Shown here one piece after another: positions 1 through 64,000 of a stretch of DNA of 64,000 nucleotides. Position numbers and translations under genes: made by a program. The DNA is from Thermodesulfobacteriota bacterium (lineage in GTDB: Bacteria; Desulfobacterota; UBA8473). The notes under the pieces were generated by a model, which did no database searches, was not told where the DNA came from, and was given only the letters and a program-made list of their open reading frames with translations. Within the stretch, counting starts at the first letter, position 1. Each line of letters opens with the position of its first letter. The DNA is taken from the NCBI GenBank assembly GCA_040757775.1, contig JBFLWQ010000008.1:1-64000 (forward strand), in the 5' to 3' direction.

Positions 1-179
1 GCCTTCGTCAACTTCAGCTGCTTATCAATCTCTGAGAAAATCTTATTTACCTCTTCCTCTGTATACTCATAAGAACTTTTATTAGAGCAATTTCCGAGTA
101 TCCTTATTTTTTCAAGGATATCATTAGTCCTCTTTGACGCTACCCTTTTGAAACGTTCGTGTCTTGTCTCTTTTTCCAT
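1..179 (-). CDS. Small hypothetical protein, 3' end outside window
   Basis: The N-terminal 59 codons of a minus-strand gene are visible; the rest lies beyond the left edge. It begins MEKETRHERFKRVASKRT and is rich in Lys, Arg and Glu, so it is a soluble, charged and probably helical small protein. An AGAGGA ribosome site lies about six bases before the ATG, which supports the start. I do not recognise a named domain and assign no function. Confidence 0.55.
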   Translation of the reverse strand, partial: MEKETRHERFKRVASKRTNDILEKIRILGNCSNKSSYEYTEEEVNKIFSEIDKQLKLTK

Positions 180-309
180 AAATCCTCTGAATTAATTTTT
201 TATATAAAATAACCCAATATTTTCTAAATGTCAATAGATATATTTTATATTTATAAAAATAATAGGAATATAGTAATGCAATTTAGATTTTATGAGGCCT
301 TTGAATTTT

Positions 310-480
310 GTCATTTCGAGGAGCAATAGCGACGAGAAATCTTAATGGTTTTAATCTTTTCAAGGTTTCTCCCGGAGCCTGCCCTGAACGAAGAGACAGA
401 TTTCTCGTTGAGTTTATCCTGAGCAGAAAGACAGGATTCCTCACTTCGTTCGGAATGACAGGTGAAGGGTTCGGAATGAC
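310..480. repeat. Interspersed intergenic repeat with inverted ends
   Basis: The stretch starts with GTCATTTCGAGGAGC and ends with GGAATGACAGG...CGGAATGAC, so the ends are imperfect inverted copies of a GTCATTCCGA-type motif. A related element lies at 12671-12760. Elements of this kind recur between genes in many bacterial genomes. A 75-codon open frame through it is a by-product of the repeat. The rest of the gap from 180 to 681 is AT-rich, and I see no gene in it. Confidence 0.6.
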
Positions 481-681
481 ACTATTGGCAGTTTTTCGAA
501 GCTCTAGTTATATGTCTGGGCAAAAGGTACTATAGTTACTTTTTTAGTTCTTAACCGCGAATAGGAGAAAGTTGAGGAAGTCAGTGGCATGTGGAAATCT
601 GGAGGAGGTCTTTAATTCTGCTATGATTTTTTTATTTCTTTTCTCCCTCTTGCTGAAAGCCAAATGCTGAACGGCTGATTC

Positions 682-1311
682 TCAAAGATATTTTTTTAAA
701 TCCCTTAAACTTACTACACCCTCTCTTATGATTTTAATAGGCTTGCAGGTGGCATCTATTACAGTTGATCCAATGGAACCCCTGGTTTTTCCACCATCGA
801 GTATCAAATCAACCCTGTTCCCTAGGCTTTCATAGACTTCAAGGGCAGTGGTACAGCCCTTTTGACCGGAAATATTTGCACTGGTAGCTGTTACAGGGAC
901 ATCTGCTTGTTTAACTAACTCCTGTGCTATTGGGTTGTTTGATATTCTAATGCCTATCTTCCCTGTATTGCCTGTAAGCAGAGAGGGCAGTTTGTGAGAT
1001 GCCTCGAAGATAATTGTTAATCCCCCTGGCCAAAATTTTTTAATCAGGTTCTCTGCCTTTTCAGGCACGTTAGATACAAATTCAGGTAAAGTCTCTTTTT
1101 TATTAATCAGGATTGGTATGGGGTTTTCATAGTTTCTACCTTTTATATTGAAAACCTTTCTGATCGCATTTTCGCTGAGGGCATTTACCCCGATACCATA
1201 AAGGGTTTCCGTGGGAAAGACTATCACGCCTTCTTTATTGATTAACAAGGCAGATTCTGAAATAATTAATGGGTCAGGGACTATCGGGTCAACTTTAATA
1301 ACCTTTGTCAT
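682..1311 (-). CDS. YrdC/Sua5 family L-threonylcarbamoyladenylate synthase
   Basis: This enzyme makes threonylcarbamoyl-AMP from threonine, bicarbonate and ATP, the first step of t6A tRNA modification. The YrdC fold is shown by GVIVFPTETLYGIG near the N-terminus, a KRxxxP-like region, PVTATSANISG, and a C-terminal STVIDAT...IIREG segment. From the ATG at 1311 it is 209 aa, the normal length for the short YrdC/YwlC form without a Sua5 domain. An upstream in-frame ATG at 1353 would add 14 residues, but it lies inside a 15-bp perfect hairpin (1346-1379), so I prefer 1311. Neither start has a good ribosome site. The gene stands alone, divergent from the ilv block. Confidence 0.85.
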   Translation of the reverse strand: MTKVIKVDPIVPDPLIISESALLINKEGVIVFPTETLYGIGVNALSENAIRKVFNIKGRNYENPIPILINKKETLPEFVSNVPEKAENLIKKFWPGGLTIIFEASHKLPSLLTGNTGKIGIRISNNPIAQELVKQADVPVTATSANISGQKGCTTALEVYESLGNRVDLILDGGKTRGSIGSTVIDATCKPIKIIREGVVSLRDLKKYL

Positions 1312-1345
1312 TGTTTTGCTATTGGTGAAGGGTATCTTCTTTGCT

Positions 1346-1379
1346 GGGTTCATCTCCCAACTCTTTGGGAGATGAACCC
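1346..1379 (+). terminator. Perfect 15-bp hairpin followed by T-run
   Basis: Arms 1346-1360 and 1365-1379 pair perfectly around a CTCT loop and are followed on the + strand by TTTTTCTT, the shape of an intrinsic terminator. No + strand gene precedes it. It overlaps the possible upstream start codon of the YrdC gene on the other strand, so it may block antisense transcription, act on YrdC translation, or be a repeat remnant. Confidence 0.5.
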
Positions 1380-1665
1380 TTTTTCTTAACTTGAGATCAT
1401 ATATTCATATCAGGATATCCCTCCTCTATCAAGATAAAAAGAACAATGATACCCATTTGGTTGCTCATATTAAACCAATTGCTTACTAATTGCTTATTGA
1501 CAAATCTATTCAAGTATATTATAAATTTTACTGATTTTTACGATTACAACTTATTGACATAATTAATCAAGTCGCAGCCGAATTTGGAGGTTCAGCTTTA
1601 CTGATAAGAAAAACTAATTATTTTAGAGAATTATAAACATCTAAAGTAATGAGAGGTGTTGTTTG

Positions 1666-1884
1666 ATGGAGGAAAGGGATGCGAAATTAATAGAAAAATT
1701 GGTAGAAACAGATAAAGAGTTAAAGGGTTATGTAGATGAGCATATTGAATTTGAAAAAAAACTGGAGGAGTATAATAAAAAACCGTACCTTACCCCGGAA
1801 GAAAAGATCGAAAGAAAGAGAATTCAAAAGTTGAAACTTGCGGGGAAAGATAAAATAGAAGAAATTCTATCAAAGTATCGTTAA
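1666..1884 (+). CDS. DUF465/YdcH-like small helical protein
   Basis: This 72-residue, highly charged protein has a long helix-forming pattern: a hydrophobic residue every three to four positions, the ...DEHIEFEKKLEEY... segment, and a C-terminal KRIQKLKLAGKDKIEEIL. That matches the DUF465 (YdcH) layout of an N-terminal EH.xLE helix and a C-terminal LK..KL.xKD.I helix. The family's function is unknown. The ATG at 1666 is preceded by GAGAGGTG at 1651-1658, a better start than the TTG three bases upstream. It stands alone ahead of ilvB, with about 120 bases between them. Confidence 0.6.
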   Translation: MEERDAKLIEKLVETDKELKGYVDEHIEFEKKLEEYNKKPYLTPEEKIERKRIQKLKLAGKDKIEEILSKYR

Positions 1885-2006
1885 CAGTTTACGGGGTTCA
1901 GTTAACAGGATTCAGTAAAGGAACTTTAATTCCTATCTGACAACTGATCCCTGACCACTGTGAAACTTGGTAAGTATCGTTAATTACATTTAAAACAGGG
2001 GGCATT

Positions 2007-3689
2007 GTGAAGAAGACAGGAGCCCAAATTCTATTAGAGAGCCTTTGTTTAGAAGGTGTAGACATCATCTTTGGTTTTCCAGGGGGGGCAGTACTTGGCA
2101 TCTATGATGAATTATTGAATTCCCCCATCAGGCATATATTGGTAAGGCATGAACAGGCAGCTGTCCATGCGGCTGATGGATATGCCCGTTCTTCGGGTAA
2201 AACCGGTGTTTGTCTTGTAACATCCGGGCCTGGAGCAACTAATACGGTTACAGGAATTGCCACAGCTTATATGGATTCTATCCCGGTAGTAATTTTAACT
2301 GGTCAGGTGTCTACCGGACTAATAGGTAATGATGCATTTCAGGAAGCAGATATAATGGGAATTACCAGGCCATGTACAAAACACAACTATCTTGTTAAAG
2401 ATATAAAAGAATTAGCCAGAATAATTAAAGAGGCATTTTATATTGCAGGGACAGGGAGACCTGGTCCTGTACTTGTAGATCTACCCAAAGACGTTATTGC
2501 CGACTCAGCAGAGTTCAATTATCCTGAAAGTCTCAATATGCAGAGTTATAACCCTACTTACAGAGGGCATCGTGGCCAGATTCAAAAGGCATTTAAATTG
2601 ATATTAAAGGCTGATAGACCTCTGATTTATGCAGGTGGAGGAGTAATCTCTTCCAATGCCTCTGAGGAGTTAACAGCATTTGCCAGGACTCTCGCCATCC
2701 CTGTTACCAGCACCTTAATGGGTTTAGGCTGTTTCCCCGGAGTAGATGAACTTTCATTGGGAATGTTGGGAATGCATGGCACCTACAGGGCGAATATGGC
2801 CGTTACCAACTGTGATCTATTAATAGCCGTTGGCGCACGTTTTGACGATCGGGTTACCGGGAAAACAGATGAGTTTGCCCCCAACGCAAAGATAATACAT
2901 ATCGATATTGACCCTACATCTATCAGTAAAAATATTAGAGTAGATATCCCTATAGTGGGGGACGCAAAAGATGTTTTAAAGAAGATCAACAAGTTGATTC
3001 AAGAGGAGAAAGAGGATTGGACAAGCATCCGTCGAGAATGGCTTGATCAGATAAACGAGTGGAAGAATACCTATCCTATGACATATGAACAGAGGGATGT
3101 TATAAAACCTCAATATGTGGTGGAAAAGATTTATGAATTAACAAGGGGAAAAGCAATAATCTCAACCGAGGTTGGGCAACATCAGATGTGGACTGCCCAG
3201 TACTACCTTTTCACCAAACCTCGAACCCTCTTAACCTCAGGTGGCCTCGGTACCATGGGTTATGGATTCCCTGCAGCGATAGGAGCGCAGATTGCATTCC
3301 CTGAAAAAACAGTTATAGATATAGCCGGTGACGGAAGTATACAGATGAACATTCAGGAATTGGCCACGGTAGCTCAATACAATCTGCCTGTTAAGATTGC
3401 TGTCTTAAACAATCGTTGCCTGGGAATGCCACGTCAATGGCAGGGGCTATTCTACGATAAAAGATACTCCAATACCTGTCTAGAAGTCTCTCCTGATTTT
3501 GTAAAACTAGCTGAAGCTTATGGGGCTGTGGGTTTGAGGGCTACAAAACCGGAGGAAGTTGTACCGACAATCGAAAAGGCCCTGTCAATCCCCAAGGCAG
3601 TTATTATGGACTTTGTGGTAGAGCGGGAAGAGGATGTGTACCCTATGGTCCCAGCGGGTGCCCCTCTTAAGGAAATGTTGTTAGTCTGA
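2007..3689 (+). CDS. ilvB: Acetolactate synthase, large (catalytic) subunit
   Basis: This ThDP- and FAD-dependent enzyme condenses two pyruvates, or pyruvate plus 2-oxobutyrate, in the first common step of Val/Leu/Ile synthesis. The 560 residues show the N-terminal Pyr domain with the catalytic Glu in [17 protein letters not shown], a central FAD-binding domain, and a C-terminal PP domain with [12 protein letters not shown]...NN, the ThDP/Mg motif. Full length for the family. The start is a GTG at 2007 preceded by a weak CAGGGGGC site. It is directly followed by its regulatory subunit gene and ilvC. Confidence 0.95.
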
Positions 3690-3735
3690 TGTGCCTGCCT
3701 GTGCGTCAGCGCACACAGACAGGGAGGTTTTGGAG

Positions 3736-4221
3736 ATGAGACATACTATATCAGCCCTCGTTTTGAATCAACCTGGTGTTCTGGCAAGGGTAGCAGGTCT
3801 TTTCAGCGGCAGAGGATTTAATATAGAGAGCCTTTGCGTTGGAGAGACCCTTGACCCGTCTGTTTCAAGGATGACTATAGTAACCAGAGGCAATGACCAG
3901 ATTATAGAACAGATAACCAAACAGTTGAATAAACTTGTAGACATAATCAAGGTTGTTGATTTCTTTGGGAATGACTATATTGACAGGGAAATGATACTGA
4001 TAAAGGTTATGGCTGAATCATCTTCCAGGGCTGAAATTCTAAGGATTACGGATATCTTTAGAGGGAAAATAGTTGATGTAACTCCAAAGTCATACACTAT
4101 AGAAGTCTCAGGAGATGAGAATAAGATTCAAGCAATAATAGATCTTCTTAAACCTATGGGGATAAAAGAGGTAGTCCGGACAGGTAAAGTAGCTATATCC
4201 CGGGGCAGTAAGGGGATTTAA
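3736..4221 (+). CDS. ilvN: Acetolactate synthase, small (regulatory) subunit
   Basis: This regulatory partner of IlvB confers valine feedback inhibition. The N-terminal ACT domain is clear ([21 protein letters not shown], then GRGFNIESL), followed by the typical C-terminal ALS_ss domain, giving 161 aa, the usual size. The frame is open back to 3691, but the ATG at 3736 is chosen because it matches the family N-terminus and follows a GGGAGGTTTTGGAG purine tract. It follows ilvB by under 50 bases. Confidence 0.93.
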
Positions 4222-4270
4222 ATGTGTTATTGAATATGTTTTAGAAGAACTATTTTAATAAGGAGGCGTA

Positions 4271-5269
4271 ATGGCAAAAATATATTATGAAAAAGATGCG
4301 AAGTTAGAGACCCTGAAGAAAAAAAAGATAGCTATTATTGGATATGGCAGTCAGGGTCATGCCCAGGCTCAAAACCTGAGAGACAGTGGCATTGACGTAA
4401 TAGTTGCTGAACTTAAAGGGACACCAAACTATGAAAAAGCCATAGAGGATGGATTCAAGCCTGTTAGTGCCTCGGACGCATCAGCTAAAGCTCATGTGAT
4501 ACAAATCCTGGCACAGGACGATGTCCAGGCAAAACTATACCAAAATGAAGTAAGAGCCAATTTAACCAAAGGAAAGACGTTGGTGTTCTCTCACGGATTC
4601 AACATACATTTTGGCCAGATTGTTCCACCCAACAATATAGATGTAATTATGATAGCGCCTAAAGGCCCCGGACACTTAGTCAGAAGAGAATACGAAAAAG
4701 GTGCTGGGGTTCCGTCTTTGTTGGCTATTTTTCAAGATTATACCGGAAAGGCAAAAGACACCGCTTTGGCTTACGCAAAAGGGATAGGAGCAACCAGGGC
4801 AGGAGTGATTGAAACAACCTTTAAAGAAGAGACCGAAACGGACCTTTTTGGCGAGCAATGTGTCCTATGTGGAGGTGTTTCAGAATTAGTCAGGGCCGGG
4901 TTCGATACACTGGTCGAAGCTGGGTATCAGCCCGAGATAGCCTACTTTGAATGTCTTCACGAGTTGAAACTCATCGTGGACCTGTTTTATGAAGGAGGGA
5001 TCAGCTATATGAGGTACTCAGTGAGCGACACTGCCGAATACGGAGACCTGATGGTTGGAAGAAGGATAATCAATCAGGGGACAAGAAAAGAGATGAAAAG
5101 GGTTCTGGAAGAAGTACAAAGCGGTAAGTTTGCCAAGGAATGGATACTGGAAAACCAGGCAAACCGGCCTGTCTATAACGCTTTGAAAAAACAGGACAGT
5201 GAACACCTTATAGAAGTAGTCGGGAAGAAACTCCGCAGCATGATGGGCTGGATTGGAAAGAAGGGTTAA
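4271..5269 (+). CDS. ilvC: Ketol-acid reductoisomerase (NADP+)
   Basis: It converts acetolactate or acetohydroxybutyrate to the dihydroxy acid by Mg-dependent isomerisation and NADPH reduction. The Rossmann motif [17 protein letters not shown] is at about residues 24-40. The C-terminal knotted domain carries the metal and substrate Glu/Asp residues ([10 protein letters not shown], then [13 protein letters not shown]-type text). At 332 aa it is a short class I enzyme. An AAGGAGG ribosome site sits just before the ATG. It is third in the ilvBNC run, and psd follows two bases after its stop. Confidence 0.95.
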
Positions 5270-5271
5270 CC

Positions 5272-5916
5272 TTGCGGTTTACGGAATTTCCTGTTGCCAA
5301 AGAGGGGCTTATACTTGTCATCCCTCTTTCCATACTTACAATAGTTCTTGGATTCTTACTCCCAGTTTACGTTACTCTCCTGCTAATCTTAATCGATCTA
5401 TTTCTGTTATACTTCTTTCGTAATCCAAAAAGAAGGATACCAGACTTCAAAGGCTCTGTCGTAGCTCCGGCTGATGGTAAGGTTATCTATGCAGGAGAAT
5501 ACTTAGAAGACCGATTCATGGGCGGAAAGACAGTTAAGATCAGTATATTTATGTCTATATTTAATGTTCATATAAACAGGGTACCAGCATCTGGTAGAAT
5601 AACAGATGTATTCTACAGAAAAGGAAGGTTCTTTTCAGCAAATTTTAATAAAGCATCTCTTTTAAATGAACAGAATGCGTTACTCCTGGAAACAGAGGAT
5701 AATAAAAAGATAGTTTTTATCCAGATTGCCGGATTGGTTGCGAGGAGGATTATCTGCTGGATTAAAAAGGGAGACGCAGTAATAAGGGGGCAGAGATTTG
5801 GTCTGATATGCTTTGGTTCCCGTGTGGATATCTTTTTACCTCCAGAGACTAAAATCGATGTCAAAATCGGCCAACGGGTTAAGGGTGGAGAAACAATACT
5901 GGGGTATTTGACATGA
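5272..5916 (+). CDS. psd: Phosphatidylserine decarboxylase proenzyme (short form)
   Basis: It decarboxylates phosphatidylserine to phosphatidylethanolamine at the inner membrane. The protein self-cleaves at the G-S bond in FGSRVD near the C-terminus to create the pyruvoyl group. An N-terminal hydrophobic pair of segments (about residues 13-50) ends in FFRNPKRRIPD, and FNVHINRVPASG holds the conserved His. At 214 aa it is the short, PsdA-like form. The start is a TTG at 5272, two bases after the ilvC stop, implying translational coupling. The 3' end overlaps pssA by four bases. Confidence 0.9.
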   Translation: MRFTEFPVAKEGLILVIPLSILTIVLGFLLPVYVTLLLILIDLFLLYFFRNPKRRIPDFKGSVVAPADGKVIYAGEYLEDRFMGGKTVKISIFMSIFNVHINRVPASGRITDVFYRKGRFFSANFNKASLLNEQNALLLETEDNKKIVFIQIAGLVARRIICWIKKGDAVIRGQRFGLICFGSRVDIFLPPETKIDVKIGQRVKGGETILGYLT

Positions 5917-6695
5917 AAAGAAGAAAAAAGGAAAAGAAAGACAGTATGAAAAGGGGCATCTATGTGCTGCCGAATCTCTTTACCACTGTGAGTTTACTCT
6001 CAGGGTTTTATGCAATTGTCTCGGTTTTGGATGGTAAGTTTCAATATGCAGCCTGTGCTATATTGGTTTCGCTCCTCTTCGATGGGCTCGACGGCAGAAT
6101 TGCAAGACTTACCAGGAGTACAAGCAGATTTGGTATCGAATATGACTCTCTAGCAGATCTGGTGGCATTCGGGATAGCACCAGGGTTGCTTGTCTTTTCG
6201 TGGGCATTAGTACCATTTGGAAGGTTTGGTTGGCTGGCAGCCTTTCTTTACGTAGCATGTGGTGCCCTTCGACTGGCCAGATTCAATGTTCAGATAACTG
6301 ATGTTAAAAGTGATAAATTTAACGGGCTTCCCATACCAGCAGCAGCAAGCCTTATAGCATCAACAGTGCTGTTCTTTTATTATCTTGGTTATGATGAAGA
6401 TACCAAACACATAACTGTTTTGGTTATGATCTATCTGCTCTCATTTTTGATGGTTAGCAGCATTAAGTATAACAGCTTTAAAGAACTCGGTTTACTAAAG
6501 AGGAGGCCTTTCAGTTTTTTAGTAACCTTAGTTCTTGTCCTTATGCTTGTCGTAGCCAAGCCACAGATTATGCTGTTCATCCTTTTTCTATCCTATGCTC
6601 TATCTGGTCCTGTAACTATGATATTCTACCAGAGAAGAAAGGCGACTGAGAAGTTGAGCGAAAAAGAGAGTGAGAGTGAGAGTGCAGATCTTTAG
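5913..6695 (+). CDS. pssA: CDP-diacylglycerol--serine O-phosphatidyltransferase
   Basis: This integral membrane enzyme makes phosphatidylserine from CDP-diacylglycerol and serine, supplying the substrate of the preceding psd gene. The CDP-alcohol phosphotransferase signature is complete: DGLDGRIARLTRSTSRFG followed by EYDSLAD gives DGxxAR...G...D...D. About six to eight hydrophobic segments follow, and a short charged Glu/Ser tail ends the 260-aa protein. It overlaps psd (ATGA), so the two are translationally coupled. Confidence 0.92.
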   Translation: MKRRKKEKKDSMKRGIYVLPNLFTTVSLLSGFYAIVSVLDGKFQYAACAILVSLLFDGLDGRIARLTRSTSRFGIEYDSLADLVAFGIAPGLLVFSWALVPFGRFGWLAAFLYVACGALRLARFNVQITDVKSDKFNGLPIPAAASLIASTVLFFYYLGYDEDTKHITVLVMIYLLSFLMVSSIKYNSFKELGLLKRRPFSFLVTLVLVLMLVVAKPQIMLFILFLSYALSGPVTMIFYQRRKATEKLSEKESESESADL

Positions 6696-6713
6696 ATCAT
6701 GGGGGTAAAGATT

Positions 6714-8243
6714 GTGACAGAGATTATCAAGATATTCGATACCACATTGAGGGATGGCGAACAGTCGCCTGGTTTCAGCATGAATGTTGCTGAAAAGCTA
6801 AGAGTGGCAGAGCAACTGGAAAAGCTCAATGTGGATATTATTGAGGCTGGGTTTCCCATTAGCTCCGAAGGGGATTTTGTAGCAGTTAGAGAGATCGCTA
6901 AGAACATCAGGAAACCGCAGATTGCCGGCCTTGCCCGTACGGATATTGAAGATATTAATAGGGCATGGGAAGCATTACAATACGCAGAGAATCCCCTTAT
7001 CCATATTGTTATTGCTACATCGGATATACACCTTAAATATAAATTAATGAAGAGTAAAGAAGATGTGTTGGAAGCCGCAGTGAAGGCTGTAAAACATGCC
7101 AAAGGGTACACACAAAATGTTGAATTCTCTGCCGAAGACGCTACCCGAAGTGATGTAGACTACCTATGCAGGATATTCGAGGCCGTTATAGACGCAGGGG
7201 CAACAACTATCAATATTCCCGACACGGTTGGCTATGCAATACCGGAGGAGTTTGGTTCATTGATAAAGCATATAAGGAAAAGTGTGCCAAATATCGATAA
7301 TGCTGTAATAAGTGTCCATTGCCATAATGATCTGGGACTGGCTGTAGCAAATAGTCTGGCTGCAATCAAAAATGGGGCGAGGAAGGTTGAGTGCGCTATA
7401 AACGGTATAGGCGAAAGGGCAGGAAATGCCTCTTTAGAGGAGATTGTAATGGCCCTTAGAACGAGGAAAGACTTCCACAAATGTGATACCAATATTCGCA
7501 CAGACCATATATACAACACAAGCAGGTTGCTTACTCATATTACAGGCGTACCTGTACAACCAAATAAAGCAATTGTCGGCAGTAATGCCTTTGCCCACGA
7601 ATCAGGAATACATCAGGACGGAATGCTTAAGGAGAAGACAACCTACGAAATAATAACCCCGGAATCTATAGGTGTATCTCAAAGTACTCTGGTTCTTGGA
7701 AAGCATTCAGGGAGGCATGCATTCCGTGAAAGGCTGAAACAAATTGGGTATGAATTATCGCAGAAAGACCTTAATCTGGCATTTAAGCGCTTTAAGAAAT
7801 TAGCCGATAAAAAGAAGACGGTTTTTGATGAGGACATAGAAGCCATAATCATAGATGAAATCTTGAGAATTCCGGACACCTATAAATTAGTATATCTGAA
7901 TGTAATCAGCGGGAGTGTCACTGTGCCAGTGGCTACAGTTCAGATTGAGATGGGAGGGGAGACTATACAGGAGGCTGGATTCGGGACAGGTCCTGTAGAT
8001 GCCATTTTCAAAACTATTTCAAAGATTACAAGGACAGAAAGCAAATTGGTGCGATATTCCGTAAACTCCATCACCGGAGGGACTGATGCCCTGGGAGAAG
8101 TTACAGTTAGATTAGAGGAGAATGGCATTCAGGTAACTGGGCAGGGTGCAGATACAGACATCATTATGGCAAGTGCTAAAGCCTTTGTAAATGCCCTTAA
8201 TAGACTTGAGTACAGGAAGAAATACCCCATTATAATACAGTAA
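6714..8243 (+). CDS. leuA: 2-Isopropylmalate synthase
   Basis: It condenses acetyl-CoA with 2-oxoisovalerate, the committed step of leucine synthesis. The [13 protein letters not shown] motif opens the TIM barrel. The [16 protein letters not shown] metal motif and [11 protein letters not shown] follow. The C-terminal regulatory (leucine-sensing) domain spans about residues 380-505. A GTG start at 6714 has a GGGGGTAAAG tract before it. An in-frame ATG at 6699 would add five residues and has a poorer site. It ends the first ilv/leu segment; the next leu gene (leuC) is about 1.2 kb away, beyond toxin-antitoxin DNA. Confidence 0.93.
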
Positions 8244-8396
8244 CTAACCAGCAATCAGCGGACAGCCATCAGCAAGCCGATTCACGACTTACGGTTTTTT
8301 GATCCGCTATAAGCGGATTCGCCTTCAGGGGATTTCTTCAAGCTCTCGGCAGGTTGTGCGAAGTCTCAATTGTCATTAATGTGATGGAAGTAATAA

Positions 8397-8609
8397 ATGC
8401 ATACGCAAATGAAGTACAAAGATGAGATTATCAAGGAGTTGCAAAATATACCTGATGAGCAGATTCTTAATCTTCTCAACATGATACGTATCTTTAAAAA
8501 AAGTATCAATATGCATCGGGAAGCTGATTTCTATCTCAAAAAAGAATTTGACGAGTGGGATACTTTAAGCTACGAAGCACTAAGTAATTTTGAGGCTAAT
8601 TTATCGTGA
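8397..8609 (+). CDS. Putative antitoxin-like small protein upstream of broken MazF
   Basis: A 70-residue charged, helical protein (IIKELQNIPDEQILNLLNMIRIF), with no domain I recognise confidently. Its stop codon overlaps the start of a MazF/PemK toxin fragment by four bases (GTGA), the classic antitoxin-toxin arrangement, so by position it is the antitoxin. It lies in an accessory insertion between leuA and leuC. No strong ribosome site is seen ahead of the ATG. Confidence 0.5.
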   Translation: MHTQMKYKDEIIKELQNIPDEQILNLLNMIRIFKKSINMHREADFYLKKEFDEWDTLSYEALSNFEANLS

Positions 8610-8725
8610 TTTTCGGAGATATTTATCTCGTTGAAATTCCTGCTTCTGGCGGATACGAACAACAAGGTGTCAGACCTGCAATTGTAGTTCAGTTGACTGT
8701 GTTTGAGGACCGGGCAACAGGTTGA
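8606..8725 (+). pseudogene. Truncated MazF/PemK-type mRNA interferase
   Basis: From a GTG overlapping the preceding stop, the frame reads a clear MazF N-terminus: GDIYLVEIPASGGYEQQGVR then PAIVVQ. It becomes unrelated (LTVFEDRATG) and stops after 39 codons. MazF proteins are about 110 aa and need later conserved residues, so this is an inactivated remnant. The break coincides with the upstream border of the DUF433/DUF5615 pair, suggesting that pair's arrival or a deletion truncated it. Confidence 0.75.
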
Positions 8726-8738
8726 AGGAGGCAAATGT

Positions 8739-8969
8739 ATGAACTTTTCACGAATCACTATTAATCCATACCAGATGAACGGGATGCCTTGTATTCGTGG
8801 TTTGAGGATTCCTGTGGCTACGATTGTTGCTATGGTGGCGGAAGGGATGAACGATATGGAGATCCTGTCAGCCTATCCTGATCTTGAAAAGGGTGATATC
8901 GTTGAATCACTGAGGTATGCAGCGGAAGCGCTTCGTGAACGTGAATTACCACTGGTTATGCAGGCATGA
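8739..8969 (+). CDS. DUF433 antitoxin-like protein
   Basis: This 76-aa DUF433 protein has the typical pattern ...[19 protein letters not shown] (NPxxxGGxPxIxGTRIPV in the family), then a helix-turn-helix-like tail ([20 protein letters not shown]). DUF433 proteins usually pair with a DUF5615 PIN-like partner as a VapBC-like toxin-antitoxin system. The GAAGGAGGCAAATGT tract before 8739 fixes the start. It overlaps the next gene by four bases. Confidence 0.85.
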
Positions 8970-9337
8970 AATTCCTGATAGATAATGCCTTGTCTCCACT
9001 GGTTGCAGACGGATTGAGATCGTCGGGATACGATACCGTTCATGTGCGTGATTATGGGATGCAAAGCGCATCGGATACAGAAATTCTGGAACGTACCCTT
9101 AGGGAAAATCGCGTTATTGTCTCAGCGGATACCGATTTCGGAACATTACTTGCGCTCCGTGCCGAGAGTAAACCATCTTTCATTTTATTCCGAGGCATGA
9201 CAACCCGCCGACCTGAAAAACAGTTACAAGTTCTGATAGCAAATCTATCAACTTTAACAGAAAGCTTGGAAAGGGGTTGTGTTGTTGTTTTTGATCAAAA
9301 CAGAATTCGTTTACGTAACTTACCAATAGGCGGTTGA
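8966..9337 (+). CDS. DUF5615 PIN-like toxin
   Basis: This 123-aa protein of the DUF5615 (PIN-like, Mut7-C related) family is the probable nuclease toxin of the pair. The acidic pocket residues appear in [11 protein letters not shown] (Asp near position 6) and [11 protein letters not shown], a PIN-domain hallmark. Its ATG overlaps the DUF433 stop (ATGA). It looks intact, in contrast to the adjacent MazF remnant. Confidence 0.82.
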
Positions 9338-9438
9338 TATATTTAGTGCTGTTAACCCACCCTGTATCTGAAAGCTGAGGGCTGATAGTTGAATTCTTGT
9401 CTGCCGACAGGCAGAACTTCCAGGGTAGAAAAAGACTT

Positions 9439-10725
9439 ATGGGAATGACCATTACAGAGAAAATACTTGCTGATCATGCTGGAGAGCGTGAGGTTGAAGC
9501 GGGACAGATAATCAATGTAAGGGTAGATATAGCCCTGGGCAATGACATCACTGCTCCCATTGCCATCAAAGAGTTTAAAAAGGCAGGAGCATTAAAGGTA
9601 TTTGACAGGGAAAAGTTGGTTCTGCTTTCAGATCACTTCGCCCCGAATAAGGACATTAAATCCGCCAATCAAGCCAAGTTAATACGGGATTTCGCTAAAG
9701 AACAGAATATCATCCATTACTATGAAGTGGGTGAGATGGGGATCGAGCATGTCCTCCTCCCGGAGAAAGGGATAGTACTACCGGGGGATCTGGTGATAGG
9801 TGCCGACAGTCATACATGTACATATGGTGCACTGGGGGCTTTTTCTACCGGTGTTGGCAGTACTGACCTGGCAGCAGCTATGATTTCCGGGGAGTCATGG
9901 TTAAGGGTTCCTGAAACAATTAAGTTTGTCTATACTGGAAAACTAAAAAGGTGGGTGAGTGGAAAGGATCTTATCCTCTATACAATAGGGGATATTGGGG
10001 TAGACGGAGCCCTTTATAAGGCTATGGAATTTACAGGGGATGTTATAGAAAATCTCCCAATGGCCTACAGGTTTACCATGGCCAATATGGCGATAGAGGC
10101 CGGGGGAAAGAGTGGCATAATTGTCCCGGACAAAATAACAGAAGAGTATGTGGGTAGTAGGGCAAAGAGAGGGTATAAATTCTATTCAAGTGATAATGAT
10201 GCCAGGTACTGTGATGTAAGAGAATACAACGTCTCAAGGATTGAGCCTCAGGTTGCTTTTCCTCACCTCCCTGAAAATGTAAAAGGGGTCAGTGAAGCAG
10301 GAAATATTTCTATAGACCAGGTGGTAATAGGATCATGTACCAATGGAAGGCTGGAAGATATGAGGATAGCAGCCCGTATTTTAAAAGGCAGAAAGGCAGC
10401 CCCCTATACCCGGTTAATAATTATCCCGGCTACTCAGTGGGTCTACAGGCAGAGCATGAAAGAGGGGCTTTTTGACATTTTTCTGGATGCCAACGCCGCT
10501 ATCAGCACCCCAACCTGCGGCCCCTGTCTTGGTGGCCATATGGGGGTACTTGCCAAGGGAGAGCGGGCAGTGGCTACAACGAATAGAAACTTTGTGGGAA
10601 GAATGGGAGACCCTGAGAGTGAAGTCTATCTGGCAAATCCAGCAATAGCAGCGGCATCAGCTGTCCTTGGAAGAATAGGGAGCCCGGAAGAACTCCAAAA
10701 CCCAGGAGAAATAGATGAGATTTAA
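9439..10725 (+). CDS. leuC: 3-Isopropylmalate dehydratase large subunit
   Basis: This aconitase-family subunit isomerises 2- to 3-isopropylmalate. Its [4Fe-4S] cluster is held by Cys in [11 protein letters not shown] and in [11 protein letters not shown]. Substrate-site text such as [14 protein letters not shown] is also present. From the ATG at 9439 it is 428 aa, the bacterial/archaeal HacA-like length. The frame is open back to 9397, but [11 protein letters not shown] matches family N-termini and AGGGTAG lies about ten bases before it. The stop overlaps leuD by 11 bases. Confidence 0.93.
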
Positions 10726-11215
10726 GGGGAGGGTCTGGAAATTTGGATCAGATATTGACACGGATGCTGTTATACCTGCCCGTTATTTGAATACCTCTGA
10801 TCCGGAAGAACTGGCAAGGCACTGCATGGAAGATGTTGATCCATCCTTTGCCGAAAGGGTAAAACAGGGTGATATCATATTTGCGGGAAAAAACTTCGGT
10901 TGTGGATCATCGAGAGAACACGCCCCTATTGCAATAAAAGCAGCAGGGGTATCCTGCGTGGTTGCCAAGAGTTTTGCCAGGATATTTTATCGAAACTCTT
11001 TTAACATGGCCCTTCCTATAATGGAATGTCCCGAAGCCGTTGATGCCACCGAGGTTGGAGATGAGGTAGAGATAGACCTCGACAGGGGACAGATTATAAA
11101 TCATACAAGGCATAAAACCTTCAGTTGTGAATCCATTCCACCTTTTATGCAGGAATTAGTCCAGAGCGGGGGATTGATGGGATATGTAACAAAAAAGATG
11201 ATTAGTTCCCCCTGA
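10715..11215 (+). CDS. leuD: 3-Isopropylmalate dehydratase small subunit
   Basis: This swivel-domain partner of LeuC shows the family opening [21 protein letters not shown]-type text and the substrate-binding [11 protein letters not shown] loop at about residues 59-69. It is 166 aa, normal for the short LeuD form. The start lies within the end of leuC, so translation is coupled. It ends the leuCD segment; leuB lies 1.8 kb downstream beyond an accessory insertion. Confidence 0.93.
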
Positions 11216-11641
11216 AAAATTCCTCTGGAGCAAACATCGGCAATTCCATCCCTCAACTTCGCATGATGATTCAAGAAATAGAAGAAATATTGTGTCGTGA
11301 AGTTAGTGTTGATTAATGGAATTATTTATAAAAAATGTGATATTTTTCTTATCTTCACTTAAAAAAATCCCCATTTGACAGGTGGGACACCTGTCGGTTA
11401 TAAGATCACCATCCATAGTAGTCCGCCAGAAGCGGATCGGCTGTCTTGACTGCAATTCCTGAACCTGTCAGGAACAGGTTTTCATCATTCTTTGTGAGCT
11501 AATAGCTCATGAATGTTTCATAAAACTTACTGCCCGCACCAGCAGATAACAACACCCCAAAAGCAAAAGACATTCTTGAAATGCTTCGTACTTCTTCTGG
11601 CCTGCACCCGATAGCCATAGATTTCAATAGGTGAGAATATT
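11216..11641 (+). other. Gap with short palindromes and possible coding remnant
   Basis: No intact gene. Small inverted repeats such as GACAGGTGGGACACCTGTC (about 11379-11397) are present. From about 11529 to 11635 one + frame reads as protein-like text ending in KAKDILEMLRTSSGLHPIAI without a start codon, possibly a decayed C-terminus of an unrecognised gene. Together with the next gene this looks like inserted, partly decayed DNA between leuD and leuB. Confidence 0.35.
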
Positions 11642-12583
11642 ATGAGAAAAAACAAGGTGCTTGGTGGCCTATTTGGGTTATGCATTGGTGATGCGCTTGG
11701 AGTCCCAGTGGAATTTAAGTCCAGAAGCCAACTAAAGAAAAACCCCATTACAGATATGGTCGGTTACGGGAGTCACAATCAACCGCCGGGAACATGGTCA
11801 GATGACAGTTCGCTTGCTTTTTGTTTAGCCGAATCTCTTTGTAATGGTTTTGATATTCAAGATATTGCTGATAGATTTGTTAGATGGTTATACGAAGGCT
11901 ATTGGACTCCGTATGGTAGAGCTTTTGACATCGGAGGCACTACCCGTATTGCTATTTCTCGTTTAAAGAAGGGAATAAATCTTTTAGATGCAGGACCAAA
12001 TGACGAATTTAGCAATGGTAATGGGTCGTTGATGAGAATTTTGCCATTAGCATTTCAGTTAGAAAAATCTGATAGCCCTCAGCAATTTGTAATCACTCAT
12101 CAAGTATCCTGTTTAACACACGGACACATACGCTCTCAAATGGCATGTGGTATGTACATTCATCTCGTGATCAATATTCTTAAGGGAAACCCTCCCAAAT
12201 TGGCATACAAAAACATGAAAGATGTTGTTTTAAAATATTATTCCAAACCACCATATTCCATAGAATTAACTAATTTTGCGAGAATCTTAGAATCTGATAT
12301 ATTTGAATTGCCAGAAAAGTCTATCAAATCCAGTGGTTATGTGGTGGATACTCTAGAAGCAAGTCTATGGTGTTTTCTCAATAATAATTCTTATACAGAC
12401 ACTGTTCTCACTGCAGTAAATCTCGGTGGTGATACCGATACAACGGGAACTGTAGCTGGAGGATTGGCAGGCATATATTATGGCTACGAGAATATTCCAA
12501 AAAATTGGATAGATGTGGTAGTCAGAAAAAATGATATTATGGAGTTGGGGGAAAGATTATATGGGAAAATCTACGGTTCATAA
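11642..12583 (+). CDS. ADP-ribosylglycohydrolase (DraG/ARH family)
   Basis: It is predicted to remove ADP-ribose from a protein or other target using two Mg ions. The family motifs are GLCIGDALGVPVEF near the N-terminus, DDSSLAFCLAESL (first metal motif), NGNGSLMRILPLAF, and GGDTDTTGTVAGGLAGIYYG (second metal motif). The 313 aa are close to the usual length. A GGTGAG purine tract precedes the ATG. No ADP-ribosyltransferase partner is next to it. It sits alone in an AT-rich accessory segment between leuD and leuB, with remnants on either side, so it is probably acquired. Confidence 0.88.
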   Translation: MRKNKVLGGLFGLCIGDALGVPVEFKSRSQLKKNPITDMVGYGSHNQPPGTWSDDSSLAFCLAESLCNGFDIQDIADRFVRWLYEGYWTPYGRAFDIGGTTRIAISRLKKGINLLDAGPNDEFSNGNGSLMRILPLAFQLEKSDSPQQFVITHQVSCLTHGHIRSQMACGMYIHLVINILKGNPPKLAYKNMKDVVLKYYSKPPYSIELTNFARILESDIFELPEKSIKSSGYVVDTLEASLWCFLNNNSYTDTVLTAVNLGGDTDTTGTVAGGLAGIYYGYENIPKNWIDVVVRKNDIMELGERLYGKIYGS

Positions 12584-12670
12584 TAGAATCTATCTGGCTA
12601 CGCGCCTTTGGTACCCCGCCCAAATCCAGCTTCGCTGGACTTCAGATACGCTTTCGTTATTCTATATTCT

Positions 12671-12760
12671 GTCATTCCGTGCTCGACACGGAATCTAGTC
12701 TTTTAGTTTTTTGGATTCCTGCGCCTGCCCCGTACTTGATACGGAATTCACAGGAATGAC
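12671..12760. repeat. Interspersed repeat with GTCATTCC inverted ends
   Basis: It begins GTCATTCCGTGCTCGAC and ends CACAGGAATGAC, with internal ACGGAATCT and GATACGGAATTC, forming an imperfect inverted repeat related to that at 310-480. It lies in the 437-base gap before leuB, which otherwise holds only the small remnant listed next. Confidence 0.6.
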
Positions 12761-12940
12761 TATTGAACCCTGTAGCAAGCCAAGCTACAGGGAATTATCA
12801 AGTTAAAGGGCTTCAAGTAAACCTTGAGACTAACCAATGACAGAAAAAGAGTTCAACTGAACTTTCCCCTTAGAGAAAAAAACTCTATGAAAATAAGGGG
12901 CTATGATATATAATATGCCAAAGATGCTGGAGAAGATGAC

Positions 12941-13024
12941 TTGAAAATCAAAGGCATTATTTGGTTTGATGAGATTCTGGAAAAACTTGTAAGATTGAGC
13001 GAATTGGAGCTAAATTTCATATGA
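12941..13024 (+). pseudogene. Short remnant, possibly of a BrnT-like toxin
   Basis: A 27-codon frame from a TTG reads LKIKGIIWFDEILEKLVRL and stops at a TGA overlapping the leuB ATG. The text resembles the opening of some BrnT-like toxins (xIxxIIWxxxIxEKL), but the rest is missing. A chance reading frame or a leader peptide coupled to leuB are alternatives. Confidence 0.25.
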
Positions 13025-14091
13025 GCAAGAACGCATACAACATAGCGGTTATACCTGGTGATGGCACAGGTCCAGAGGTGGTTGCTGAAGGGCTCAAAAT
13101 ACTAAAGGCTGCTTCGGAGATAAACGGATTCAAGTATGATCTGATGGAGTATGACCTGGGAGGAGAGAGGTATCTTCGGACCAGTGAAATCCTCCCTGAT
13201 TCAGTAGTTGAAGAACTCCGGAAAATGGATGCAATATACCTGGGTGCGATAGGACATCCTGATGTGAAACCCGGAATCCTGGAGAGAGGGATACTCCTGA
13301 AGCTAAGATTTATGCTTGATCAGTATGTAAATCTCAGACCGGTAAAATTATACCCCGGTGTAGATACTCCACTCAAAAACAAGGGGCCAGAAGATATTGA
13401 CTTCGTGGTGGTTAGGGAAAATACAGAGGGTTTTTATGTGGGTTCCGGAGGGTTTTTGAAGAAAGGGACCCCTGATGAGGTGGCAATACAGGAGTCTATA
13501 AACACTAGAAAGGGTGTGGAAAGATGCATCAGATATGCCTTCGATTTATGTCGGAAGAGAAACAAATCTAAGAAGCTTACCCTATGCGGTAAGACAAATG
13601 TCTTGACCTACGCCTTTGACCTCTGGGATAGAACCTTTGAAGATGTTTCAAAGGACTACCCCGATATTACCACCGATTATGCCCATGTGGATGCAATATC
13701 CATGTGGTTGATAAAAAATCCTGAATGGTTTGATGTAATCGTCACTGATAATATGTTCGGAGATATAATCACTGACATCGGGGCTATAATTCAGGGAGGG
13801 ATGGGAATAGCTGCTGGTGGAAATATTAACCCCCAGGGAACCTGTATGTTTGAACCTATCGGAGGGTCAGCCCCAAAATACACTGGGAAAAATGTAATAA
13901 ACCCTTTAGCCGCAATTTCGGCCTGTCAGATGATGTTAGAGCATCTGGGAGAAGAAAATTCAGCAAAGCTTATAGAACATGCGGTCATCGGGGTGCTCAC
14001 CAGAGATATTAAGAGTCTCTCAGCAGGGGAGATGGGATATGGCACCAGAGAAGTCGGTGATTTAGTAATAAAGTACATGAAGGAGCTATAA
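13021..14091 (+). CDS. leuB: 3-Isopropylmalate dehydrogenase
   Basis: This NAD-dependent oxidative decarboxylase produces 2-oxoisocaproate in leucine synthesis. It shows [16 protein letters not shown] at the N-terminus, [19 protein letters not shown], the Mg-binding [15 protein letters not shown], and [13 protein letters not shown]. The sequence resembles the broader isocitrate/tartrate/isopropylmalate group, but its place in the leu cluster decides for LeuB. It is 356 aa. GGAG lies about 12 bases before the ATG. asd follows after 13 bases. Confidence 0.88.
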
Positions 14092-14104
14092 GGGGTTAGG
14101 TCTT

Positions 14105-15127
14105 ATGAAGAAAGAGAAGTACAGCGTTGCAGTTGTTGGGGCAACAGGAGCAGTTGGCAATGAGATGGTAAAGATCCTGGAAGAACGGAAATTCCCTGTT
14201 GGGAAGTTAAAACTGCTGGCTTCCAGTAGGTCGGCTGGTTCTTACGTTGAGTTTTATGGTAAAGATATAAAGGTTGAGATACTCGATGAGGATTCTTTTA
14301 AAGGGGTTGATATTGCTTTGTTCTCAGCAGGGGGGACTGTAAGCGAAAAGTTTGCCCCCATTGCTGCCAGTTCAGGCTGTATAGTGGTTGACAATACCAG
14401 TGCCTTCAGAATGGACAGTCAGGTTCCCCTGGTGGTTACAGAGGTAAACCCCCATGCCATTGCCCAATATATGAATAAAGGGATTATTGCCAACCCCAAC
14501 TGTTCTACAATTCAGATGGTGGTGGCATTAAAGCCAATCCATGATGTGGCAAAGATCAAAAGGATTGTAGTATCAACTTATCAGGCGGTATCTGGAACCG
14601 GGAAAAAGGCTATAGATGAACTTCAGGATCAGACCAGGGATATACTGAGCTTTCAGGATGTTGAGTGTAAAGTTTATCCCCGCCAAATAGCCTTTAACTG
14701 TTTGCCCCATATAGATATCTTTCTCGAAAATGCCTATACTAAAGAAGAGATGAAGATGGTAAATGAGACCAGGAAGATACTGGTGGACGACTCAATCAGG
14801 GTAACTGCAACCACGGTGAGAGTGCCGGTGTTTTATGGTCATTCAGAATCAGTCAACATAGAAACCGAGAAAAAGATTACTGCAGATGAGGTGAGAAAGT
14901 TGCTTTCACAAGCCCCAGGGGTAACTGTTGTTGATGATCCTGCATCTGCAAGATACCCCCTGGCTATTGATGCTGCCGGCAAGGATGACACCTTTGTCGG
15001 AAGGATCCGGGAGGATGAATCCATTGAAAAAGGGATCAATATGTGGATTGTAGCGGATAACCTTCGCAAAGGTGCTGCCCTCAATGCCGTTCAGATTGCT
15101 GAAATCCTTGTAAAAGAGTATATTTAA
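14105..15127 (+). CDS. asd: Aspartate-semialdehyde dehydrogenase
   Basis: It reduces aspartyl phosphate to aspartate semialdehyde, feeding lysine, threonine, methionine and isoleucine synthesis. The NADP-binding GATGAVGNEMVKILEER starts the protein. The catalytic Cys is in NPNCSTIQMV at about residue 131. The C-terminal catalytic domain contains RVPVFYGHSESVNIE. It is 340 aa, the typical bacterial length. It closes the ilv/leu block and likely shares a transcript with leuB. Confidence 0.93.
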   Translation: MKKEKYSVAVVGATGAVGNEMVKILEERKFPVGKLKLLASSRSAGSYVEFYGKDIKVEILDEDSFKGVDIALFSAGGTVSEKFAPIAASSGCIVVDNTSAFRMDSQVPLVVTEVNPHAIAQYMNKGIIANPNCSTIQMVVALKPIHDVAKIKRIVVSTYQAVSGTGKKAIDELQDQTRDILSFQDVECKVYPRQIAFNCLPHIDIFLENAYTKEEMKMVNETRKILVDDSIRVTATTVRVPVFYGHSESVNIETEKKITADEVRKLLSQAPGVTVVDDPASARYPLAIDAAGKDDTFVGRIREDESIEKGINMWIVADNLRKGAALNAVQIAEILVKEYI

Positions 15128-15153
15128 GTAATATTTAATACCTTAAAAAAATC

Positions 15154-15182
15154 TTGACATTTCTTATCAATTAATGTATTTA
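15154..15182 (+). promoter_or_regulatory. Candidate sigma-70 promoter for polyamine cluster
   Basis: TTGACA at 15154-15159 and TATTTA at 15177-15182 are separated by 17 bases, near-consensus spacing, in the gap after asd. It would give a leader of about 440 bases before AdoMet decarboxylase. The leader contains a 23-codon ORF (15241-15312) and the hairpin at 15471-15502. Confidence 0.4.
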
Positions 15183-15470
15183 GACTTAGTTTTGATATTC
15201 TCTAATTAAACAGAACGTTTTCAATAGATAGGGGTTTTTATGGATACGGCGGATGAAGGTGAGGCCGATAATAAGAAGCTAAGCATCGGAAGGATGGTGG
15301 ATTGGGGGTAGCAATAAATAGAAAAAATGCCTCCCATTATATCCCACCACACTTCCCCTAGAGTCAGAAAATTGAGAATGCTGGCTCTTTAATTGCCCAA
15401 TTTTTCTTTAATAAGAATACGTTACAGTCTTGGTAACTTGTAGTTCCTTGGCAGGAGAATCTTAACCTTT

Positions 15471-15502
15471 AGATATCCAATCTGAGAAAAGATTGGATAT
15501 CT
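15471..15502. promoter_or_regulatory. Perfect 12-bp inverted repeat upstream of AdoMet decarboxylase
   Basis: Arms AGATATCCAATC (15471-15482) and GATTGGATATCT (15491-15502) pair perfectly around an 8-base loop, 127 bases before the speH-type ATG. No T-run follows on either strand, so an operator or mRNA hairpin is more likely than a terminator. The rest of the gap 15128-15628 shows no gene beyond the 23-codon ORF. Confidence 0.45.
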
Positions 15503-15628
15503 GGCAAAAACCATGAATGGTAAATGGCTTACGATTCACAAATTGCGATTTACGAGACTATAGTTCCTTTAGTCTCTATCCCGCTGATGATCATTGATAT
15601 TTTAAAGATAAAGGAGGTATTTGGAAAG

Positions 15629-16054
15629 ATGGATTATTTTGGACAACATCTAATGGTAGATGGCTATGGCGGTAACAGTAAAAAAATGGAAAACATTGAA
15701 TTGATCTATAATTTTCTGGATACCTATCCTGAAAAAATGGAAATGACAAAGATCATGCCGCCGTATGTTTTCAAATACATTGGAAAGAAACCCGAAGACT
15801 GGGGGTTATCAGGGGTTGTCCTTATCGCTGAAAGCCATATAAGCATCCACACTTTCCCTTTTAAACAGTACCTGAGCCTTGATATTTTTTCCTGCAAAAC
15901 ATTTGATTCAGACAATGCTATCTGTTTTGTAAAAGATATGTTTGGTCTGACAAAAACTGAAATCAAACTATTGAATAGAGGACTAGAATTTCCAAGAGAT
16001 ATCTGTTTGGCTACTGATATAGTATACAGAGAACGATTAAACATGGTTGGATAG
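15629..16054 (+). CDS. speH: S-adenosylmethionine decarboxylase proenzyme
   Basis: This pyruvoyl enzyme makes decarboxylated AdoMet, the aminopropyl donor for spermidine. The self-cleavage site is in LIAESHISIHTFP, between Glu68 and Ser69, with Ser69 becoming the pyruvoyl group. At 141 aa from the ATG at 15629 it has the prokaryotic class 1B length. The frame is open to 15524, but AAGGAGGT at 15611-15618 and the family opening MDYFGQHLMVDGYG fix the start. The deoxyhypusine-synthase-like gene begins 11 bases after the stop. Confidence 0.92.
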   Translation: MDYFGQHLMVDGYGGNSKKMENIELIYNFLDTYPEKMEMTKIMPPYVFKYIGKKPEDWGLSGVVLIAESHISIHTFPFKQYLSLDIFSCKTFDSDNAICFVKDMFGLTKTEIKLLNRGLEFPRDICLATDIVYRERLNMVG

Positions 16055-16065
16055 AGAGGATGCTG

Positions 16066-17112
16066 ATGGAAAATAATCATCTCTTGAAGGAAACGATCAG
16101 GCACATTGACATCAAGAACCTGGATATGCGTGGCCTTGTGAAAGCAATGGCACATATGGCATTCACCAGTAGAGATGTCTCTCGGGCGACCGAACACTTC
16201 GAGAGCATGCTAAGGGACAAAGATTGCACCATACTCTTAGGGCTAGCAGGTAGTTTAATCAGCGCAGGTTTGAAGCAGGTCATCATCGACATGATAGAAT
16301 ATAACATGGTTGATGCTATCGTGGCCACCGGTGCAAACATAGTCGACCAGGACTTTTTTGAGGCTCTGGGATATAAACATTATATTGGCAGTAAGCACGT
16401 AAACGACAATCACCTACGACAGTTAGGTATTGATCGGATCTACGATACATTTATTAATGAAGAGGAACTCAAGGTCTGTGATAGAACAATCGCAGAGATA
16501 GCTGAATCCCTTGCCCCAAGAACGCTTAGTTCACGTGAGTTCATCGACGAAATGGGTCGATGGATTGAACAGAATGGAAAAGACCAAAATTCTATAGTCC
16601 ACACCTGCTATCGTAAGCGGGTTCCTATCTTTTGTCCTGCCTTCTCTGATAGCTCGGCCGGGTTTGGTTTAATGCTGCACCAGTGGAACTCGCCTAGTAA
16701 TACAGTGCATATTGACTCAGTTCGGGATTTCTTAGAACTCACAAAGATAAAGCTGGATGCGCATTCCACAGGCATTTTTATCGTAGGAGGGGGCGTGCCC
16801 AAAAACTTTATCCAAGATACTGTCATAGCTGGGGAAGTGCTCGGGTTCAAAACTCCGATGCACAAGTATGCAGTCCAGATAACTGTAGCAGACGAGAGAG
16901 ACGGCGGTCTTTCCGGCTCTACTCTCAAGGAAGCCTGCTCCTGGGGTAAAGTAGACACGACATTTGAACAGATGGTCTATTCGGAAGCCACATTAGCTTT
17001 TCCTCTGATAGTTAGTGCTGCGTATCACGACGGTGCATGGAAAGCGAGAACAGAAAGACAATATTCTGCTCGACTTGATGAATGGCACGATTCGCGGCTG
17101 ACCCACAGGTGA
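16066..17112 (+). CDS. Deoxyhypusine-synthase-like enzyme (possible homospermidine synthase)
   Basis: The 348-aa DHS-fold protein contains NAD-site motifs (GLAGSLISAGL, VATGANIVDQDFFEALG, SDSSAGFG, IVGGGVPKNF) and the catalytic-lysine motif ACSWGKV with Lys295. Eukaryal and archaeal DHS modifies eIF5A. Bacteria lack eIF5A, and bacterial homologues are thought to transfer the aminobutyl group of spermidine to small amines, for example to make homospermidine. The ATG at 16066 has AGAGAGG seven bases before it; the ATG at 16060 is too close. It is coupled to AdoMet decarboxylase and lies upstream of agmatinase. Exact substrate unknown. Confidence 0.82.
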   Translation: MENNHLLKETIRHIDIKNLDMRGLVKAMAHMAFTSRDVSRATEHFESMLRDKDCTILLGLAGSLISAGLKQVIIDMIEYNMVDAIVATGANIVDQDFFEALGYKHYIGSKHVNDNHLRQLGIDRIYDTFINEEELKVCDRTIAEIAESLAPRTLSSREFIDEMGRWIEQNGKDQNSIVHTCYRKRVPIFCPAFSDSSAGFGLMLHQWNSPSNTVHIDSVRDFLELTKIKLDAHSTGIFIVGGGVPKNFIQDTVIAGEVLGFKTPMHKYAVQITVADERDGGLSGSTLKEACSWGKVDTTFEQMVYSEATLAFPLIVSAAYHDGAWKARTERQYSARLDEWHDSRLTHR

Positions 17113-17192
17113 GTCATACCCAATAACAGAAAGGGATTGAGCATGACAAGGCTAACCAGTAAAGGAGGCATCTAACCAGAGGGTAGAGCGAA

Positions 17193-18278
17193 ATGTCTAA
17201 CAACAGAACATCTATAAAGAGAGTTTTTGTAGTTTTCAGAGACCTTCCAAAGGAGAATGATGCGGTTGCCGTAGTTAAGGATTTCTTTGAAAAGCTTTCA
17301 CATAGCTATAGCTCAAGACAAAAATGGCAGGTCGACACTCTTGATTCTTCCTTGCCCTCCGGGCAACTACTCCTAACCGGAGTTTTGGATGCGGTTAAGC
17401 GGGCAGACCTTGTCATTGTGGTTGCTGGCCATATTTCTCATAATGTGGCATTCGAACTGGGCTTGGCGTATGCCCTTAACAAAGACTTGATTCTTCTTGC
17501 GCCCAAGCATGTTGTAAAGGATATCCCTGAAACTTTTTCGGATATTGCTGGCGTGAAATGTGCGGTCTACGATCCTGATAGTATCATGAAACTCCACGAC
17601 ATGCTAAAAGCGGAGCTGCATTTAATTGAAGCTGATTCTAAAGAAAGAAGCAGGTCGAAGGCTTTCTCGCCTGAGTATCACGTTGCTTTGGGGGATGTTT
17701 TACAACTCGAAGGCCTACATTGCGATGCCATAGACCAGTATCAGGCCGCCTCTGACTTGGATCCTCAAAACATCAGATATCTAGTGCTGCTGGGCCAAGC
17801 TTACGCGGCTATCTACGACCTTAGCCGAGCCGAAGAGGTACTACGTAAAGCATTGAACATTGATCCAAACTGTGCTTTAGCACTTGATTCACTGAGCCAA
17901 GTTCTCCTTGATGCTGGTAGATACAAGATCGCAATAGAGGACTGTTTGAATCCCCTTATCCGGTTTTTTCCAAGAACAGAAGCATATTACTTCAAGATGG
18001 CGGTAGCCTTCACGGAGCTCGGACAGCCGGAAAACGCAGCTAATTTTCTCGATCAAACTATCACAAATGGGCTCATGTTACCGCGGCTATTCTATGACCT
18101 CGCATGGACCGCTGCACGGGCATCGATAAAGTACAAAGCGAAAGAGCGGGAGCAATGGGTTCTTAAGGCATTGCATGCACTTCGGAAGGCCATCGAACTT
18201 GATCCAGCTTTGTCAGAGCGGGCTACTACTGATCAAGACTTCGACACACTCAGAAAGCGACAGGACTTTCCGCAGTGA
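17193..18278 (+). CDS. TIR-like/nucleoside-deoxyribosyltransferase-like domain fused to TPRs
   Basis: In this 361-aa protein, residues about 10-140 form an alpha/beta domain with VFVVFRDLPKEND, a conserved ADLVIVVAG strand, and SHNVAFELGLAYALNKDLIL. That FELG(L)A pattern is shared by TIR-like and nucleoside 2-deoxyribosyltransferase-like folds. Residues about 160-350 are TPR repeats (for example YHVALGDVLQLEGLHCDAID and the SRAEEVLRKALNIDPN type). Such domains can hydrolyse or sense nucleotides, but no function is assigned here. It interrupts the polyamine cluster and is followed by a remnant of a DHS-like gene, so it looks inserted. The ribosome site is weak. Confidence 0.6.
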   Translation: MSNNRTSIKRVFVVFRDLPKENDAVAVVKDFFEKLSHSYSSRQKWQVDTLDSSLPSGQLLLTGVLDAVKRADLVIVVAGHISHNVAFELGLAYALNKDLILLAPKHVVKDIPETFSDIAGVKCAVYDPDSIMKLHDMLKAELHLIEADSKERSRSKAFSPEYHVALGDVLQLEGLHCDAIDQYQAASDLDPQNIRYLVLLGQAYAAIYDLSRAEEVLRKALNIDPNCALALDSLSQVLLDAGRYKIAIEDCLNPLIRFFPRTEAYYFKMAVAFTELGQPENAANFLDQTITNGLMLPRLFYDLAWTAARASIKYKAKEREQWVLKALHALRKAIELDPALSERATTDQDFDTLRKRQDFPQ

Positions 18279-18436
18279 CCAAGTTGCCAAGTCAAAATGC
18301 TGCCACATTGGCTTTTCCTCTTATTGCCAGTGCAACTCTGAGCGGTTCCAGGGAAACATTGAAAGACAGGATAATTCCCAAGTTTAAAATGGGAAGAAAA
18401 TTTGGAGGTTTTGTAACTGAGTTTATTTTCTTCTGA
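18275..18436 (+). pseudogene. C-terminal remnant of a second deoxyhypusine-synthase-like gene
   Basis: The frame reads AATLAFPLIASATLSG, nearly identical to EATLAFPLIVSAAYHDG near the C-terminus of the upstream DHS-like protein. The DNA also matches closely: 18302-18334 against 16988-17020 share most bases. The frame continues (IIPKFKMGRKFGG) and stops at 18434-18436, inside the start of agmatinase. No start or catalytic domain is present. It is best read as the tail of a duplicated or replaced DHS-like gene. Confidence 0.55.
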
Positions 18437-19337
18437 AGAAAAAATATTATTAGACAGCAGCTTATTTTTGCCAAATAACTTTGGAGGACTATCAAGGGAG
18501 TCTAGTGAACTTGATACCTCAAAGGTGGTCATTCTTCCTGTACCATATGACCAAACAGTCTCTTATAGAGCCGGAACAAGGGAAGGCCCAAGGGCTATAA
18601 TTAATGCCTCAGCACATATAGAACTCTATGATCAGGAACTTGATTTAGAGTCCTACAGGGTTGGTATACATACCCTAAAAGAGCTGGAACCGGATATGTC
18701 CGGGCCAGAAGGTATGTTGAAAAGGGTTTACGATATTGTTTCCATCTTTAACGACAAAGAGAAGTTACTGATAATGCTGGGAGGAGAGCATTCCCTGAGT
18801 ATCGGAGCTGTGAAGGCTTTTGCAGAAGAGTATAAAAACTTCAGTGTTCTCCAGCTAGATGCCCATGCCGATCTGAGGGATACTTACTGTGATACCAAAT
18901 ACAATCATGCCACTGTTATGAGAAGGGTAATGGATTATGCATCTACCGTGCAGGTAGGAATCAGGAGCCTTTCCAGGGAAGAGATGGAATTTATTAAAAC
19001 GAAAAGGCTTTCTGTGTTCTTTGAGGAGGATGTTGTGGAGGGAGAAGGATGGATAGATGAAATGATATCCCATCTTTCTCAGAACATTTATATAACCTTG
19101 GACCTCGATGTTCTAAATCCAGGTATTATGCCCTCGGTTGGAACACCAGAACCCGGAGGGTTGAGCTGGCATGACTTATTGAATATTATAAGAAAAGTAG
19201 CAGAAAACAGGAATATCGTAGGGTTTGATGTAATGGAGCTCTGTCCCGTTCCGGGCGTAATTGCACCCGATTTTCTTGCAGCTAAACTCGTCTACAAGAT
19301 GATAGGTTATTCTCTTTTCCTCCATGTAAAAGATTAG
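18417..19337 (+). CDS. speB: Agmatinase / ureohydrolase
   Basis: It hydrolyses agmatine (or a related guanidino compound) to putrescine and urea using two Mn ions. The metal motifs are complete: GGEHSLSIG, DAHADLRD and LDLDVLNPG. The first ATG/GTG/TTG-type start (TTG 18468) has no ribosome site. The frame stays open upstream, and a CTG at 18417 lies nine bases after GGAGG (18403-18407), giving an N-terminus LSLFSSEEKILLDSS. I take CTG as the start (306 aa). It provides putrescine for the DHS-like and AdoMet decarboxylase products nearby. Confidence 0.85.
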   Translation: MSLFSSEEKILLDSSLFLPNNFGGLSRESSELDTSKVVILPVPYDQTVSYRAGTREGPRAIINASAHIELYDQELDLESYRVGIHTLKELEPDMSGPEGMLKRVYDIVSIFNDKEKLLIMLGGEHSLSIGAVKAFAEEYKNFSVLQLDAHADLRDTYCDTKYNHATVMRRVMDYASTVQVGIRSLSREEMEFIKTKRLSVFFEEDVVEGEGWIDEMISHLSQNIYITLDLDVLNPGIMPSVGTPEPGGLSWHDLLNIIRKVAENRNIVGFDVMELCPVPGVIAPDFLAAKLVYKMIGYSLFLHVKD

Positions 19338-19431
19338 ATTTCATCCTAACAGGTTGCATTTCTAAACCCCTGAATTATACCGTCAGGGATAAATATTGGA
19401 CTTGCTCAATCCTTTCTTACAGGCAAAAATA

Positions 19432-19575
19432 ATGAAAGAAAAGAAACCTTTCTGGAAGATGATAAGGATACCCCTTCCCTTAAAGAAGAGCATACCCCTT
19501 TCTACCAAGAAGGGCAAAAAAGGGTATAATAGAAAATATGCCAAGGAGGAAGCAAGGAGGGAATTGGATGAGTAA
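19432..19575 (+). CDS. Small basic protein, 47 aa
   Basis: A short ORF missed by length filters: MKEKKPFWKMIRIPLPLKK, then STKKGKKGYNRKYAKEE, with over a third Lys/Arg. Small basic proteins with an IPLP...KK...Y.R pattern occur in sulfate-reducing Deltaproteobacteria, and this resembles them, but no function is known. No strong ribosome site is seen. It lies between agmatinase and the convergent rhomboid gene. Confidence 0.45.
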   Translation: MKEKKPFWKMIRIPLPLKKSIPLSTKKGKKGYNRKYAKEEARRELDE

Positions 19576-19594
19576 CCGGTAGAAAAGGCAACTC

Positions 19595-20296
19595 CTATTT
19601 CCTGGCCCTATTTCTCCGATAGTGCCTTCTTCGTTTCTTCATTATCATAATGAGGAAAAACCCAGAAAAAAATCCTCCTATATGGGCAAACCAGGCTATA
19701 CCAGCACCTTTAGGGAGCCCAATTTCAGCAAATCCGCTCAATATCTGTATTAATATCCAGTAACCGAGTATGACTATTGCGGGAAGCCTTATGATTTGTA
19801 TGAATATAACAAATATCACAAGGGTTCTGATGCGTGCCTTTGGAAAGAGGAACAGATATGCTCCCATCACTCCTGCGATAGCACCACTGGCACCGATACT
19901 TGGAACCTGGGAATTGATATTGGTGAGTATGTGAAGGAAAGACGCAAGAACCCCGCATACTATATAAAAAAACAGATATTTAATATGACCGAGCACATCC
20001 TCAACATTATCACCAAAGATCCACAGGAAAAGCATATTGCTTATGAGGTGAATCCAGCCACCATGCATGAACATCGCTGTAAAGATAGTCAAAGGCACAG
20101 GAACTAAGGATGAGGGAGGAATATCCACAAAATGGGTAAATTCGTAGGGAACAGTACCCAACCGGAAAAAAAGAGAACTACTCTCCCCTGGCATAAAAAA
20201 GTTTTGATAGATGAAGACATAAATGTTGACTAAGATAAGAGCGGTATTGACAAAGGGGATAGTGCTGGAAGGATTTTCATCCCTTAAGGGAATCAT
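19595..20296 (-). CDS. Rhomboid family intramembrane serine protease
   Basis: This polytopic membrane protease is predicted to cut transmembrane substrates. It opens MIPLRDENPSSTIPFVN, the usual bacterial rhomboid start. HGGWIHLISNMLFLWIFGDNVE carries conserved His and Asn. The catalytic Ser lies in GASGAIAGVMGAY and the catalytic His in AHIGGFFSG. It is 233 aa with about six membrane segments and a basic tail. It is the last gene of the minus-strand run after the TauE exporter and is probably unrelated to sulfur metabolism. Confidence 0.9.
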   Translation of the reverse strand: MIPLRDENPSSTIPFVNTALILVNIYVFIYQNFFMPGESSSLFFRLGTVPYEFTHFVDIPPSSLVPVPLTIFTAMFMHGGWIHLISNMLFLWIFGDNVEDVLGHIKYLFFYIVCGVLASFLHILTNINSQVPSIGASGAIAGVMGAYLFLFPKARIRTLVIFVIFIQIIRLPAIVILGYWILIQILSGFAEIGLPKGAGIAWFAHIGGFFSGFFLIMIMKKRRRHYRRNRARK

Positions 20297-20378
20297 TTAA
20301 CCTCTTGTCTTAAAAATCGATTGCTGATAGCTGTTCTTACAGGAAGGAATTTATGGAAATGGCCTGTTCTATTTTACC

Positions 20379-20804
20379 TTAGTGCCCTACTGCAAGGATA
20401 CCACTGGCTGCCAAGCCAAGGATAATCACTTCCAGCAGAGACATAACTGCATATAATTTGTCGTTATTTTTTAAGAGAACAGGTATAATCGCAATATAGC
20501 AAATGATAGTAATACCAGCAAGGATAACAATCCCTATAAAGTTAGTAAATTCACCATAATTCAACATCCCAAGCCAGTTCCAACCGTCTTTGATATTAGT
20601 AGAAGAAAGATACTCATGGACGTTCATGGTCCAATAGAGACAGATTTTGTCCTTGGGGATATAGGGCTTTACAATGCCTAAAGCATAGATAGCAAAGGTA
20701 ATGAAGAGAATCACAAGACCCAGGTACATCCCTTTTCTCAAAACTTTGGCATAGAGAATCTGTTCAGGTCCTGCCTCTAATGAGGTTTGTGATTTGTCAG
20801 TCAT
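20379..20804 (-). CDS. Integral membrane protein of unknown function
   Basis: A 141-aa protein with three or four hydrophobic segments (about residues 28-47, 84-110 and 116-138) and a periplasm-sized loop with Trp and Tyr between the first two. No domain recognised. It lies 75 bases downstream of the TauE/SafE gene on the same strand, so it may work with that transporter or with the Qmo complex. Confidence 0.6.
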   Translation of the reverse strand: MTDKSQTSLEAGPEQILYAKVLRKGMYLGLVILFITFAIYALGIVKPYIPKDKICLYWTMNVHEYLSSTNIKDGWNWLGMLNYGEFTNFIGIVILAGITIICYIAIIPVLLKNNDKLYAVMSLLEVIILGLAASGILAVGH

Positions 20805-20879
20805 TGTTCTTCTCCTTGAATCTTACCTTATATATACGTTCTTATCTTATAAAAATCGCCTTCCTGGAAGTGTCCTTAT

Positions 20880-21839
20880 TTAAAAGCCTAACCCCTTGCC
20901 CAGTGCTTTGAACCCTGCAAATGCCAGCATGCATATAACTATCCATCGAACAACTGAAGGCCTGGCCACTTTAAGAAGAGGAACTCCTATAAAGGAACCA
21001 ATCATAATTCCTACCAGAGAGGGAACTACTATCATTGGTATAACGCACCCTTTGTTCAAGTATATCCAGGCTGCTGACGTATCAGTGATCGAGAGAAGAA
21101 ACTTACTGGTGGCTACGCTTATCTTCAAAGGAACACCCATTACAAGATTGAGTGCAGGAACGTTAGCCCAGCCAGCCCCAAGGCCAAACATACCGGCCAT
21201 GATACCTATGGCAATGAACAGGGTAAGACCCAGTGGAGTCCGGTGTATTTTCCAGTTAATGACCTGTCCTGTACTTTCCTCCCGGTAGACACCATATATC
21301 CGCAAGGCAGAGGAGAGCATATCAGATTGAGGCACATCTGGGAGTGTCGATTTCTTAGCCGTCAACATAAGGACACAAATGCCAATGATGGTGGCTCCCA
21401 GGGCTGTTTGGACGATATTAGTGGGGAGAGCCAATCCAATCATAGCCCCTATGATAGCACAGGTCGAAGCAATCAACGCTACCGGGATGGCAAGTCTCAG
21501 GCTGGCAAGGTTTAGCCTCAGGAGTCCAGGACCTGCGGCCAGTGCGCCAGCTAGAGCTACTAAAAGACCTGCACCCCTGACAAAATCCAGATGAAAAGGG
21601 AAAAAACCACTGATAATGGGTACAAAAAGAACACCACCGCCAACCCCTCCCAGTACCGCTAAAATCCCCATGACAAGGGTAACTACAAAAAGGGTAACAG
21701 GCCAAAACCACCAGGCATGGGCATTACTTCCTGCACCAGAAGCCTGAGCAGTCACCTCCGCCCAAACAGGATTAACCAGAATAGCTAACCCCAGAAAGCT
21801 GGGAATACCAGTTATCCACCATTTAACACCCTTCCCCAT
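20880..21839 (-). CDS. TauE/SafE family anion (sulfite/sulfonate) transporter
   Basis: This 319-aa membrane protein of the TauE/SafE family shows two similar halves, GILAVLGGVGGGVLFVPII and GIMAGMFGLGAGWANVPAL, each with the glycine-rich helix of the family, and about eight membrane segments. An N-terminal hydrophobic segment ending PVWA may be a signal or first helix. Members move sulfite, sulfonates or other organic anions. It begins one base after the qmoC stop, so it belongs to the qmo transcript, and sulfite or another sulfur anion is a reasonable inferred substrate. Confidence 0.85.
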   Translation of the reverse strand: MGKGVKWWITGIPSFLGLAILVNPVWAEVTAQASGAGSNAHAWWFWPVTLFVVTLVMGILAVLGGVGGGVLFVPIISGFFPFHLDFVRGAGLLVALAGALAAGPGLLRLNLASLRLAIPVALIASTCAIIGAMIGLALPTNIVQTALGATIIGICVLMLTAKKSTLPDVPQSDMLSSALRIYGVYREESTGQVINWKIHRTPLGLTLFIAIGIMAGMFGLGAGWANVPALNLVMGVPLKISVATSKFLLSITDTSAAWIYLNKGCVIPMIVVPSLVGIMIGSFIGVPLLKVARPSVVRWIVICMLAFAGFKALGKGLGF

Positions 21840-21840
21840 C

Positions 21841-22983
21841 TTATCCTCTTATCTCTCTCCCCGAATAACTGGCATAAACCAACGCTACAGTTCGGTAGAT
21901 AAAATGGGCAAATTTTGAGAATGGCAGGTAGGCTATAAGATAGAAGACTAAGATTAGATGGACAAAATATAAAGGATAGGCTAAGGCAGCAACATCGAAC
22001 AGTCTCGTAACTTCCGTAAGTATCCCTGAAATGGCTATCAGATATACCATTATGATAAATACCCAGTCAAGGTATGTACTCCTGCTCTTATCTTCGTCTG
22101 CCTTGAGTCTGTTCGATATTACGAGTGTACAACCTGTAAAGAGAGCAAGAGCTCCAAGGTTTGCCAGGATTTTTATGGGATTTAACTGGTGGAGAGGCAG
22201 CATCTCATGAAGCCCAAGGAAGTATATGCCAAGGAATACGATTCCCGTCACTATTGCCAGGGCTATGAACCCGTAAAAGATCATCATGTGGGCAAGATAT
22301 CTGGGCCTGTTTTCTTCACACTCCTTGAATTTCGAATGTTTAAAAATGTCAACAAGGACCGGAATTACATGAGACTTTACAAAATCCAAAAATGATAGAT
22401 TTTGAGATTCACTGGGGTGGACACCATTCTTCATCCCTTTCCAGAATCTTTTGACTCCTACCACAATAGATACAAAAACCAAGATAGAGACGATGATGAA
22501 AACAGGGTCGACTATTGTATGCGGGACAAACTTTTTAAAAACAATCTCTCCCTGGGGTATATTCAGATGACCGGTAATCCCCATCAAAAAGAGAAACAAA
22601 ACAATGGGAAATGCCAACAGAAGGGGCAAATACCTTCCCTGACTCAAAGCCTTACCTAAAAATCCTGGAAAAGCATAGTGCATAAAGCTATAGTTTCTTA
22701 TCGCGGCGAGGACATCGCCAGGCTTTGCCCCCCGGGGACAGTAGGTAGAACAATCGTTACATTGATAGCAAAGCCATATATCAGGATCGCCCAAGAGCCT
22801 TTCTTTTAGTCCCCAGGAAACCCAGATCATCTCTTTCCTCGGGAAAGGTTTCTTTTCCGGCGTCAGGTTACACACAACAGAGCATGTCGCACATTGAAAA
22901 CACTTCTTAAGTGTATCCCCTCCAAAGCTCACTACCTTTTTGACAAAATTCATATCCGGTTCTATGAGTTGTCTGCCTGCCAT
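21841..22983 (-). CDS. qmoC: Quinone-interacting membrane oxidoreductase subunit C
   Basis: The membrane subunit of QmoABC, which passes electrons from menaquinol toward APS reductase. The N-terminal HdrC-like part has two [4Fe-4S] motifs, CFQCATCSVVC (residues about 28-38) and CYQCNDCSTYCPRG (about 72-85). The C-terminal HdrE/NarI-like half has about six helices with conserved His for heme b. It is 380 aa, the family length. qmoB lies upstream on the same strand after 75 bases. Confidence 0.93.
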   Translation of the reverse strand: MAGRQLIEPDMNFVKKVVSFGGDTLKKCFQCATCSVVCNLTPEKKPFPRKEMIWVSWGLKERLLGDPDIWLCYQCNDCSTYCPRGAKPGDVLAAIRNYSFMHYAFPGFLGKALSQGRYLPLLLAFPIVLFLFLMGITGHLNIPQGEIVFKKFVPHTIVDPVFIIVSILVFVSIVVGVKRFWKGMKNGVHPSESQNLSFLDFVKSHVIPVLVDIFKHSKFKECEENRPRYLAHMMIFYGFIALAIVTGIVFLGIYFLGLHEMLPLHQLNPIKILANLGALALFTGCTLVISNRLKADEDKSRSTYLDWVFIIMVYLIAISGILTEVTRLFDVAALAYPLYFVHLILVFYLIAYLPFSKFAHFIYRTVALVYASYSGREIRG

Positions 22984-23058
22984 TTTTTCACCTCAACGGA
23001 GTTTTAGGTTAAAAGCTAATCCCCCTCACCTTTCACCCTTTGCCTTTTGTCCAACAGA

Positions 23059-25290
23059 CTACATATCCTTATATGGGTTTGGACCGACCTTTTCTATCGT
23101 TTCCATAAAATCATCGAAGATACTCGGCAACTGAGCATATTCATCAATGGATAGTTCCAGTATTTGTACTCTGTCAGATTCAAGGCGAAGTCTGTCCAGA
23201 GTCTCTTTAATCTTTCCCATCCTAACGCTTGCCAGTTCGCTTCCTTTAATATAGTGACACTGGTAGTCATCACCGTGTTTGCACCCTATTAAAATAACCC
23301 CATCTATACCGCTGGAGAGGGCATCGGCAATCCATACGAGATTAACATTGCCTAAACATCTCAATGGTATAACCCTCACATAGGGATTGTAAGAAAGGCG
23401 TTTACGACCTACAATATCCAGGGAAGGATAAGCGTCGTTTTCACATAGAAAGGCTAAGACCCTTGGTTTCTCCTCGTCCTCTTCGGGGACTTCTATAGCC
23501 TTGACCATAGACCCGATAATGTCCACAGAATAATCCTTAAAAGAGATGATCCTCTCCGGACATGACCCCATACATATACCGCACCTTCGACATCTGGTCG
23601 GGTTTGGTAGTGGGTTGCCCTTCTCATCCTCGTTGTACGCGCCAAAGGGACATTCTTCAGTACACCTCTTGCACTGTGTACATCTGGACATATATAACTC
23701 AGGATAGCTCATATCTCCTGCCCTTGGATGGACTGCTTTTCCCTGAGCAGTAAGTTCAACACACTGAATAGCTTTCATTGCAGCCCCTGCTGCATCATCC
23801 GTACAGGCAGCGCCATCCATAGGCTGTCTTACACATCCGGCAGCATAGATACCAGTCCTTCTAGTTTCATATGGAAAACATATGTAGTGAGAGTCAGGAA
23901 ACCCATATATCAAACTTGGCAGTTCCGGTCCCTGCCTGTATTTCAGATTTAAAATATCCGATGGTATAATAAGATCTTTTGGTATCTCTTCTTGTTTTCT
24001 TTCCTCTGAAGCTTCATCAGATTCTTCCGGCTCCAACTCTTTTACCTCTATTCCAGCGGTTGGAACCATACCGGTTGCCAGAACAACCATATCGGCATTT
24101 ATCTGTATCTTATCGCCTAGCAAGGTGTTATCCACATCTATTATAAGACCATTATCAGAATCTTCAGAGACTCCTACTACTTCACCTTTTGTCAGAAAAA
24201 CGCCAGGGTCTTCCTGTATCTTCTTATAAAAAAGCTCAAATTGAGCAGGGGTTCTTATGTCTTTGTAGAGTATGTAAACCTTTGTATCGCTGTCATGTTC
24301 CCTTATATATGCGGCCTGTTTGAGCGAAGTAAGACAACAATACGTGGAACAATACGGCAGGTGATTGCTGTCTCTCGACCCGGCACACTGGATAAATGCC
24401 ACACTCTTAACCTCTTTTCCATCCGATGGACGGGCAAATTTCCCTTTTTTAGCCATCTCTTCTATCATGATATTTGTTACCACATCTGGGCTCTTACCAA
24501 AACCCAGATGTCCTAGTTTTTTGGCATCGTAAGGCTGCCAACCGGTAGCCTCAACTATCGATCCTACCCTTACCGTCTCAGACTTTTCGTCTTGGCTTAT
24601 GGTAACATTAAATAAACCAGGTGCACCTTCCGTCTTCTCTATTTTGGCGCCGGTATATATCCTAATCTTCGTATTGGACTTTACCTCTTTGATCTTTGAA
24701 TCTATTCCCGTATCCTGAAGTTCAAGGTATGGCGGAGTTTTAGGATACTGTTTCCATATCTTAGCCATCCAACCACCTAGCTCTGGTCCCTTTTCAACAA
24801 GAACTACTTCTTTCCCGGCTTTGGCTGCCTCAAGCGCTGAAGTTATTCCTGTTATTCCACCACCCACTACAAGAACTGTTTTATCTATCTCTTCACTAAA
24901 AGGCTCTAGAGGGGCCATTTTTTGTGCCTTAGCGATCCCCATTCTCATATAGTCTTCCGCCAGCATCTGAGTATCTTCATCATTCGGGGAATGACACCAT
25001 ACAACATGTTCTCTTAAATTGATTCTTTCCATACTAATAGCCGTAGGATCGTATAAGAAAACATCGGTCTTTTCTCTGGGAGAACAGGCAGCAATAACAA
25101 CAGTATTAACCCCCTCCTTCTCTACATCACTTCTTATAAGGGAAGAACCTTCCTTGCCACATAACATGGGGTGATTCTTACATATTGGAACTTTGTACTC
25201 AGAACTTGCAACACCGGACAGAGCATCTATGTCAAGAGATTCCCCAATCTCACAACCACAACATATGTAAACCCCGATTTTCTTATCCAT
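23059..25290 (-). CDS. qmoB: Quinone-interacting membrane oxidoreductase subunit B
   Basis: A large HdrA-like flavoprotein of the Qmo complex, 743 aa. FAD binding: VLVVGGGITGITSALEAAK at about residue 150. Two ferredoxin motifs, CTQCKRCTEECPFG and CRRCGICMGSCPER, lie near residues 540-590. The C-terminal ~140 residues are MvhD-like (CLGNVNLVWIADALSSGIDG, then LIGCKHGDDYQCHY). This HdrA+MvhD fusion is diagnostic of QmoB. It follows qmoA after three bases. No in-frame TGA was seen. Confidence 0.93.
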   Translation of the reverse strand: MDKKIGVYICCGCEIGESLDIDALSGVASSEYKVPICKNHPMLCGKEGSSLIRSDVEKEGVNTVVIAACSPREKTDVFLYDPTAISMERINLREHVVWCHSPNDEDTQMLAEDYMRMGIAKAQKMAPLEPFSEEIDKTVLVVGGGITGITSALEAAKAGKEVVLVEKGPELGGWMAKIWKQYPKTPPYLELQDTGIDSKIKEVKSNTKIRIYTGAKIEKTEGAPGLFNVTISQDEKSETVRVGSIVEATGWQPYDAKKLGHLGFGKSPDVVTNIMIEEMAKKGKFARPSDGKEVKSVAFIQCAGSRDSNHLPYCSTYCCLTSLKQAAYIREHDSDTKVYILYKDIRTPAQFELFYKKIQEDPGVFLTKGEVVGVSEDSDNGLIIDVDNTLLGDKIQINADMVVLATGMVPTAGIEVKELEPEESDEASEERKQEEIPKDLIIPSDILNLKYRQGPELPSLIYGFPDSHYICFPYETRRTGIYAAGCVRQPMDGAACTDDAAGAAMKAIQCVELTAQGKAVHPRAGDMSYPELYMSRCTQCKRCTEECPFGAYNEDEKGNPLPNPTRCRRCGICMGSCPERIISFKDYSVDIIGSMVKAIEVPEEDEEKPRVLAFLCENDAYPSLDIVGRKRLSYNPYVRVIPLRCLGNVNLVWIADALSSGIDGVILIGCKHGDDYQCHYIKGSELASVRMGKIKETLDRLRLESDRVQILELSIDEYAQLPSIFDDFMETIEKVGPNPYKDM

Positions 25291-25293
25291 CGG

Positions 25294-26562
25294 CTACCTC
25301 CTTAAAGTACTTTGAATGGCCTTCAGGGCTGCCCCTGTTGCATCTTGAACCGCCCCCGAAACCCCTATGGGTCTCTTGGCACAACCGGCTGCGTATATGC
25401 CTGTCTTAGATGGATCAGGGACTGCAAATCCAAATTCGTCACAAGTTATATTCACAGGGATTTTATCTTCTAACATATTTGGAACTATCCCCGTGGCTAA
25501 AACAACCAGGTCAGCTTTTGTCTTGATCTTCTCACCTGACAGCGTATCTTCCACTTCCACTATAGGGTCTTTTGTAACAGGGTCTTCTTCAACCTTTGCT
25601 ACTTTCCCCTTAATAAGTGTCACGTTTTCATCACTCTGAACCTTTACATAGAAGTCTTCGAATCTTCCAATTGCCCTTACATCTATGTAAAAAATGGTGA
25701 CCTTCGATTCCTGATTCTGCTCCCGTACATATGTAGCCTGTTTCAGAGATGCCAAACAGCATACGGCTGAACAATACGGCAGATGATTCTCATCCCTTGA
25801 TCCGGCACACTGCGCGAATATGACATTCTTGACCTCTTTCCCATCGGATGGCCTTAATATCTTTCCATTTGTAGGTCCATTGGGAGCCGCCAATCTTTCC
25901 ATCATAACATTAGTTATTACATTTTCGTATTTTCCAAAACCCAGATTGTCTATTTTTGAAGCATCATACGGCTTCCAACCAGTAGTAACAACTATAGAAC
26001 CAACTTTTACATTGATAGTCTCGGGCTGCATTTCTAAATCAATAGCGTTGTACTTACAGGCTTCTAAACACTTCTTTGCATCGTCTGTTCCAATAATCTC
26101 AGGGGCTAACACATATTTAAGGGGAAAAGCCATTTGGTAAGGAATATAAGCAGCTTTGGTCTTATTTATCCCCAGGTTAAAATCATCTTCGATTTCTGTA
26201 GCACATACCTTCTCACATTCTCCACAGGCAGTACAGTTATCGTTAACATACCTGGGTTGCACTCTGATTGCCACATCATAATTCCCTTCCTCACCTGAAA
26301 CCGATTCTACCTCTGCCAGTGTAAAGTAATGAAGGTTCGGGTTACGCTTCATCCTCTTGAAGTTTATCTCCAGTCCACAGCTTGGAGGACAGAGTTTTGT
26401 ATAGTATTTGTTTAGTCTGGCTACCCTTCCCCCCAGAAAAGCTTCTTTTTCTACGAGGATGACCCTGTATCCTGCTTCCGCAGCCTCAAGAGCCGTGGTG
26501 AGCCCACTGATCCCCCCTCCGACAACAAGAATATCTTTGTTAAAAACTCCTGTATCCACCAT
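25294..26562 (-). CDS. qmoA: Quinone-interacting membrane oxidoreductase subunit A
   Basis: This HdrA-like FAD subunit of QmoABC has 422 aa. The FAD Rossmann motif ILVVGGGISGLTTALEAAEAG starts at about residue 13. CTACGECEKVC (about 134-144) carries part of an iron-sulfur site, and CAGSRDENHLPYCSAVCC matches the HdrA core. The C-terminus GIYAAGCAKRPIGVSGAVQD is typical. It begins 12 bases after the upstream YkgJ-type gene stop, so that gene is likely cotranscribed. Confidence 0.93.
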   Translation of the reverse strand: MVDTGVFNKDILVVGGGISGLTTALEAAEAGYRVILVEKEAFLGGRVARLNKYYTKLCPPSCGLEINFKRMKRNPNLHYFTLAEVESVSGEEGNYDVAIRVQPRYVNDNCTACGECEKVCATEIEDDFNLGINKTKAAYIPYQMAFPLKYVLAPEIIGTDDAKKCLEACKYNAIDLEMQPETINVKVGSIVVTTGWKPYDASKIDNLGFGKYENVITNVMMERLAAPNGPTNGKILRPSDGKEVKNVIFAQCAGSRDENHLPYCSAVCCLASLKQATYVREQNQESKVTIFYIDVRAIGRFEDFYVKVQSDENVTLIKGKVAKVEEDPVTKDPIVEVEDTLSGEKIKTKADLVVLATGIVPNMLEDKIPVNITCDEFGFAVPDPSKTGIYAAGCAKRPIGVSGAVQDATGAALKAIQSTLRR

Positions 26563-26574
26563 GTCCCTCCTAAC

Positions 26575-27372
26575 TTACGAATTTATGTGATGATTTCTAC
26601 ATTCATCCTTTACTTTCAACGTTTCTTCAAGCATCAAAATATATTTCAGGTATTTGAATCCAAACTTCATCAGTGCTATTTCATCATTCTTTATCTTTGC
26701 GACCTCCTCCTTATCAATTTCAAGGATATCGACCAATTTACTCTCAAATACAAATTTTTTAAATTTATCTATATCATAACTTGCCATATAAAGCATTGCC
26801 TGTTTATTTGAGTCGAGCTTGGAAGACTCAGACGGGTTCCTCCTTAACTGGATCTCTTTCCACTCCTTGTTCATCTCATCATAAAGGTCAGCCCCCTGGT
26901 CAATCCTCCAACTACCTATTGTCCACTCTTTGTCCCCCTGATAACCAAGACAATTTGGATCTCTTATAAAGAAATAAAATTCTTCTTTTACTGGTCCTTC
27001 ATCTGAACCACTTATCATAAGACCTTGACCGACAGGATAATAGCGACAGTTAGAAGGCCGGTCTTCATAAATAGTGCAACCTTCAGATGAAACAAAGGGA
27101 CATCCCACCTCTTTATCATCTTCCATGGTCTTAAGTACTGCATAAGGATGTGAATTCGCTTCATCAATATAGGTGTAGGTGTATTTCTCGAGGAAATCTC
27201 CTGAAGAGATTCCCAACCTATTCTTTATCCTTACTACGTCATATGGGGTAAGAATTATACTGGTACGGCTGCAACATCCGGTAAAACAACTCATGTCACT
27301 ATGACATACGAAATTGAACTTAGAATCCAGTGTGCGTTTAACAGGTTCTACGATACCCATATCCATTAACAT
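26575..27372 (-). CDS. YkgJ-family cysteine-cluster protein
   Basis: This 265-aa protein contains the CxxxCxxCC-type metal-binding pattern of the YkgJ (zinc- or iron-binding) family: CHSDMSCFTGCC near residue 23, CPFVSSEGCTIYEDRPSNCR near 90-110. No enzymatic motif is seen. The function is unknown; it may be a metallochaperone or assembly factor. It lies directly ahead of qmoA and resembles the next gene upstream, so the pair is probably a duplication. AAAGG precedes the ATG by about seven bases. Confidence 0.75.
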   Translation of the reverse strand: MLMDMGIVEPVKRTLDSKFNFVCHSDMSCFTGCCSRTSIILTPYDVVRIKNRLGISSGDFLEKYTYTYIDEANSHPYAVLKTMEDDKEVGCPFVSSEGCTIYEDRPSNCRYYPVGQGLMISGSDEGPVKEEFYFFIRDPNCLGYQGDKEWTIGSWRIDQGADLYDEMNKEWKEIQLRRNPSESSKLDSNKQAMLYMASYDIDKFKKFVFESKLVDILEIDKEEVAKIKNDEIALMKFGFKYLKYILMLEETLKVKDECRNHHINS

Positions 27373-27537
27373 TGATTAAACCTTTCTATCTGACTCTTCA
27401 AGATAAAATTGAACAATTGCCTCAAGCTAATTCTTATAACTCATGAGGTTTAATAACAAAAAAGATATATATTTATTAACCATGGCAAAGTAAGACTAAA
27501 TATATTTAAGGAGACAGATGGAACCCAAATAAAACGC

Positions 27538-28311
27538 TTATATTTTACTATCAGCATTCAGGATGCTATCAAATACCCCATAATTAAGTCTCAAAGTGTC
27601 CTCCCCTAAAAGATTGGATCTTACCCATTTATATCCAAAATTTAGGAGTTCTACCTCGTTTTCTTTTATCCTTTCAATAAGTTCCCTTTCCATATCATTG
27701 ATATCAAAAAATCTTGTTTCAAAAATAAATCTTTTAAACTCGTCTAGGTCATAACATGCCATATAAAGCATTTTAGACATTTCTGGGTCAAGTTTATTCC
27801 CCTTCAGAAAGTAATCATGCAGGGTTATTTCCTCATAAGATCCATTCATTTTATCATAGAGATCGATCCCCTGATCCTTCTTCCACCCTTCTAGTGTCCA
27901 CAATTTTTCCTCTTTACATCCAAGACATGATTCCCCTTCCTTTATAACAAACCCTTGTTCTCCTGAAGGAGCGGGAAATACTGGATACATCCTGCATGAC
28001 CACGGCCTATCCTGGTATATCTTACACCCATCAAAAGTAACAAAAGGACAGACCTTATTTTTATCCTCCATCATCTTAAGTACTACTAAAGGCAACCCCT
28101 CTTCTGCCAAGAGTGATATGGTATACTCCTTTAAGAATTCCCCCGAAGAGAACCCCGTAGCCTTTCTCATCCTCAGGATATCATAAGGCATGAGAAAGAT
28201 ATTTATATCAGCGCAACAGGTGTTAAAACAGGGAATTTCATTATGACATGAAAATCTGAATCCGTCCTCCAGAGAAAGTATTCGGCGTTTTTCAGCATAC
28301 TCTTCATTCAT
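27538..28311 (-). CDS. YkgJ-family cysteine-cluster protein (paralogue)
   Basis: A 257-aa paralogue of the adjacent protein, with CHNEIPCFNTCC, CPFVTFDGCKIYQDRPWSC and an extra CLGC that the other copy has as CLGY. Both share the C-terminal MLYMA(C/S)YD(L/I)D(E/K)FK(R/K)F(I/V)FE text. Its position between aprA and qmoA suggests a role tied to APS reductase or Qmo, but that is inference. A hairpin terminator separates it from aprA. Confidence 0.75.
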   Translation of the reverse strand: MNEEYAEKRRILSLEDGFRFSCHNEIPCFNTCCADINIFLMPYDILRMRKATGFSSGEFLKEYTISLLAEEGLPLVVLKMMEDKNKVCPFVTFDGCKIYQDRPWSCRMYPVFPAPSGEQGFVIKEGESCLGCKEEKLWTLEGWKKDQGIDLYDKMNGSYEEITLHDYFLKGNKLDPEMSKMLYMACYDLDEFKRFIFETRFFDINDMERELIERIKENEVELLNFGYKWVRSNLLGEDTLRLNYGVFDSILNADSKI

Positions 28312-28333
28312 AGGCTGTTATCAAATAAAATGC

Positions 28334-28357
28334 GGGGGCGACTTTACAGCCGCCCCC
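28334..28357 (-). terminator. Intrinsic terminator after aprBA
   Basis: The 7-bp G/C stem (GGGGGCG, loop of 10, CGCCCCC) is followed on the minus strand by GCATTTTATTTGA. It lies 16 bases after the aprA stop and before the YkgJ-type gene, so it may end or attenuate the apr transcript. Confidence 0.6.
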
Positions 28358-28372
28358 ATAGATACATCTAGC

Positions 28373-30289
28373 TTAGATAATAGGAATCATCGGCCTATTA
28401 AATACGCTCCATTCCTTCTTATCAGCATCGTACTTTACATTTACAAAATGCTTCTCATTTTCATCCAGTTTCAGGTAATCGAACTTATAGTAGTATCCTG
28501 GCCATCTTGACTCTTTCCTGGCAAGCCTTGTCCTGGCGCATGCCTCGCCAACATAGTACCTGTGGATAGTCTCCCAAGCCCTCATAAGCTCATGTAGATC
28601 CGCAGCAGCAAGCTTCTCTATATCCTCTGCACAGAAACCCAACTTCCAGAGGGCGATCTCGAGCAGCTTGTCATTCGTTCCATACAATGTCTCCCATCCA
28701 CCAACGTACTCTCCCATTATCTTCTGCAGCCTGAAAAGGAAATTATGCGGGGAGACATATTCAGGATTCACATCGGAGCTCGTTGTATATCCGCATTTTT
28801 CTTCGAAGAAGGCAAGTGGTTTCAATATTGTTTCCTTTAATTTACCTATAGAAGCATCGGACACAGTTGGAGAATAGCCCTTCCTGTCATTGGCATATTT
28901 TGCCGCTGACTTTGCTGCTATCCTTCCCTGTACGTGTGAGCCACTTGAAAACTTATGCGCACATGCACCTACTCCGCAACCTGCTGTAAACAGACCCTTG
29001 ACAGTGGTCATACAGTTATACTGTTCAGGAAATGAATCAACATACTCTTTTGGCATCAGATCTTCAGCACCACAGGTCCATGAACCACAAGAGCAGGCAT
29101 GTGAACCTATGAAGACGGTGTCTGACAACTGAAGCTCCATCGGTTTTTCCAATGGGTCAACATTATGTGCAGCCCAGTTTGTAGCGCCTGCAATTGTCAT
29201 GTCGAGGAAGTCTTCCCATGCTTCGTTTTCAAACTCTCTTAACGCCTTCTTCAGTGCCTTTGGATCTGTTATCTCATTCTTGAGCCTTTCTGCCACTTTA
29301 TTTGTGTGCATGAGGAAGGGTATTTTGCCTTCCTTCGCGCAGAGTATCATCTCATAGTTTCGGAGAGCAGTTGGACAGGGCTTAGCACTTGCATAAGGTT
29401 CCCACGCCTTTAACTCTTCCGGATATCCACCAACGTATGCCCCGCCTTCGCCATTCGTTGCAGGCGTCTTAAAGAGCAGAAAGAAGGTTCCTACAGGACC
29501 ATAGGAATCCTTGAACCTCGGAGGAACAAATGTCACATCCATCTGTGTAAGCTCACCACCGGCCTGGAGTACAAGGGCATAGACTGATCCGCTAACAAAG
29601 GGGGGCATCCATGACCTTCCAAAAGCTTCAGCCTGAGACCTTGGCCTGAATACATGGACCGCACCACCCATCAGAGCGATAGTTGCCTTAGCCTTAAACA
29701 CATAGATCTTTTCTTCCCTGACGCTAAAACCAATTGCACCACAGACTCTGTCGGGTTCATTATCATCCTTTAGTAGATGTGTAATCATAACCCTTTCAAT
29801 TATCTGTCCTTTATCACCAAGGGTGGCCATAGCGTTCTTTGCTGCCTCTGCCACGATAATCTTGTAACTCTCGCCGGATATCATCACCTGCCATTCACCT
29901 GATTTTCGAAAGTTTCCTGCCTCATCCTTCCATATAGGAAGACCCCATTTATCGAAGTGTTTGACGGTCGAATCCACATGTCTTGCAACATCATAGACCA
30001 GGTCCTGTCTTGTCAGACCACACTGATCATTTGTCACATATTCAACAAACCTTTCCGGCATACGGGAATTCGCGGTTACCTTTCCATCCATTCCCATATA
30101 GGTATTAATGGCAGAAAGCCCCATTGCAACAGGACCGCTTCTGTCTATTGCAGCCTTGTCCACAAGAGTTACCTTTAACCCCAGCGGCTTTGCCCAATAT
30201 GCAGCTTCTACTGCAGCACCACAGCCAGCCATTCCTCCACCGAGTATCAATACATCAGTTTCCACAACTTCAGTTGCAAACTCTTTCAT
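28373..30289 (-). CDS. aprA: Adenylylsulfate reductase, alpha subunit
   Basis: The FAD-containing catalytic subunit reduces APS to sulfite and AMP in the cytoplasm. The FAD motif ILGGGMAGCGAAVEAAYWAK starts near residue 15, with ...RSGPVAMGLSAIN and ACSCGSWTCGAEDLMPKEY and GVGACAHKFSSGSHVQGRIA further on. It is 638 aa, near the usual length. It is transcribed from aprB with 16 bases between. Its partner Qmo lies downstream on the same strand. Confidence 0.95.
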   Translation of the reverse strand: MKEFATEVVETDVLILGGGMAGCGAAVEAAYWAKPLGLKVTLVDKAAIDRSGPVAMGLSAINTYMGMDGKVTANSRMPERFVEYVTNDQCGLTRQDLVYDVARHVDSTVKHFDKWGLPIWKDEAGNFRKSGEWQVMISGESYKIIVAEAAKNAMATLGDKGQIIERVMITHLLKDDNEPDRVCGAIGFSVREEKIYVFKAKATIALMGGAVHVFRPRSQAEAFGRSWMPPFVSGSVYALVLQAGGELTQMDVTFVPPRFKDSYGPVGTFFLLFKTPATNGEGGAYVGGYPEELKAWEPYASAKPCPTALRNYEMILCAKEGKIPFLMHTNKVAERLKNEITDPKALKKALREFENEAWEDFLDMTIAGATNWAAHNVDPLEKPMELQLSDTVFIGSHACSCGSWTCGAEDLMPKEYVDSFPEQYNCMTTVKGLFTAGCGVGACAHKFSSGSHVQGRIAAKSAAKYANDRKGYSPTVSDASIGKLKETILKPLAFFEEKCGYTTSSDVNPEYVSPHNFLFRLQKIMGEYVGGWETLYGTNDKLLEIALWKLGFCAEDIEKLAAADLHELMRAWETIHRYYVGEACARTRLARKESRWPGYYYKFDYLKLDENEKHFVNVKYDADKKEWSVFNRPMIPII

Positions 30290-30305
30290 GGTTACTCCTC
30301 CTTTC

Positions 30306-30749
30306 CTAATTTTTTGTCGGGAGCGATGTTACTCCCATTATGTCAGGCTCTCCTAGGAGCAATTGATTGTTTATATCCGCTGCATTTGCCTCAGGAAATC
30401 CTGCGAATGGAGCTATTGAACCCTCTGGTGTGGTCCTTATCGGATACTTAAACCTCTTTATCCTACCGTCCCTGAAAGTTATTGTCCACATGATATCTTC
30501 TGACCCTCTCAAGGGTGTTGATGCAGCACCAAGAGGCATAAAGTCTGCATAACCTCTCACATCCATAGCTTGCTGCGGACATATCTTTACACAACAGTAA
30601 CACTCCCAGCAATATGAAGGCTCCTGATTGTATGCCTTCATCTTCTCCTTGTCCAGAACCATAAGATCGTTAGGACATATATGCATACAAGCCGTTTTAT
30701 CCTGCCCTTTACAGCCGTCACATTTTTCCGTAATGACATAACTTGGCAT
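30306..30749 (-). CDS. aprB: Adenylylsulfate reductase, beta subunit
   Basis: This iron-sulfur subunit passes electrons to AprA. Two [4Fe-4S] motifs, CDGCKGQDKTACMHICP (with the AprB-specific insertion) and CWECYCCVKICPQQAMDVRG, and the characteristic C-terminal extension that wraps AprA (MWTITFRDGRIKRFKYPIRT) are all present in 147 aa. A clear AAGGAGG precedes the ATG. The region to the ferredoxin gene (about 197 bases) contains a TTTGTACC/GGTACAAA hairpin at 30901-30921 and probably the apr promoter. Confidence 0.95.
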   Translation of the reverse strand: MPSYVITEKCDGCKGQDKTACMHICPNDLMVLDKEKMKAYNQEPSYCWECYCCVKICPQQAMDVRGYADFMPLGAASTPLRGSEDIMWTITFRDGRIKRFKYPIRTTPEGSIAPFAGFPEANAADINNQLLLGEPDIMGVTSLPTKN

Positions 30750-30946
30750 AATCTTACCTCCTTAATAGTTTAAATTTCTAAAGATCCTTGTTTATACTAA
30801 GCCCTTTTCTACATACAATCACAGATATCCCCCTTTACCACCTCCCTTCATTGTCCCCACATATTAAATGTCCCATATTCTAATCTTTATTTATCAGCCT
30901 TTTGTACCTTCAGGGTACAAATATCTTCAAGATAATAAAACTGGCT

Positions 30947-31138
30947 TTATTCCTCCTCCACGGTAACTGCCCCGGTTTCACATACTTCCATACAGGTTTC
31001 ACAACCTAGGCATTCATCCTGGTTGACCGGATTTGATTTGCCATCTTCGCCCATCTCAAAGACATCCACGGGACAATTATCTATACAAGCACCGTCTCCG
31101 TCACACTTACCCTTATCAACTTTTACTACGTAACCCAT
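30947..31138 (-). CDS. 2[4Fe-4S] ferredoxin-like small protein
   Basis: A 63-aa ferredoxin with CDGDGACIDNCPVDVFEM and CLGCETCMEVCETGAV. The first motif has D/G instead of the usual xxCxxC spacing, giving C-x6-C-x3-C, so the first cluster may be a three-Cys or otherwise altered site. It sits between dsrP and aprB on the same strand, so it may carry electrons between sulfur-pathway partners. Confidence 0.85.
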   Translation of the reverse strand: MGYVVKVDKGKCDGDGACIDNCPVDVFEMGEDGKSNPVNQDECLGCETCMEVCETGAVTVEEE

Positions 31139-31211
31139 AGTCTGTATCCCCCCTTTTTTGTAATCTTACTTAAAATATATAATCAGTTAATCAAAACTTG
31201 AAAATTTCCTT

Positions 31212-32369
31212 TTATGCACCTATCTCTTCCTTAACTGCTATGGCTATCTTGTACAGAATTGCAAGTATCAGGAACCCCATTGCCCAAACCCCAAGGGTAA
31301 TAAATACCTCAGGGACTGTGGGTGAATATTCAAATACTCTACCTAAAGGCGATGGGATAAATCCGGTAACTATCAGGACAAACCCCTTCTCTATCCACAG
31401 GGAAAAGAACACTATCACACATGCCAATGCCAGGATACCCTCCCGCCTGCGTGTAACAGGGTTAATCAATAGGATAAGAGAAATTACCGCTAGTGAAACA
31501 GAAGTCCACATCCATGGTACCAGTTTTACATGTTCACCCAAACCGGCAAAGATATACTCAAAGTGATGCATGTGTTCTGGTATTTGACTGTAAAAGACAG
31601 TAAAGATTTCAAGCAGAACAAAAAACACATTAACTGACATGGCATAGGCAACGATCTTCCCAAGATTTTGAATGGCATCCTTTCCCGGGTCGAACTTTGT
31701 AAACTTCCTTACTATAAGGCTCAATAAGATCAGTAGGGCAGGCCCCCCTGCAAACGCCGAAGCCAGAAAACGGGGCGCCATAATAGCCGTAAGCCAGAAA
31801 CCTCTACCAGGAAGACCAGCGTAAATGAAGGCTGTTACCGTGTGAATACTGACTGCCCATGGTATGGAAATGTATATCAAGGGTTTTACCCAGGCAGGCG
31901 GTGGTACCGACTTTCGTTCAGAAGCCAGGACATTCCAGCCTATGAGAATATTTAGAAGGAGGTAACCGCTCAAGACAATAGTATCCCAGAAGAGGATCGA
32001 ACTGGGGGTAGGATGAAGTAGTAAGTTAAATGCCCTGGTCGGTTGACCCAGATCTGCAATAATAAATGTCACACACATAATAACGGAAGCCACAGCCACA
32101 AACTCACCCAGGATTGTAATCCTTCCGAATGCCTTGTAGTTATGCAGGTAATAAGGCAGGACCACCATAACCGCCGAAGCTGCAACACCTACAAGGAATG
32201 TAAACTGGGCAATGTAAAGCCCCCATGAAACATCCCTGCTCATACCTGTTATACCTAAGCCATAATTCCACTGCTGGAGATAGAAAATTGCACCTACCCC
32301 CATGACAGCAAGCAGACCAATCACTAAACCCCAGTATTTTTTACTTCCAATCAAAGCCTTTTCAAACAT
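31212..32369 (-). CDS. dsrP: DsrMKJOP complex membrane subunit DsrP
   Basis: An NrfD/PsrC-type membrane protein with about ten helices (385 aa), predicted to bind menaquinone. It shows the family text NYGLGITGMSRDVSWGLYIAQFTFLVG near the N-terminus. It ends the dsrMKJOP run and begins seven bases after dsrO. Confidence 0.92.
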   Translation of the reverse strand: MFEKALIGSKKYWGLVIGLLAVMGVGAIFYLQQWNYGLGITGMSRDVSWGLYIAQFTFLVGVAASAVMVVLPYYLHNYKAFGRITILGEFVAVASVIMCVTFIIADLGQPTRAFNLLLHPTPSSILFWDTIVLSGYLLLNILIGWNVLASERKSVPPPAWVKPLIYISIPWAVSIHTVTAFIYAGLPGRGFWLTAIMAPRFLASAFAGGPALLILLSLIVRKFTKFDPGKDAIQNLGKIVAYAMSVNVFFVLLEIFTVFYSQIPEHMHHFEYIFAGLGEHVKLVPWMWTSVSLAVISLILLINPVTRRREGILALACVIVFFSLWIEKGFVLIVTGFIPSPLGRVFEYSPTVPEVFITLGVWAMGFLILAILYKIAIAVKEEIGA

Positions 32370-32375
32370 AACTCC

Positions 32376-33143
32376 TCACACTATATAATAGATTTGAGGC
32401 CCTGTACCAAGGCCTGGTTTACGTCGAATGGTGTAATTGGAGTGAAGAATTTCCCTTATCTCCGAGTTGGAGTCTTCTACGTCACCGAAAACCAATGCCT
32501 TGTTCTTGCACGATTCGACACACGCAGGGATAAGACCTTTGGCAAGCCTTTCCTCACAGAAATTGCATTTTTCCACAACCCCCTTGGTCCTCGTTGGGAA
32601 GTCAGGATTAATCTTTTTGATAAAAGGCCTTGGGTCTCTCCAGTTAAAACTCCTTGATCCATAGGGACAAGCAGCCATACAGAATCTGCATCCAATACAA
32701 CGATGGTAGTCCATCATTACGATTCCATCTTTTCTTTTAAATGTAGCCTTCGTGGGGCATACTCTTACACAGGATGGATTATCACAGTGATTACAGAGTA
32801 TAATGGCAGGCCTTCCCTTCATTCCGCCCCCGATAAATCGGTGTTCCTGGTCTGGAAACGCATTCTCGTAAGACTCAGTCCAGATCCATTTGACCTCATC
32901 CTTTGGGTTGGCAATTTTAGGTACGTTATGAACACTATGGCAGGCATCGATGCAATCTGTGCATCCGTCCTTGCAATTCTTCAAATTAACAACCATACCC
33001 AATCTTTTTTCTAGCAAGACCCCTTTTTGAGCCGAAGCCTCTGCTATCTTGACTTTTGAAAAAATATCAATAACGGGTTTAGTCGCAACCCCCAATATGC
33101 CTAACCCACCTATCTTTAAGAATCCTCTTCTGTCGATTTTCAT
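32376..33143 (-). CDS. dsrO: DsrMKJOP complex iron-sulfur subunit DsrO
   Basis: A periplasmic ferredoxin-like subunit with four cluster-binding Cys groups (CNHCDNPSCVRVCPTKA, CIGCRFCMAACPYGSR, CNFCEERLAKGLIPACVESC and an N-terminal set). It starts MKIDRRGFLKIGGLGILG, a Tat signal. The ATG at 33143 follows GGAGGGGAGCAAGTT, so the frame open to 33179 is not used. It is 255 aa. The start overlaps the dsrJ stop by four bases. Confidence 0.92.
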   Translation of the reverse strand: MKIDRRGFLKIGGLGILGVATKPVIDIFSKVKIAEASAQKGVLLEKRLGMVVNLKNCKDGCTDCIDACHSVHNVPKIANPKDEVKWIWTESYENAFPDQEHRFIGGGMKGRPAIILCNHCDNPSCVRVCPTKATFKRKDGIVMMDYHRCIGCRFCMAACPYGSRSFNWRDPRPFIKKINPDFPTRTKGVVEKCNFCEERLAKGLIPACVESCKNKALVFGDVEDSNSEIREILHSNYTIRRKPGLGTGPQIYYIV

Positions 33144-33526
33144 AACTTGCTCCCCTCCGGTACGACATGGCAATTCCAACAGGTAGGTGTCACTTCAACA
33201 TAGTTGTGACACTTGTCGCAAAAATCAGCCTTATTTGAATGACAGTTTAAGCATGTATTGGAAAGACTCATATTATATTTCTTTCCATCAAGAGCTATGT
33301 AAGTCCTTTTATCATCACGGACAACGGAATTTCGCCAGTCATTTAACAGCTGCATGTGTTTGCTTCTCATATATTTAGTGGATTCTACACACTGTTTCTC
33401 ATTGCTAACAATTTTAAGTTCGGGGGCGGATGCGGCTTTCCCCCCAACTACATTATACCAGACAGGAAAAGTTATAAGGCAGAGGAATATGATTAGCCCG
33501 GCTACGATTATAGTTCTGTTATTCAT
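33140..33526 (-). CDS. dsrJ: Triheme cytochrome c DsrJ
   Basis: The periplasmic triheme subunit has three CxxCH motifs, CLNCH, CDKCH and CWNCH, all in the C-terminal third of 128 aa. An N-terminal uncleaved anchor (TIIVAGLIIFLCLITFPVW) holds it to the membrane. The start overlaps the dsrK end by eight bases and its stop overlaps dsrO by four, a tight coupled arrangement. Confidence 0.93.
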   Translation of the reverse strand: MNNRTIIVAGLIIFLCLITFPVWYNVVGGKAASAPELKIVSNEKQCVESTKYMRSKHMQLLNDWRNSVVRDDKRTYIALDGKKYNMSLSNTCLNCHSNKADFCDKCHNYVEVTPTCWNCHVVPEGSKL

Positions 33527-35147
33527 CCTCTATGTCCTCCTTTCCTGGCAGGGGTTCACCCCTAAGGTTCGTTTCTCTTTTCTTCTCCCCTTTCATCACC
33601 AGGGCATTTGCTACCATCTCATGTACGCCTGTAACCTCAACCCCGGGAGCCCAGTAGTCGCATACAGGTATGAGAGTAGCCCTGTCAATAGCGCAGACAC
33701 ATGCAAGACGGTTTACCCCGTACTTTTCCTGAACATACCTCACAGCATTTCCTCTTGGAAAACCTCCCCTTAATCTCATCTCCATATTTTCGTCGTTGCC
33801 CAATCCGGCACCACCCCCGCAGCAGAATGTTTGCTCTTTTATAGTATTTTCCGGCATTTCATAGAAATGGTTGCAGACATTCTTAATTACATATCGTGGT
33901 TCTTCTATAAGTCCCATAGCTCTAGCGGGGTTACAGGAATCATGGAAGGTTACTATCAGGTTGTCATTCCTGCTGGGATCCAATCTCAATCTGTTGTGCT
34001 TCATAAGGTCAGAGGTAAACTCCGTGATATGGACCATCTTTGTGGATTTGGCGTTCTCGAACCGCGTTCCAGTAATAGGAGAAGTTGGCACTTCAAGAAA
34101 GTCCGCAGGTCCATTCATCGTATCCATATACTGATGCATTACCCTCCACATGTGTCCACATTCTCCCCCAAGTATCCATTTTACCCCTAACCTCTTTGCC
34201 TCAGCATATATCTTGGCATTAAGCCTCTTTATCATCTCATGTGATGTAAACAAGCCAAAGTTTCCGCCTTCAGAGGCGTATGTACTCCAGGTGTAATCAA
34301 GGCCCAGTTCATGGAAGAGCATCATGTAACCCATGCAGGTGTAAGTACCAGGATCACCGAAGTAATCACCGGAAGGTACAACAAAGAGGATTTCTGCTCC
34401 TTTTTTATTAAGGGGAACATTTATCTTGATCCCTGTCAAATCTTCTATGTCGTCAGCAAAAAATTCAAGCGTATCCTTGAACCCATGAGGCTGTATACCC
34501 AAGTGATTCCCTGTCCTGAAACAATTTGCCACAGGCTCCATAGCCCAGTTGATGCCACAACCAAGTAAATGGAGAAGCTCTCTACCCATCATGGTAATCT
34601 CAGCTGTATCAATACCATAAGGGCAGAAAACCGAACAACGACGGCATTCGGTGCATTGATAAAAGTAGTAAAACCACTCTTTTATGACATCTTCGGTAAG
34701 CTCTCTCGCCCCTGCTAGTTTTCCAAATATCTTGCCTGACGTGGTAAAGTCCTTCCGGTACACTGATCTCATCAGCTCTGCCCTGAGGACAGGCATATTT
34801 TTGGGATCTCCAGAACCGATAAAGAAGTGGCATTTATCAGCACAGGCACCACATCTTACACATATATCCATGAAGAGTTGAAAAGAACGGTACTTGTCGA
34901 GCCGATCCTTGAACCCTTCTCGGACAATCTCCTTCCAGTTTTCGGGCAGTTTCCAGTCCTCATCGGTCGGTGACCATTCCCTCGGATTCGGCATATCAAG
35001 AATCTTAAGATTCTTGCCCTTTGCAGGATAACTATAAGTGCCCGGTTTAAAATCAACAGGGACATCCATCCACCCCTTTTTAGGAGGCTTATGGTCTATC
35101 CCCATAAGCTCATCAGGTTTCGGAACATTTGACAGGTCTTCTGACAT
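33519..35147 (-). CDS. dsrK: DsrMKJOP complex catalytic subunit DsrK
   Basis: An HdrD-like cytoplasmic subunit that reduces the DsrC trisulfide/disulfide. It has two [4Fe-4S] motifs, CVRCGACADKCHFFIG and CTECRRCSVFCPYG, and C-terminal CCG-type cysteine motifs, with HDSCNPARAMG then EQTFCCGGGAGLG, the site of the special catalytic cluster. It is 542 aa, the family length. dsrM precedes it by three bases. Confidence 0.93.
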   Translation of the reverse strand: MSEDLSNVPKPDELMGIDHKPPKKGWMDVPVDFKPGTYSYPAKGKNLKILDMPNPREWSPTDEDWKLPENWKEIVREGFKDRLDKYRSFQLFMDICVRCGACADKCHFFIGSGDPKNMPVLRAELMRSVYRKDFTTSGKIFGKLAGARELTEDVIKEWFYYFYQCTECRRCSVFCPYGIDTAEITMMGRELLHLLGCGINWAMEPVANCFRTGNHLGIQPHGFKDTLEFFADDIEDLTGIKINVPLNKKGAEILFVVPSGDYFGDPGTYTCMGYMMLFHELGLDYTWSTYASEGGNFGLFTSHEMIKRLNAKIYAEAKRLGVKWILGGECGHMWRVMHQYMDTMNGPADFLEVPTSPITGTRFENAKSTKMVHITEFTSDLMKHNRLRLDPSRNDNLIVTFHDSCNPARAMGLIEEPRYVIKNVCNHFYEMPENTIKEQTFCCGGGAGLGNDENMEMRLRGGFPRGNAVRYVQEKYGVNRLACVCAIDRATLIPVCDYWAPGVEVTGVHEMVANALVMKGEKKRETNLRGEPLPGKEDIEDE

Positions 35148-35150
35148 ATC

Positions 35151-36143
35151 TTACTCCTTTTCCACTGGCAGTCCAACTGCTTTCATTTTCTCTCTAAATT
35201 CGTCCTCGTAGGCTTCATATGTATGAACCTTCACAGGGTAATTCCAGGGGTTGACATGTCTTCGCATACGGTTGTTATTCGCCAGATTCCTGGTGGGACT
35301 GAGGAAAACTCCCCCCATATGCATGAGTTTGCTGAAGGGAAAGTAGGCAAGCAAGGTACATACAAGGAATAGATGGATATAGAAAGCCAGCCCAATCCCC
35401 TCAGGGACCACAGGATGAAAACTGAACAATCCAATAGCCAATTCCTTTACTTTAAAAATATCTACCTTATAAAAATGCCTCATAAGGACGCCGGAAAGTG
35501 CCACACCCAGGATAAGAAATAGAGGAAAATAGTCAGCAGCAAGGGAGATGTATCGAATCTGTGGAATAACTACCCTTCTGAGAAAAAGGTACGTCACTGC
35601 CAGCAAGATGATGATATCGGTCATGTAGAGTGTTGGCACCCCTATCTCGAACAATCCATCCATACTCTCAAACAGATTCACAAAGAAAGGTATGGGCTCA
35701 GTAAAGAACCTCAGGTGCCTTAAAAGAATCAAGAGAAAAGACCAGTGAAAGGCCAGCCCTGCCAGCCAGAGCCACTTGGTTCCCCCGTATACAACCCTCG
35801 GGCCATCCCTTAATTCGGCTCTTGTATTTCTGAAAAGGGAACGGAATAGAAGTACCTCAAGAACCATCCTTGCCATAACACCTAACACATTGTAAGGACT
35901 CTCAAGATTGTTTGCCTTTATCCATGGATGTGATTTCTGCTGACCACAGGTAGTGGGAATTCGGAAAGGGACAGGTGCCCTGGTCCATTTCCCAACACGA
36001 TATACGATTCCAACGAGGAAAACGAGAAGAGCCACATAGGGTATAACAATTCCAAAGAGGGAATTCAGTCCTACCACCCCCACTCCCATGAAGACAAGCA
36101 AAACAAGTATTACAACCGTGAACAGAGAAAACCATAGACCCAT
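35151..36143 (-). CDS. dsrM: DsrMKJOP complex heme b subunit DsrM
   Basis: A NarI-like membrane subunit of 330 aa with about five to six helices, containing spaced His residues for two hemes b. The C-terminus ends with a soluble tail (YPVKVHTYEAYEDEF). It is the first gene of dsrMKJOP. The RsbRD-like gene ends 70 bases upstream. Confidence 0.92.
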   Translation of the reverse strand: MGLWFSLFTVVILVLLVFMGVGVVGLNSLFGIVIPYVALLVFLVGIVYRVGKWTRAPVPFRIPTTCGQQKSHPWIKANNLESPYNVLGVMARMVLEVLLFRSLFRNTRAELRDGPRVVYGGTKWLWLAGLAFHWSFLLILLRHLRFFTEPIPFFVNLFESMDGLFEIGVPTLYMTDIIILLAVTYLFLRRVVIPQIRYISLAADYFPLFLILGVALSGVLMRHFYKVDIFKVKELAIGLFSFHPVVPEGIGLAFYIHLFLVCTLLAYFPFSKLMHMGGVFLSPTRNLANNNRMRRHVNPWNYPVKVHTYEAYEDEFREKMKAVGLPVEKE

Positions 36144-36213
36144 TTGCTACCACCTCATTATTTCATAGTTAGTTGCAAAGCCCTAAAAATTAAGAAGTCA
36201 GAGAATTCAGAAG

Positions 36214-36756
36214 TCAGTAGTCAGAAGGCAAAGATATATCCAGTTCCTGTTCTGAAATCTCACCTATCAGATTTACCCTTTCCAATAGCCTAAATGTCCT
36301 GTTTCTTATTTCGTTTACTCTGATTTGGTAAACCTTCTCCCTGCATTTCATATATGTGTTGAAGGCGAGAAGGGCGAGTTTATCTATTCGGAGCTCGAAT
36401 TCCAATAACTCCTCAAAAAGGTGATCTCCGCAAATTTCACCTCCCAATTCCTCTCTTATCGCACTCTTTAAATGAAAGACAAACGCCACGGCCTGGGCAG
36501 GAGAAAAATCCTGAATAGCCCTTATTTTGATAATCCTGTCGAGAAAGTCAGAGAGTTTTTCAGAGTCTCTACCACGGAGAAGCTCTTCATATATATCCTC
36601 TATCTCCAATAATATCGTATTTCCCACCGGATTAGCAAACTGATTCTTTTCGTGCTTCAAAAACCTTGAAGTATCAGGGGGATAAGTCTCCAGTATCATG
36701 TCAAACCACCTTTTCAGAATAGTGGCCTTCTTTTGTCTTAAAAAGTTTTCCAACAT
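36214..36756 (-). CDS. RsbRD N-terminal-domain-like protein
   Basis: This 180-aa all-helical protein resembles the RsbRD_N (sensor-globin-like) domain, with MLENFLRQKKATILKRWF, a DFLDRIIKIRAIQDFSPAQAV core and a long C-terminal helix. Proteins of this kind are known upstream of dsrM in sulfate reducers, with no proven function. The start is the ATG at 36756; the frame is open from a TTG at 36774. Confidence 0.7.
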   Translation of the reverse strand: MLENFLRQKKATILKRWFDMILETYPPDTSRFLKHEKNQFANPVGNTILLEIEDIYEELLRGRDSEKLSDFLDRIIKIRAIQDFSPAQAVAFVFHLKSAIREELGGEICGDHLFEELLEFELRIDKLALLAFNTYMKCREKVYQIRVNEIRNRTFRLLERVNLIGEISEQELDISLPSDY

Positions 36757-36785
36757 TAAAATATTCACCCACAAAGGGTTAAAGG

Positions 36786-37178
36786 TTACAACTCCAGATC
36801 AATTTCAGGCCCTTGTGCCAATGTATTTCTGATAATACAGTTTTTCCCAGCCCTTAAGACTGCTTTAGAACGGGGACCAGGATCTTTTGGGAGAGATATA
36901 TCCCCCACAATACTTGAAATCCTTAACTTGTTTCCTTCTTTGACAGCTTGAAAGGTTAAGTCTAATTCCATCCCCTTATGGGGAATATCGGCTGTCTGGC
37001 AATACGTGGCAATGTGAGCACCAACGCATGATCCTAGGGCAGCAACCAATAATTCCGCTGGTGAAGGACCTTTATCAGCCCCACCTTCATCTTTTGCCAT
37101 GTCCACCAGAAATCGATGATTACGTACATTGACCGAAAAACAGAGCCCACCTTCATGCTTGATATTGACGAGGTCCAT
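36786..37178 (-). CDS. OsmC family thiol-redox protein
   Basis: At 130 aa, it carries the two reactive cysteines of OsmC/Ohr proteins in LVAALGSCVGAH and AGKNCIIRN. Family members reduce organic hydroperoxides. Located between dsrC and the RsbRD-like gene, it may protect or act on the DsrC thiols, which is inference. Good family fit; its substrate is not evident. Confidence 0.85.
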   Translation of the reverse strand: MDLVNIKHEGGLCFSVNVRNHRFLVDMAKDEGGADKGPSPAELLVAALGSCVGAHIATYCQTADIPHKGMELDLTFQAVKEGNKLRISSIVGDISLPKDPGPRSKAVLRAGKNCIIRNTLAQGPEIDLEL

Positions 37179-37227
37179 CTGGAGCCTCCTCCCTCAACCC
37201 TTCATGAATAATAGTGAACTAAATTAT

Positions 37228-37548
37228 TTACACACAGCCGGTAGGCTTAGATAGTCCTGCCAGTTTGCATGCCCCTTTTGCCGGTCCTGATGGAAACAGT
37301 TCATATATGTACTTCAGTTTAAAATCACAGTCCTTGCAGAGCTTTCTGATCATTGGGGCAATACCATACTGGGCATAGTAATCCCTTATATAATTGATAA
37401 GCTTCCAATGGTCTTCAGTAAGTTCTCCTTCAATACCTTCCATGGCGGCGTAACCCTGCGCAAATTCCTTACTCCATTTATCAAGTTCCTGAAGGAAACC
37501 ATCTTCATCAACTTCGTAGGTCTGGCCTCCAATTTCAATTTGTGGCAT
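37228..37548 (-). CDS. dsrC: DsrC sulfur-carrier protein
   Basis: A 106-aa DsrC/TusE family protein with both C-terminal cysteines of true DsrC, in GACKLAGLSKPTGCV: penultimate Cys and a second ten residues before it. DsrAB loads a trisulfide onto these, which DsrMK reduces. The start has AGGAGG a few bases upstream. It is separated by 43 bases from the nitrilase gene and likely shares its transcript. Confidence 0.94.
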   Translation of the reverse strand: MPQIEIGGQTYEVDEDGFLQELDKWSKEFAQGYAAMEGIEGELTEDHWKLINYIRDYYAQYGIAPMIRKLCKDCDFKLKYIYELFPSGPAKGACKLAGLSKPTGCV

Positions 37549-37591
37549 ACTTCTTACCTCCTTTTGTTATTTTTTGGTCGTTATATAAAAG

Positions 37592-38458
37592 TCAATTAAA
37601 ATCTAATGGATCTGAATTTAGAATTGTAGGGTCAATTTGTGAAATCGAAAGTTCACCATATATCTCGGGACGACGACGGCTCAAAAAGAAACCCATTTTA
37701 CTCTTTCGTACCTGTATCAGATCACTTACCCTCAAATCAGCTATGACAATCTTCTCCTCATCGCCATAGGCATCTACTATTATATTACCTTTTGGGTCAA
37801 ATACCAGAGCCACTCCGGGAAACGATCCGCCTTCATCATAGTTGCCTACCTGATTACATGCCACCACAAAAATGCTGTTATCATAAGCACGTGCAGACAG
37901 ATATCGCAACCATCGTTCCCCCTTTTCCACAGATGTCTCTCGTGGAGAGGCATAAGGCAGAAAGAGAACCTCCACCCCTCTCAACGCGAGGATAGTGGTT
38001 AATTCAGGGAAATGCGTGTCATAACAGAGTTCAATGCCAAAGATCATTTTGGGATGTCGATAAGTGGAAAATTCATTACCATGACTGTATATGTTCCCCT
38101 CATTGGGAGCAAGGTGGAGTTTCCTGTAGACGCTACCAAGTCCATGGGGTGAGGTCACAATATGACTGATAAATAGGCTATCTCCATCCCCTCTTTCTAT
38201 CAGACCACTCAATATTGTTAAGCCAGTAGCTCTGGAGATGCTAACCAGGGCATCACTGCTGGGACCGGGAATCGGCTCAGCGTAGGAGCTGATTATTTCA
38301 TGGACACTGTAACCGGTTATGCTCGCTTCAGGGAAACAGATTATATCAACCCCTTTATCAGCAGCCTCTCTGACAAACGATTCAATTCGCGAAAGGTTAT
38401 CAGACGTTTTCCCCACAACTGAACACATCATCACCGCAGCAACTCGTACATCTTCCAT
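37592..38458 (-). CDS. Carbon-nitrogen hydrolase (nitrilase superfamily)
   Basis: This 288-aa enzyme has the full Glu-Lys-Cys triad: CFPEASITGY, YRKLHLAPNEG and GIELCYDTHFPE. The family hydrolyses amides or nitriles and the substrate is not evident. It lies between dsrN and dsrC, 22 bases after dsrN, so it is part of the dsr transcript. Possibly it acts on an amide of the siroheme-amide route, which is only an inference from position. Confidence 0.82.
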   Translation of the reverse strand: MEDVRVAAVMMCSVVGKTSDNLSRIESFVREAADKGVDIICFPEASITGYSVHEIISSYAEPIPGPSSDALVSISRATGLTILSGLIERGDGDSLFISHIVTSPHGLGSVYRKLHLAPNEGNIYSHGNEFSTYRHPKMIFGIELCYDTHFPELTTILALRGVEVLFLPYASPRETSVEKGERWLRYLSARAYDNSIFVVACNQVGNYDEGGSFPGVALVFDPKGNIIVDAYGDEEKIVIADLRVSDLIQVRKSKMGFFLSRRRPEIYGELSISQIDPTILNSDPLDFN

Positions 38459-38480
38459 TTTTCAACCAATATCTCTCTTC

Positions 38481-39944
38481 CTAGAAATTGAGAGCAACGG
38501 GGAAGCATCTTCCACATAAAGACGCATCTTCTCTATTTTTAGCATGTTTCCGGCTATAACAAGCGGCATTATCAAATAGACTTCTAGCCCACTTATCTGT
38601 TCCTAAAGCATGCAAATGAGAGTAGGTAGCCAGGACATTCTTATAGCAGAGGCCATCCCTTCTCCCGTCAATACCATATCCTCGCTTGACCCTAAATGCC
38701 GGTGTAAGTTGATCTTTTCCCCAGTCGAGGATTTTCGAATAGTGAAATTCATGACCACACAAGGTCTCTCCTACCCCGAAATAAGGATTGGGCTGATCTA
38801 CCTCCATGATAGTGTACCCATGACCCTCAGGTTTTTCTTGTAAAACAAAGGTCAGAGGAAAAACTCCCACCATTGGAAATGTCTTCTTTTCAACGATCAG
38901 TTGTTCCCCCAAATACATCAGCCCTCCACACTCAGCATAAACGGGAAGGCCTCTTTCTACAGCCTCACGCAGAGATCTTTTAAAATTCCGATTGGATGCT
39001 AACTTTTCAGCATGGGTTTCAGGAAAGCCTCCCCCTATGTAGAGAGCATCTATGGGAGGGAGTTCATCCTGAACAAGGGCACTGCACTCCACTATTTTCG
39101 CTCCAAGCTTTTCCAGAGCTTCCAGGTTATCAGGATAGTAGAACCAGAAAGCTGAATCCCTAATTACCCCAATCCGCGGCATTTTTGATGAATTTAGGGG
39201 CAATGCTTTTTCTTTCCCATCTTTACTGGGATCATCATAACTCAAAAAAGGGGCATCGACTGCAATCTTCCATATCCTCTCCACATCTATATACCGTTCA
39301 ACAATTCTGGCAGCTTCATCTACAGCTTTTCTGGCATCCGGGTGTTCCTGGGGCGGAACTAATCCCATATGCCTTTCTGGAAAAACCCCACCCTTCATTT
39401 TGGGAACAGCCCCTAATACAGGAATCCCACATTTCTCTTCTATTGCAGTACGCACAATGGATTCGTGACGGTTCCCTGAAATCCGATTCAGGACAACTCC
39501 TTTTATAGAAACTTCAGGATCAAAATGTTGACAGCCAAATATCATGGCGGCAACAGTACGTGTTGCCATACTACAATCGACTACCAGAACAACTGGAATC
39601 TGAAGCATTTTTGCAAGCTCGGCGGTGCTGTAACTCCCCTGTGGATCCATACCATCGAAAAGGCCTCTATTGCCCTCCACCAGGGCACCATGGGTTTGGT
39701 TAGTATGGATTGCAAAGGAAGAAAAGAGACCCTCTCTTCCCATCAAGAATGTATCCAGATTGTAACAGGGCAGACCAGATGCCAGAGAAAGCCAGGCTGC
39801 ATCTATATAATCAGGGCCTTTTTTAAAAGGAGAAAACGCCTGCCCTGCCCTGCGAAGACAGGCTGCTGCCCCTACTGTGAGGAGAGTCTTGCCTGAGTTT
39901 CCTCGAAGGGCAGAGAAGGCTACCCTCGAACAGTTTACTGCCAT
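38481..39944 (-). CDS. dsrN: Cobyrinic acid a,c-diamide synthase-like DsrN
   Basis: A CbiA/CobB-type ATP-dependent amidotransferase that amidates siroheme for DsrAB. From the ATG at 39944 it is 487 aa: GNSGKTLLTVGAAACLRRAG (ATP site), FSPFKKGPDYIDAAWLS, a C-terminal triad domain with AECGGLMYLGE. The frame is open to 40040 but that extension overlaps dsrD and has no homology. It follows dsrD by 13 bases. Confidence 0.88.
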   Translation of the reverse strand: MAVNCSRVAFSALRGNSGKTLLTVGAAACLRRAGQAFSPFKKGPDYIDAAWLSLASGLPCYNLDTFLMGREGLFSSFAIHTNQTHGALVEGNRGLFDGMDPQGSYSTAELAKMLQIPVVLVVDCSMATRTVAAMIFGCQHFDPEVSIKGVVLNRISGNRHESIVRTAIEEKCGIPVLGAVPKMKGGVFPERHMGLVPPQEHPDARKAVDEAARIVERYIDVERIWKIAVDAPFLSYDDPSKDGKEKALPLNSSKMPRIGVIRDSAFWFYYPDNLEALEKLGAKIVECSALVQDELPPIDALYIGGGFPETHAEKLASNRNFKRSLREAVERGLPVYAECGGLMYLGEQLIVEKKTFPMVGVFPLTFVLQEKPEGHGYTIMEVDQPNPYFGVGETLCGHEFHYSKILDWGKDQLTPAFRVKRGYGIDGRRDGLCYKNVLATYSHLHALGTDKWARSLFDNAACYSRKHAKNREDASLCGRCFPVALNF

Positions 39945-39957
39945 CTCTTTACTTTTT

Positions 39958-40197
39958 CTACTCCTCATCCTCAGCGCCGTGTTGCTTGCCGGCACCCTTG
40001 AGTCCGATGAGTGTAGTGCTACCACTTGACCAGTACTCAAGGAGCCCCTCAGTAACCATTGAGTTTACAAGCTTCTTTACGTCTCTTGGCTTCCAGTCTG
40101 GAAACATAGCATTGAAGTCTTTCAAATAGAACTTTGTCTTGCCTGTCTTGCCCTTTAATGTATCGAGTATAAGTTTTTTATCCTCTTCGATACCCAT
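39958..40197 (-). CDS. dsrD: DsrD, allosteric activator of DsrAB
   Basis: A 79-aa winged-helix-like protein (KTKFYLKDFNAMFPDWKPRD), matching DsrD. DsrD activates DsrAB for sulfite reduction and is nearly confined to organisms running the pathway reductively. It lies 16 bases after dsrB. A Glu/Asp-rich tail ends the protein. Confidence 0.92.
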   Translation of the reverse strand: MGIEEDKKLILDTLKGKTGKTKFYLKDFNAMFPDWKPRDVKKLVNSMVTEGLLEYWSSGSTTLIGLKGAGKQHGAEDEE

Positions 40198-40213
40198 TTA
40201 GCACCCCTTTTCT

Positions 40214-41329
40214 CTAAAATTTAAATTGTGTGCTCTGTCGCCATGTCGTATACGCAAAGCGGTAATCGTCAATAAGATGCTCTGTAAAAGGCAAACCCGT
40301 CTTCTCAAAGAACCTCTCCCAGCCAATCCTCTCAGCCCAATCACCAAGGCGCTCATATTTATTTGCGTCTTCCACATAGGCGTACAGGATTTTTTTGATC
40401 GCCTCTACTGTTGAGTCCCAACGTGGGGGTTCATTGGGGAGGAAAGGAACCACAACCTTGGAAAACTTAGGTTCACTTATCCTGTTAGATATCTTACCGC
40501 CCACCAGCAGGGCAACGCCACTTCCCTCTTCATCAGCCAACGGCATACTTGGGCACATGGTATAGCAATTACCACAAAACATGCATCTCTCGTTTTTAAC
40601 AGCAACGGTCTTTTTCCCATCCACTGTAGCAGGCTTGATAGCTCCGGTGGGACATGCTGCGATAGCTAAGGGAATCTCACACATATTGTCCAGATGCTCA
40701 TGGTCCAGCATAGGGGGTTTACGATGGATACCGAGAATAGCAATGTCAGAGCAGTGGACCGCACCGCACATATTTAGGCAGCATGCAAGGGAAATGCGAA
40801 CCTGTGCGGGAAACCTCATGTTCTGAAAATCATCATATAACTCGTCCATCACGCACTTTACAACACCTGATGCATCTATTGCCGGAGTATGGCAGTGAAT
40901 CCACCCCTGGGTATGAACTACGTTGGTAAGGCCAGCACCAGTCCCACCCCTTGGAAACTTCTTTGATCCACCTGCAAATTCTCTCTTTTCAAGATCCTCC
41001 ATAAGCGGTTTCAATTTTGATTCATCATCTACCATAAACTCGATGTTGTTGCGGGTAGTGAACCTTAGATACCCGCCACAGTGTTTATCAGCAATCTCGC
41101 ATATCTCACGGATATGCGTTACACTCATAAGCCGGCAGCCACCTACCCTCACCGTGTAAACCTTTGCACCTGTTTCAGAGACATGCATAAGCACACCCGG
41201 TTCAAGAATATCATGGTACAACCATTTACCATAATTTTCCTTAATGACAGGTGGCAAAAACTCTTCATAATTTCGTGGACCTATATCGGTTATTCTATCC
41301 TTCAACGGATCTTTTGGATCGTAGCCCAT
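40214..41329 (-). CDS. dsrB: Dissimilatory sulfite reductase beta subunit
   Basis: A 371-aa subunit of DsrAB with siroheme/4Fe-4S core text [17 protein letters not shown] and a ferredoxin insert [18 protein letters not shown]. It reduces sulfite with electrons from DsrC and Dsr partners. It starts 12 bases after dsrA and ends 16 bases before dsrD. Confidence 0.95.
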
Positions 41330-41341
41330 TCACATAACCTC

Positions 41342-42652
41342 CTATCTCTGGTGTTTTTTCCTGAATTCTTTAATATCCCTGTCCCATCCCCCTGGAACAT
41401 CCTCTTCCTTCCAGAAGATGTAAGGGTTCGATCTTGGTTCCTGGATCATTCGAGGGTCTGGCTCAATTTCTAATACCTCTAAAAACTTCTGGAAACCAAC
41501 TCTCTGGATCATCTCACCAAGACGCTCTCTGTTTTTACCCTCTTCAGACCAAAAGTCCCAAACCTTCTCGATCAGATCTTTTAGCTCATCATATGGTTCT
41601 TCTATCTTCATGAATGGGACAGTCAAAGTGGACATCTGGGCACCCTCCAGGATCGGGGCTTTTGCGCCAAAGAGTATAGATGCTCCTGTATCCTGGCCAA
41701 TTCTCAGTGCCCTGGGCATTACATTGATACAATGCATACAGCGGGTGCATTCTTTATTATCGATCTTAAGTTTCTTTCCATCCCACTCCATACACTGGGT
41801 TGGGCAGAGACCTATCACCTCTTTTTGGATATCGAAGGTTCCCCAGTCGCGTCCTGAATGGGCACCTGCATTAGGTTTAAACTCACCGCCAACATATTCC
41901 CTCACAGCCCCCTGATCGATACGGATGTCATCCCGCCATGTTCCTATAACCGACATGTCAGCTCTTGCTATAGATGCCACGCAACCATTGGGGCAGCCAT
42001 CAAACTTAAATTTGAATTTATACGGAAATGCAGGCCTGTGCAGCTCGTCTTGATACTCCATAGTCAGGTCGTAACACAAAGCCATAGTATCGTAGCAGGC
42101 ATATTCACAGCGAGCCATCCCTATACAGTCCGACGGAGTTCTAAGGTTGGAACCCGAACCACCAAGGTCCTGATTAAGGTCATGGGTAAGCTCCCAAAAG
42201 ATCTCTTCCAACTGCGGTGTTGTAGTCCCAAGCAATATTATATCACCTGTAGAACCGTGCATGTTGGTAAGACCACTACCGCGTCTCTCCCATAAATCAC
42301 AAAGTTGCCTCAAAAATTCAGTGGAATAAAACTTACTTGAAGGTTGGTTGACACGCATTGTATGAAAATCTCTCACCCCGGGGAATTGGTCAGGCTGGTC
42401 GCAATATCTGCCTATTACACCACCGCCGTATCCAAAAACGCCAACAATTCCACCGTGTTTCCAGTGGACTACCTTGTCTTTGTAAGTAAGTTCAAGAAGA
42501 CCTAGTAGATCATCACAAGCCTCCTTTGGGGCATGTAATTCAACACTGGTCTTTCCCCTATTCTCTGCCTCCTGCTTAATATCAGAGACAAAACTTGGCC
42601 ACCTTCCCTTCTCTAGCTCATCGAGCATAGGAGTTTTATGTTTTGCCATCAA
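41342..42652 (-). CDS. dsrA: Dissimilatory sulfite reductase alpha subunit
   Basis: The 436-aa subunit has the siroheme-[4Fe-4S] cysteine motifs CIGMARC (C-x5-C) and CPNGC (C-x3-C), and an inserted ferredoxin domain with CTRCMHCINVMPRA. It shows the family opening MAKHKTPMLDELEKGRWPSFV. A GGAGGT ribosome site lies just ahead. It begins the dsr transcript that runs to dsrP with no gap over 72 bases. Confidence 0.95.
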   Translation of the reverse strand: MMAKHKTPMLDELEKGRWPSFVSDIKQEAENRGKTSVELHAPKEACDDLLGLLELTYKDKVVHWKHGGIVGVFGYGGGVIGRYCDQPDQFPGVRDFHTMRVNQPSSKFYSTEFLRQLCDLWERRGSGLTNMHGSTGDIILLGTTTPQLEEIFWELTHDLNQDLGGSGSNLRTPSDCIGMARCEYACYDTMALCYDLTMEYQDELHRPAFPYKFKFKFDGCPNGCVASIARADMSVIGTWRDDIRIDQGAVREYVGGEFKPNAGAHSGRDWGTFDIQKEVIGLCPTQCMEWDGKKLKIDNKECTRCMHCINVMPRALRIGQDTGASILFGAKAPILEGAQMSTLTVPFMKIEEPYDELKDLIEKVWDFWSEEGKNRERLGEMIQRVGFQKFLEVLEIEPDPRMIQEPRSNPYIFWKEEDVPGGWDRDIKEFRKKHQR

Positions 42653-42668
42653 AATACCTCCATTCCTA

Positions 42669-42684
42669 AGTTTAAATTTAAACT
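42669..42684. promoter_or_regulatory. 16-bp perfect palindrome in dsrA leader
   Basis: AGTTTAAATTTAAACT reads the same on both strands, 17 bases before the dsrA start. Eleven of these bases (AAATTTAAACT on the minus strand) recur with the same orientation and similar distance upstream of the aprB ribosome site (near 30767-30777). It may be a shared regulator site or an AT-rich accident. Confidence 0.35.
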
Positions 42685-42740
42685 ACCTTCAATTAATATG
42701 GATTTTGTATCTACTCACCCCCTCCCAAAGAACATTGGTA

Positions 42741-42769
42741 ATTGTATTCAAACCCTCTGATCAAGGCAA
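42741..42769 (-). promoter_or_regulatory. Candidate sigma-70 promoter for dsrA
   Basis: Reading the minus strand, TTGCCT (42769-42764) and TACAAT (42746-42741) are 17 bases apart, about 90 bases before dsrA. The gap to the upstream TPR gene is 180 bases and holds no other gene. Confidence 0.4.
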
Positions 42770-42832
42770 GGGATAACACTATCTAATTTAATTAGTTAGA
42801 ACCATATCAAGTTATCCTGCCATTATTATAGT

Positions 42833-43459
42833 TTATAAAGAACGATACGCTTTCAATTCTTTCAAGAGATCCGGGTGTACATCAAAACCAAACTCTGCCG
42901 CCTTATTGTAATGTTCCTCTGCCTTTTTGAATTCCCCTTTTTCGAAGTAGGCAATGGCCAGGTTATTATGTGCGACTGCAAAGTTAGGGGCAATATCGAT
43001 AGCCTTCTTACTACACTTAATACTTTCTTCAATGTTTCCCTGCCTGAGATAGGCACTTCCAAGGGTACTCAGAGCCTGAACAAATTTTGGGTCTTTTTTA
43101 ACTGCCACCTGGAGCATATCAATTGCCTTTTCTACTTCCCCTTTCTGCAAATAGGCGAATCCCAGGTTACCATAAGGAATGGCAAAATCAGACCTTAACT
43201 CTATAACCTTCTTACAGGTATCGATACCCTTCTCAATTTCTCCCTTTTGGAAATATATCCCACTCAAGTTGATGTATGCCTCTACCATGCTAGGGCTTTC
43301 ATCTATAGCCTCTTCAAATTCGGATATTGCTTCATCCCATTTATGCTGCTTTATAAGCGCGATCCCTAAGTTGTAATGGGTAAGCGCACAACCCGGGTTC
43401 TCAATTAACCTATGCCTGAGATCTTTCACATAACCTTCTAAGAGTAACTCTTCACTCAT
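42833..43459 (-). CDS. Tetratricopeptide repeat protein
   Basis: This 208-aa protein is almost wholly five tandem 34-residue TPRs (residues about 16-185), each with the G/A..Y...G pattern, for example HYNLGIALIKQHKWDEAISE. There is no signal peptide. TPRs hold protein complexes together. It overlaps the upstream 113-aa gene by four bases (ATGA), so both are coupled, and it precedes dsrA on the same strand. Confidence 0.85.
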   Translation of the reverse strand: MSEELLLEGYVKDLRHRLIENPGCALTHYNLGIALIKQHKWDEAISEFEEAIDESPSMVEAYINLSGIYFQKGEIEKGIDTCKKVIELRSDFAIPYGNLGFAYLQKGEVEKAIDMLQVAVKKDPKFVQALSTLGSAYLRQGNIEESIKCSKKAIDIAPNFAVAHNNLAIAYFEKGEFKKAEEHYNKAAEFGFDVHPDLLKELKAYRSL

Positions 43460-43797
43460 AGCTTACCATTCTTCAAGAGGCGTTGATACCAACAGGAAAA
43501 CTCGTACATCGCTCTGTATCGGTCTTTACCGCTAATAATTCCTGTACAGATTTCCCATACCCCTTGGCCATATTCATTACTGTAATCTTCGTGACTGCAT
43601 GTTTGAAGAAAGTTCTTTGCAAGTTCCCATGCCGCATGTCTTCCTTGGCTTACCCTCATATCGATTGGGTCCTTTGGGTCTAAAAAAGGATCCCATCTGC
43701 CGTATCCTCTGGCCAGGATTTTCTTCTTATTCCTGGCCGACATCCCATCGAAGACAGCCTTTTTCCTTTCCTCCTGTTCAGGGGAAAGCCTATTCAT
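43456..43797 (-). CDS. Conserved hypothetical protein, 113 aa
   Basis: A soluble protein starting MNRLSPEQEERKKAVFDGMS, with YGRWDPFLDPKDPIDMR and a Trp/Tyr-rich C-terminus YGQGVWEICTGIISGKDRYR. I do not recognise a Pfam family by name, but similar proteins seem to occur in sulfate reducers. Coupled to the TPR gene downstream. The promoter and operator just upstream make it the first gene of that pair. Confidence 0.6.
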   Translation of the reverse strand: MNRLSPEQEERKKAVFDGMSARNKKKILARGYGRWDPFLDPKDPIDMRVSQGRHAAWELAKNFLQTCSHEDYSNEYGQGVWEICTGIISGKDRYRAMYEFSCWYQRLLKNGKL

Positions 43798-43858
43798 CTA
43801 AATATCCTATTATTTAGCATGGTTACTAAGTGCACCCTGTTCTAACCGGGGAAAATAT

Positions 43859-43876
43859 TGAATGAATACTCATTCA
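43859..43876. promoter_or_regulatory. FadR (TetR-type)-like operator
   Basis: TGAATGAATACTCATTCA has perfect 7-bp arms around ATAC. It matches the consensus I recall for the Bacillus FadR/YsiA acyl-CoA-responsive repressor, TGAATGAMTANTCATTCA. It lies 12-29 bases downstream of the -10 box of the candidate promoter at 43888-43916, a position fit for repression. Confidence 0.5.
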
Positions 43877-43887
43877 CAAACTTTTGC

Positions 43888-43916
43888 AAAATACCACTGC
43901 ACCTTAAAAAAGTCAA
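43888..43916 (-). promoter_or_regulatory. Candidate sigma-70 promoter for 113-aa/TPR pair
   Basis: Minus strand: TTGACT (43916-43911), 17-base spacer, TATTTT (43893-43888), about 90 bases before the 113-aa ORF. The FadR-like palindrome lies over or just after the expected start of transcription. Confidence 0.45.
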
Positions 43917-44029
43917 CAGTTTTTTCTAAGAGGTTTGAATTGGAATTAATTACTTTCTCGCAACCCATGAATGATACTATCAGAGGCTGTTTGACCCAAA
44001 AACCCTGTTATGTTCGCCCTAAAAAAATC

Positions 44030-44353
44030 TTAATGTAATTTTGAACGGATTTCCTTGCCTGCAAGAGGATTATAAAGCTTCATTATAGCAGCCTTCATAA
44101 CATCCAGAGTCTTCATATTCACTATAAAACCCATAAGGGTATTTTCTGCCTCTTCTGGAAGCACACAAGCATTGGAAGAGTCTGTTGTCATGTTTGGGAA
44201 ACCCTTACAAATTTTCTTATGCTCCTTCTGGGTAATACCTACCTGAATCACCTTTTTACCACTTATCTCCTTAACCTGATCTGCTAACCCAGCATTTTCA
44301 ATCTTCTTGAATTTTTCATTATCCAAAAAGATATTAATGTAATAATCTGCCAT
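44030..44353 (-). CDS. Hypothetical protein, 107 aa
   Basis: A small alpha/beta-looking protein (YYINIFLDNEKFKKIENAG, then VIQVGITQKEHKKICKGF, two Cys). No family recognised. It follows the sigma-54-linked ferredoxin gene by 111 bases on the same strand, so it may share that transcript. AGGAGG precedes the ATG. Confidence 0.6.
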   Translation of the reverse strand: MADYYINIFLDNEKFKKIENAGLADQVKEISGKKVIQVGITQKEHKKICKGFPNMTTDSSNACVLPEEAENTLMGFIVNMKTLDVMKAAIMKLYNPLAGKEIRSKLH

Positions 44354-44464
44354 ATGAATACCTCCTTATTTCCTTATTCATAAACATTAGCACATCTAGT
44401 GACATAGCAACTAGCATCTTTGTACACAGAATACCTGCCTTTACCCAAACATAGCCTTGGAATT

Positions 44465-44704
44465 TCAATATTCCTGCTCTACATCCCTTGAAAATTCACC
44501 ACTCTCCCCAATAATGCTCAATGCCCCTGTCTCACATACTACTATACAGTTCTCACATCCGAAGCATTCCCCCCCAGTTATCAGGGGAGCACAACCATAC
44601 TTTCTTTTAATCAGTATCTCATTGGGGCAAACGTCCACGCATAACCCACAACAATTACACTTTTCTTCATCTATAAGAATCCGAACCATCGAGGCAATAC
44701 TCAT
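44465..44704 (-). CDS. 2[4Fe-4S] ferredoxin
   Basis: A 79-aa ferredoxin with CNCCGLCVDVCP and CFGCENCIVVCETG, both full C-x2-C-x2-C-x3-C motifs. A shorter start (Met6) is possible. It is the first gene after the sigma-54 promoter at 44741-44757 and lies next to a two-component system. It could be an electron donor to the sulfur or acyl pathways. Confidence 0.85.
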   Translation of the reverse strand: MSIASMVRILIDEEKCNCCGLCVDVCPNEILIKRKYGCAPLITGGECFGCENCIVVCETGALSIIGESGEFSRDVEQEY

Positions 44705-44740
44705 TACTCTCTAGAATATTATATTCCTAACTAAAAAGAG

Positions 44741-44757
44741 TAGCAAAAAACATGCCA
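44741..44757 (-). promoter_or_regulatory. Sigma-54 promoter
   Basis: Minus strand: TGGCATGTTTTTTGCTA, giving GG-N10-GC with -24 TGGCA and -12 TTGC, close to consensus. It ends 37 bases before the ferredoxin ATG, a normal leader. An NtrC-family activator gene is next to it (45043-46416). This region (44705-45042) contains no gene. Confidence 0.7.
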
Positions 44758-44816
44758 TGAAAAATTCACTGACTATGATTTGGAATCAGATCGCAGTATT
44801 AAATATCCTTAATAAT

Positions 44817-44831
44817 ATAGTTAGGAACTAT
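44817..44831. promoter_or_regulatory. Possible activator-binding inverted repeat
   Basis: ATAGTT-AGG-AACTAT (44817-44831) is a perfect 6-bp inverted repeat about 60-75 bases upstream of the sigma-54 -24 element, where enhancer sites for NtrC-type regulators lie. A half-like TTCCTAACT occurs again near 44724-44732. Confidence 0.35.
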
Positions 44832-45042
44832 TGAAAAGCTGAGTATATTCACGTAAGGCTATCTTCTGGAAAATAGTAAACCCGTAAACGGATAGCCCAA
44901 AGGAGAAAAAAATGTAACATTTTTAAATGAGTGGTTTTCTTTAAAAATAGAATTTTCCTTTGCTTTTGAAGAAGTTATTTCAAATCCAAACCATGTTACG
45001 AAAAAGTAACGAAGCGTCTTTAGAAAGAAGATGTCTTGGTAG

Positions 45043-46416
45043 CTATGAAGGAGACTTGTCAGACAGTTGGTGTTCTTTAATTTTTTCCCACAGGGTCTTG
45101 CGGTTTATACCCAGAAGCTCAGCAGCTTTAGCCTTCCGCCCCTGCGTTACTCGAAGGATTTTTTGGAGATATTCTTTTTCTACAGCCTTTAATACATCAT
45201 CTAGGGTTTCAATCTCGTGCTGGATAAGCTTCTTTTTCAAGCGAATCTCTCGTATTTCCTGGGGAAGATCCGCAATTTGGATCTTCTCTGTGCGGCAAAA
45301 GGCCACTGCCCTCTCCACGACATTTTTCAGCTCTCTGATATTGCCAGGCCATTCGTATTGTTCCAATAGGTCCAATGCCCCTTCCGTAAATCCAACTATG
45401 CTTTTGGAAGTCCTTCCTCTAAACTCATTAAAGAAATATTTAGCCAGAAGGGGAATATCTTCTCTGCGTTCACGTAAGAGCGGAAGCTGGATTCTAATTG
45501 TGTTTAAACGATAGTACAAATCCTCCCTAAGACGTTTGGTCTTTATTTCATCCATGTCGTATTTTGTGGCACTGATTACCCTTACATCCACATGAATAGT
45601 CTTGGAACCACCCACCCTCTCAAATTCTCTCTCCTGGAGAACACGGAGGAGTTTGACCTGGACGGTAGGTGATATGTCGCCAATCTCATCTAGAAAAAGT
45701 GTCCCCTGATCTGCCAGTTCAAATCGACCAGGTTTCCTTTGTACGGCACCACTAAATGCTCCCCTTTCATGACCAAAGAGCTCTGACTCGAGAATTGTCT
45801 CCGATAGGGCAGCACAGCTCACTTTAATGAAAGGGCCATTTTTACGACGGCTATTATAATGAATAGCGTTAGCAACCAGCTCTTTCCCTGTACCACTTTC
45901 ACCCTGAATCAGAACAGTGGCATCCGTTTCCGATACTATCTGAATACGTTCGTAGATCTCCTGCATTTTATCGGATTTGCCTACAAGGTTGCCAAAGTGG
46001 TATTTCTTCTCCAGTTGCTGGCGGAGATAGATATTCTCCTCTTTTAAGCACTGAAAAGAACTGATATTTTGGAGCTTCAAAATCAGTTCATCGAGAGAGA
46101 AAGGCTTGGCAATAAAATCGTGGGCACCCAATTTCATTGCTTCCACAGCCTTTTCAATTGTGCCATGCGCTGTAATCATAACCACAATCGTCTGGGGAGA
46201 CAGGCTCTTAATGTCTCTAAGTATATCCATGCCGGACATATCAGGCATGACCATGTCTAACAGCACCATATCAAAGGAACCCTCTTGGAACATCATAAGC
46301 CCTTTTCGGCCATTTTCAGAGACCTCCACCGTGTATCCGGCTTTGGCTAAAGCATCGGATACTGTCACAAGTAAGATAGGTTCATCATCTATAAGCAAAA
46401 CCTTACCTCTCTCCAT
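45043..46416 (-). CDS. NtrC-family sigma-54-dependent response regulator
   Basis: In order: receiver domain with the phospho-Asp in LLDMVMPDMSG (Asp54), AAA+ domain with GESGTGKELVANAIH Walker A and the sigma-54 contact loop HERGAFSGA (GAFTGA variant), and a Fis-type HTH tail (RKAKAAELLGINRKTL). 457 aa. It overlaps the kinase gene by 14 bases, so they are coupled. The sigma-54 promoter facing away 286 bases downstream is a likely target. Confidence 0.92.
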   Translation of the reverse strand: MERGKVLLIDDEPILLVTVSDALAKAGYTVEVSENGRKGLMMFQEGSFDMVLLDMVMPDMSGMDILRDIKSLSPQTIVVMITAHGTIEKAVEAMKLGAHDFIAKPFSLDELILKLQNISSFQCLKEENIYLRQQLEKKYHFGNLVGKSDKMQEIYERIQIVSETDATVLIQGESGTGKELVANAIHYNSRRKNGPFIKVSCAALSETILESELFGHERGAFSGAVQRKPGRFELADQGTLFLDEIGDISPTVQVKLLRVLQEREFERVGGSKTIHVDVRVISATKYDMDEIKTKRLREDLYYRLNTIRIQLPLLRERREDIPLLAKYFFNEFRGRTSKSIVGFTEGALDLLEQYEWPGNIRELKNVVERAVAFCRTEKIQIADLPQEIREIRLKKKLIQHEIETLDDVLKAVEKEYLQKILRVTQGRKAKAAELLGINRKTLWEKIKEHQLSDKSPS

Positions 46417-47950
46417 GCTGTAGCCCCTTTAAAAACGATTTATGGGTCTTCTTATCCTCCCGATGATTGACAGGCAAAAGTATCATGAATTGACTTCCAA
46501 AGCCTTCTTTACTTTCAACCTCGATTTCTCCGGCATGGTCCTGAATAATTGCGTAACTGACAGAAAGACCAAGCCCGGTTCCCTGTTCGTGTTCTTTTGT
46601 ACTGAAAAAAGGATCGAAAATCCTATCCAGGTTTTCCTTTGGGATCCCGCACCCCCTATCCCTTATTATTACACTAACATTTTTATCCTCCTGACGAGTC
46701 TCGATCCAAAGGTCTCCCCCTTCTGGCATAGCTTGGATGGCATTCAATATAAGATTCACAAAAACCTGAATTAACTGATGAGGATCTGCCAATATCTTTG
46801 GAATATCTTCATCAAACTCTTTCAGGACAGTAATACGATTTGAAGAGAAGTGATGGGAGGTCATCTCCAACGTCCGGTTCATCAACATATTAATATCAGT
46901 TGGTTCGGGCTGAAAATTCCTTTGCTTGCCAAAATTTAAGAGCTGTTTAACTGTCCTCCGTATTCGTTCCAGACCTGTTTGGATCAGGTTAAAATATTTG
47001 ACCCTTAACTCCTCATCCTGCGAGTTTTGTCTGAGAGTTTCAAGACAGGTTAGAACACCCCCTAAGGGATTATTGATTTCATGGGCTAAACCCGCCGCCA
47101 GCTTCCCCATCGCTGCCATTTTCTCAGTCTGAATCATGTTAGCATGGGTACGTCTAAGTTCCCTTCTGGCCTGATTGAGGTTATCCATCATGGTGTTAAA
47201 AGCCTGACTCAGAAACCCTATTTCATCCTTATGGCTGATAGAAGACCGAATCGATAAATTCCCTCTGCTTACCTCTCTCAGGTCGTCCGTTAATTTTAGA
47301 ACAGGTCTTATAATCTTTAGGGTTAAGACATAAACGATAATAAAAGTGAGAGCTATCAGCACTGCCGATAAAAAAATCATCTCATTATAAGGTTTAACTA
47401 AATATCGCTTGAGCGTCTTGCTTTGCAGACTCTGTAAATAAAATCCAACTCTTAAATAACCCACTTTCTTATATCCATAGATAAGAGGTGTGGAAATTTC
47501 CAACATTTCCTGGTCAGCTTTATATCTTCGAATGAGTGTCTTATTGGGGAGAGTATCTTGCAAAGTAGTTTGCCCCAGAGGAATCTCTCTGTATCTCTCG
47601 AAACCTTCCTTATAACGGTCTCTTATTATCTGGCCAGAGGCATCGGCAATAACAACATATCCTATGTTTAAGTTTTTGTTAATCATCTGTCCAATATGTT
47701 TATCTAACACTCCCCCACCCTTCTTCCCCATCTCTGGTTTCTCATTCATTACGGCATCAGAAATAGAAACCGCAAACACTTCTACCAGATCTTTCTTTCC
47801 CCGTTCTAGGTTCTCCTTTGTCAAACGGTATTCTCTATAAATGGAAAAAGCCATCATAATGATAACCATTAGGATCAAAAAACCGGAGATAAGATAGAAT
47901 TTGGTCTTAAGACTCCACGCATTTTTATGAGAGAAGGGGAAAAAAGGCAT
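46403..47950 (-). CDS. Membrane sensor histidine kinase
   Basis: This 515-aa kinase has two membrane segments (about 18-37 and 191-210) around a periplasmic sensor of about 150 residues, a HAMP linker (about 212-262), the phospho-His in [14 protein letters not shown] (His290), and ATP-binding boxes ([28 protein letters not shown]). The signal is unknown. Partner of the NtrC-type regulator. Confidence 0.92.
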
Positions 47951-47993
47951 AAAATCCTCTTATACCTTATAATCTATTGACTTAACTAGCACT

Positions 47994-48022
47994 TATTTAT
48001 ATTATTAGGAAAAGGAAGTCAA
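47994..48022 (-). promoter_or_regulatory. Candidate sigma-70 promoter for the two-component pair
   Basis: Minus strand: TTGACT (48022-48017), then TAAATA with a 17-base spacer (47999-47994), with TATAAA overlapping at 15 bases. It is about 45 bases before the kinase start. The gap 47951-48358 between the divergent kinase and first PaaK-like gene holds no other gene. Confidence 0.4.
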
Positions 48023-48198
48023 GGTTGAAAATAAACAAAAATGTCGCCCAAATTCCACAGTTTATTTCCTGGTTTTTTTATATGTACTTTTAATTAAACA
48101 ACCTCAATATTCCCAAGCACATGAATATTCTTATTCCCTCGTTGTAACTGGTTAACTTATAGATCAGACTTACTTAGGAAACCCTTGCAACTTTTTCC

Positions 48199-48225
48199 TT
48201 GACTGGGAAGTATATATAATATAAA
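48199..48225 (+). promoter_or_regulatory. Weak candidate promoter for PaaK-like genes
   Basis: TTGACT (48199-48204) and TATAAA (48220-48225) are 15 bases apart in an AT-rich stretch, 134 bases before the first PaaK-like gene. The spacing is short, so support is modest. Confidence 0.3.
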
Positions 48226-48358
48226 CACAGATAACCTCATAGTACAAGTAACAATTAATCAATAAGAATTGAAACTGGATAAAACGCTTTTTTAGCCTGT
48301 ATCTTTGAGGTAAAGAAGTCTCCCATCTCGGTCTTTATACAACCAAGGAGGAAAGAAT

Positions 48359-49621
48359 GTGAATGAATTTAGTGATCAAAGGGAATGGATGCCAGTTGAA
48401 GATAGAGAAAGGTATCTTGTAGATAAGTTTAGAGAAGTGGCTATACATGCCTATAAGAATGCACCGGCAATGAAGAAAAGATTTGATGAAGCCGGAGCTG
48501 ATCCCTCTAAGATAAAGAGTATCAAGGACTTAGAGAAAATTCCTATAGTGACAAGAGACCAGTTTATAAAGATGCAACGGGAAGCTCCTCCTTTTGGTGG
48601 TTTCTTGACTGTGCATCCCAGGGAACTCAAGAGAATCTTTATCCATCCCGGCCCCCAATATGAAACCCTTGCTGATACGGATATCGAGCATGCACTAAAG
48701 GTCGTCTGGAAGATAGGAATAAGAAAGGATGATATAGTTATAAATGCTCTGTCTTATCATCTTGTTGCTGCCGGGCTGTTACTGGATGATCTCATAACTG
48801 CTATGGGAGCAACAGTAGTTCCAACCGGGATAGGGAACACCAGTTTACAGGTTCAGATCATTCATGATTTGGAGGCCAGTTACTTTGTCGGATTTCCCCT
48901 TTTTCTTATGAATATAATACAAGAGGCAGAGAAAATGGGGTACGATTTCAAACGTGATTTTGCCCTGAAAAAGGCACTTGCCCTTGGAACCTCTCCGGTA
49001 AGAAAGAGTCTGGAGAAGGATTACAATATAGATACCAGAGAGCTCTATGCTTTCCTGCCTGTGGGGTTGCCTGCATGTGAATGTGACCAGAAGTCTGGCA
49101 TGCATATAGAGGAAGACTTTATCGTCGAGATAGTTGACCCGTTGACCGGGAAACAGCTCCCTTGTGGTGAAGTAGGCGAGATAATTGTTACCACTCTTTT
49201 CAATGATGTCTTGCCGAGGATTCGTTTTGGAAGCGGCGATCTTGCCTATTGTACAGATGAACCATGTCCCTGCGGGAGGACATCTACCCGTATTGTAAAG
49301 GTTGTCGGAAGGGTAGGAGAGGCGGTAAAGACACGGGGTATGTTTATCCATCCTTTAGAGGCAGAGGATGTAGTTTCGAGGTTATCTGGGGTTTCAAAAT
49401 TCCAGATATTGATCAGTCACCATGAAATGAGGGACTTCATAACCGCTAAATTTGAGCTTACAGACGAGGGTGTTGATAAGGAGAAATTAGCTGACACTTT
49501 TATGAAGAGTTTCCAGAATATATGCCGTCTTAGGGTAAATAAGGTTGAATTTGTGTCCAGGGGTACTATACCTGATGATGCAAAGAAGGTTATGGATTTA
49601 AGAAAAGAGGTCATTCTTTGA
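48359..49621 (+). CDS. PaaK-like adenylate-forming protein with altered nucleotide loop
   Basis: A 420-aa protein with the fold and length of phenylacetate-CoA ligases: C-terminal PCPCGRTSTRIVKVVGRVGE and IPDDAKKVMDLRKE with a Lys resembling the catalytic one. However, the canonical SSGTTGKP loop is replaced by FIHPGPQYETL (residues 94-103), and the usual Y-G-x-(S/T)-E is YAFLP. It may activate an unusual acid, bind without adenylating, or be non-catalytic. Start GTG 48359 with AGGAGG ahead. Confidence 0.75.
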   Translation: MNEFSDQREWMPVEDRERYLVDKFREVAIHAYKNAPAMKKRFDEAGADPSKIKSIKDLEKIPIVTRDQFIKMQREAPPFGGFLTVHPRELKRIFIHPGPQYETLADTDIEHALKVVWKIGIRKDDIVINALSYHLVAAGLLLDDLITAMGATVVPTGIGNTSLQVQIIHDLEASYFVGFPLFLMNIIQEAEKMGYDFKRDFALKKALALGTSPVRKSLEKDYNIDTRELYAFLPVGLPACECDQKSGMHIEEDFIVEIVDPLTGKQLPCGEVGEIIVTTLFNDVLPRIRFGSGDLAYCTDEPCPCGRTSTRIVKVVGRVGEAVKTRGMFIHPLEAEDVVSRLSGVSKFQILISHHEMRDFITAKFELTDEGVDKEKLADTFMKSFQNICRLRVNKVEFVSRGTIPDDAKKVMDLRKEVIL

Positions 49622-49690
49622 ACAATCGCAGCAATTATTAATAGCCTTTTAATTTCAATTGATTAGCATGCATTCGGAAGGAGAATTTCG

Positions 49691-50977
49691 ATGGCAAATG
49701 AGTATGAATACTGGAGCAAAGAACTGGAAACCATGCCTCAAGAAAGATTAAGAGAACATCAATTAGGAAGATTAAAAAAACAGTTAAAATACGCATATAA
49801 AAATTCTCCTTATTACAAGAAGAGTTTTAATGAGGCTGGAGTGAAACCAGAAGATATTAAGTCCTTTGAAGACTATCAAAAGGGTATACCTTTCATATCA
49901 AAGCCCCAACTAATTGAAATTCAGGCTCGAAATCAGCCCTTTGGGGGGCTATTGGCAGTCGAGCCAAAGGAACTCAGCCAGCTCTTTTATGCTCCTGGAC
50001 CGATCATCTATCCATTTACATGGAAAGAATGGGGTTATGTAATAGAGGTCGTAGCGCGGGCACTCTTCACTATGGGTGCACGCAAAGATGACATAGTAGA
50101 CTGTACGGTCAATTATAATTGGGTAATTGCTGGCATGCTCTTGGGTGATGGTATGAAGATGGTTGGTTGCGCAGTACTCCCTGGTGGAGTTGGCATGACA
50201 AGGACTCACATAGAAGTGATGAAACTGACCAAATGCTCTTTAATCTTTGGGTTTCCTACATTCTGTCAGCAATTAGCAGATACAGCAATTGAAATGGGGA
50301 TTGCCCCGGATAAAGACCTTTCTATCAGACTAGTCCAAGTTTTTGGTGAGGTAAGGACAGAGGCTGGCAAAAAGGCATTAGGAGAAGCATTTGGGGCAAA
50401 CGTCCGGGAACTGTATGGTACAGCAGACCTGGGGATAGTTGCCGCTGAATGCTCAGAAAGCGGTGGTATGCACCTTGATCCAGATGTCCTTGTGGAGATA
50501 TTGGACCCTCATACAGGACAGCCTGTAGCTTGGGGAGAAAGTGGGGAGATATGCGGATGCGATTTTAACAGGAAGGCTATGCCTATTATCCGCTATAGGA
50601 CAGGGGATATTACTGAAGGTTTAAATCTGGAGCCATGTTCCTGTGGGAGAACTACACCTAGGATCAAACGAATATTGGGTCGTGTGGGAGATATACCAAG
50701 AATAAAGGGAATGTTTATTTCTCCCAGACAGATAGACAACGTCCTCGATAATTATCCAGAATTGGGTAAATACCAAATAATTGTAGAAAGGCCAAAGCTC
50801 CGCGATGAACTTACTATAAAGATTGAATACAAAAAGGCAGTTAACTTAGAAGGCATAACGGAAAGATTAGTAAATGATTTAAAAGTTGCCATTCGCGTAA
50901 CCCCCCAGCTTGAATTGGTTAAAAAAGGAATAATCCCTGAGGATGCCCCATTGGTGGATGATAGAAGGAAGGTTTAA
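49691..50977 (+). CDS. PaaK-like adenylate-forming protein (paralogue)
   Basis: A 428-aa paralogue of the preceding gene. The loop reads FYAPGPIIYPFTW (residues 99-111) in place of SSGTTGKP, and the next motif is YGTADLGIVAAEC, closer to PaaK. RYRTGDIT and PCSCGRTTPRIKRILGRVGD are intact, but the C-terminal Lys motif is IPEDAPLVDDR. GGAAGGAG precedes the ATG. With its neighbour and the liv genes it suggests uptake and use of aromatic or branched acids. Confidence 0.75.
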   Translation: MANEYEYWSKELETMPQERLREHQLGRLKKQLKYAYKNSPYYKKSFNEAGVKPEDIKSFEDYQKGIPFISKPQLIEIQARNQPFGGLLAVEPKELSQLFYAPGPIIYPFTWKEWGYVIEVVARALFTMGARKDDIVDCTVNYNWVIAGMLLGDGMKMVGCAVLPGGVGMTRTHIEVMKLTKCSLIFGFPTFCQQLADTAIEMGIAPDKDLSIRLVQVFGEVRTEAGKKALGEAFGANVRELYGTADLGIVAAECSESGGMHLDPDVLVEILDPHTGQPVAWGESGEICGCDFNRKAMPIIRYRTGDITEGLNLEPCSCGRTTPRIKRILGRVGDIPRIKGMFISPRQIDNVLDNYPELGKYQIIVERPKLRDELTIKIEYKKAVNLEGITERLVNDLKVAIRVTPQLELVKKGIIPEDAPLVDDRRKV

Positions 50978-51399
50978 AAAAGGTTCTTTTTAGGGATTAA
51001 AATTCTTCTTGACATGTTACACGTTTTATACTAGTTAAATAATTCTATTTTTTAAAAGCCAAATAATCCTGTTGCGCTGTTGTCTTGTTACCTAGTCAAA
51101 ATTAAAAAGATGGGGTAGACCTCTTCAACTGAGCGCTGATCTTGTTTTTATACACTTAACATCCTGTCTACTGCCCAATCACCCTATCTCCAGTATTTTT
51201 GAAGAAGCTGCTCTGAACTTAATAGATTTGAGGGCTTTGAGAGACTATCCTTTTTAGCTTTAACAAGCACTGCAATACTTTTATCTTTTATAAGTTTTTT
51301 TACAGGCAGACGAAATTTCAATAGATGTGGTTATATAGTCTCCTTTTAAAGGGAGAAAAGAAGATTTTATAAATAGATAGAAGGAGGAATTAAAATCTT
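50978..51399 (+). other. Intergenic gap before the liv operon
   Basis: No gene is visible. The last bases carry AGAAGGAGG before livF. An apparent TTGACA/TATACT pair near 51009-51032 has a 12-base spacer, too short to be a promoter as read. The liv promoter is probably here but is not identified. Confidence 0.5.
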
Positions 51400-52194
51400 A
51401 TGTTGACCTTAAACAATGTTGAGGTTGTGTACAATGATGTCATCGCAGCTGTAAGGGGCATTTCTTTTGAAGTCCCGGACAAGGCTATCATTGCCCTCTT
51501 AGGGTCTAACGGTGCCGGTAAAAGTACTACCCTTAAAGCAATATCGGGGATATTAAAATCTCAGGATGGAGAAATAGAGGATGGGTCTATAGAATTCAAC
51601 GGGGTAAGATTAAATGAAAAAAGTCCTGAAGAAGTGGTGAGAATGGGAGTATGCCAGGTTCCTGAGGGTAGAAGGGTATTCGATGATCTTACGGTTGATG
51701 AGAACATTAGAGTAGGCGCCTTTACCCGTAAAGACAAAAATAGAGTAACCAGAGACTATGATTTCGTGATGGACTTATTCCCACTCCTGAAAGAGAGAAA
51801 AAACCAACTGGCTGGTTATCTCAGTGGAGGGGAACAGCAGATGTTAGCTATTGGCAGGGGCATGATGTCAAAGCCTAAACTTATGATGCTGGATGAACCA
51901 TCTCTCGGGTTGGCTCCACTGGTTGTTAAAGAGATATTTAACGTTATTATGCGTATTAACCAGGAAGAGGGGACGGGTATACTCCTTGTGGAGCAGAATG
52001 CAAATGTCGCCCTTCTTCACGCAAGTTATGGGTACATTATGGAAAATGGCAAGATTGTAATGGATGACAAAAGCGAGAAATTAATAGAAAATGAAGACGT
52101 AAAGACATTTTACCTGGGTCTGACTGAGGATGCTCAAAAGAAGAGCTACAAGGAGGTAAAGCATTATAAGAGAAGGAAAAGGTGGTTGAGTTAA
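51400..52194 (+). CDS. livF: Branched-chain-type ABC transporter ATPase LivF
   Basis: One of two ATPases of a Liv-type importer, 264 aa: GSNGAGKST Walker A, LSGGEQQMLAIGRGMM signature, MLDEPSLGLAPLVV Walker B. A basic C-terminal extension (about 25 residues) is present. In this cluster the substrate may be an aromatic or fatty acid rather than an amino acid. Confidence 0.92.
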   Translation: MLTLNNVEVVYNDVIAAVRGISFEVPDKAIIALLGSNGAGKSTTLKAISGILKSQDGEIEDGSIEFNGVRLNEKSPEEVVRMGVCQVPEGRRVFDDLTVDENIRVGAFTRKDKNRVTRDYDFVMDLFPLLKERKNQLAGYLSGGEQQMLAIGRGMMSKPKLMMLDEPSLGLAPLVVKEIFNVIMRINQEEGTGILLVEQNANVALLHASYGYIMENGKIVMDDKSEKLIENEDVKTFYLGLTEDAQKKSYKEVKHYKRRKRWLS

Positions 52195-52244
52195 TGGAAA
52201 TTAAGTTTTAGAAAAGGACATTACAGGTTAAAAAGGAGTTGGTT

Positions 52245-53057
52245 ATGCATCAGCAGTCAAATGAATATCAGTTAGAGATAAGAGACTTGTCTATGAGGTT
52301 TGGGGGGATAGTGGCACTGGATAATGTGAGCTTCGGGATTAAAAAGGGGGAAATATTCTCTATTATAGGCCCTAATGGTGCAGGGAAGACAACGATCTTC
52401 AATTGCATAAGCAGGGTTTATACGCCCCAAAGGGGAGAGATTACCTTTGAAGGCCATAATATCCTGAAACTCAAACCCCACAATGTCGCGGGGTTAGGGA
52501 TTGCCAGGACATTTCAGAATGTGGAACTCTTTAAAAACATGACTGTCCTTGATAATCTTATGCTGGGCAGGCACCATATCATGAATTGCGGTGTCATAGC
52601 AGGGGGGATTTATTTGGGAAAGGCACAGCATCTGGAAATCGAACATAGAAAAAGGGCAGAATGGATAATAGATTTCCTTGAAATGGAAGCAGTTAGAAAG
52701 CAGGTGGTCAGAAACCTGCCCTTTGGAACCCAGAAACGGGTAGAACTGGCAAGGGCACTGGCAATGGACCCTAAGATTATCCTGCTGGATGAGCCAGTCT
52801 CAGGGATGAATCTGGAAGAGACCGAAGACATTGCAAGGTTTATCCTGGATATAAATGAAGAACTGGGAATAACCTGTGTCATTGTTGAACATGACATGGG
52901 TGTAGTAATGGATATTTCCCACAGGGTGGCTGCTATAGATTTCGGAGAGAAGATAGCTGAAGGCACTGCCAGTGAGATACAGCAAGATCCCGAGGTAATT
53001 AAAGCCTATCTGGGCTCAGAAGATTTAGTAGTCGGCAGACGGGTTGAAGAATATTAA
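52245..53057 (+). CDS. livG: Branched-chain-type ABC transporter ATPase LivG
   Basis: The second ATPase, 270 aa from the ATG at 52245, which has AAGGAG six bases ahead; the open frame begins at a TTG at 52239. GPNGAGKTT, LPFGTQKRVELARAL signature and LLDEPVSGMN are present. The acyl-CoA ligase follows after 14 bases. Confidence 0.92.
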   Translation: MHQQSNEYQLEIRDLSMRFGGIVALDNVSFGIKKGEIFSIIGPNGAGKTTIFNCISRVYTPQRGEITFEGHNILKLKPHNVAGLGIARTFQNVELFKNMTVLDNLMLGRHHIMNCGVIAGGIYLGKAQHLEIEHRKRAEWIIDFLEMEAVRKQVVRNLPFGTQKRVELARALAMDPKIILLDEPVSGMNLEETEDIARFILDINEELGITCVIVEHDMGVVMDISHRVAAIDFGEKIAEGTASEIQQDPEVIKAYLGSEDLVVGRRVEEY

Positions 53058-53071
53058 AAGGAGGAACTTCT

Positions 53072-54886
53072 ATGATAAAGGATACCTTTCCTCATAAGTT
53101 TTTTGAGCAGGTAAAAAAGTACGGAGATAAAAGGGTTGCACTAAGGGAAAAGGAATTTGGTATCTGGCAGGAGATAACATGGAAAGAATATGGAGAAAAT
53201 GTCAGAAACTTTGCCCTAGGACTAGTAAGCCTTGGTCTTGAAAAAGGAGACAATGTATGTGTTATTGGCGAGAGCTGTAAAGAATGGGTTTATGCTGATA
53301 TAGCTATACAGTCAGTTGGAGGTGTTACAGTAGGAATTTATTCGGTCGACTATGCTGAAGGCGTCAGATATATTGTAGACAACTGCCAGGCCAAGTTCAT
53401 CGTTGCAGAGGACCAGGAACAGACAGATAAAGTCCTGGAATTTAGGGATCGACAACCTCATCTTTTGAAATGCATTGTGATGGACCCGAAAGGGCTTCGG
53501 AACTATAATGATCCTTTTATCATCAACTTTTATGATTTAGTAGATATGGGCAAAGAGCTGGACAGAAAAGATCCTTCCTTGTTACAAAAACGCATGGATG
53601 AAATCGAGACTGATGATGTCAATATGATGCTCTATACCTCGGGCACAACCGGAAAACCCAAAGGAGTGATGTACACACATAGAACCATTAAACATCTGAT
53701 ATCAGGGTTAACCCAGGCAAATCCAGTATATGGAAGCGATACTGTCCTTTCCTTTCTTCCCTTGAATCATGCCATAGAAAGGATTATGTCTGTAATCATA
53801 CCTGTTCATATAGGATGTACAGTAAACTTCGCCGAGGATACCTCAACAGTAGAGCAGAATATCAGGGAAATATCACCCACCTTTTTCTTAGCAGTTCCCC
53901 GGATATATGAAAAACTCTCCTCTGCCATACAGATAAAGATGCAGGATGCAACCTGGATAAAAAGGTTGTGTTATAAGATTGCAATGCCCATCGGTCATAG
54001 GATATGCGCCTTTGATGAAAAAGGAGAAAAAATACCTTTTTACTGGAGGATTTTGAATTTCCTTGCATATCTACTATGTTTCAGGGCGCTTCAGGATCAT
54101 CTGGGGTTTTTGAGAACCCGAATAATGTATACTGGAGGTGCCGCCGTTGCTCCGGAGATGAACAGATTCTTTTATTCCATCGGTATCAAGCTGAGAGAAC
54201 TATACGGAATGACTGAGATCGGTATCGCCACTACCCATCAGGGAAGGGGATTTAAGATTGGAACGGCGGGTAAGGTGTTACCTGGTATTGAATACAGGAT
54301 AACCGAGGAAGGGGAATTTATATGCAAAACTCCAGCTATGTTCAAGGGTTATTATAAAAACCCCAAGGCAACCGAGGAGGCTAAAGGAGATGGCTGGATG
54401 AGGACCAACGACCTGGTTTATATGGATGACGAAGGCTATCTCCATGTTCTGGGCAGGAGGCAGGATATATTTATCTCTTCCGATGGTAAAATGATAGCCC
54501 CTGATGAGATAGAGAATAAACTGAAGTTCAGTCCACTTATAATGGAAGCAATAGTAGTTGGCGAAGGCAAGGAGCATCTGGCTGTTCTTATTCAGATAGA
54601 CTACCCGTATGTGGGTAAATGGGCAATGAATCAAAAGATACCCTATACTACATTCAAAAGCCTCTCCATGAGACCCGAAGTATATGGACTGATTGCAGAG
54701 GAGATAAGGAAGGTGAACAAGACCCTTGCACACGACAGGCAGATCAAAAAGTTTACGTTGCTCACCAAAGAGCTGGATCATGATGAGGATGAAATGACGG
54801 CTACCCAGAAAGTACGAAGGGCAGCGATTCGTGAAATGTATAGGGACATTATTGAGGGAATTCACGAGACAGGGTATGATGTGTAA
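53072..54886 (+). CDS. Long-chain-type acyl-CoA synthetase
   Basis: A 604-aa AMP-binding enzyme with the canonical loop YTSGTTGKPKGVMYTH (residues 188-203), ELYGMTEIGIATT, and RTNDLVYMDDEGYLHVLGRRQD, with a C-terminal DRQIKKFTLL. It activates a carboxylic acid to its CoA thioester. It is inside the liv operon, between livG and livH, a layout known in Deltaproteobacteria and suggesting coupled uptake and activation. Confidence 0.9.
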   Translation: MIKDTFPHKFFEQVKKYGDKRVALREKEFGIWQEITWKEYGENVRNFALGLVSLGLEKGDNVCVIGESCKEWVYADIAIQSVGGVTVGIYSVDYAEGVRYIVDNCQAKFIVAEDQEQTDKVLEFRDRQPHLLKCIVMDPKGLRNYNDPFIINFYDLVDMGKELDRKDPSLLQKRMDEIETDDVNMMLYTSGTTGKPKGVMYTHRTIKHLISGLTQANPVYGSDTVLSFLPLNHAIERIMSVIIPVHIGCTVNFAEDTSTVEQNIREISPTFFLAVPRIYEKLSSAIQIKMQDATWIKRLCYKIAMPIGHRICAFDEKGEKIPFYWRILNFLAYLLCFRALQDHLGFLRTRIMYTGGAAVAPEMNRFFYSIGIKLRELYGMTEIGIATTHQGRGFKIGTAGKVLPGIEYRITEEGEFICKTPAMFKGYYKNPKATEEAKGDGWMRTNDLVYMDDEGYLHVLGRRQDIFISSDGKMIAPDEIENKLKFSPLIMEAIVVGEGKEHLAVLIQIDYPYVGKWAMNQKIPYTTFKSLSMRPEVYGLIAEEIRKVNKTLAHDRQIKKFTLLTKELDHDEDEMTATQKVRRAAIREMYRDIIEGIHETGYDV

Positions 54887-54926
54887 CTAAATATAATTAA
54901 AAAGAAAAGAAACATAAGGAGGAGAG

Positions 54927-55826
54927 ATGTTTAGTGATCAGTTACATTTTTTGGCTCAATTAGTAGTAAGTGGGATTACAGTAGGAAGTGTTTATTCCTT
55001 AATCGCCTTAGGATTCGTCCTCATTTACAAAGCCACAGATGTACTCAATCTGGCAATAGGTGAGTTAATGATGCTTGGGGCATATTTCTGTTTTACCCTT
55101 ATCACTACCTACAAGATCCCTTATATCCCAGCATTCCTGATTACCCTCGTCTTCTCGGCTATCCTGGGTATCTTGCTGGAACGCATCATATTAAGACCTA
55201 TGATAGGTGAACCTATACTTGCTATAGTAATGATAACAATCGGCTTGGGCACAGTGTTTAGAAGTATAATAGGAATGATATGGGGACCTTTAAACTATGT
55301 ATTTCCAGGTCCTTTTTCAGAAGAACCGCTTATGCTCGGTACCATAGCAGTCTCCCATGTACATCTATGGGCAATGATAATGGCTATTATAGTTATGATA
55401 TTATTCTTGTCCTTCTTTAAATTCACTACAATGGGTATCGGCATGAGGGCAACGGCAGATGATCAGGATATAGCCTTCTTGATGGGTATAAGTGTGAAGA
55501 AGGTAGTGGCTGTATCATGGTTGATAGCAACGGTGGTATCTTCAATAGCCGGTATCTTTCTGGCAAATATAAATCTTTTAAATCTAAATCTCTATTTTAT
55601 AGGATTGAAGGCTTTACCTGCTGCTGTTATGGGAGGATTGGACAGTATCGCAGGTGCAATGATTGGAGGAGTAATAATAGGGGTTCTGGAGAACCTGGCT
55701 GGAGGATACCTGGATCACCTATTCGGTGGAGGTGTTAAAGAGGTAGCTGCTTTTATAATTCTCCTCCTGATTATGATGATAAGACCCTACGGTCTTTTCG
55801 GTACAGAAGAGATAGAACGTGTATAG
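54927..55826 (+). CDS. livH: Branched-chain-type ABC permease LivH
   Basis: A 299-aa permease with about eight helices and the LivH text GVYSLIALGFVLIYKAT. The EAA-like loop appears as MGIGMRATADDQDIAFLMGI. AAGGAGG precedes the ATG. It pairs with LivM. Confidence 0.92.
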   Translation: MFSDQLHFLAQLVVSGITVGSVYSLIALGFVLIYKATDVLNLAIGELMMLGAYFCFTLITTYKIPYIPAFLITLVFSAILGILLERIILRPMIGEPILAIVMITIGLGTVFRSIIGMIWGPLNYVFPGPFSEEPLMLGTIAVSHVHLWAMIMAIIVMILFLSFFKFTTMGIGMRATADDQDIAFLMGISVKKVVAVSWLIATVVSSIAGIFLANINLLNLNLYFIGLKALPAAVMGGLDSIAGAMIGGVIIGVLENLAGGYLDHLFGGGVKEVAAFIILLLIMMIRPYGLFGTEEIERV

Positions 55827-55898
55827 AAACAAAAAGCTAAGAGTTGAAAACGAAAAATCACCAATCACGATTCACGAAAAGAAAGGAGTACCTCATAG

Positions 55899-56942
55899 AT
55901 GACGAGTGGAGATTTCAAAACAAGCTATAAGGCAGATATGGCAATATTTCAAACCGTCTGGATAAAGTTGTGGATGGCAGGATTTATTGTCTTTATGATT
56001 TTCTTCCCATTCTGGGCAGGTCCATATTTAACTTATGTTGTAAACCTGGCAGCAATAGCTACCATTGGTGCGCTGGGCATTAATATATTAACAGGGTTTA
56101 CCGGTCAAATATCTCTGGGACATGGGGCATTTATTGCCATCGGGGCATACTCCACTGCCATCCTTACCGCTGATGCAGGCTTTCCTTTTTGGCTTGCACT
56201 ACCGACTGCGGCTCTGATTACGGCAATCTCTGGACTGATAGTTGGGGGACCATCACTCCGACTCAAGGGACTTTACCTGGTAATGACCACCATTGCATTC
56301 AGTTTTATTGTTCAGTATGTAATAATAAAATGGGAAAGTCTGACAAGAGGTTCTACAGGTATGGGTGTCCCAACGCCAAAGATTTTTGGTCATGCAATCG
56401 ATAACGATAGGGCATTTTACTTCCTGATCATACCCATAACAGCCCTTGCTCTGCTATTTGCTAGAAATCTTATCAGAACCAAGGTAGGCCGAGCCTGGGT
56501 AGCCATAAGGGACAGGGACATATCGGCTGAGGTAATGGGGGTAAATCTGGCACGGTATAAGGTAACATCGTTCTTTGTCAGTTCATTCTATGCTGGGCTG
56601 GCAGGTGGTTTATATGCTTATTATATAACGGATATCAGTCCGGAACATTTTCCCATTACCCTATCCATAGACTACCTTGCCATGATCATCATAGGAGGTA
56701 TGGGGTCAATCCTGGGTTCTGTTTTTGGGGCAATGTTTGTAACTATGCTACCTGAAGGAATAAGAATAGCAGCAGACGTATTTGGTACCTCTTACCCTGT
56801 TCTGGTAGACAGGTTCTTTGAGGTAAAGGTAATGGCATTCGGACTGGCAATAATCCTTTTTCTTATCTTTGAACCCACTGGCATATATGGACGCTGGATC
56901 AAAACCAAAATATACTATAAGTCGTGGCCGTTTACATATTAG
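55899..56942 (+). CDS. livM: Branched-chain-type ABC permease LivM
   Basis: A 347-aa permease with GINILTGFTGQISLGHGAFIAIGAY and the loop RVWVAIRDRDISAEVMG-type text (here RAWVAIRDRDISAEVMGVNL). About eight to ten helices. GAAAGGAG precedes the ATG. Partner of LivH. Confidence 0.92.
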   Translation: MTSGDFKTSYKADMAIFQTVWIKLWMAGFIVFMIFFPFWAGPYLTYVVNLAAIATIGALGINILTGFTGQISLGHGAFIAIGAYSTAILTADAGFPFWLALPTAALITAISGLIVGGPSLRLKGLYLVMTTIAFSFIVQYVIIKWESLTRGSTGMGVPTPKIFGHAIDNDRAFYFLIIPITALALLFARNLIRTKVGRAWVAIRDRDISAEVMGVNLARYKVTSFFVSSFYAGLAGGLYAYYITDISPEHFPITLSIDYLAMIIIGGMGSILGSVFGAMFVTMLPEGIRIAADVFGTSYPVLVDRFFEVKVMAFGLAIILFLIFEPTGIYGRWIKTKIYYKSWPFTY

Positions 56943-57057
56943 TTGTTTTCTTTTTTTATAGCACCATAAGCCATCTAAGAGTAATGCAAAATTCTCATAG
57001 TGTTTATATCGAAATCAGACAATATCTAAATAAAAAGAAGTTAGGGGGATAAAGTTT

Positions 57058-58239
57058 ATGAAGAAAGTTTTAACGCTCGTAGTATTGATTGTAAGTATTG
57101 TAATGTTATTTGACCTTCCTGTCCATGCAAAGGAAGTGAGAGGGATAACCAATGATGCAATTAAAATAGGCGTTTCCACTGACATGACAGGACCTGTAGT
57201 CAGCATTCTCGGACAAATGACGGAAGGGTACAGAAACTTCTTCAGACACATCAATGATAAGGGAGGGATTAACGGAAGAAAGGTTGAAGTAGTGGTTGAG
57301 GATGATCGCTACAGCATCCCTCTATGTGTGGCAAATTTCAAGAGACTCCTCTATAAAGAAAAGGTGTTTGTCTTTATCCCATCGGGTACAGGACAGACAA
57401 AGGCATTGTATCGCAATATTGAAAAAGAGAAAATACCTACCTTTACTGTAAGTCTCGCAGAGGATATGGTAATCCCTTACAGGAGATACATCTTCATACC
57501 ATCCGCAACCTATGAGGACCAGATCACACTTATGTTCAAGTACATAAAAGAAGTCTTGGGAGTTAAACAGCCTAAAATATCTTATGTCTCCCCTGATAGT
57601 GAATATGGGAAAACAGGGTTTCGAGCGGCTACCAGTACCGCTGAAAAATATGGTCTTAAGCTGGCAAGTACAGAGGTTCTTGCCCTGGGGGCATTTGATG
57701 CCTCTACTCAAGCCATGAGTCTAAAGAGGACCAAGCCAGATTTCGTGATACTTGTGGAAGATCTCAATTCAGCGGTTGCCATGCTGAGGGATGCGAGAAA
57801 ACTTAGTTTAGAGACAACTTTTTTCGGTAATTACTATACGTGTGATGACGACATAGTTCAATTGGGAGGAAAGGCTTCGGAATCATACCTTGGGGTTCAG
57901 AGTTTCAGTTCCTGGCATGACGATATCCCCGGAATGAAAACAGTAAGAAATACAACCCTGAAATACTATCCAAATATAAAACCACGCAACAGATACTACA
58001 TGCAGGGCTGGGTCACTGCCATGATTATAACAGAAGGCTTGAAAAAGGCAGGGAAAAACCTGGATACAGAGTCTTTCATAACCTCTCTAGAGTCTATAAA
58101 GAATCTGGATTCCGGTGGTGTAACAGGTCTGATCTCCTATTCACCGAAGCTTCATAAGGCAACTGAATATTTAAAGATATTTAAACCCGATGCAGCTAAA
58201 AACAGGCTGGTTCCTATTACCGATTGGATGAAACCCTGA
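57058..58239 (+). CDS. livK: Liv-type periplasmic substrate-binding protein
   Basis: A 393-aa periplasmic-binding protein (type 1 fold) with a signal peptide KVLTLVVLIVSIVMLF...PVHAKE and IKIGVSTDMTGPVVSILGQM. Binding partner of the LivHM/LivFG importer. A terminator follows the gene. Substrate unknown. Confidence 0.9.
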   Translation: MKKVLTLVVLIVSIVMLFDLPVHAKEVRGITNDAIKIGVSTDMTGPVVSILGQMTEGYRNFFRHINDKGGINGRKVEVVVEDDRYSIPLCVANFKRLLYKEKVFVFIPSGTGQTKALYRNIEKEKIPTFTVSLAEDMVIPYRRYIFIPSATYEDQITLMFKYIKEVLGVKQPKISYVSPDSEYGKTGFRAATSTAEKYGLKLASTEVLALGAFDASTQAMSLKRTKPDFVILVEDLNSAVAMLRDARKLSLETTFFGNYYTCDDDIVQLGGKASESYLGVQSFSSWHDDIPGMKTVRNTTLKYYPNIKPRNRYYMQGWVTAMIITEGLKKAGKNLDTESFITSLESIKNLDSGGVTGLISYSPKLHKATEYLKIFKPDAAKNRLVPITDWMKP

Positions 58240-58258
58240 GAGATGTTACTGCCTTTCC

Positions 58259-58296
58259 ATGGTAAAAATGCCCCTTCATAGGGGCATTTTTACCAT
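58259..58296. terminator. Strong bidirectional-type terminator after livK
   Basis: A perfect 16-bp stem (58259-58274 and 58281-58296) with a TTCATA loop. The right arm contains the T-run and the left arm an A-run, so it can act on both strands. It closes the liv operon 20 bases after the livK stop. Confidence 0.75.
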
Positions 58297-58460
58297 CAGG
58301 CTTTTTCTCTTATTTCTCCACTCTTCCTCCCTTGACTTTCAAAATCCATTGTGTAAAAATGGCATAACCATTCAGGCGCAAACAGATAAAGGCACATAGG
58401 CACAAAGCAGAGGATAACATGACTTTGTGCCCTTGTCACTCTGTGCCTTTGTGCCTCAAG

Positions 58461-58480
58461 CTATCGGCTTTAGCCGATAG
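58461..58480. repeat. Small perfect hairpin before HD-domain gene
   Basis: CTATCGGC-TTTA-GCCGATAG, 46 bases before the ATG of the HD/OB gene. Upstream (about 58390-58460) are repeated GGCACAAAG/CTTTGTGCC words in both orientations. Role unknown. Confidence 0.45.
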
Positions 58481-58525
58481 TAGTTGACTGGAGGTATCTC
58501 TTTTTCCATCCATGAGGAAATATAA

Positions 58526-59512
58526 ATGAACAAGATATTTATTGAAAATATAGTGGAAAACGATAAGATCAACAGCATATTCCTGGTGAAAGGGAAAAAC
58601 CTGGGGACATCGAAAAATGGAAAGCCGTATCTTAACCTGAAGCTTGGAGATAAAACAGGAGAAATAGAGGCAAGGGTTTGGGAAAATGCAAAACATCTCT
58701 CTACCCTATTTGAAAAAGATGATTTTATCAGGGTAAAATCAAGGGTAAACAGGTATCAAAACGATCTCCAGCTGGTAATCTTTGATTTAGAGAAATGTCC
58801 TAGAGAAGAGATATTTATCGATGACTTCTTACCGAGGACAGATAGGAATATCGAGACGATGTTCGGAGAGTTAACTGAGATATCCAAAGAAGTAAAGAAC
58901 ATATACTTGAGAGAGCTATTGGACCTTTTCTTTGAAGATGAGGGATTTACAAGACTTTTTAAGATTGCTCCGGCAGCTAAAGGATTACACCATGTCTACA
59001 TAGGGGGACTGCTGGAACACACGCTTACAGTTGGAAAGCTTATTTTAGATGTAGCAAAACATTATAAGGGGATAAATGCTGACCTTCTCTTAACAGGGGG
59101 GATACTGCACGACATCGGTAAGATTTATGAACTTTCCTATGAAGGATCCTTTGATTATACTGATGAAGGAAGGCTCTTGGGGCATATTACCATCGGGGTT
59201 GAGATGATTGAGGATAAGATCGTAGAGATTACAGATTTTCCAAATGATTTAGCCATGCTCCTAAAACACCTCATTCTGAGTCATCATGGTTATTATGAGT
59301 TTGGTTCCCCTAAAAGACCAAAAACGCAAGAGGCCATAATTCTGTACTACCTCGATGATATGGATTCAAAGGTCAGGGGTTTTCAAGAATTCATTGAAAA
59401 GGAAAAGGACAATAGCTCCAAATGGACAGGATATCACAGATTGTTTGAAAGATACATTTATAAGGATACTAATGTACAATCCGCCTCAGGCGGACCAGAA
59501 GAGGAGGATTAA
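58526..59512 (+). CDS. OB-fold/HD-domain 3'-5' exoribonuclease (YhaM-like)
   Basis: A 328-aa protein with an N-terminal OB-fold (about 12-95: SIFLVKGKNLGTSKNGKPYL and EARVWENAKHL) and an HD domain with HHVYIGGLLEHTLTV and LHDIGKIYEL. This matches YhaM-type exoribonucleases. The start follows GAGGAAATATAA. A second HD gene follows after 49 bases. Confidence 0.85.
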   Translation: MNKIFIENIVENDKINSIFLVKGKNLGTSKNGKPYLNLKLGDKTGEIEARVWENAKHLSTLFEKDDFIRVKSRVNRYQNDLQLVIFDLEKCPREEIFIDDFLPRTDRNIETMFGELTEISKEVKNIYLRELLDLFFEDEGFTRLFKIAPAAKGLHHVYIGGLLEHTLTVGKLILDVAKHYKGINADLLLTGGILHDIGKIYELSYEGSFDYTDEGRLLGHITIGVEMIEDKIVEITDFPNDLAMLLKHLILSHHGYYEFGSPKRPKTQEAIILYYLDDMDSKVRGFQEFIEKEKDNSSKWTGYHRLFERYIYKDTNVQSASGGPEEED

Positions 59513-59561
59513 AGCTTGAAGGTTCAAGGATTTTTCTCCCATTTCCCGAAGGGGAAAACAG

Positions 59562-60926
59562 ATGATCGGAGGAGGTATGAACTTTAATAAAAAAACAGAG
59601 GAGCTTTTTGTATTAAAGAAAGAGTTTGAAAATAAACTCCTCAGCTTTTCAAAAGGTATCTCTTTTGACTGGTTAAACTATAATAGAGAGCGTATTAATA
59701 CTACTTCAGAGTTCAATGATTTAATTCGTTTATTTCCTCCTCTTGAGGAAATATTCCGTAAAGGACTTGAGGAAGATTATCAGGAATTCATGAGGACTTT
59801 AATTCACACATTTCAGACTCAAGCCGCTTATAACAGAATTTGTTCGGGGGATTTCCCCGAGAGTGGATTGGATAGAACCGACATCAGAGAGGTTTACGAC
59901 CTGGCACACTCTATATCTTCCTCTTCACCCCTTATGATGCCTGTAATTTTGTGGTTACATGATATTGGAAGACTTGAGGATAAGAGAAGGCACAATGAAA
60001 AGAGTGCTGAGATGATCTCTGAATTCCATCTCTTAAACGATAAGGGGCTATCAGAAGAAGCAATTTTAATACAAAAGGTGATCCAGTATCATCTGCTGAT
60101 AGGAACCCTGTACACTGGTGAATCTTCTTATATGTGCTTTGAACCACTTCTAAAGGACAAGGAGTTTCAGACCATACTTAAGGATAAACCGTCTATAAAA
60201 CTCTTTGTAGATGCTCTGACCCTTTTTACAATGATAGATGTCTGGGGTTACCACACAGACGATATCTCTCCGAATATGATAGATAACTACTTTGTAATAA
60301 GGCAGGAGATGGGGCAGATATTTGCAAAAAGTGGTGACCTCAGCGAGATAATAAAGGGATTGAGGGAGAAGTCCAGGAAACATCTGGATTGGCGTTTGAT
60401 GGGCTATATGATGGCATTCTCCAAGATTGGGAAAAAACCTCATTTGACCTTTGAGTTTTATGCAGGTATGATAAATGACGGTTTTAGAAAGTATGCAGAA
60501 AGAGAAGGTCTTTCAACAGATTGGAATGGCTTTAAGGATAGCCATCTCAACAAAATCGATCAGGTTCAGTTCAAATATGGGCTGGGGGTACTCATCCCTC
60601 TTACTTATGGTGGAACAGGCAAAAAGATGCATCTCACCGAAGATACCAGGGTAAATCCCAATCTCTTCCATCTCTTAGTTAATATAAACAGCAGAATACA
60701 AAAAGAAGAAAAGATTAATTCTGAATGCATTCCTGGCGCTTTATGGAATGTTGTATTCAAGGGTTACCCCCTCTGGAACCAAAAGACAGACTTCCATAAA
60801 AGGCTGGACGAACCGGGGCGGATTGAGGAGATTATAGAAAATGGCAAGGTAAGCGTAGATAAAAAAGAAGGGCTAAATGTTCTCTCTGTCGACTACAGAG
60901 GCTATTGGAAAGATATAGAGGTTTAA
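59562..60926 (+). CDS. HD-domain protein of unknown function
   Basis: A 454-aa protein with an HD motif PVILWLHDIGRLEDKRRHNEKS near residues 126-147, then a long helical C-terminal region. Substrate unknown. An alternative start is the ATG at 59577, whose GGAGGAGG site is too close, so 59562 is kept. Probably cotranscribed with the YhaM-like gene. Confidence 0.7.
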   Translation: MIGGGMNFNKKTEELFVLKKEFENKLLSFSKGISFDWLNYNRERINTTSEFNDLIRLFPPLEEIFRKGLEEDYQEFMRTLIHTFQTQAAYNRICSGDFPESGLDRTDIREVYDLAHSISSSSPLMMPVILWLHDIGRLEDKRRHNEKSAEMISEFHLLNDKGLSEEAILIQKVIQYHLLIGTLYTGESSYMCFEPLLKDKEFQTILKDKPSIKLFVDALTLFTMIDVWGYHTDDISPNMIDNYFVIRQEMGQIFAKSGDLSEIIKGLREKSRKHLDWRLMGYMMAFSKIGKKPHLTFEFYAGMINDGFRKYAEREGLSTDWNGFKDSHLNKIDQVQFKYGLGVLIPLTYGGTGKKMHLTEDTRVNPNLFHLLVNINSRIQKEEKINSECIPGALWNVVFKGYPLWNQKTDFHKRLDEPGRIEEIIENGKVSVDKKEGLNVLSVDYRGYWKDIEV

Positions 60927-60943
60927 CATAGGAAAATCGTAGC

Positions 60944-61645
60944 CTACTTTTTTGTAAAATAGACGTCATCAAAGTAGCTTTCAGCAGAGCTCTTCGTATG
61001 CTGGGAGTTGATATACAGGGATATTCCCCCTACCTTAGGAGGATCTTCCCCAAAAAGCCTTTTATAATCCTCATATACATTACGCCGTTCTTTAAACCAT
61101 TGATTCAGTTTATCCGTTTTATCCCGCAGCACAATACACTTTAACTTAGACCACCATTGACTGGTAACTGTACTCCCCTTGGAGCACTCATTGTCCCATA
61201 TATAACCAATTATTCGGGTATTTAGCGTGGCTGGAAATTTTGGGAACGCTATATAAACCTGAGCTGCCTGATCGTCGGTGCTCTTTCCCCTGACGTCTCC
61301 ACCTTTCGGGAGCTTACCTGCCTTCCATGCCCAGTTTAAGATAGGGAAATCCTCTATCCTGAATGCGACCTTTTTTTTAACCCCAAAGGATGACCTTCGG
61401 CTGACAAAATGAAGATAGAAATTATCCCCTACATGTTCGATTCTGATATCTACATTGCCTTCCTTTTTCTCTAATTCCCATCCCAAAGGCACTCCGTTTT
61501 CATCCTTTTGCCCTGAAAACTTGTCTACCATTACTACGTTACCCTGACCGGCAACATTAGAAACGGAAGTCAAAAACAGAATAAACATAATGATTGTTAT
61601 GGCTCTATATATACCTATATCTGGCAACTTCTTTATCTTTTTCAA
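60944..61645 (-). CDS. DUF3047 exported protein
   Basis: The C-terminal ~200 residues match DUF3047: VPLGWELEKKEG, RIEDFPILNWAWKAGKLP, then AAQVYIAFP. These are secreted proteins of unknown function. The frame is open to 61753, but a TTG at 61645 gives KKIKKLP...AITIIMFILFLTSVSNVAG, a proper signal peptide, with GGAG ten bases upstream. It converges with the HD gene. Alternative start 61753. Confidence 0.8.
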   Translation of the reverse strand: MKKIKKLPDIGIYRAITIIMFILFLTSVSNVAGQGNVVMVDKFSGQKDENGVPLGWELEKKEGNVDIRIEHVGDNFYLHFVSRRSSFGVKKKVAFRIEDFPILNWAWKAGKLPKGGDVRGKSTDDQAAQVYIAFPKFPATLNTRIIGYIWDNECSKGSTVTSQWWSKLKCIVLRDKTDKLNQWFKERRNVYEDYKRLFGEDPPKVGGISLYINSQHTKSSAESYFDDVYFTKK

Positions 61646-61917
61646 AATTTCAAATCTCCATTCTCCAAGTATTATAACTGCTTGAACACTGTACCAAAAA
61701 AAACTGCAAACTACAAATAAGAATTCCCTTGCAAAATAGAGTTTTATTGACAATTATGCCAATCTCAGGGCATTTTACAAACAGGGTTTTATATTTTAAT
61801 TGAAAATTCAGGAATAAACTGTTAGATTTTAAAATACATAGATTAATCCACACTATCTTTCCCTGTAGTCCTCATGGCAAATATCTTTACACTACCGTAA
61901 ATAAAGAGGAAACAAAA

Positions 61918-62052
61918 ATGAGAGAGATAACCTGGAATGAAACAATTGAACTGGGCTCTCCATATCCCTATACCCTTATTACTACGTTTTCTATCCACTA
62001 CAGGAAGCTTGTAAGCCTGGATTTTAGAGGGAATGCTAACTTTGAACTGTAG
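61918..62052 (+). pseudogene. Truncated flavin-reductase-like N-terminus
   Basis: A 44-codon ORF after AAAGAGGAAAC reads MREITWNETIELGSPYPYTL, resembling the opening of flavin reductase/FMN-binding split-barrel proteins, then loses likeness and stops. It is followed by the cas3 gene, so it may mark an insertion edge. The gap 61646-62136 holds no other gene. A short independent protein is the alternative. Confidence 0.4.
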
Positions 62053-62136
62053 AGACTGTTGTCAGTGGGGGGTGTAAGATACTTTTCGTTCTTGTAAAGC
62101 AAGGGGAGCTATGGATAACCTTTAGAGGGTTAGACT

Positions 62137-64000
62137 ATGACACAGAAATACTATGCTCATAGCAAAAACAAGGTTAATCAGAAACACCTGCTGGTAGACC
62201 ATTTAGAATCAGTCGGAAAGCTCGTTCGCTGTTTTACCCAGGGATTAAGTTGGACTGAAGAAGCTGCCCTTGCAGGACAATTACATGATCTTGGCAAGTA
62301 TGGCGATCTGTTTCAGCTAAGATTACAAGGCAAAGCTGAAGGTATAGATCATTGGTCTGCCGGCGCATGGGCAGCCATAAGCAAAGAATATCAGGCTATT
62401 GCTGCCGCACTTGCCATCGAAGGACATCACATCGGTTTGCAGTATTTGAACAAAGATCATCTTAAGGCTCTTGCTCCCCAAAAGCTCTCCTTAAACCATC
62501 CGCTACAACTCAAATTGAGCGAAAACGATCCCTCGGTTTTGAAGTCACGCATAGAGGCAGACGGCATAGCACCAAAACAGCAGGATATGGCTAAATTCGA
62601 TTTCAGCATTGAAAGTAACATAGATCGTATGCTCGACATCCGCATGTTGTTTTCTGCACTTGTAGATGCAGACTTTCTCGATACCGAGGCTCATTTCAAC
62701 GGCGACGAAAAAGGGAAACGTTATCGGGAATCAGGCCCTGCGCTAAAGACAGAGCAAACGCTTGAGATTCTCCTTACCTATATCGAACAAGTTCGGCAAA
62801 AAACGACGGCTTCAGCCGATGTAGTCGAAGTTCGCACTGCATTGCTTGCGGATTGCCTGAGAGCTACCGACTCCAGAACCAGCTTATTTACTATCACAGC
62901 ACCTACAGGAAGCGGCAAGACGTTTGCAATGCTAGCATTCGCTCTAAAGCATGCTCTCGAAAAGGGACTGCGACGGGTAGTGATGGTGATTCCTTATCTC
63001 TCTATCATCGAACAGACCGCTGCCATTTACCGCAATATATTAGCGCCGCACTTTGGTGAAAACTATGTGCTTGAGCACCATTCACTTGCAGGATTCGGTG
63101 CCGAGCCGGATAAGAACATATCCGATAACGAGGGCGAAAACGGTGAAAAAACAACCTCTGAACGGCAAAGAAGGCTTCTCTCTGAAAACTGGGATGCCCC
63201 GATCATTGTGACCACAAGCGTGCAGATGCTTGAATCACTGTTTTCAAATCGGTCATCGGCTTGCCGGAAACTGCATCAGCTTGCGCGCTCGGTAATTCTT
63301 TTTGACGAGGTTCAGACCTTACCAGCCGGGTTCGCCGTGCCGACGCTGGCCGCATTATCTCATCTCGCAAATGGTTACGGTTCAAGTATCGTCTTTGCCA
63401 CTGCTACGCAGCCTGCATTTGAACATCTGGATAATGCCGTCAAAACGCATTGCAACAGGGGTTGGCGACCATCTGAAATAGTTTCTCAACCGGCCTCGCT
63501 TTTCAAGCGGCTGCGTCGAACTAAAGTTACATGGGACAGTCCCGACCACGGCATCGGCTGGGATGAACTTACTGAACGGCTACGCAAAAACAAACAGGCC
63601 TTGTGCATTGTAAATCTCAAAGGCCATGCCCGAAGTCTTTGGGAATGTCTTGGCGAAGGAACATTTCATCTTTCCACGAATATGTGTCCGGCACACAGAA
63701 GGGATATTTTGGATTCCGTACGCAACAAATTGAATGAGAAGCAGCCTGTCTGTCTTGTAGCAACGCAGTGCGTAGAGGCTGGGGTGGACGTTGATTTCCC
63801 TGTGGTTTATCGTGCATATGCCCCGCTTGATTCGGTAATCCAGGCGGCGGGTCGTTGCAACCGTGAAGGAAGGCTCGAAGATCAAGGTTTACTGTATGTC
63901 TTCATGCCGGAGGACGAAGCTTACCCACCCGGCGGTGGATACGAGCAGGCCGCACACATCACGAAAATGCTGTTTAGAGAAGTTGGCGCGGACAATATGA
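62137..64000 (+). CDS. cas3: CRISPR-associated helicase/nuclease Cas3, 3' end outside window
   Basis: The open frame runs from the ATG at 62137 to the right edge, 621 codons. An N-terminal HD nuclease domain (LAGQLHDLGKYGDLFQ with His50-Asp51 and DHWSAGAW) is followed by the SF2 helicase: Walker A TAPTGSGKT (Lys261), DEVQ box LFDEVQTLPAG (Asp390), FATATQP, and motif VI QAAGRCNREG. This order (HD then helicase) is that of type I Cas3. The effector genes and array would lie downstream. Its codons and bases look more G+C rich than the neighbours. Confidence 0.92.
   Translation, partial: MTQKYYAHSKNKVNQKHLLVDHLESVGKLVRCFTQGLSWTEEAALAGQLHDLGKYGDLFQLRLQGKAEGIDHWSAGAWAAISKEYQAIAAALAIEGHHIGLQYLNKDHLKALAPQKLSLNHPLQLKLSENDPSVLKSRIEADGIAPKQQDMAKFDFSIESNIDRMLDIRMLFSALVDADFLDTEAHFNGDEKGKRYRESGPALKTEQTLEILLTYIEQVRQKTTASADVVEVRTALLADCLRATDSRTSLFTITAPTGSGKTFAMLAFALKHALEKGLRRVVMVIPYLSIIEQTAAIYRNILAPHFGENYVLEHHSLAGFGAEPDKNISDNEGENGEKTTSERQRRLLSENWDAPIIVTTSVQMLESLFSNRSSACRKLHQLARSVILFDEVQTLPAGFAVPTLAALSHLANGYGSSIVFATATQPAFEHLDNAVKTHCNRGWRPSEIVSQPASLFKRLRRTKVTWDSPDHGIGWDELTERLRKNKQALCIVNLKGHARSLWECLGEGTFHLSTNMCPAHRRDILDSVRNKLNEKQPVCLVATQCVEAGVDVDFPVVYRAYAPLDSVIQAAGRCNREGRLEDQGLLYVFMPEDEAYPPGGGYEQAAHITKMLFREVGADNM

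Follow-up and report, generated by a model that had tools for sequence, protein, structure and literature searches.

A candidate two-promoter control region with a sigma-54 promoter and a FadR-type operator at the dsr locus of an uncultured sulfate-reducing bacterium

Introduction

The regulation of dsrAB in sulfate reducers is poorly described. Among the closest described systems are those of D. vulgaris, in which sigma-54 regulons were reconstructed by the same logic as that followed here (PMC4641369) and the targets of two-component systems were mapped (PMC3333781). HcpR, a regulator of the CRP/FNR family and in that respect unlike the system described below, regulates some sulfate-reduction genes in Desulfovibrio; however, according to its authors, the regulon does not include DsrAB (PMC545781). 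With regard to fatty-acid-responsive regulators, the sections consulted of a study of Desulfococcus multivorans describe FadR2 as detected specifically in myristinate-adapted cells (PMC5109826). A search of the open-access literature turned up no study in which dsr is placed under sigma-54 or FadR control; this does not prove that such control is unreported. Here, we analyse a dsr locus that carries candidate elements for both types of control.

Results

Organization of the dsr locus

The window, a stretch of 64,000 nucleotides, contains on its minus strand the dsr neighbourhood of an uncultured sulfate-reducing bacterium with a genome of 3.1 Mb. The minus-strand order runs from a histidine kinase gene and a response regulator gene across a gap of 338 bp to the genes for a ferredoxin, a DUF6955 protein, a 113-aa protein and a TPR protein, followed by dsrA, dsrB, dsrD and a CbiA-type gene:

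46403-47950, minus strand: sensor histidine kinase (periplasmic domain, HAMP, HisKA, HATPase)
45043-46416, minus strand: NtrC-type response regulator (receiver, sigma-54 AAA+, Fis-type HTH)
44465-44704, minus strand: 2[4Fe-4S] ferredoxin
44030-44353, minus strand: 107-aa protein, DUF6955 (PF22271; Pfam family match)
43456-43797, minus strand: 113-aa protein, dsr-linked, without Pfam or NCBIfam match
42833-43459, minus strand: TPR protein
41342-42652, minus strand: dsrA (TIGR02064)
40214-41329, minus strand: dsrB (TIGR02066)
39958-40197, minus strand: dsrD (PF08679)
38481-40040, minus strand: CbiA-type (dsrN-like) gene, an open frame identified by inspection and conserved position

The real start of the CbiA-type gene probably lies downstream of that of the open frame listed. 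An earlier reading made from the letters of the window (here, the sequence-only reading) had given the order as ferredoxin, 107-aa gene and then dsr; this order holds, and the 113-aa and TPR genes additionally sit before dsrAB. An Rfam search of positions 38000-50000 returned no match.

DUF6955, a family without assigned function, shows dsr linkage at many of the Desulfobacterota loci sampled, and it was also detected in Sulfolobus acidocaldarius, a control genome. Its structure model is of moderate confidence (pLDDT 71) and had no match in the PDB with an E value below 1, and a literature search returned no paper naming DUF6955. The 113-aa gene is likewise dsr-linked in several lineages, e.g., at loci L056, L060 and L066.

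The kinase/regulator pair and its orthologues

The sequence-only reading had also placed a kinase/NtrC-family pair directly upstream, and domain matches bear this out. The regulator combines Response_reg, Sigma54_activat and HTH_8 domains, and reached none of the NCBIfam equivalog cut-offs (AtoC, 485.8 against 714; NtrC, 429.7 against 558.6; ZraR, 427.7 against 760). In regulators of this type, GAFTGA is the loop that contacts sigma-54; residues 219-224 of the window regulator read GAFSGA, and GAFTGA is present in 7/7 other aligned sequences.

Regulator orthologues with 81-91% identity occur in two congeners that have the full locus (L031/L051 and L032/L052) and in G001, which is represented by a truncated contig. 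They also occur in G005/G007 and G006, which represent two other genera, and in L056, which derives from a MAG labelled Syntrophaceae; among these orthologues, the recognition-helix region is nearly invariant. The ferredoxin, DUF6955, 113-aa, TPR and dsrAB genes have an identical order at every orthologous locus extending that far. In two genomes, the end of the contig with the regulator gene overlaps exactly with the start of the contig with the ferredoxin gene (134 bp in G005 and 91 bp in G006), and the adjacency of the two genes, therefore, very probably holds there as well, which makes four genera with an adjacent regulator gene; in G007, such a contig-end overlap was looked for and none was found. 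The leader ahead of dsrA (gap 42653-42832) carries a G-rich element, GGGAGGGGGTGA, that is kept in the window genus, G005/G007 and L056.

Kinase identity between genera is 34-49% in the periplasmic region and 72-77% in the kinase core. A low-confidence model of the periplasmic domain (pLDDT 63) matches WalK, CitA, CtaA and PctC with a best E value of 4.5e-4, and the domain as modelled resembles single-Cache/PDC sensors.

A predicted sigma-54 promoter ahead of the ferredoxin gene

Between the regulator gene and the 113-aa gene, the following elements are considered, listed from upstream to downstream:

44995-45010, minus strand: site 1, GTTACTTTTTCGTAAC, which the activator probably binds, kept in 7 loci of 4 genera
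44904-44919, minus strand: site 2, TGTTACATTTTTTTCT (also given as TGTTACATTT), a further site that the activator probably binds; its distance to site 1 is 91-93 bp in every genus
44817-44831, no strand assigned: inverted repeat ATAGTT-N3-AACTAT of the sequence-only reading, probably non-functional
44742-44757, minus strand: P1, predicted sigma-54 promoter TGGCATGTTTTTTGCT (TGGCATG-N4-TTGCT), by consensus match and conservation
43888-43916, minus strand: P2, predicted sigma-70-type promoter TTGACT-17-TATTTT, conserved
43859-43876, minus strand: FadR-type operator TGAATGAGTATTCATTCA, a palindrome directly downstream of P2

The assignment of P1 draws on the following observations. First, its GG-N10-GC element reads on the minus strand from 44757 to 44742 and lies 36-37 nt ahead of the ferredoxin ATG at 44704, exactly as the earlier reading had placed it. 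Second, P1 is an exact match to TGGCAYRNNNNTTGCW, of which the 3.1-Mb genome contains 12, and when the 338-bp gap was subjected to 2000 dinucleotide shuffles, not one of them reached its score. If one mismatch is permitted, the genome contains 127 such sites compared to 35 for a reversed-pattern control, an enrichment that points to sigma-54 promoters of this form being in real use. Third, rpoN is encoded in the window genome, and it is present in 5/6 genomes checked, the exception being the 85%-complete G006. Fourth, counterparts of P1 were found in the congeners (TGGCATGCTTTTTGCA and TGGCATGCTTTTTGCG), in G006 (TGGCATTGTTTTTGCA), in L056 (TGGTATAGTTTTTGCT) and, in a weaker form that keeps 10/12 positions, in G005/G007 (CGGCACAACTTTTGCT; shuffle P about 0.03). 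Loss of the motif at orthologous loci, a possibility that the earlier reading had itself raised, was thus looked at, and the site proved to be kept in four genera, i.e., the window genus with its two congeners and, more weakly, three others.

The same stretch can be read as an ordinary sigma-70 promoter, TTGCTA-17-TATAAT (44718-44746), in which case the sigma-54 match would be coincidental. In the window, this reading matches at 10/12 positions; however, both congeners have lost TATAAT but retain GG-N10-GC, and the region contains six promoter-like sites when 7.1 are expected by chance. Conservation rules this reading out, and we give it next to no credence. Judged by its sequence and conservation, P1 is a real sigma-54 promoter.

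Elsewhere, four further NtrC-type regulator genes (G000 contigs C4, C5, C10 and C27) have a same-strand sigma-54 site 94-281 bp downstream; the order of a regulator gene and then a sigma-54 promoter, therefore, recurs in the genome. In more distant Desulfobacterota, neither a good sigma-54 candidate near DUF6955 nor a GTTAC palindrome was found.

Candidate activator sites upstream of P1

The sequence-only reading had proposed ATAGTT-N3-AACTAT as the site bound by the activator. This inverted repeat exists in the window, but it is degenerate in the congeners, with one and two mismatches, and lacks a counterpart in the other genera, in which the best match has four mismatches. A genome-wide search returned 14 copies with up to one mismatch compared to 15 for the control, i.e., no enrichment. 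Being neither conserved nor enriched, the repeat was rejected as an enhancer.

Two other elements, which the sequence-only reading had not picked up, are conserved. Site 1, GTTAC-N6-GTAAC, is exact in six loci and has one mismatch in L055, and site 2, TGTTAC(A/T)TTT, is kept in every genus. Compared to L055 and L056, 14/16 positions are kept in site 1 and 13-14/16 in site 2; the corresponding values are 35-40/64 between the two sites and 43-44/138 between site 2 and the promoter. Moreover, site 1 is present in 7/7 regulator-linked loci versus 0/13 DUF6955 loci without a regulator orthologue, some of which have short upstream flanks. Across the genome, the palindrome is not enriched (49 copies with up to one mismatch compared to 88 for the control), and its other exact copies in these genomes have no good sigma-54 site downstream (100 of the 127 sites being listed). 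Together, these two results make a one-locus regulon likely; the lack of enrichment also means that no second target corroborates the palindrome. We suggest that sites 1 and 2 form a two-part element that is likely the enhancer of P1, and the co-occurrence of site and regulator makes it probable that the adjacent regulator binds it.

Because binding by the regulator is deduced in this way, the GTTAC sites may instead serve another factor, or the 3' region of the regulator gene, with the adjacent regulator working elsewhere. The N6 spacing of the half-sites, which is also typical of CRP-type sites, would fit such a factor. However, the sites are found only where the regulator gene adjoins and lie upstream of a sigma-54 promoter, which needs an activator of the NtrC class; the exact copies elsewhere that lack downstream sigma-54 sites also speak against it. 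We consider this alternative unlikely and continue with the adjacent regulator as the probable ligand of both sites.

A second predicted promoter with a FadR-type operator ahead of dsr

In the gap between the DUF6955 and 113-aa genes, loci L051-L055 have a TTGACT-17-TATTTT promoter, with TGAATGAGTATTCATTCA or a sequence close to it immediately downstream; P2 and the operator, neither of which the sequence-only reading had picked up, are kept in three genera, the window genus and two more. In L056, this gap is about 47 bp and contains neither P2 nor the operator, and in this locus only, the sigma-54 promoter looks like the sole promoter ahead of the 113-aa and TPR genes. The stretch from the ferredoxin gene to dsrA contains no predicted terminator, so read-through from P1 into dsr is possible.

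From its position, P1 would most directly serve the ferredoxin and DUF6955 genes. Placed ahead of both and fitting the adjacent two-component system, it supports the earlier proposal of a signal-responsive switch on the ferredoxin and 107-aa genes. The extension of this switch to dsr is only partly right: it stands as far as read-through is concerned, but most of these genomes provide dsr with a separate promoter under different control. In its full form, the sequence-only reading envisaged one sigma-54 unit from ferredoxin through dsr, with the regulator acting on ATAGTT-N3-AACTAT. A single unit would agree with the conserved sigma-54 promoter, with the location of all genes on the same strand without a predicted terminator between them, and with the arrangement in L056; however, a second conserved promoter and operator precede the dsr part in three genera, and the inverted repeat fails by the comparisons given above. 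Altogether, we regard the full one-unit model as highly improbable, and favour separate promoters for the two parts of the cluster.

The operator TGAATGAGTATTCATTCA fits TGAATGAMTANTCATTCA, the consensus for FadR of Bacillus subtilis. FadR proteins of the Bacillus family are repressors that are released by acyl-CoA. In the window genome, the operator palindrome has four exact copies compared to none for the control (7 versus 0 with one mismatch), and each of seven relatives has one to six exact copies compared to none. Elsewhere in the genome, the exact copies lie before a TetR-type gene with etfBA, a TmcD/TmcC cluster and HMG-CoA synthase/thiolase genes; copies with one mismatch precede fumarase-sucC and nuoA, and another on contig C6 is less clear. 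A TTGACA-type promoter is located just upstream of the operator in most of these places. The TetR protein contains PF00440 (TetR_N) and PF08359 (YsiA-like C-terminal domain), and its closest PDB matches are 1vi0 and 3whb. Its score against the NCBIfam FadR equivalog, 190.1 bits, is below the cut-off of 200, and we therefore class it as FadR-like rather than as FadR. A TGAATGA-type palindromic operator is found at its own gene with etfBA and at the thiolase genes, and orthologues with the operator upstream occur in six relatives. Taking the operator alone as the guide to FadR control of dsr, the simplest reading is that the FadR-like repressor would link dsr transcription to fatty-acid oxidation.

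Two further observations concern the distribution of the operator. G007 (L053:520-537) and G005 (L054:593-610) have an extra FadR-type operator, accompanied by a TTGACA promoter, ahead of the ferredoxin gene; it is located downstream of the activator sites and upstream of the sigma-54 site. Among the regulon loci (L082-L087 and L088-L104), the operator in G005 also precedes a cluster that by inspection resembles Na+/H+ antiporter subunits.

Discussion

Here, we describe what is probably a two-promoter control region, in which the sigma-54 promoter P1 would serve ferredoxin and DUF6955, a FadR-repressed P2 would serve dsrABD, and read-through from the first to the second may occur. This model builds on the sites, their positions and conservation, the gene order, and the presence of rpoN and of a gene for a FadR-like protein; the steps of signalling, binding and transcription deduced from them would be as follows. 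A membrane-bound kinase that senses on the periplasmic side would phosphorylate the NtrC-type regulator encoded directly upstream of P1. The regulator would bind the two GTTAC sites, the palindromic site 1 and site 2 about 92 bp closer to the promoter, and, once bound, would open the sigma-54 polymerase at 44742-44757, leading to expression of ferredoxin and DUF6955. The FadR-like TetR repressor, encoded elsewhere with etfBA, would shut P2, which has the operator in its start region, when fatty acyl-CoA is scarce. In the presence of fuel, P2 would be released together with the genes for ETF, Tmc and thiolase and, probably, with the fumarase/sucC and Nuo genes. P2 would then drive the 113-aa, TPR, dsrABD and CbiA-type genes, to which P1 could add by read-through.

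More broadly, we lean slightly towards the idea that dsr in this class of sulfate reducers is under two dedicated controls, i.e., a FadR-type acyl-CoA repressor shared with genes for fuel oxidation and electron transfer, and a dsr-linked sigma-54 two-component system for an external signal. If true, sulfite reduction would follow the supply of fatty acids instead of being constitutive. The two conserved elements at one dsr locus also provide testable handles on when sulfite reductase is made.

The proposed arrangement has counterparts in known systems, from which it also differs. In the sigma-54 and two-component regulons of D. vulgaris, NtrC-type regulators similarly work through palindromes and sigma-54 promoters and frequently adjoin the operon they target, and the targets include an electron-transport system (Ohc, DVU3142); by contrast, "dsr" is absent from the main text of both studies, and the target here would be the dsr cluster (PMC4641369, PMC3333781). 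In D. multivorans, also a sulfate reducer, a TetR-type FadR gene, that of FadR2, is located beside etf genes as it is here, while the sections of that report consulted do not describe a FadR2 operator or a link to dsr (PMC5109826). Among solved structures, those of FadR (YsiA) of Bacillus subtilis (PDB 3whb and 1vi0) are closest to the TetR protein of the window genome. Unlike in B. subtilis, the operator here is also found before dsr and Tmc and, with one mismatch, before nuo and fumarase/sucC, which would tie dsr to the genes for electron-transfer flavoprotein, Tmc and fuel oxidation.
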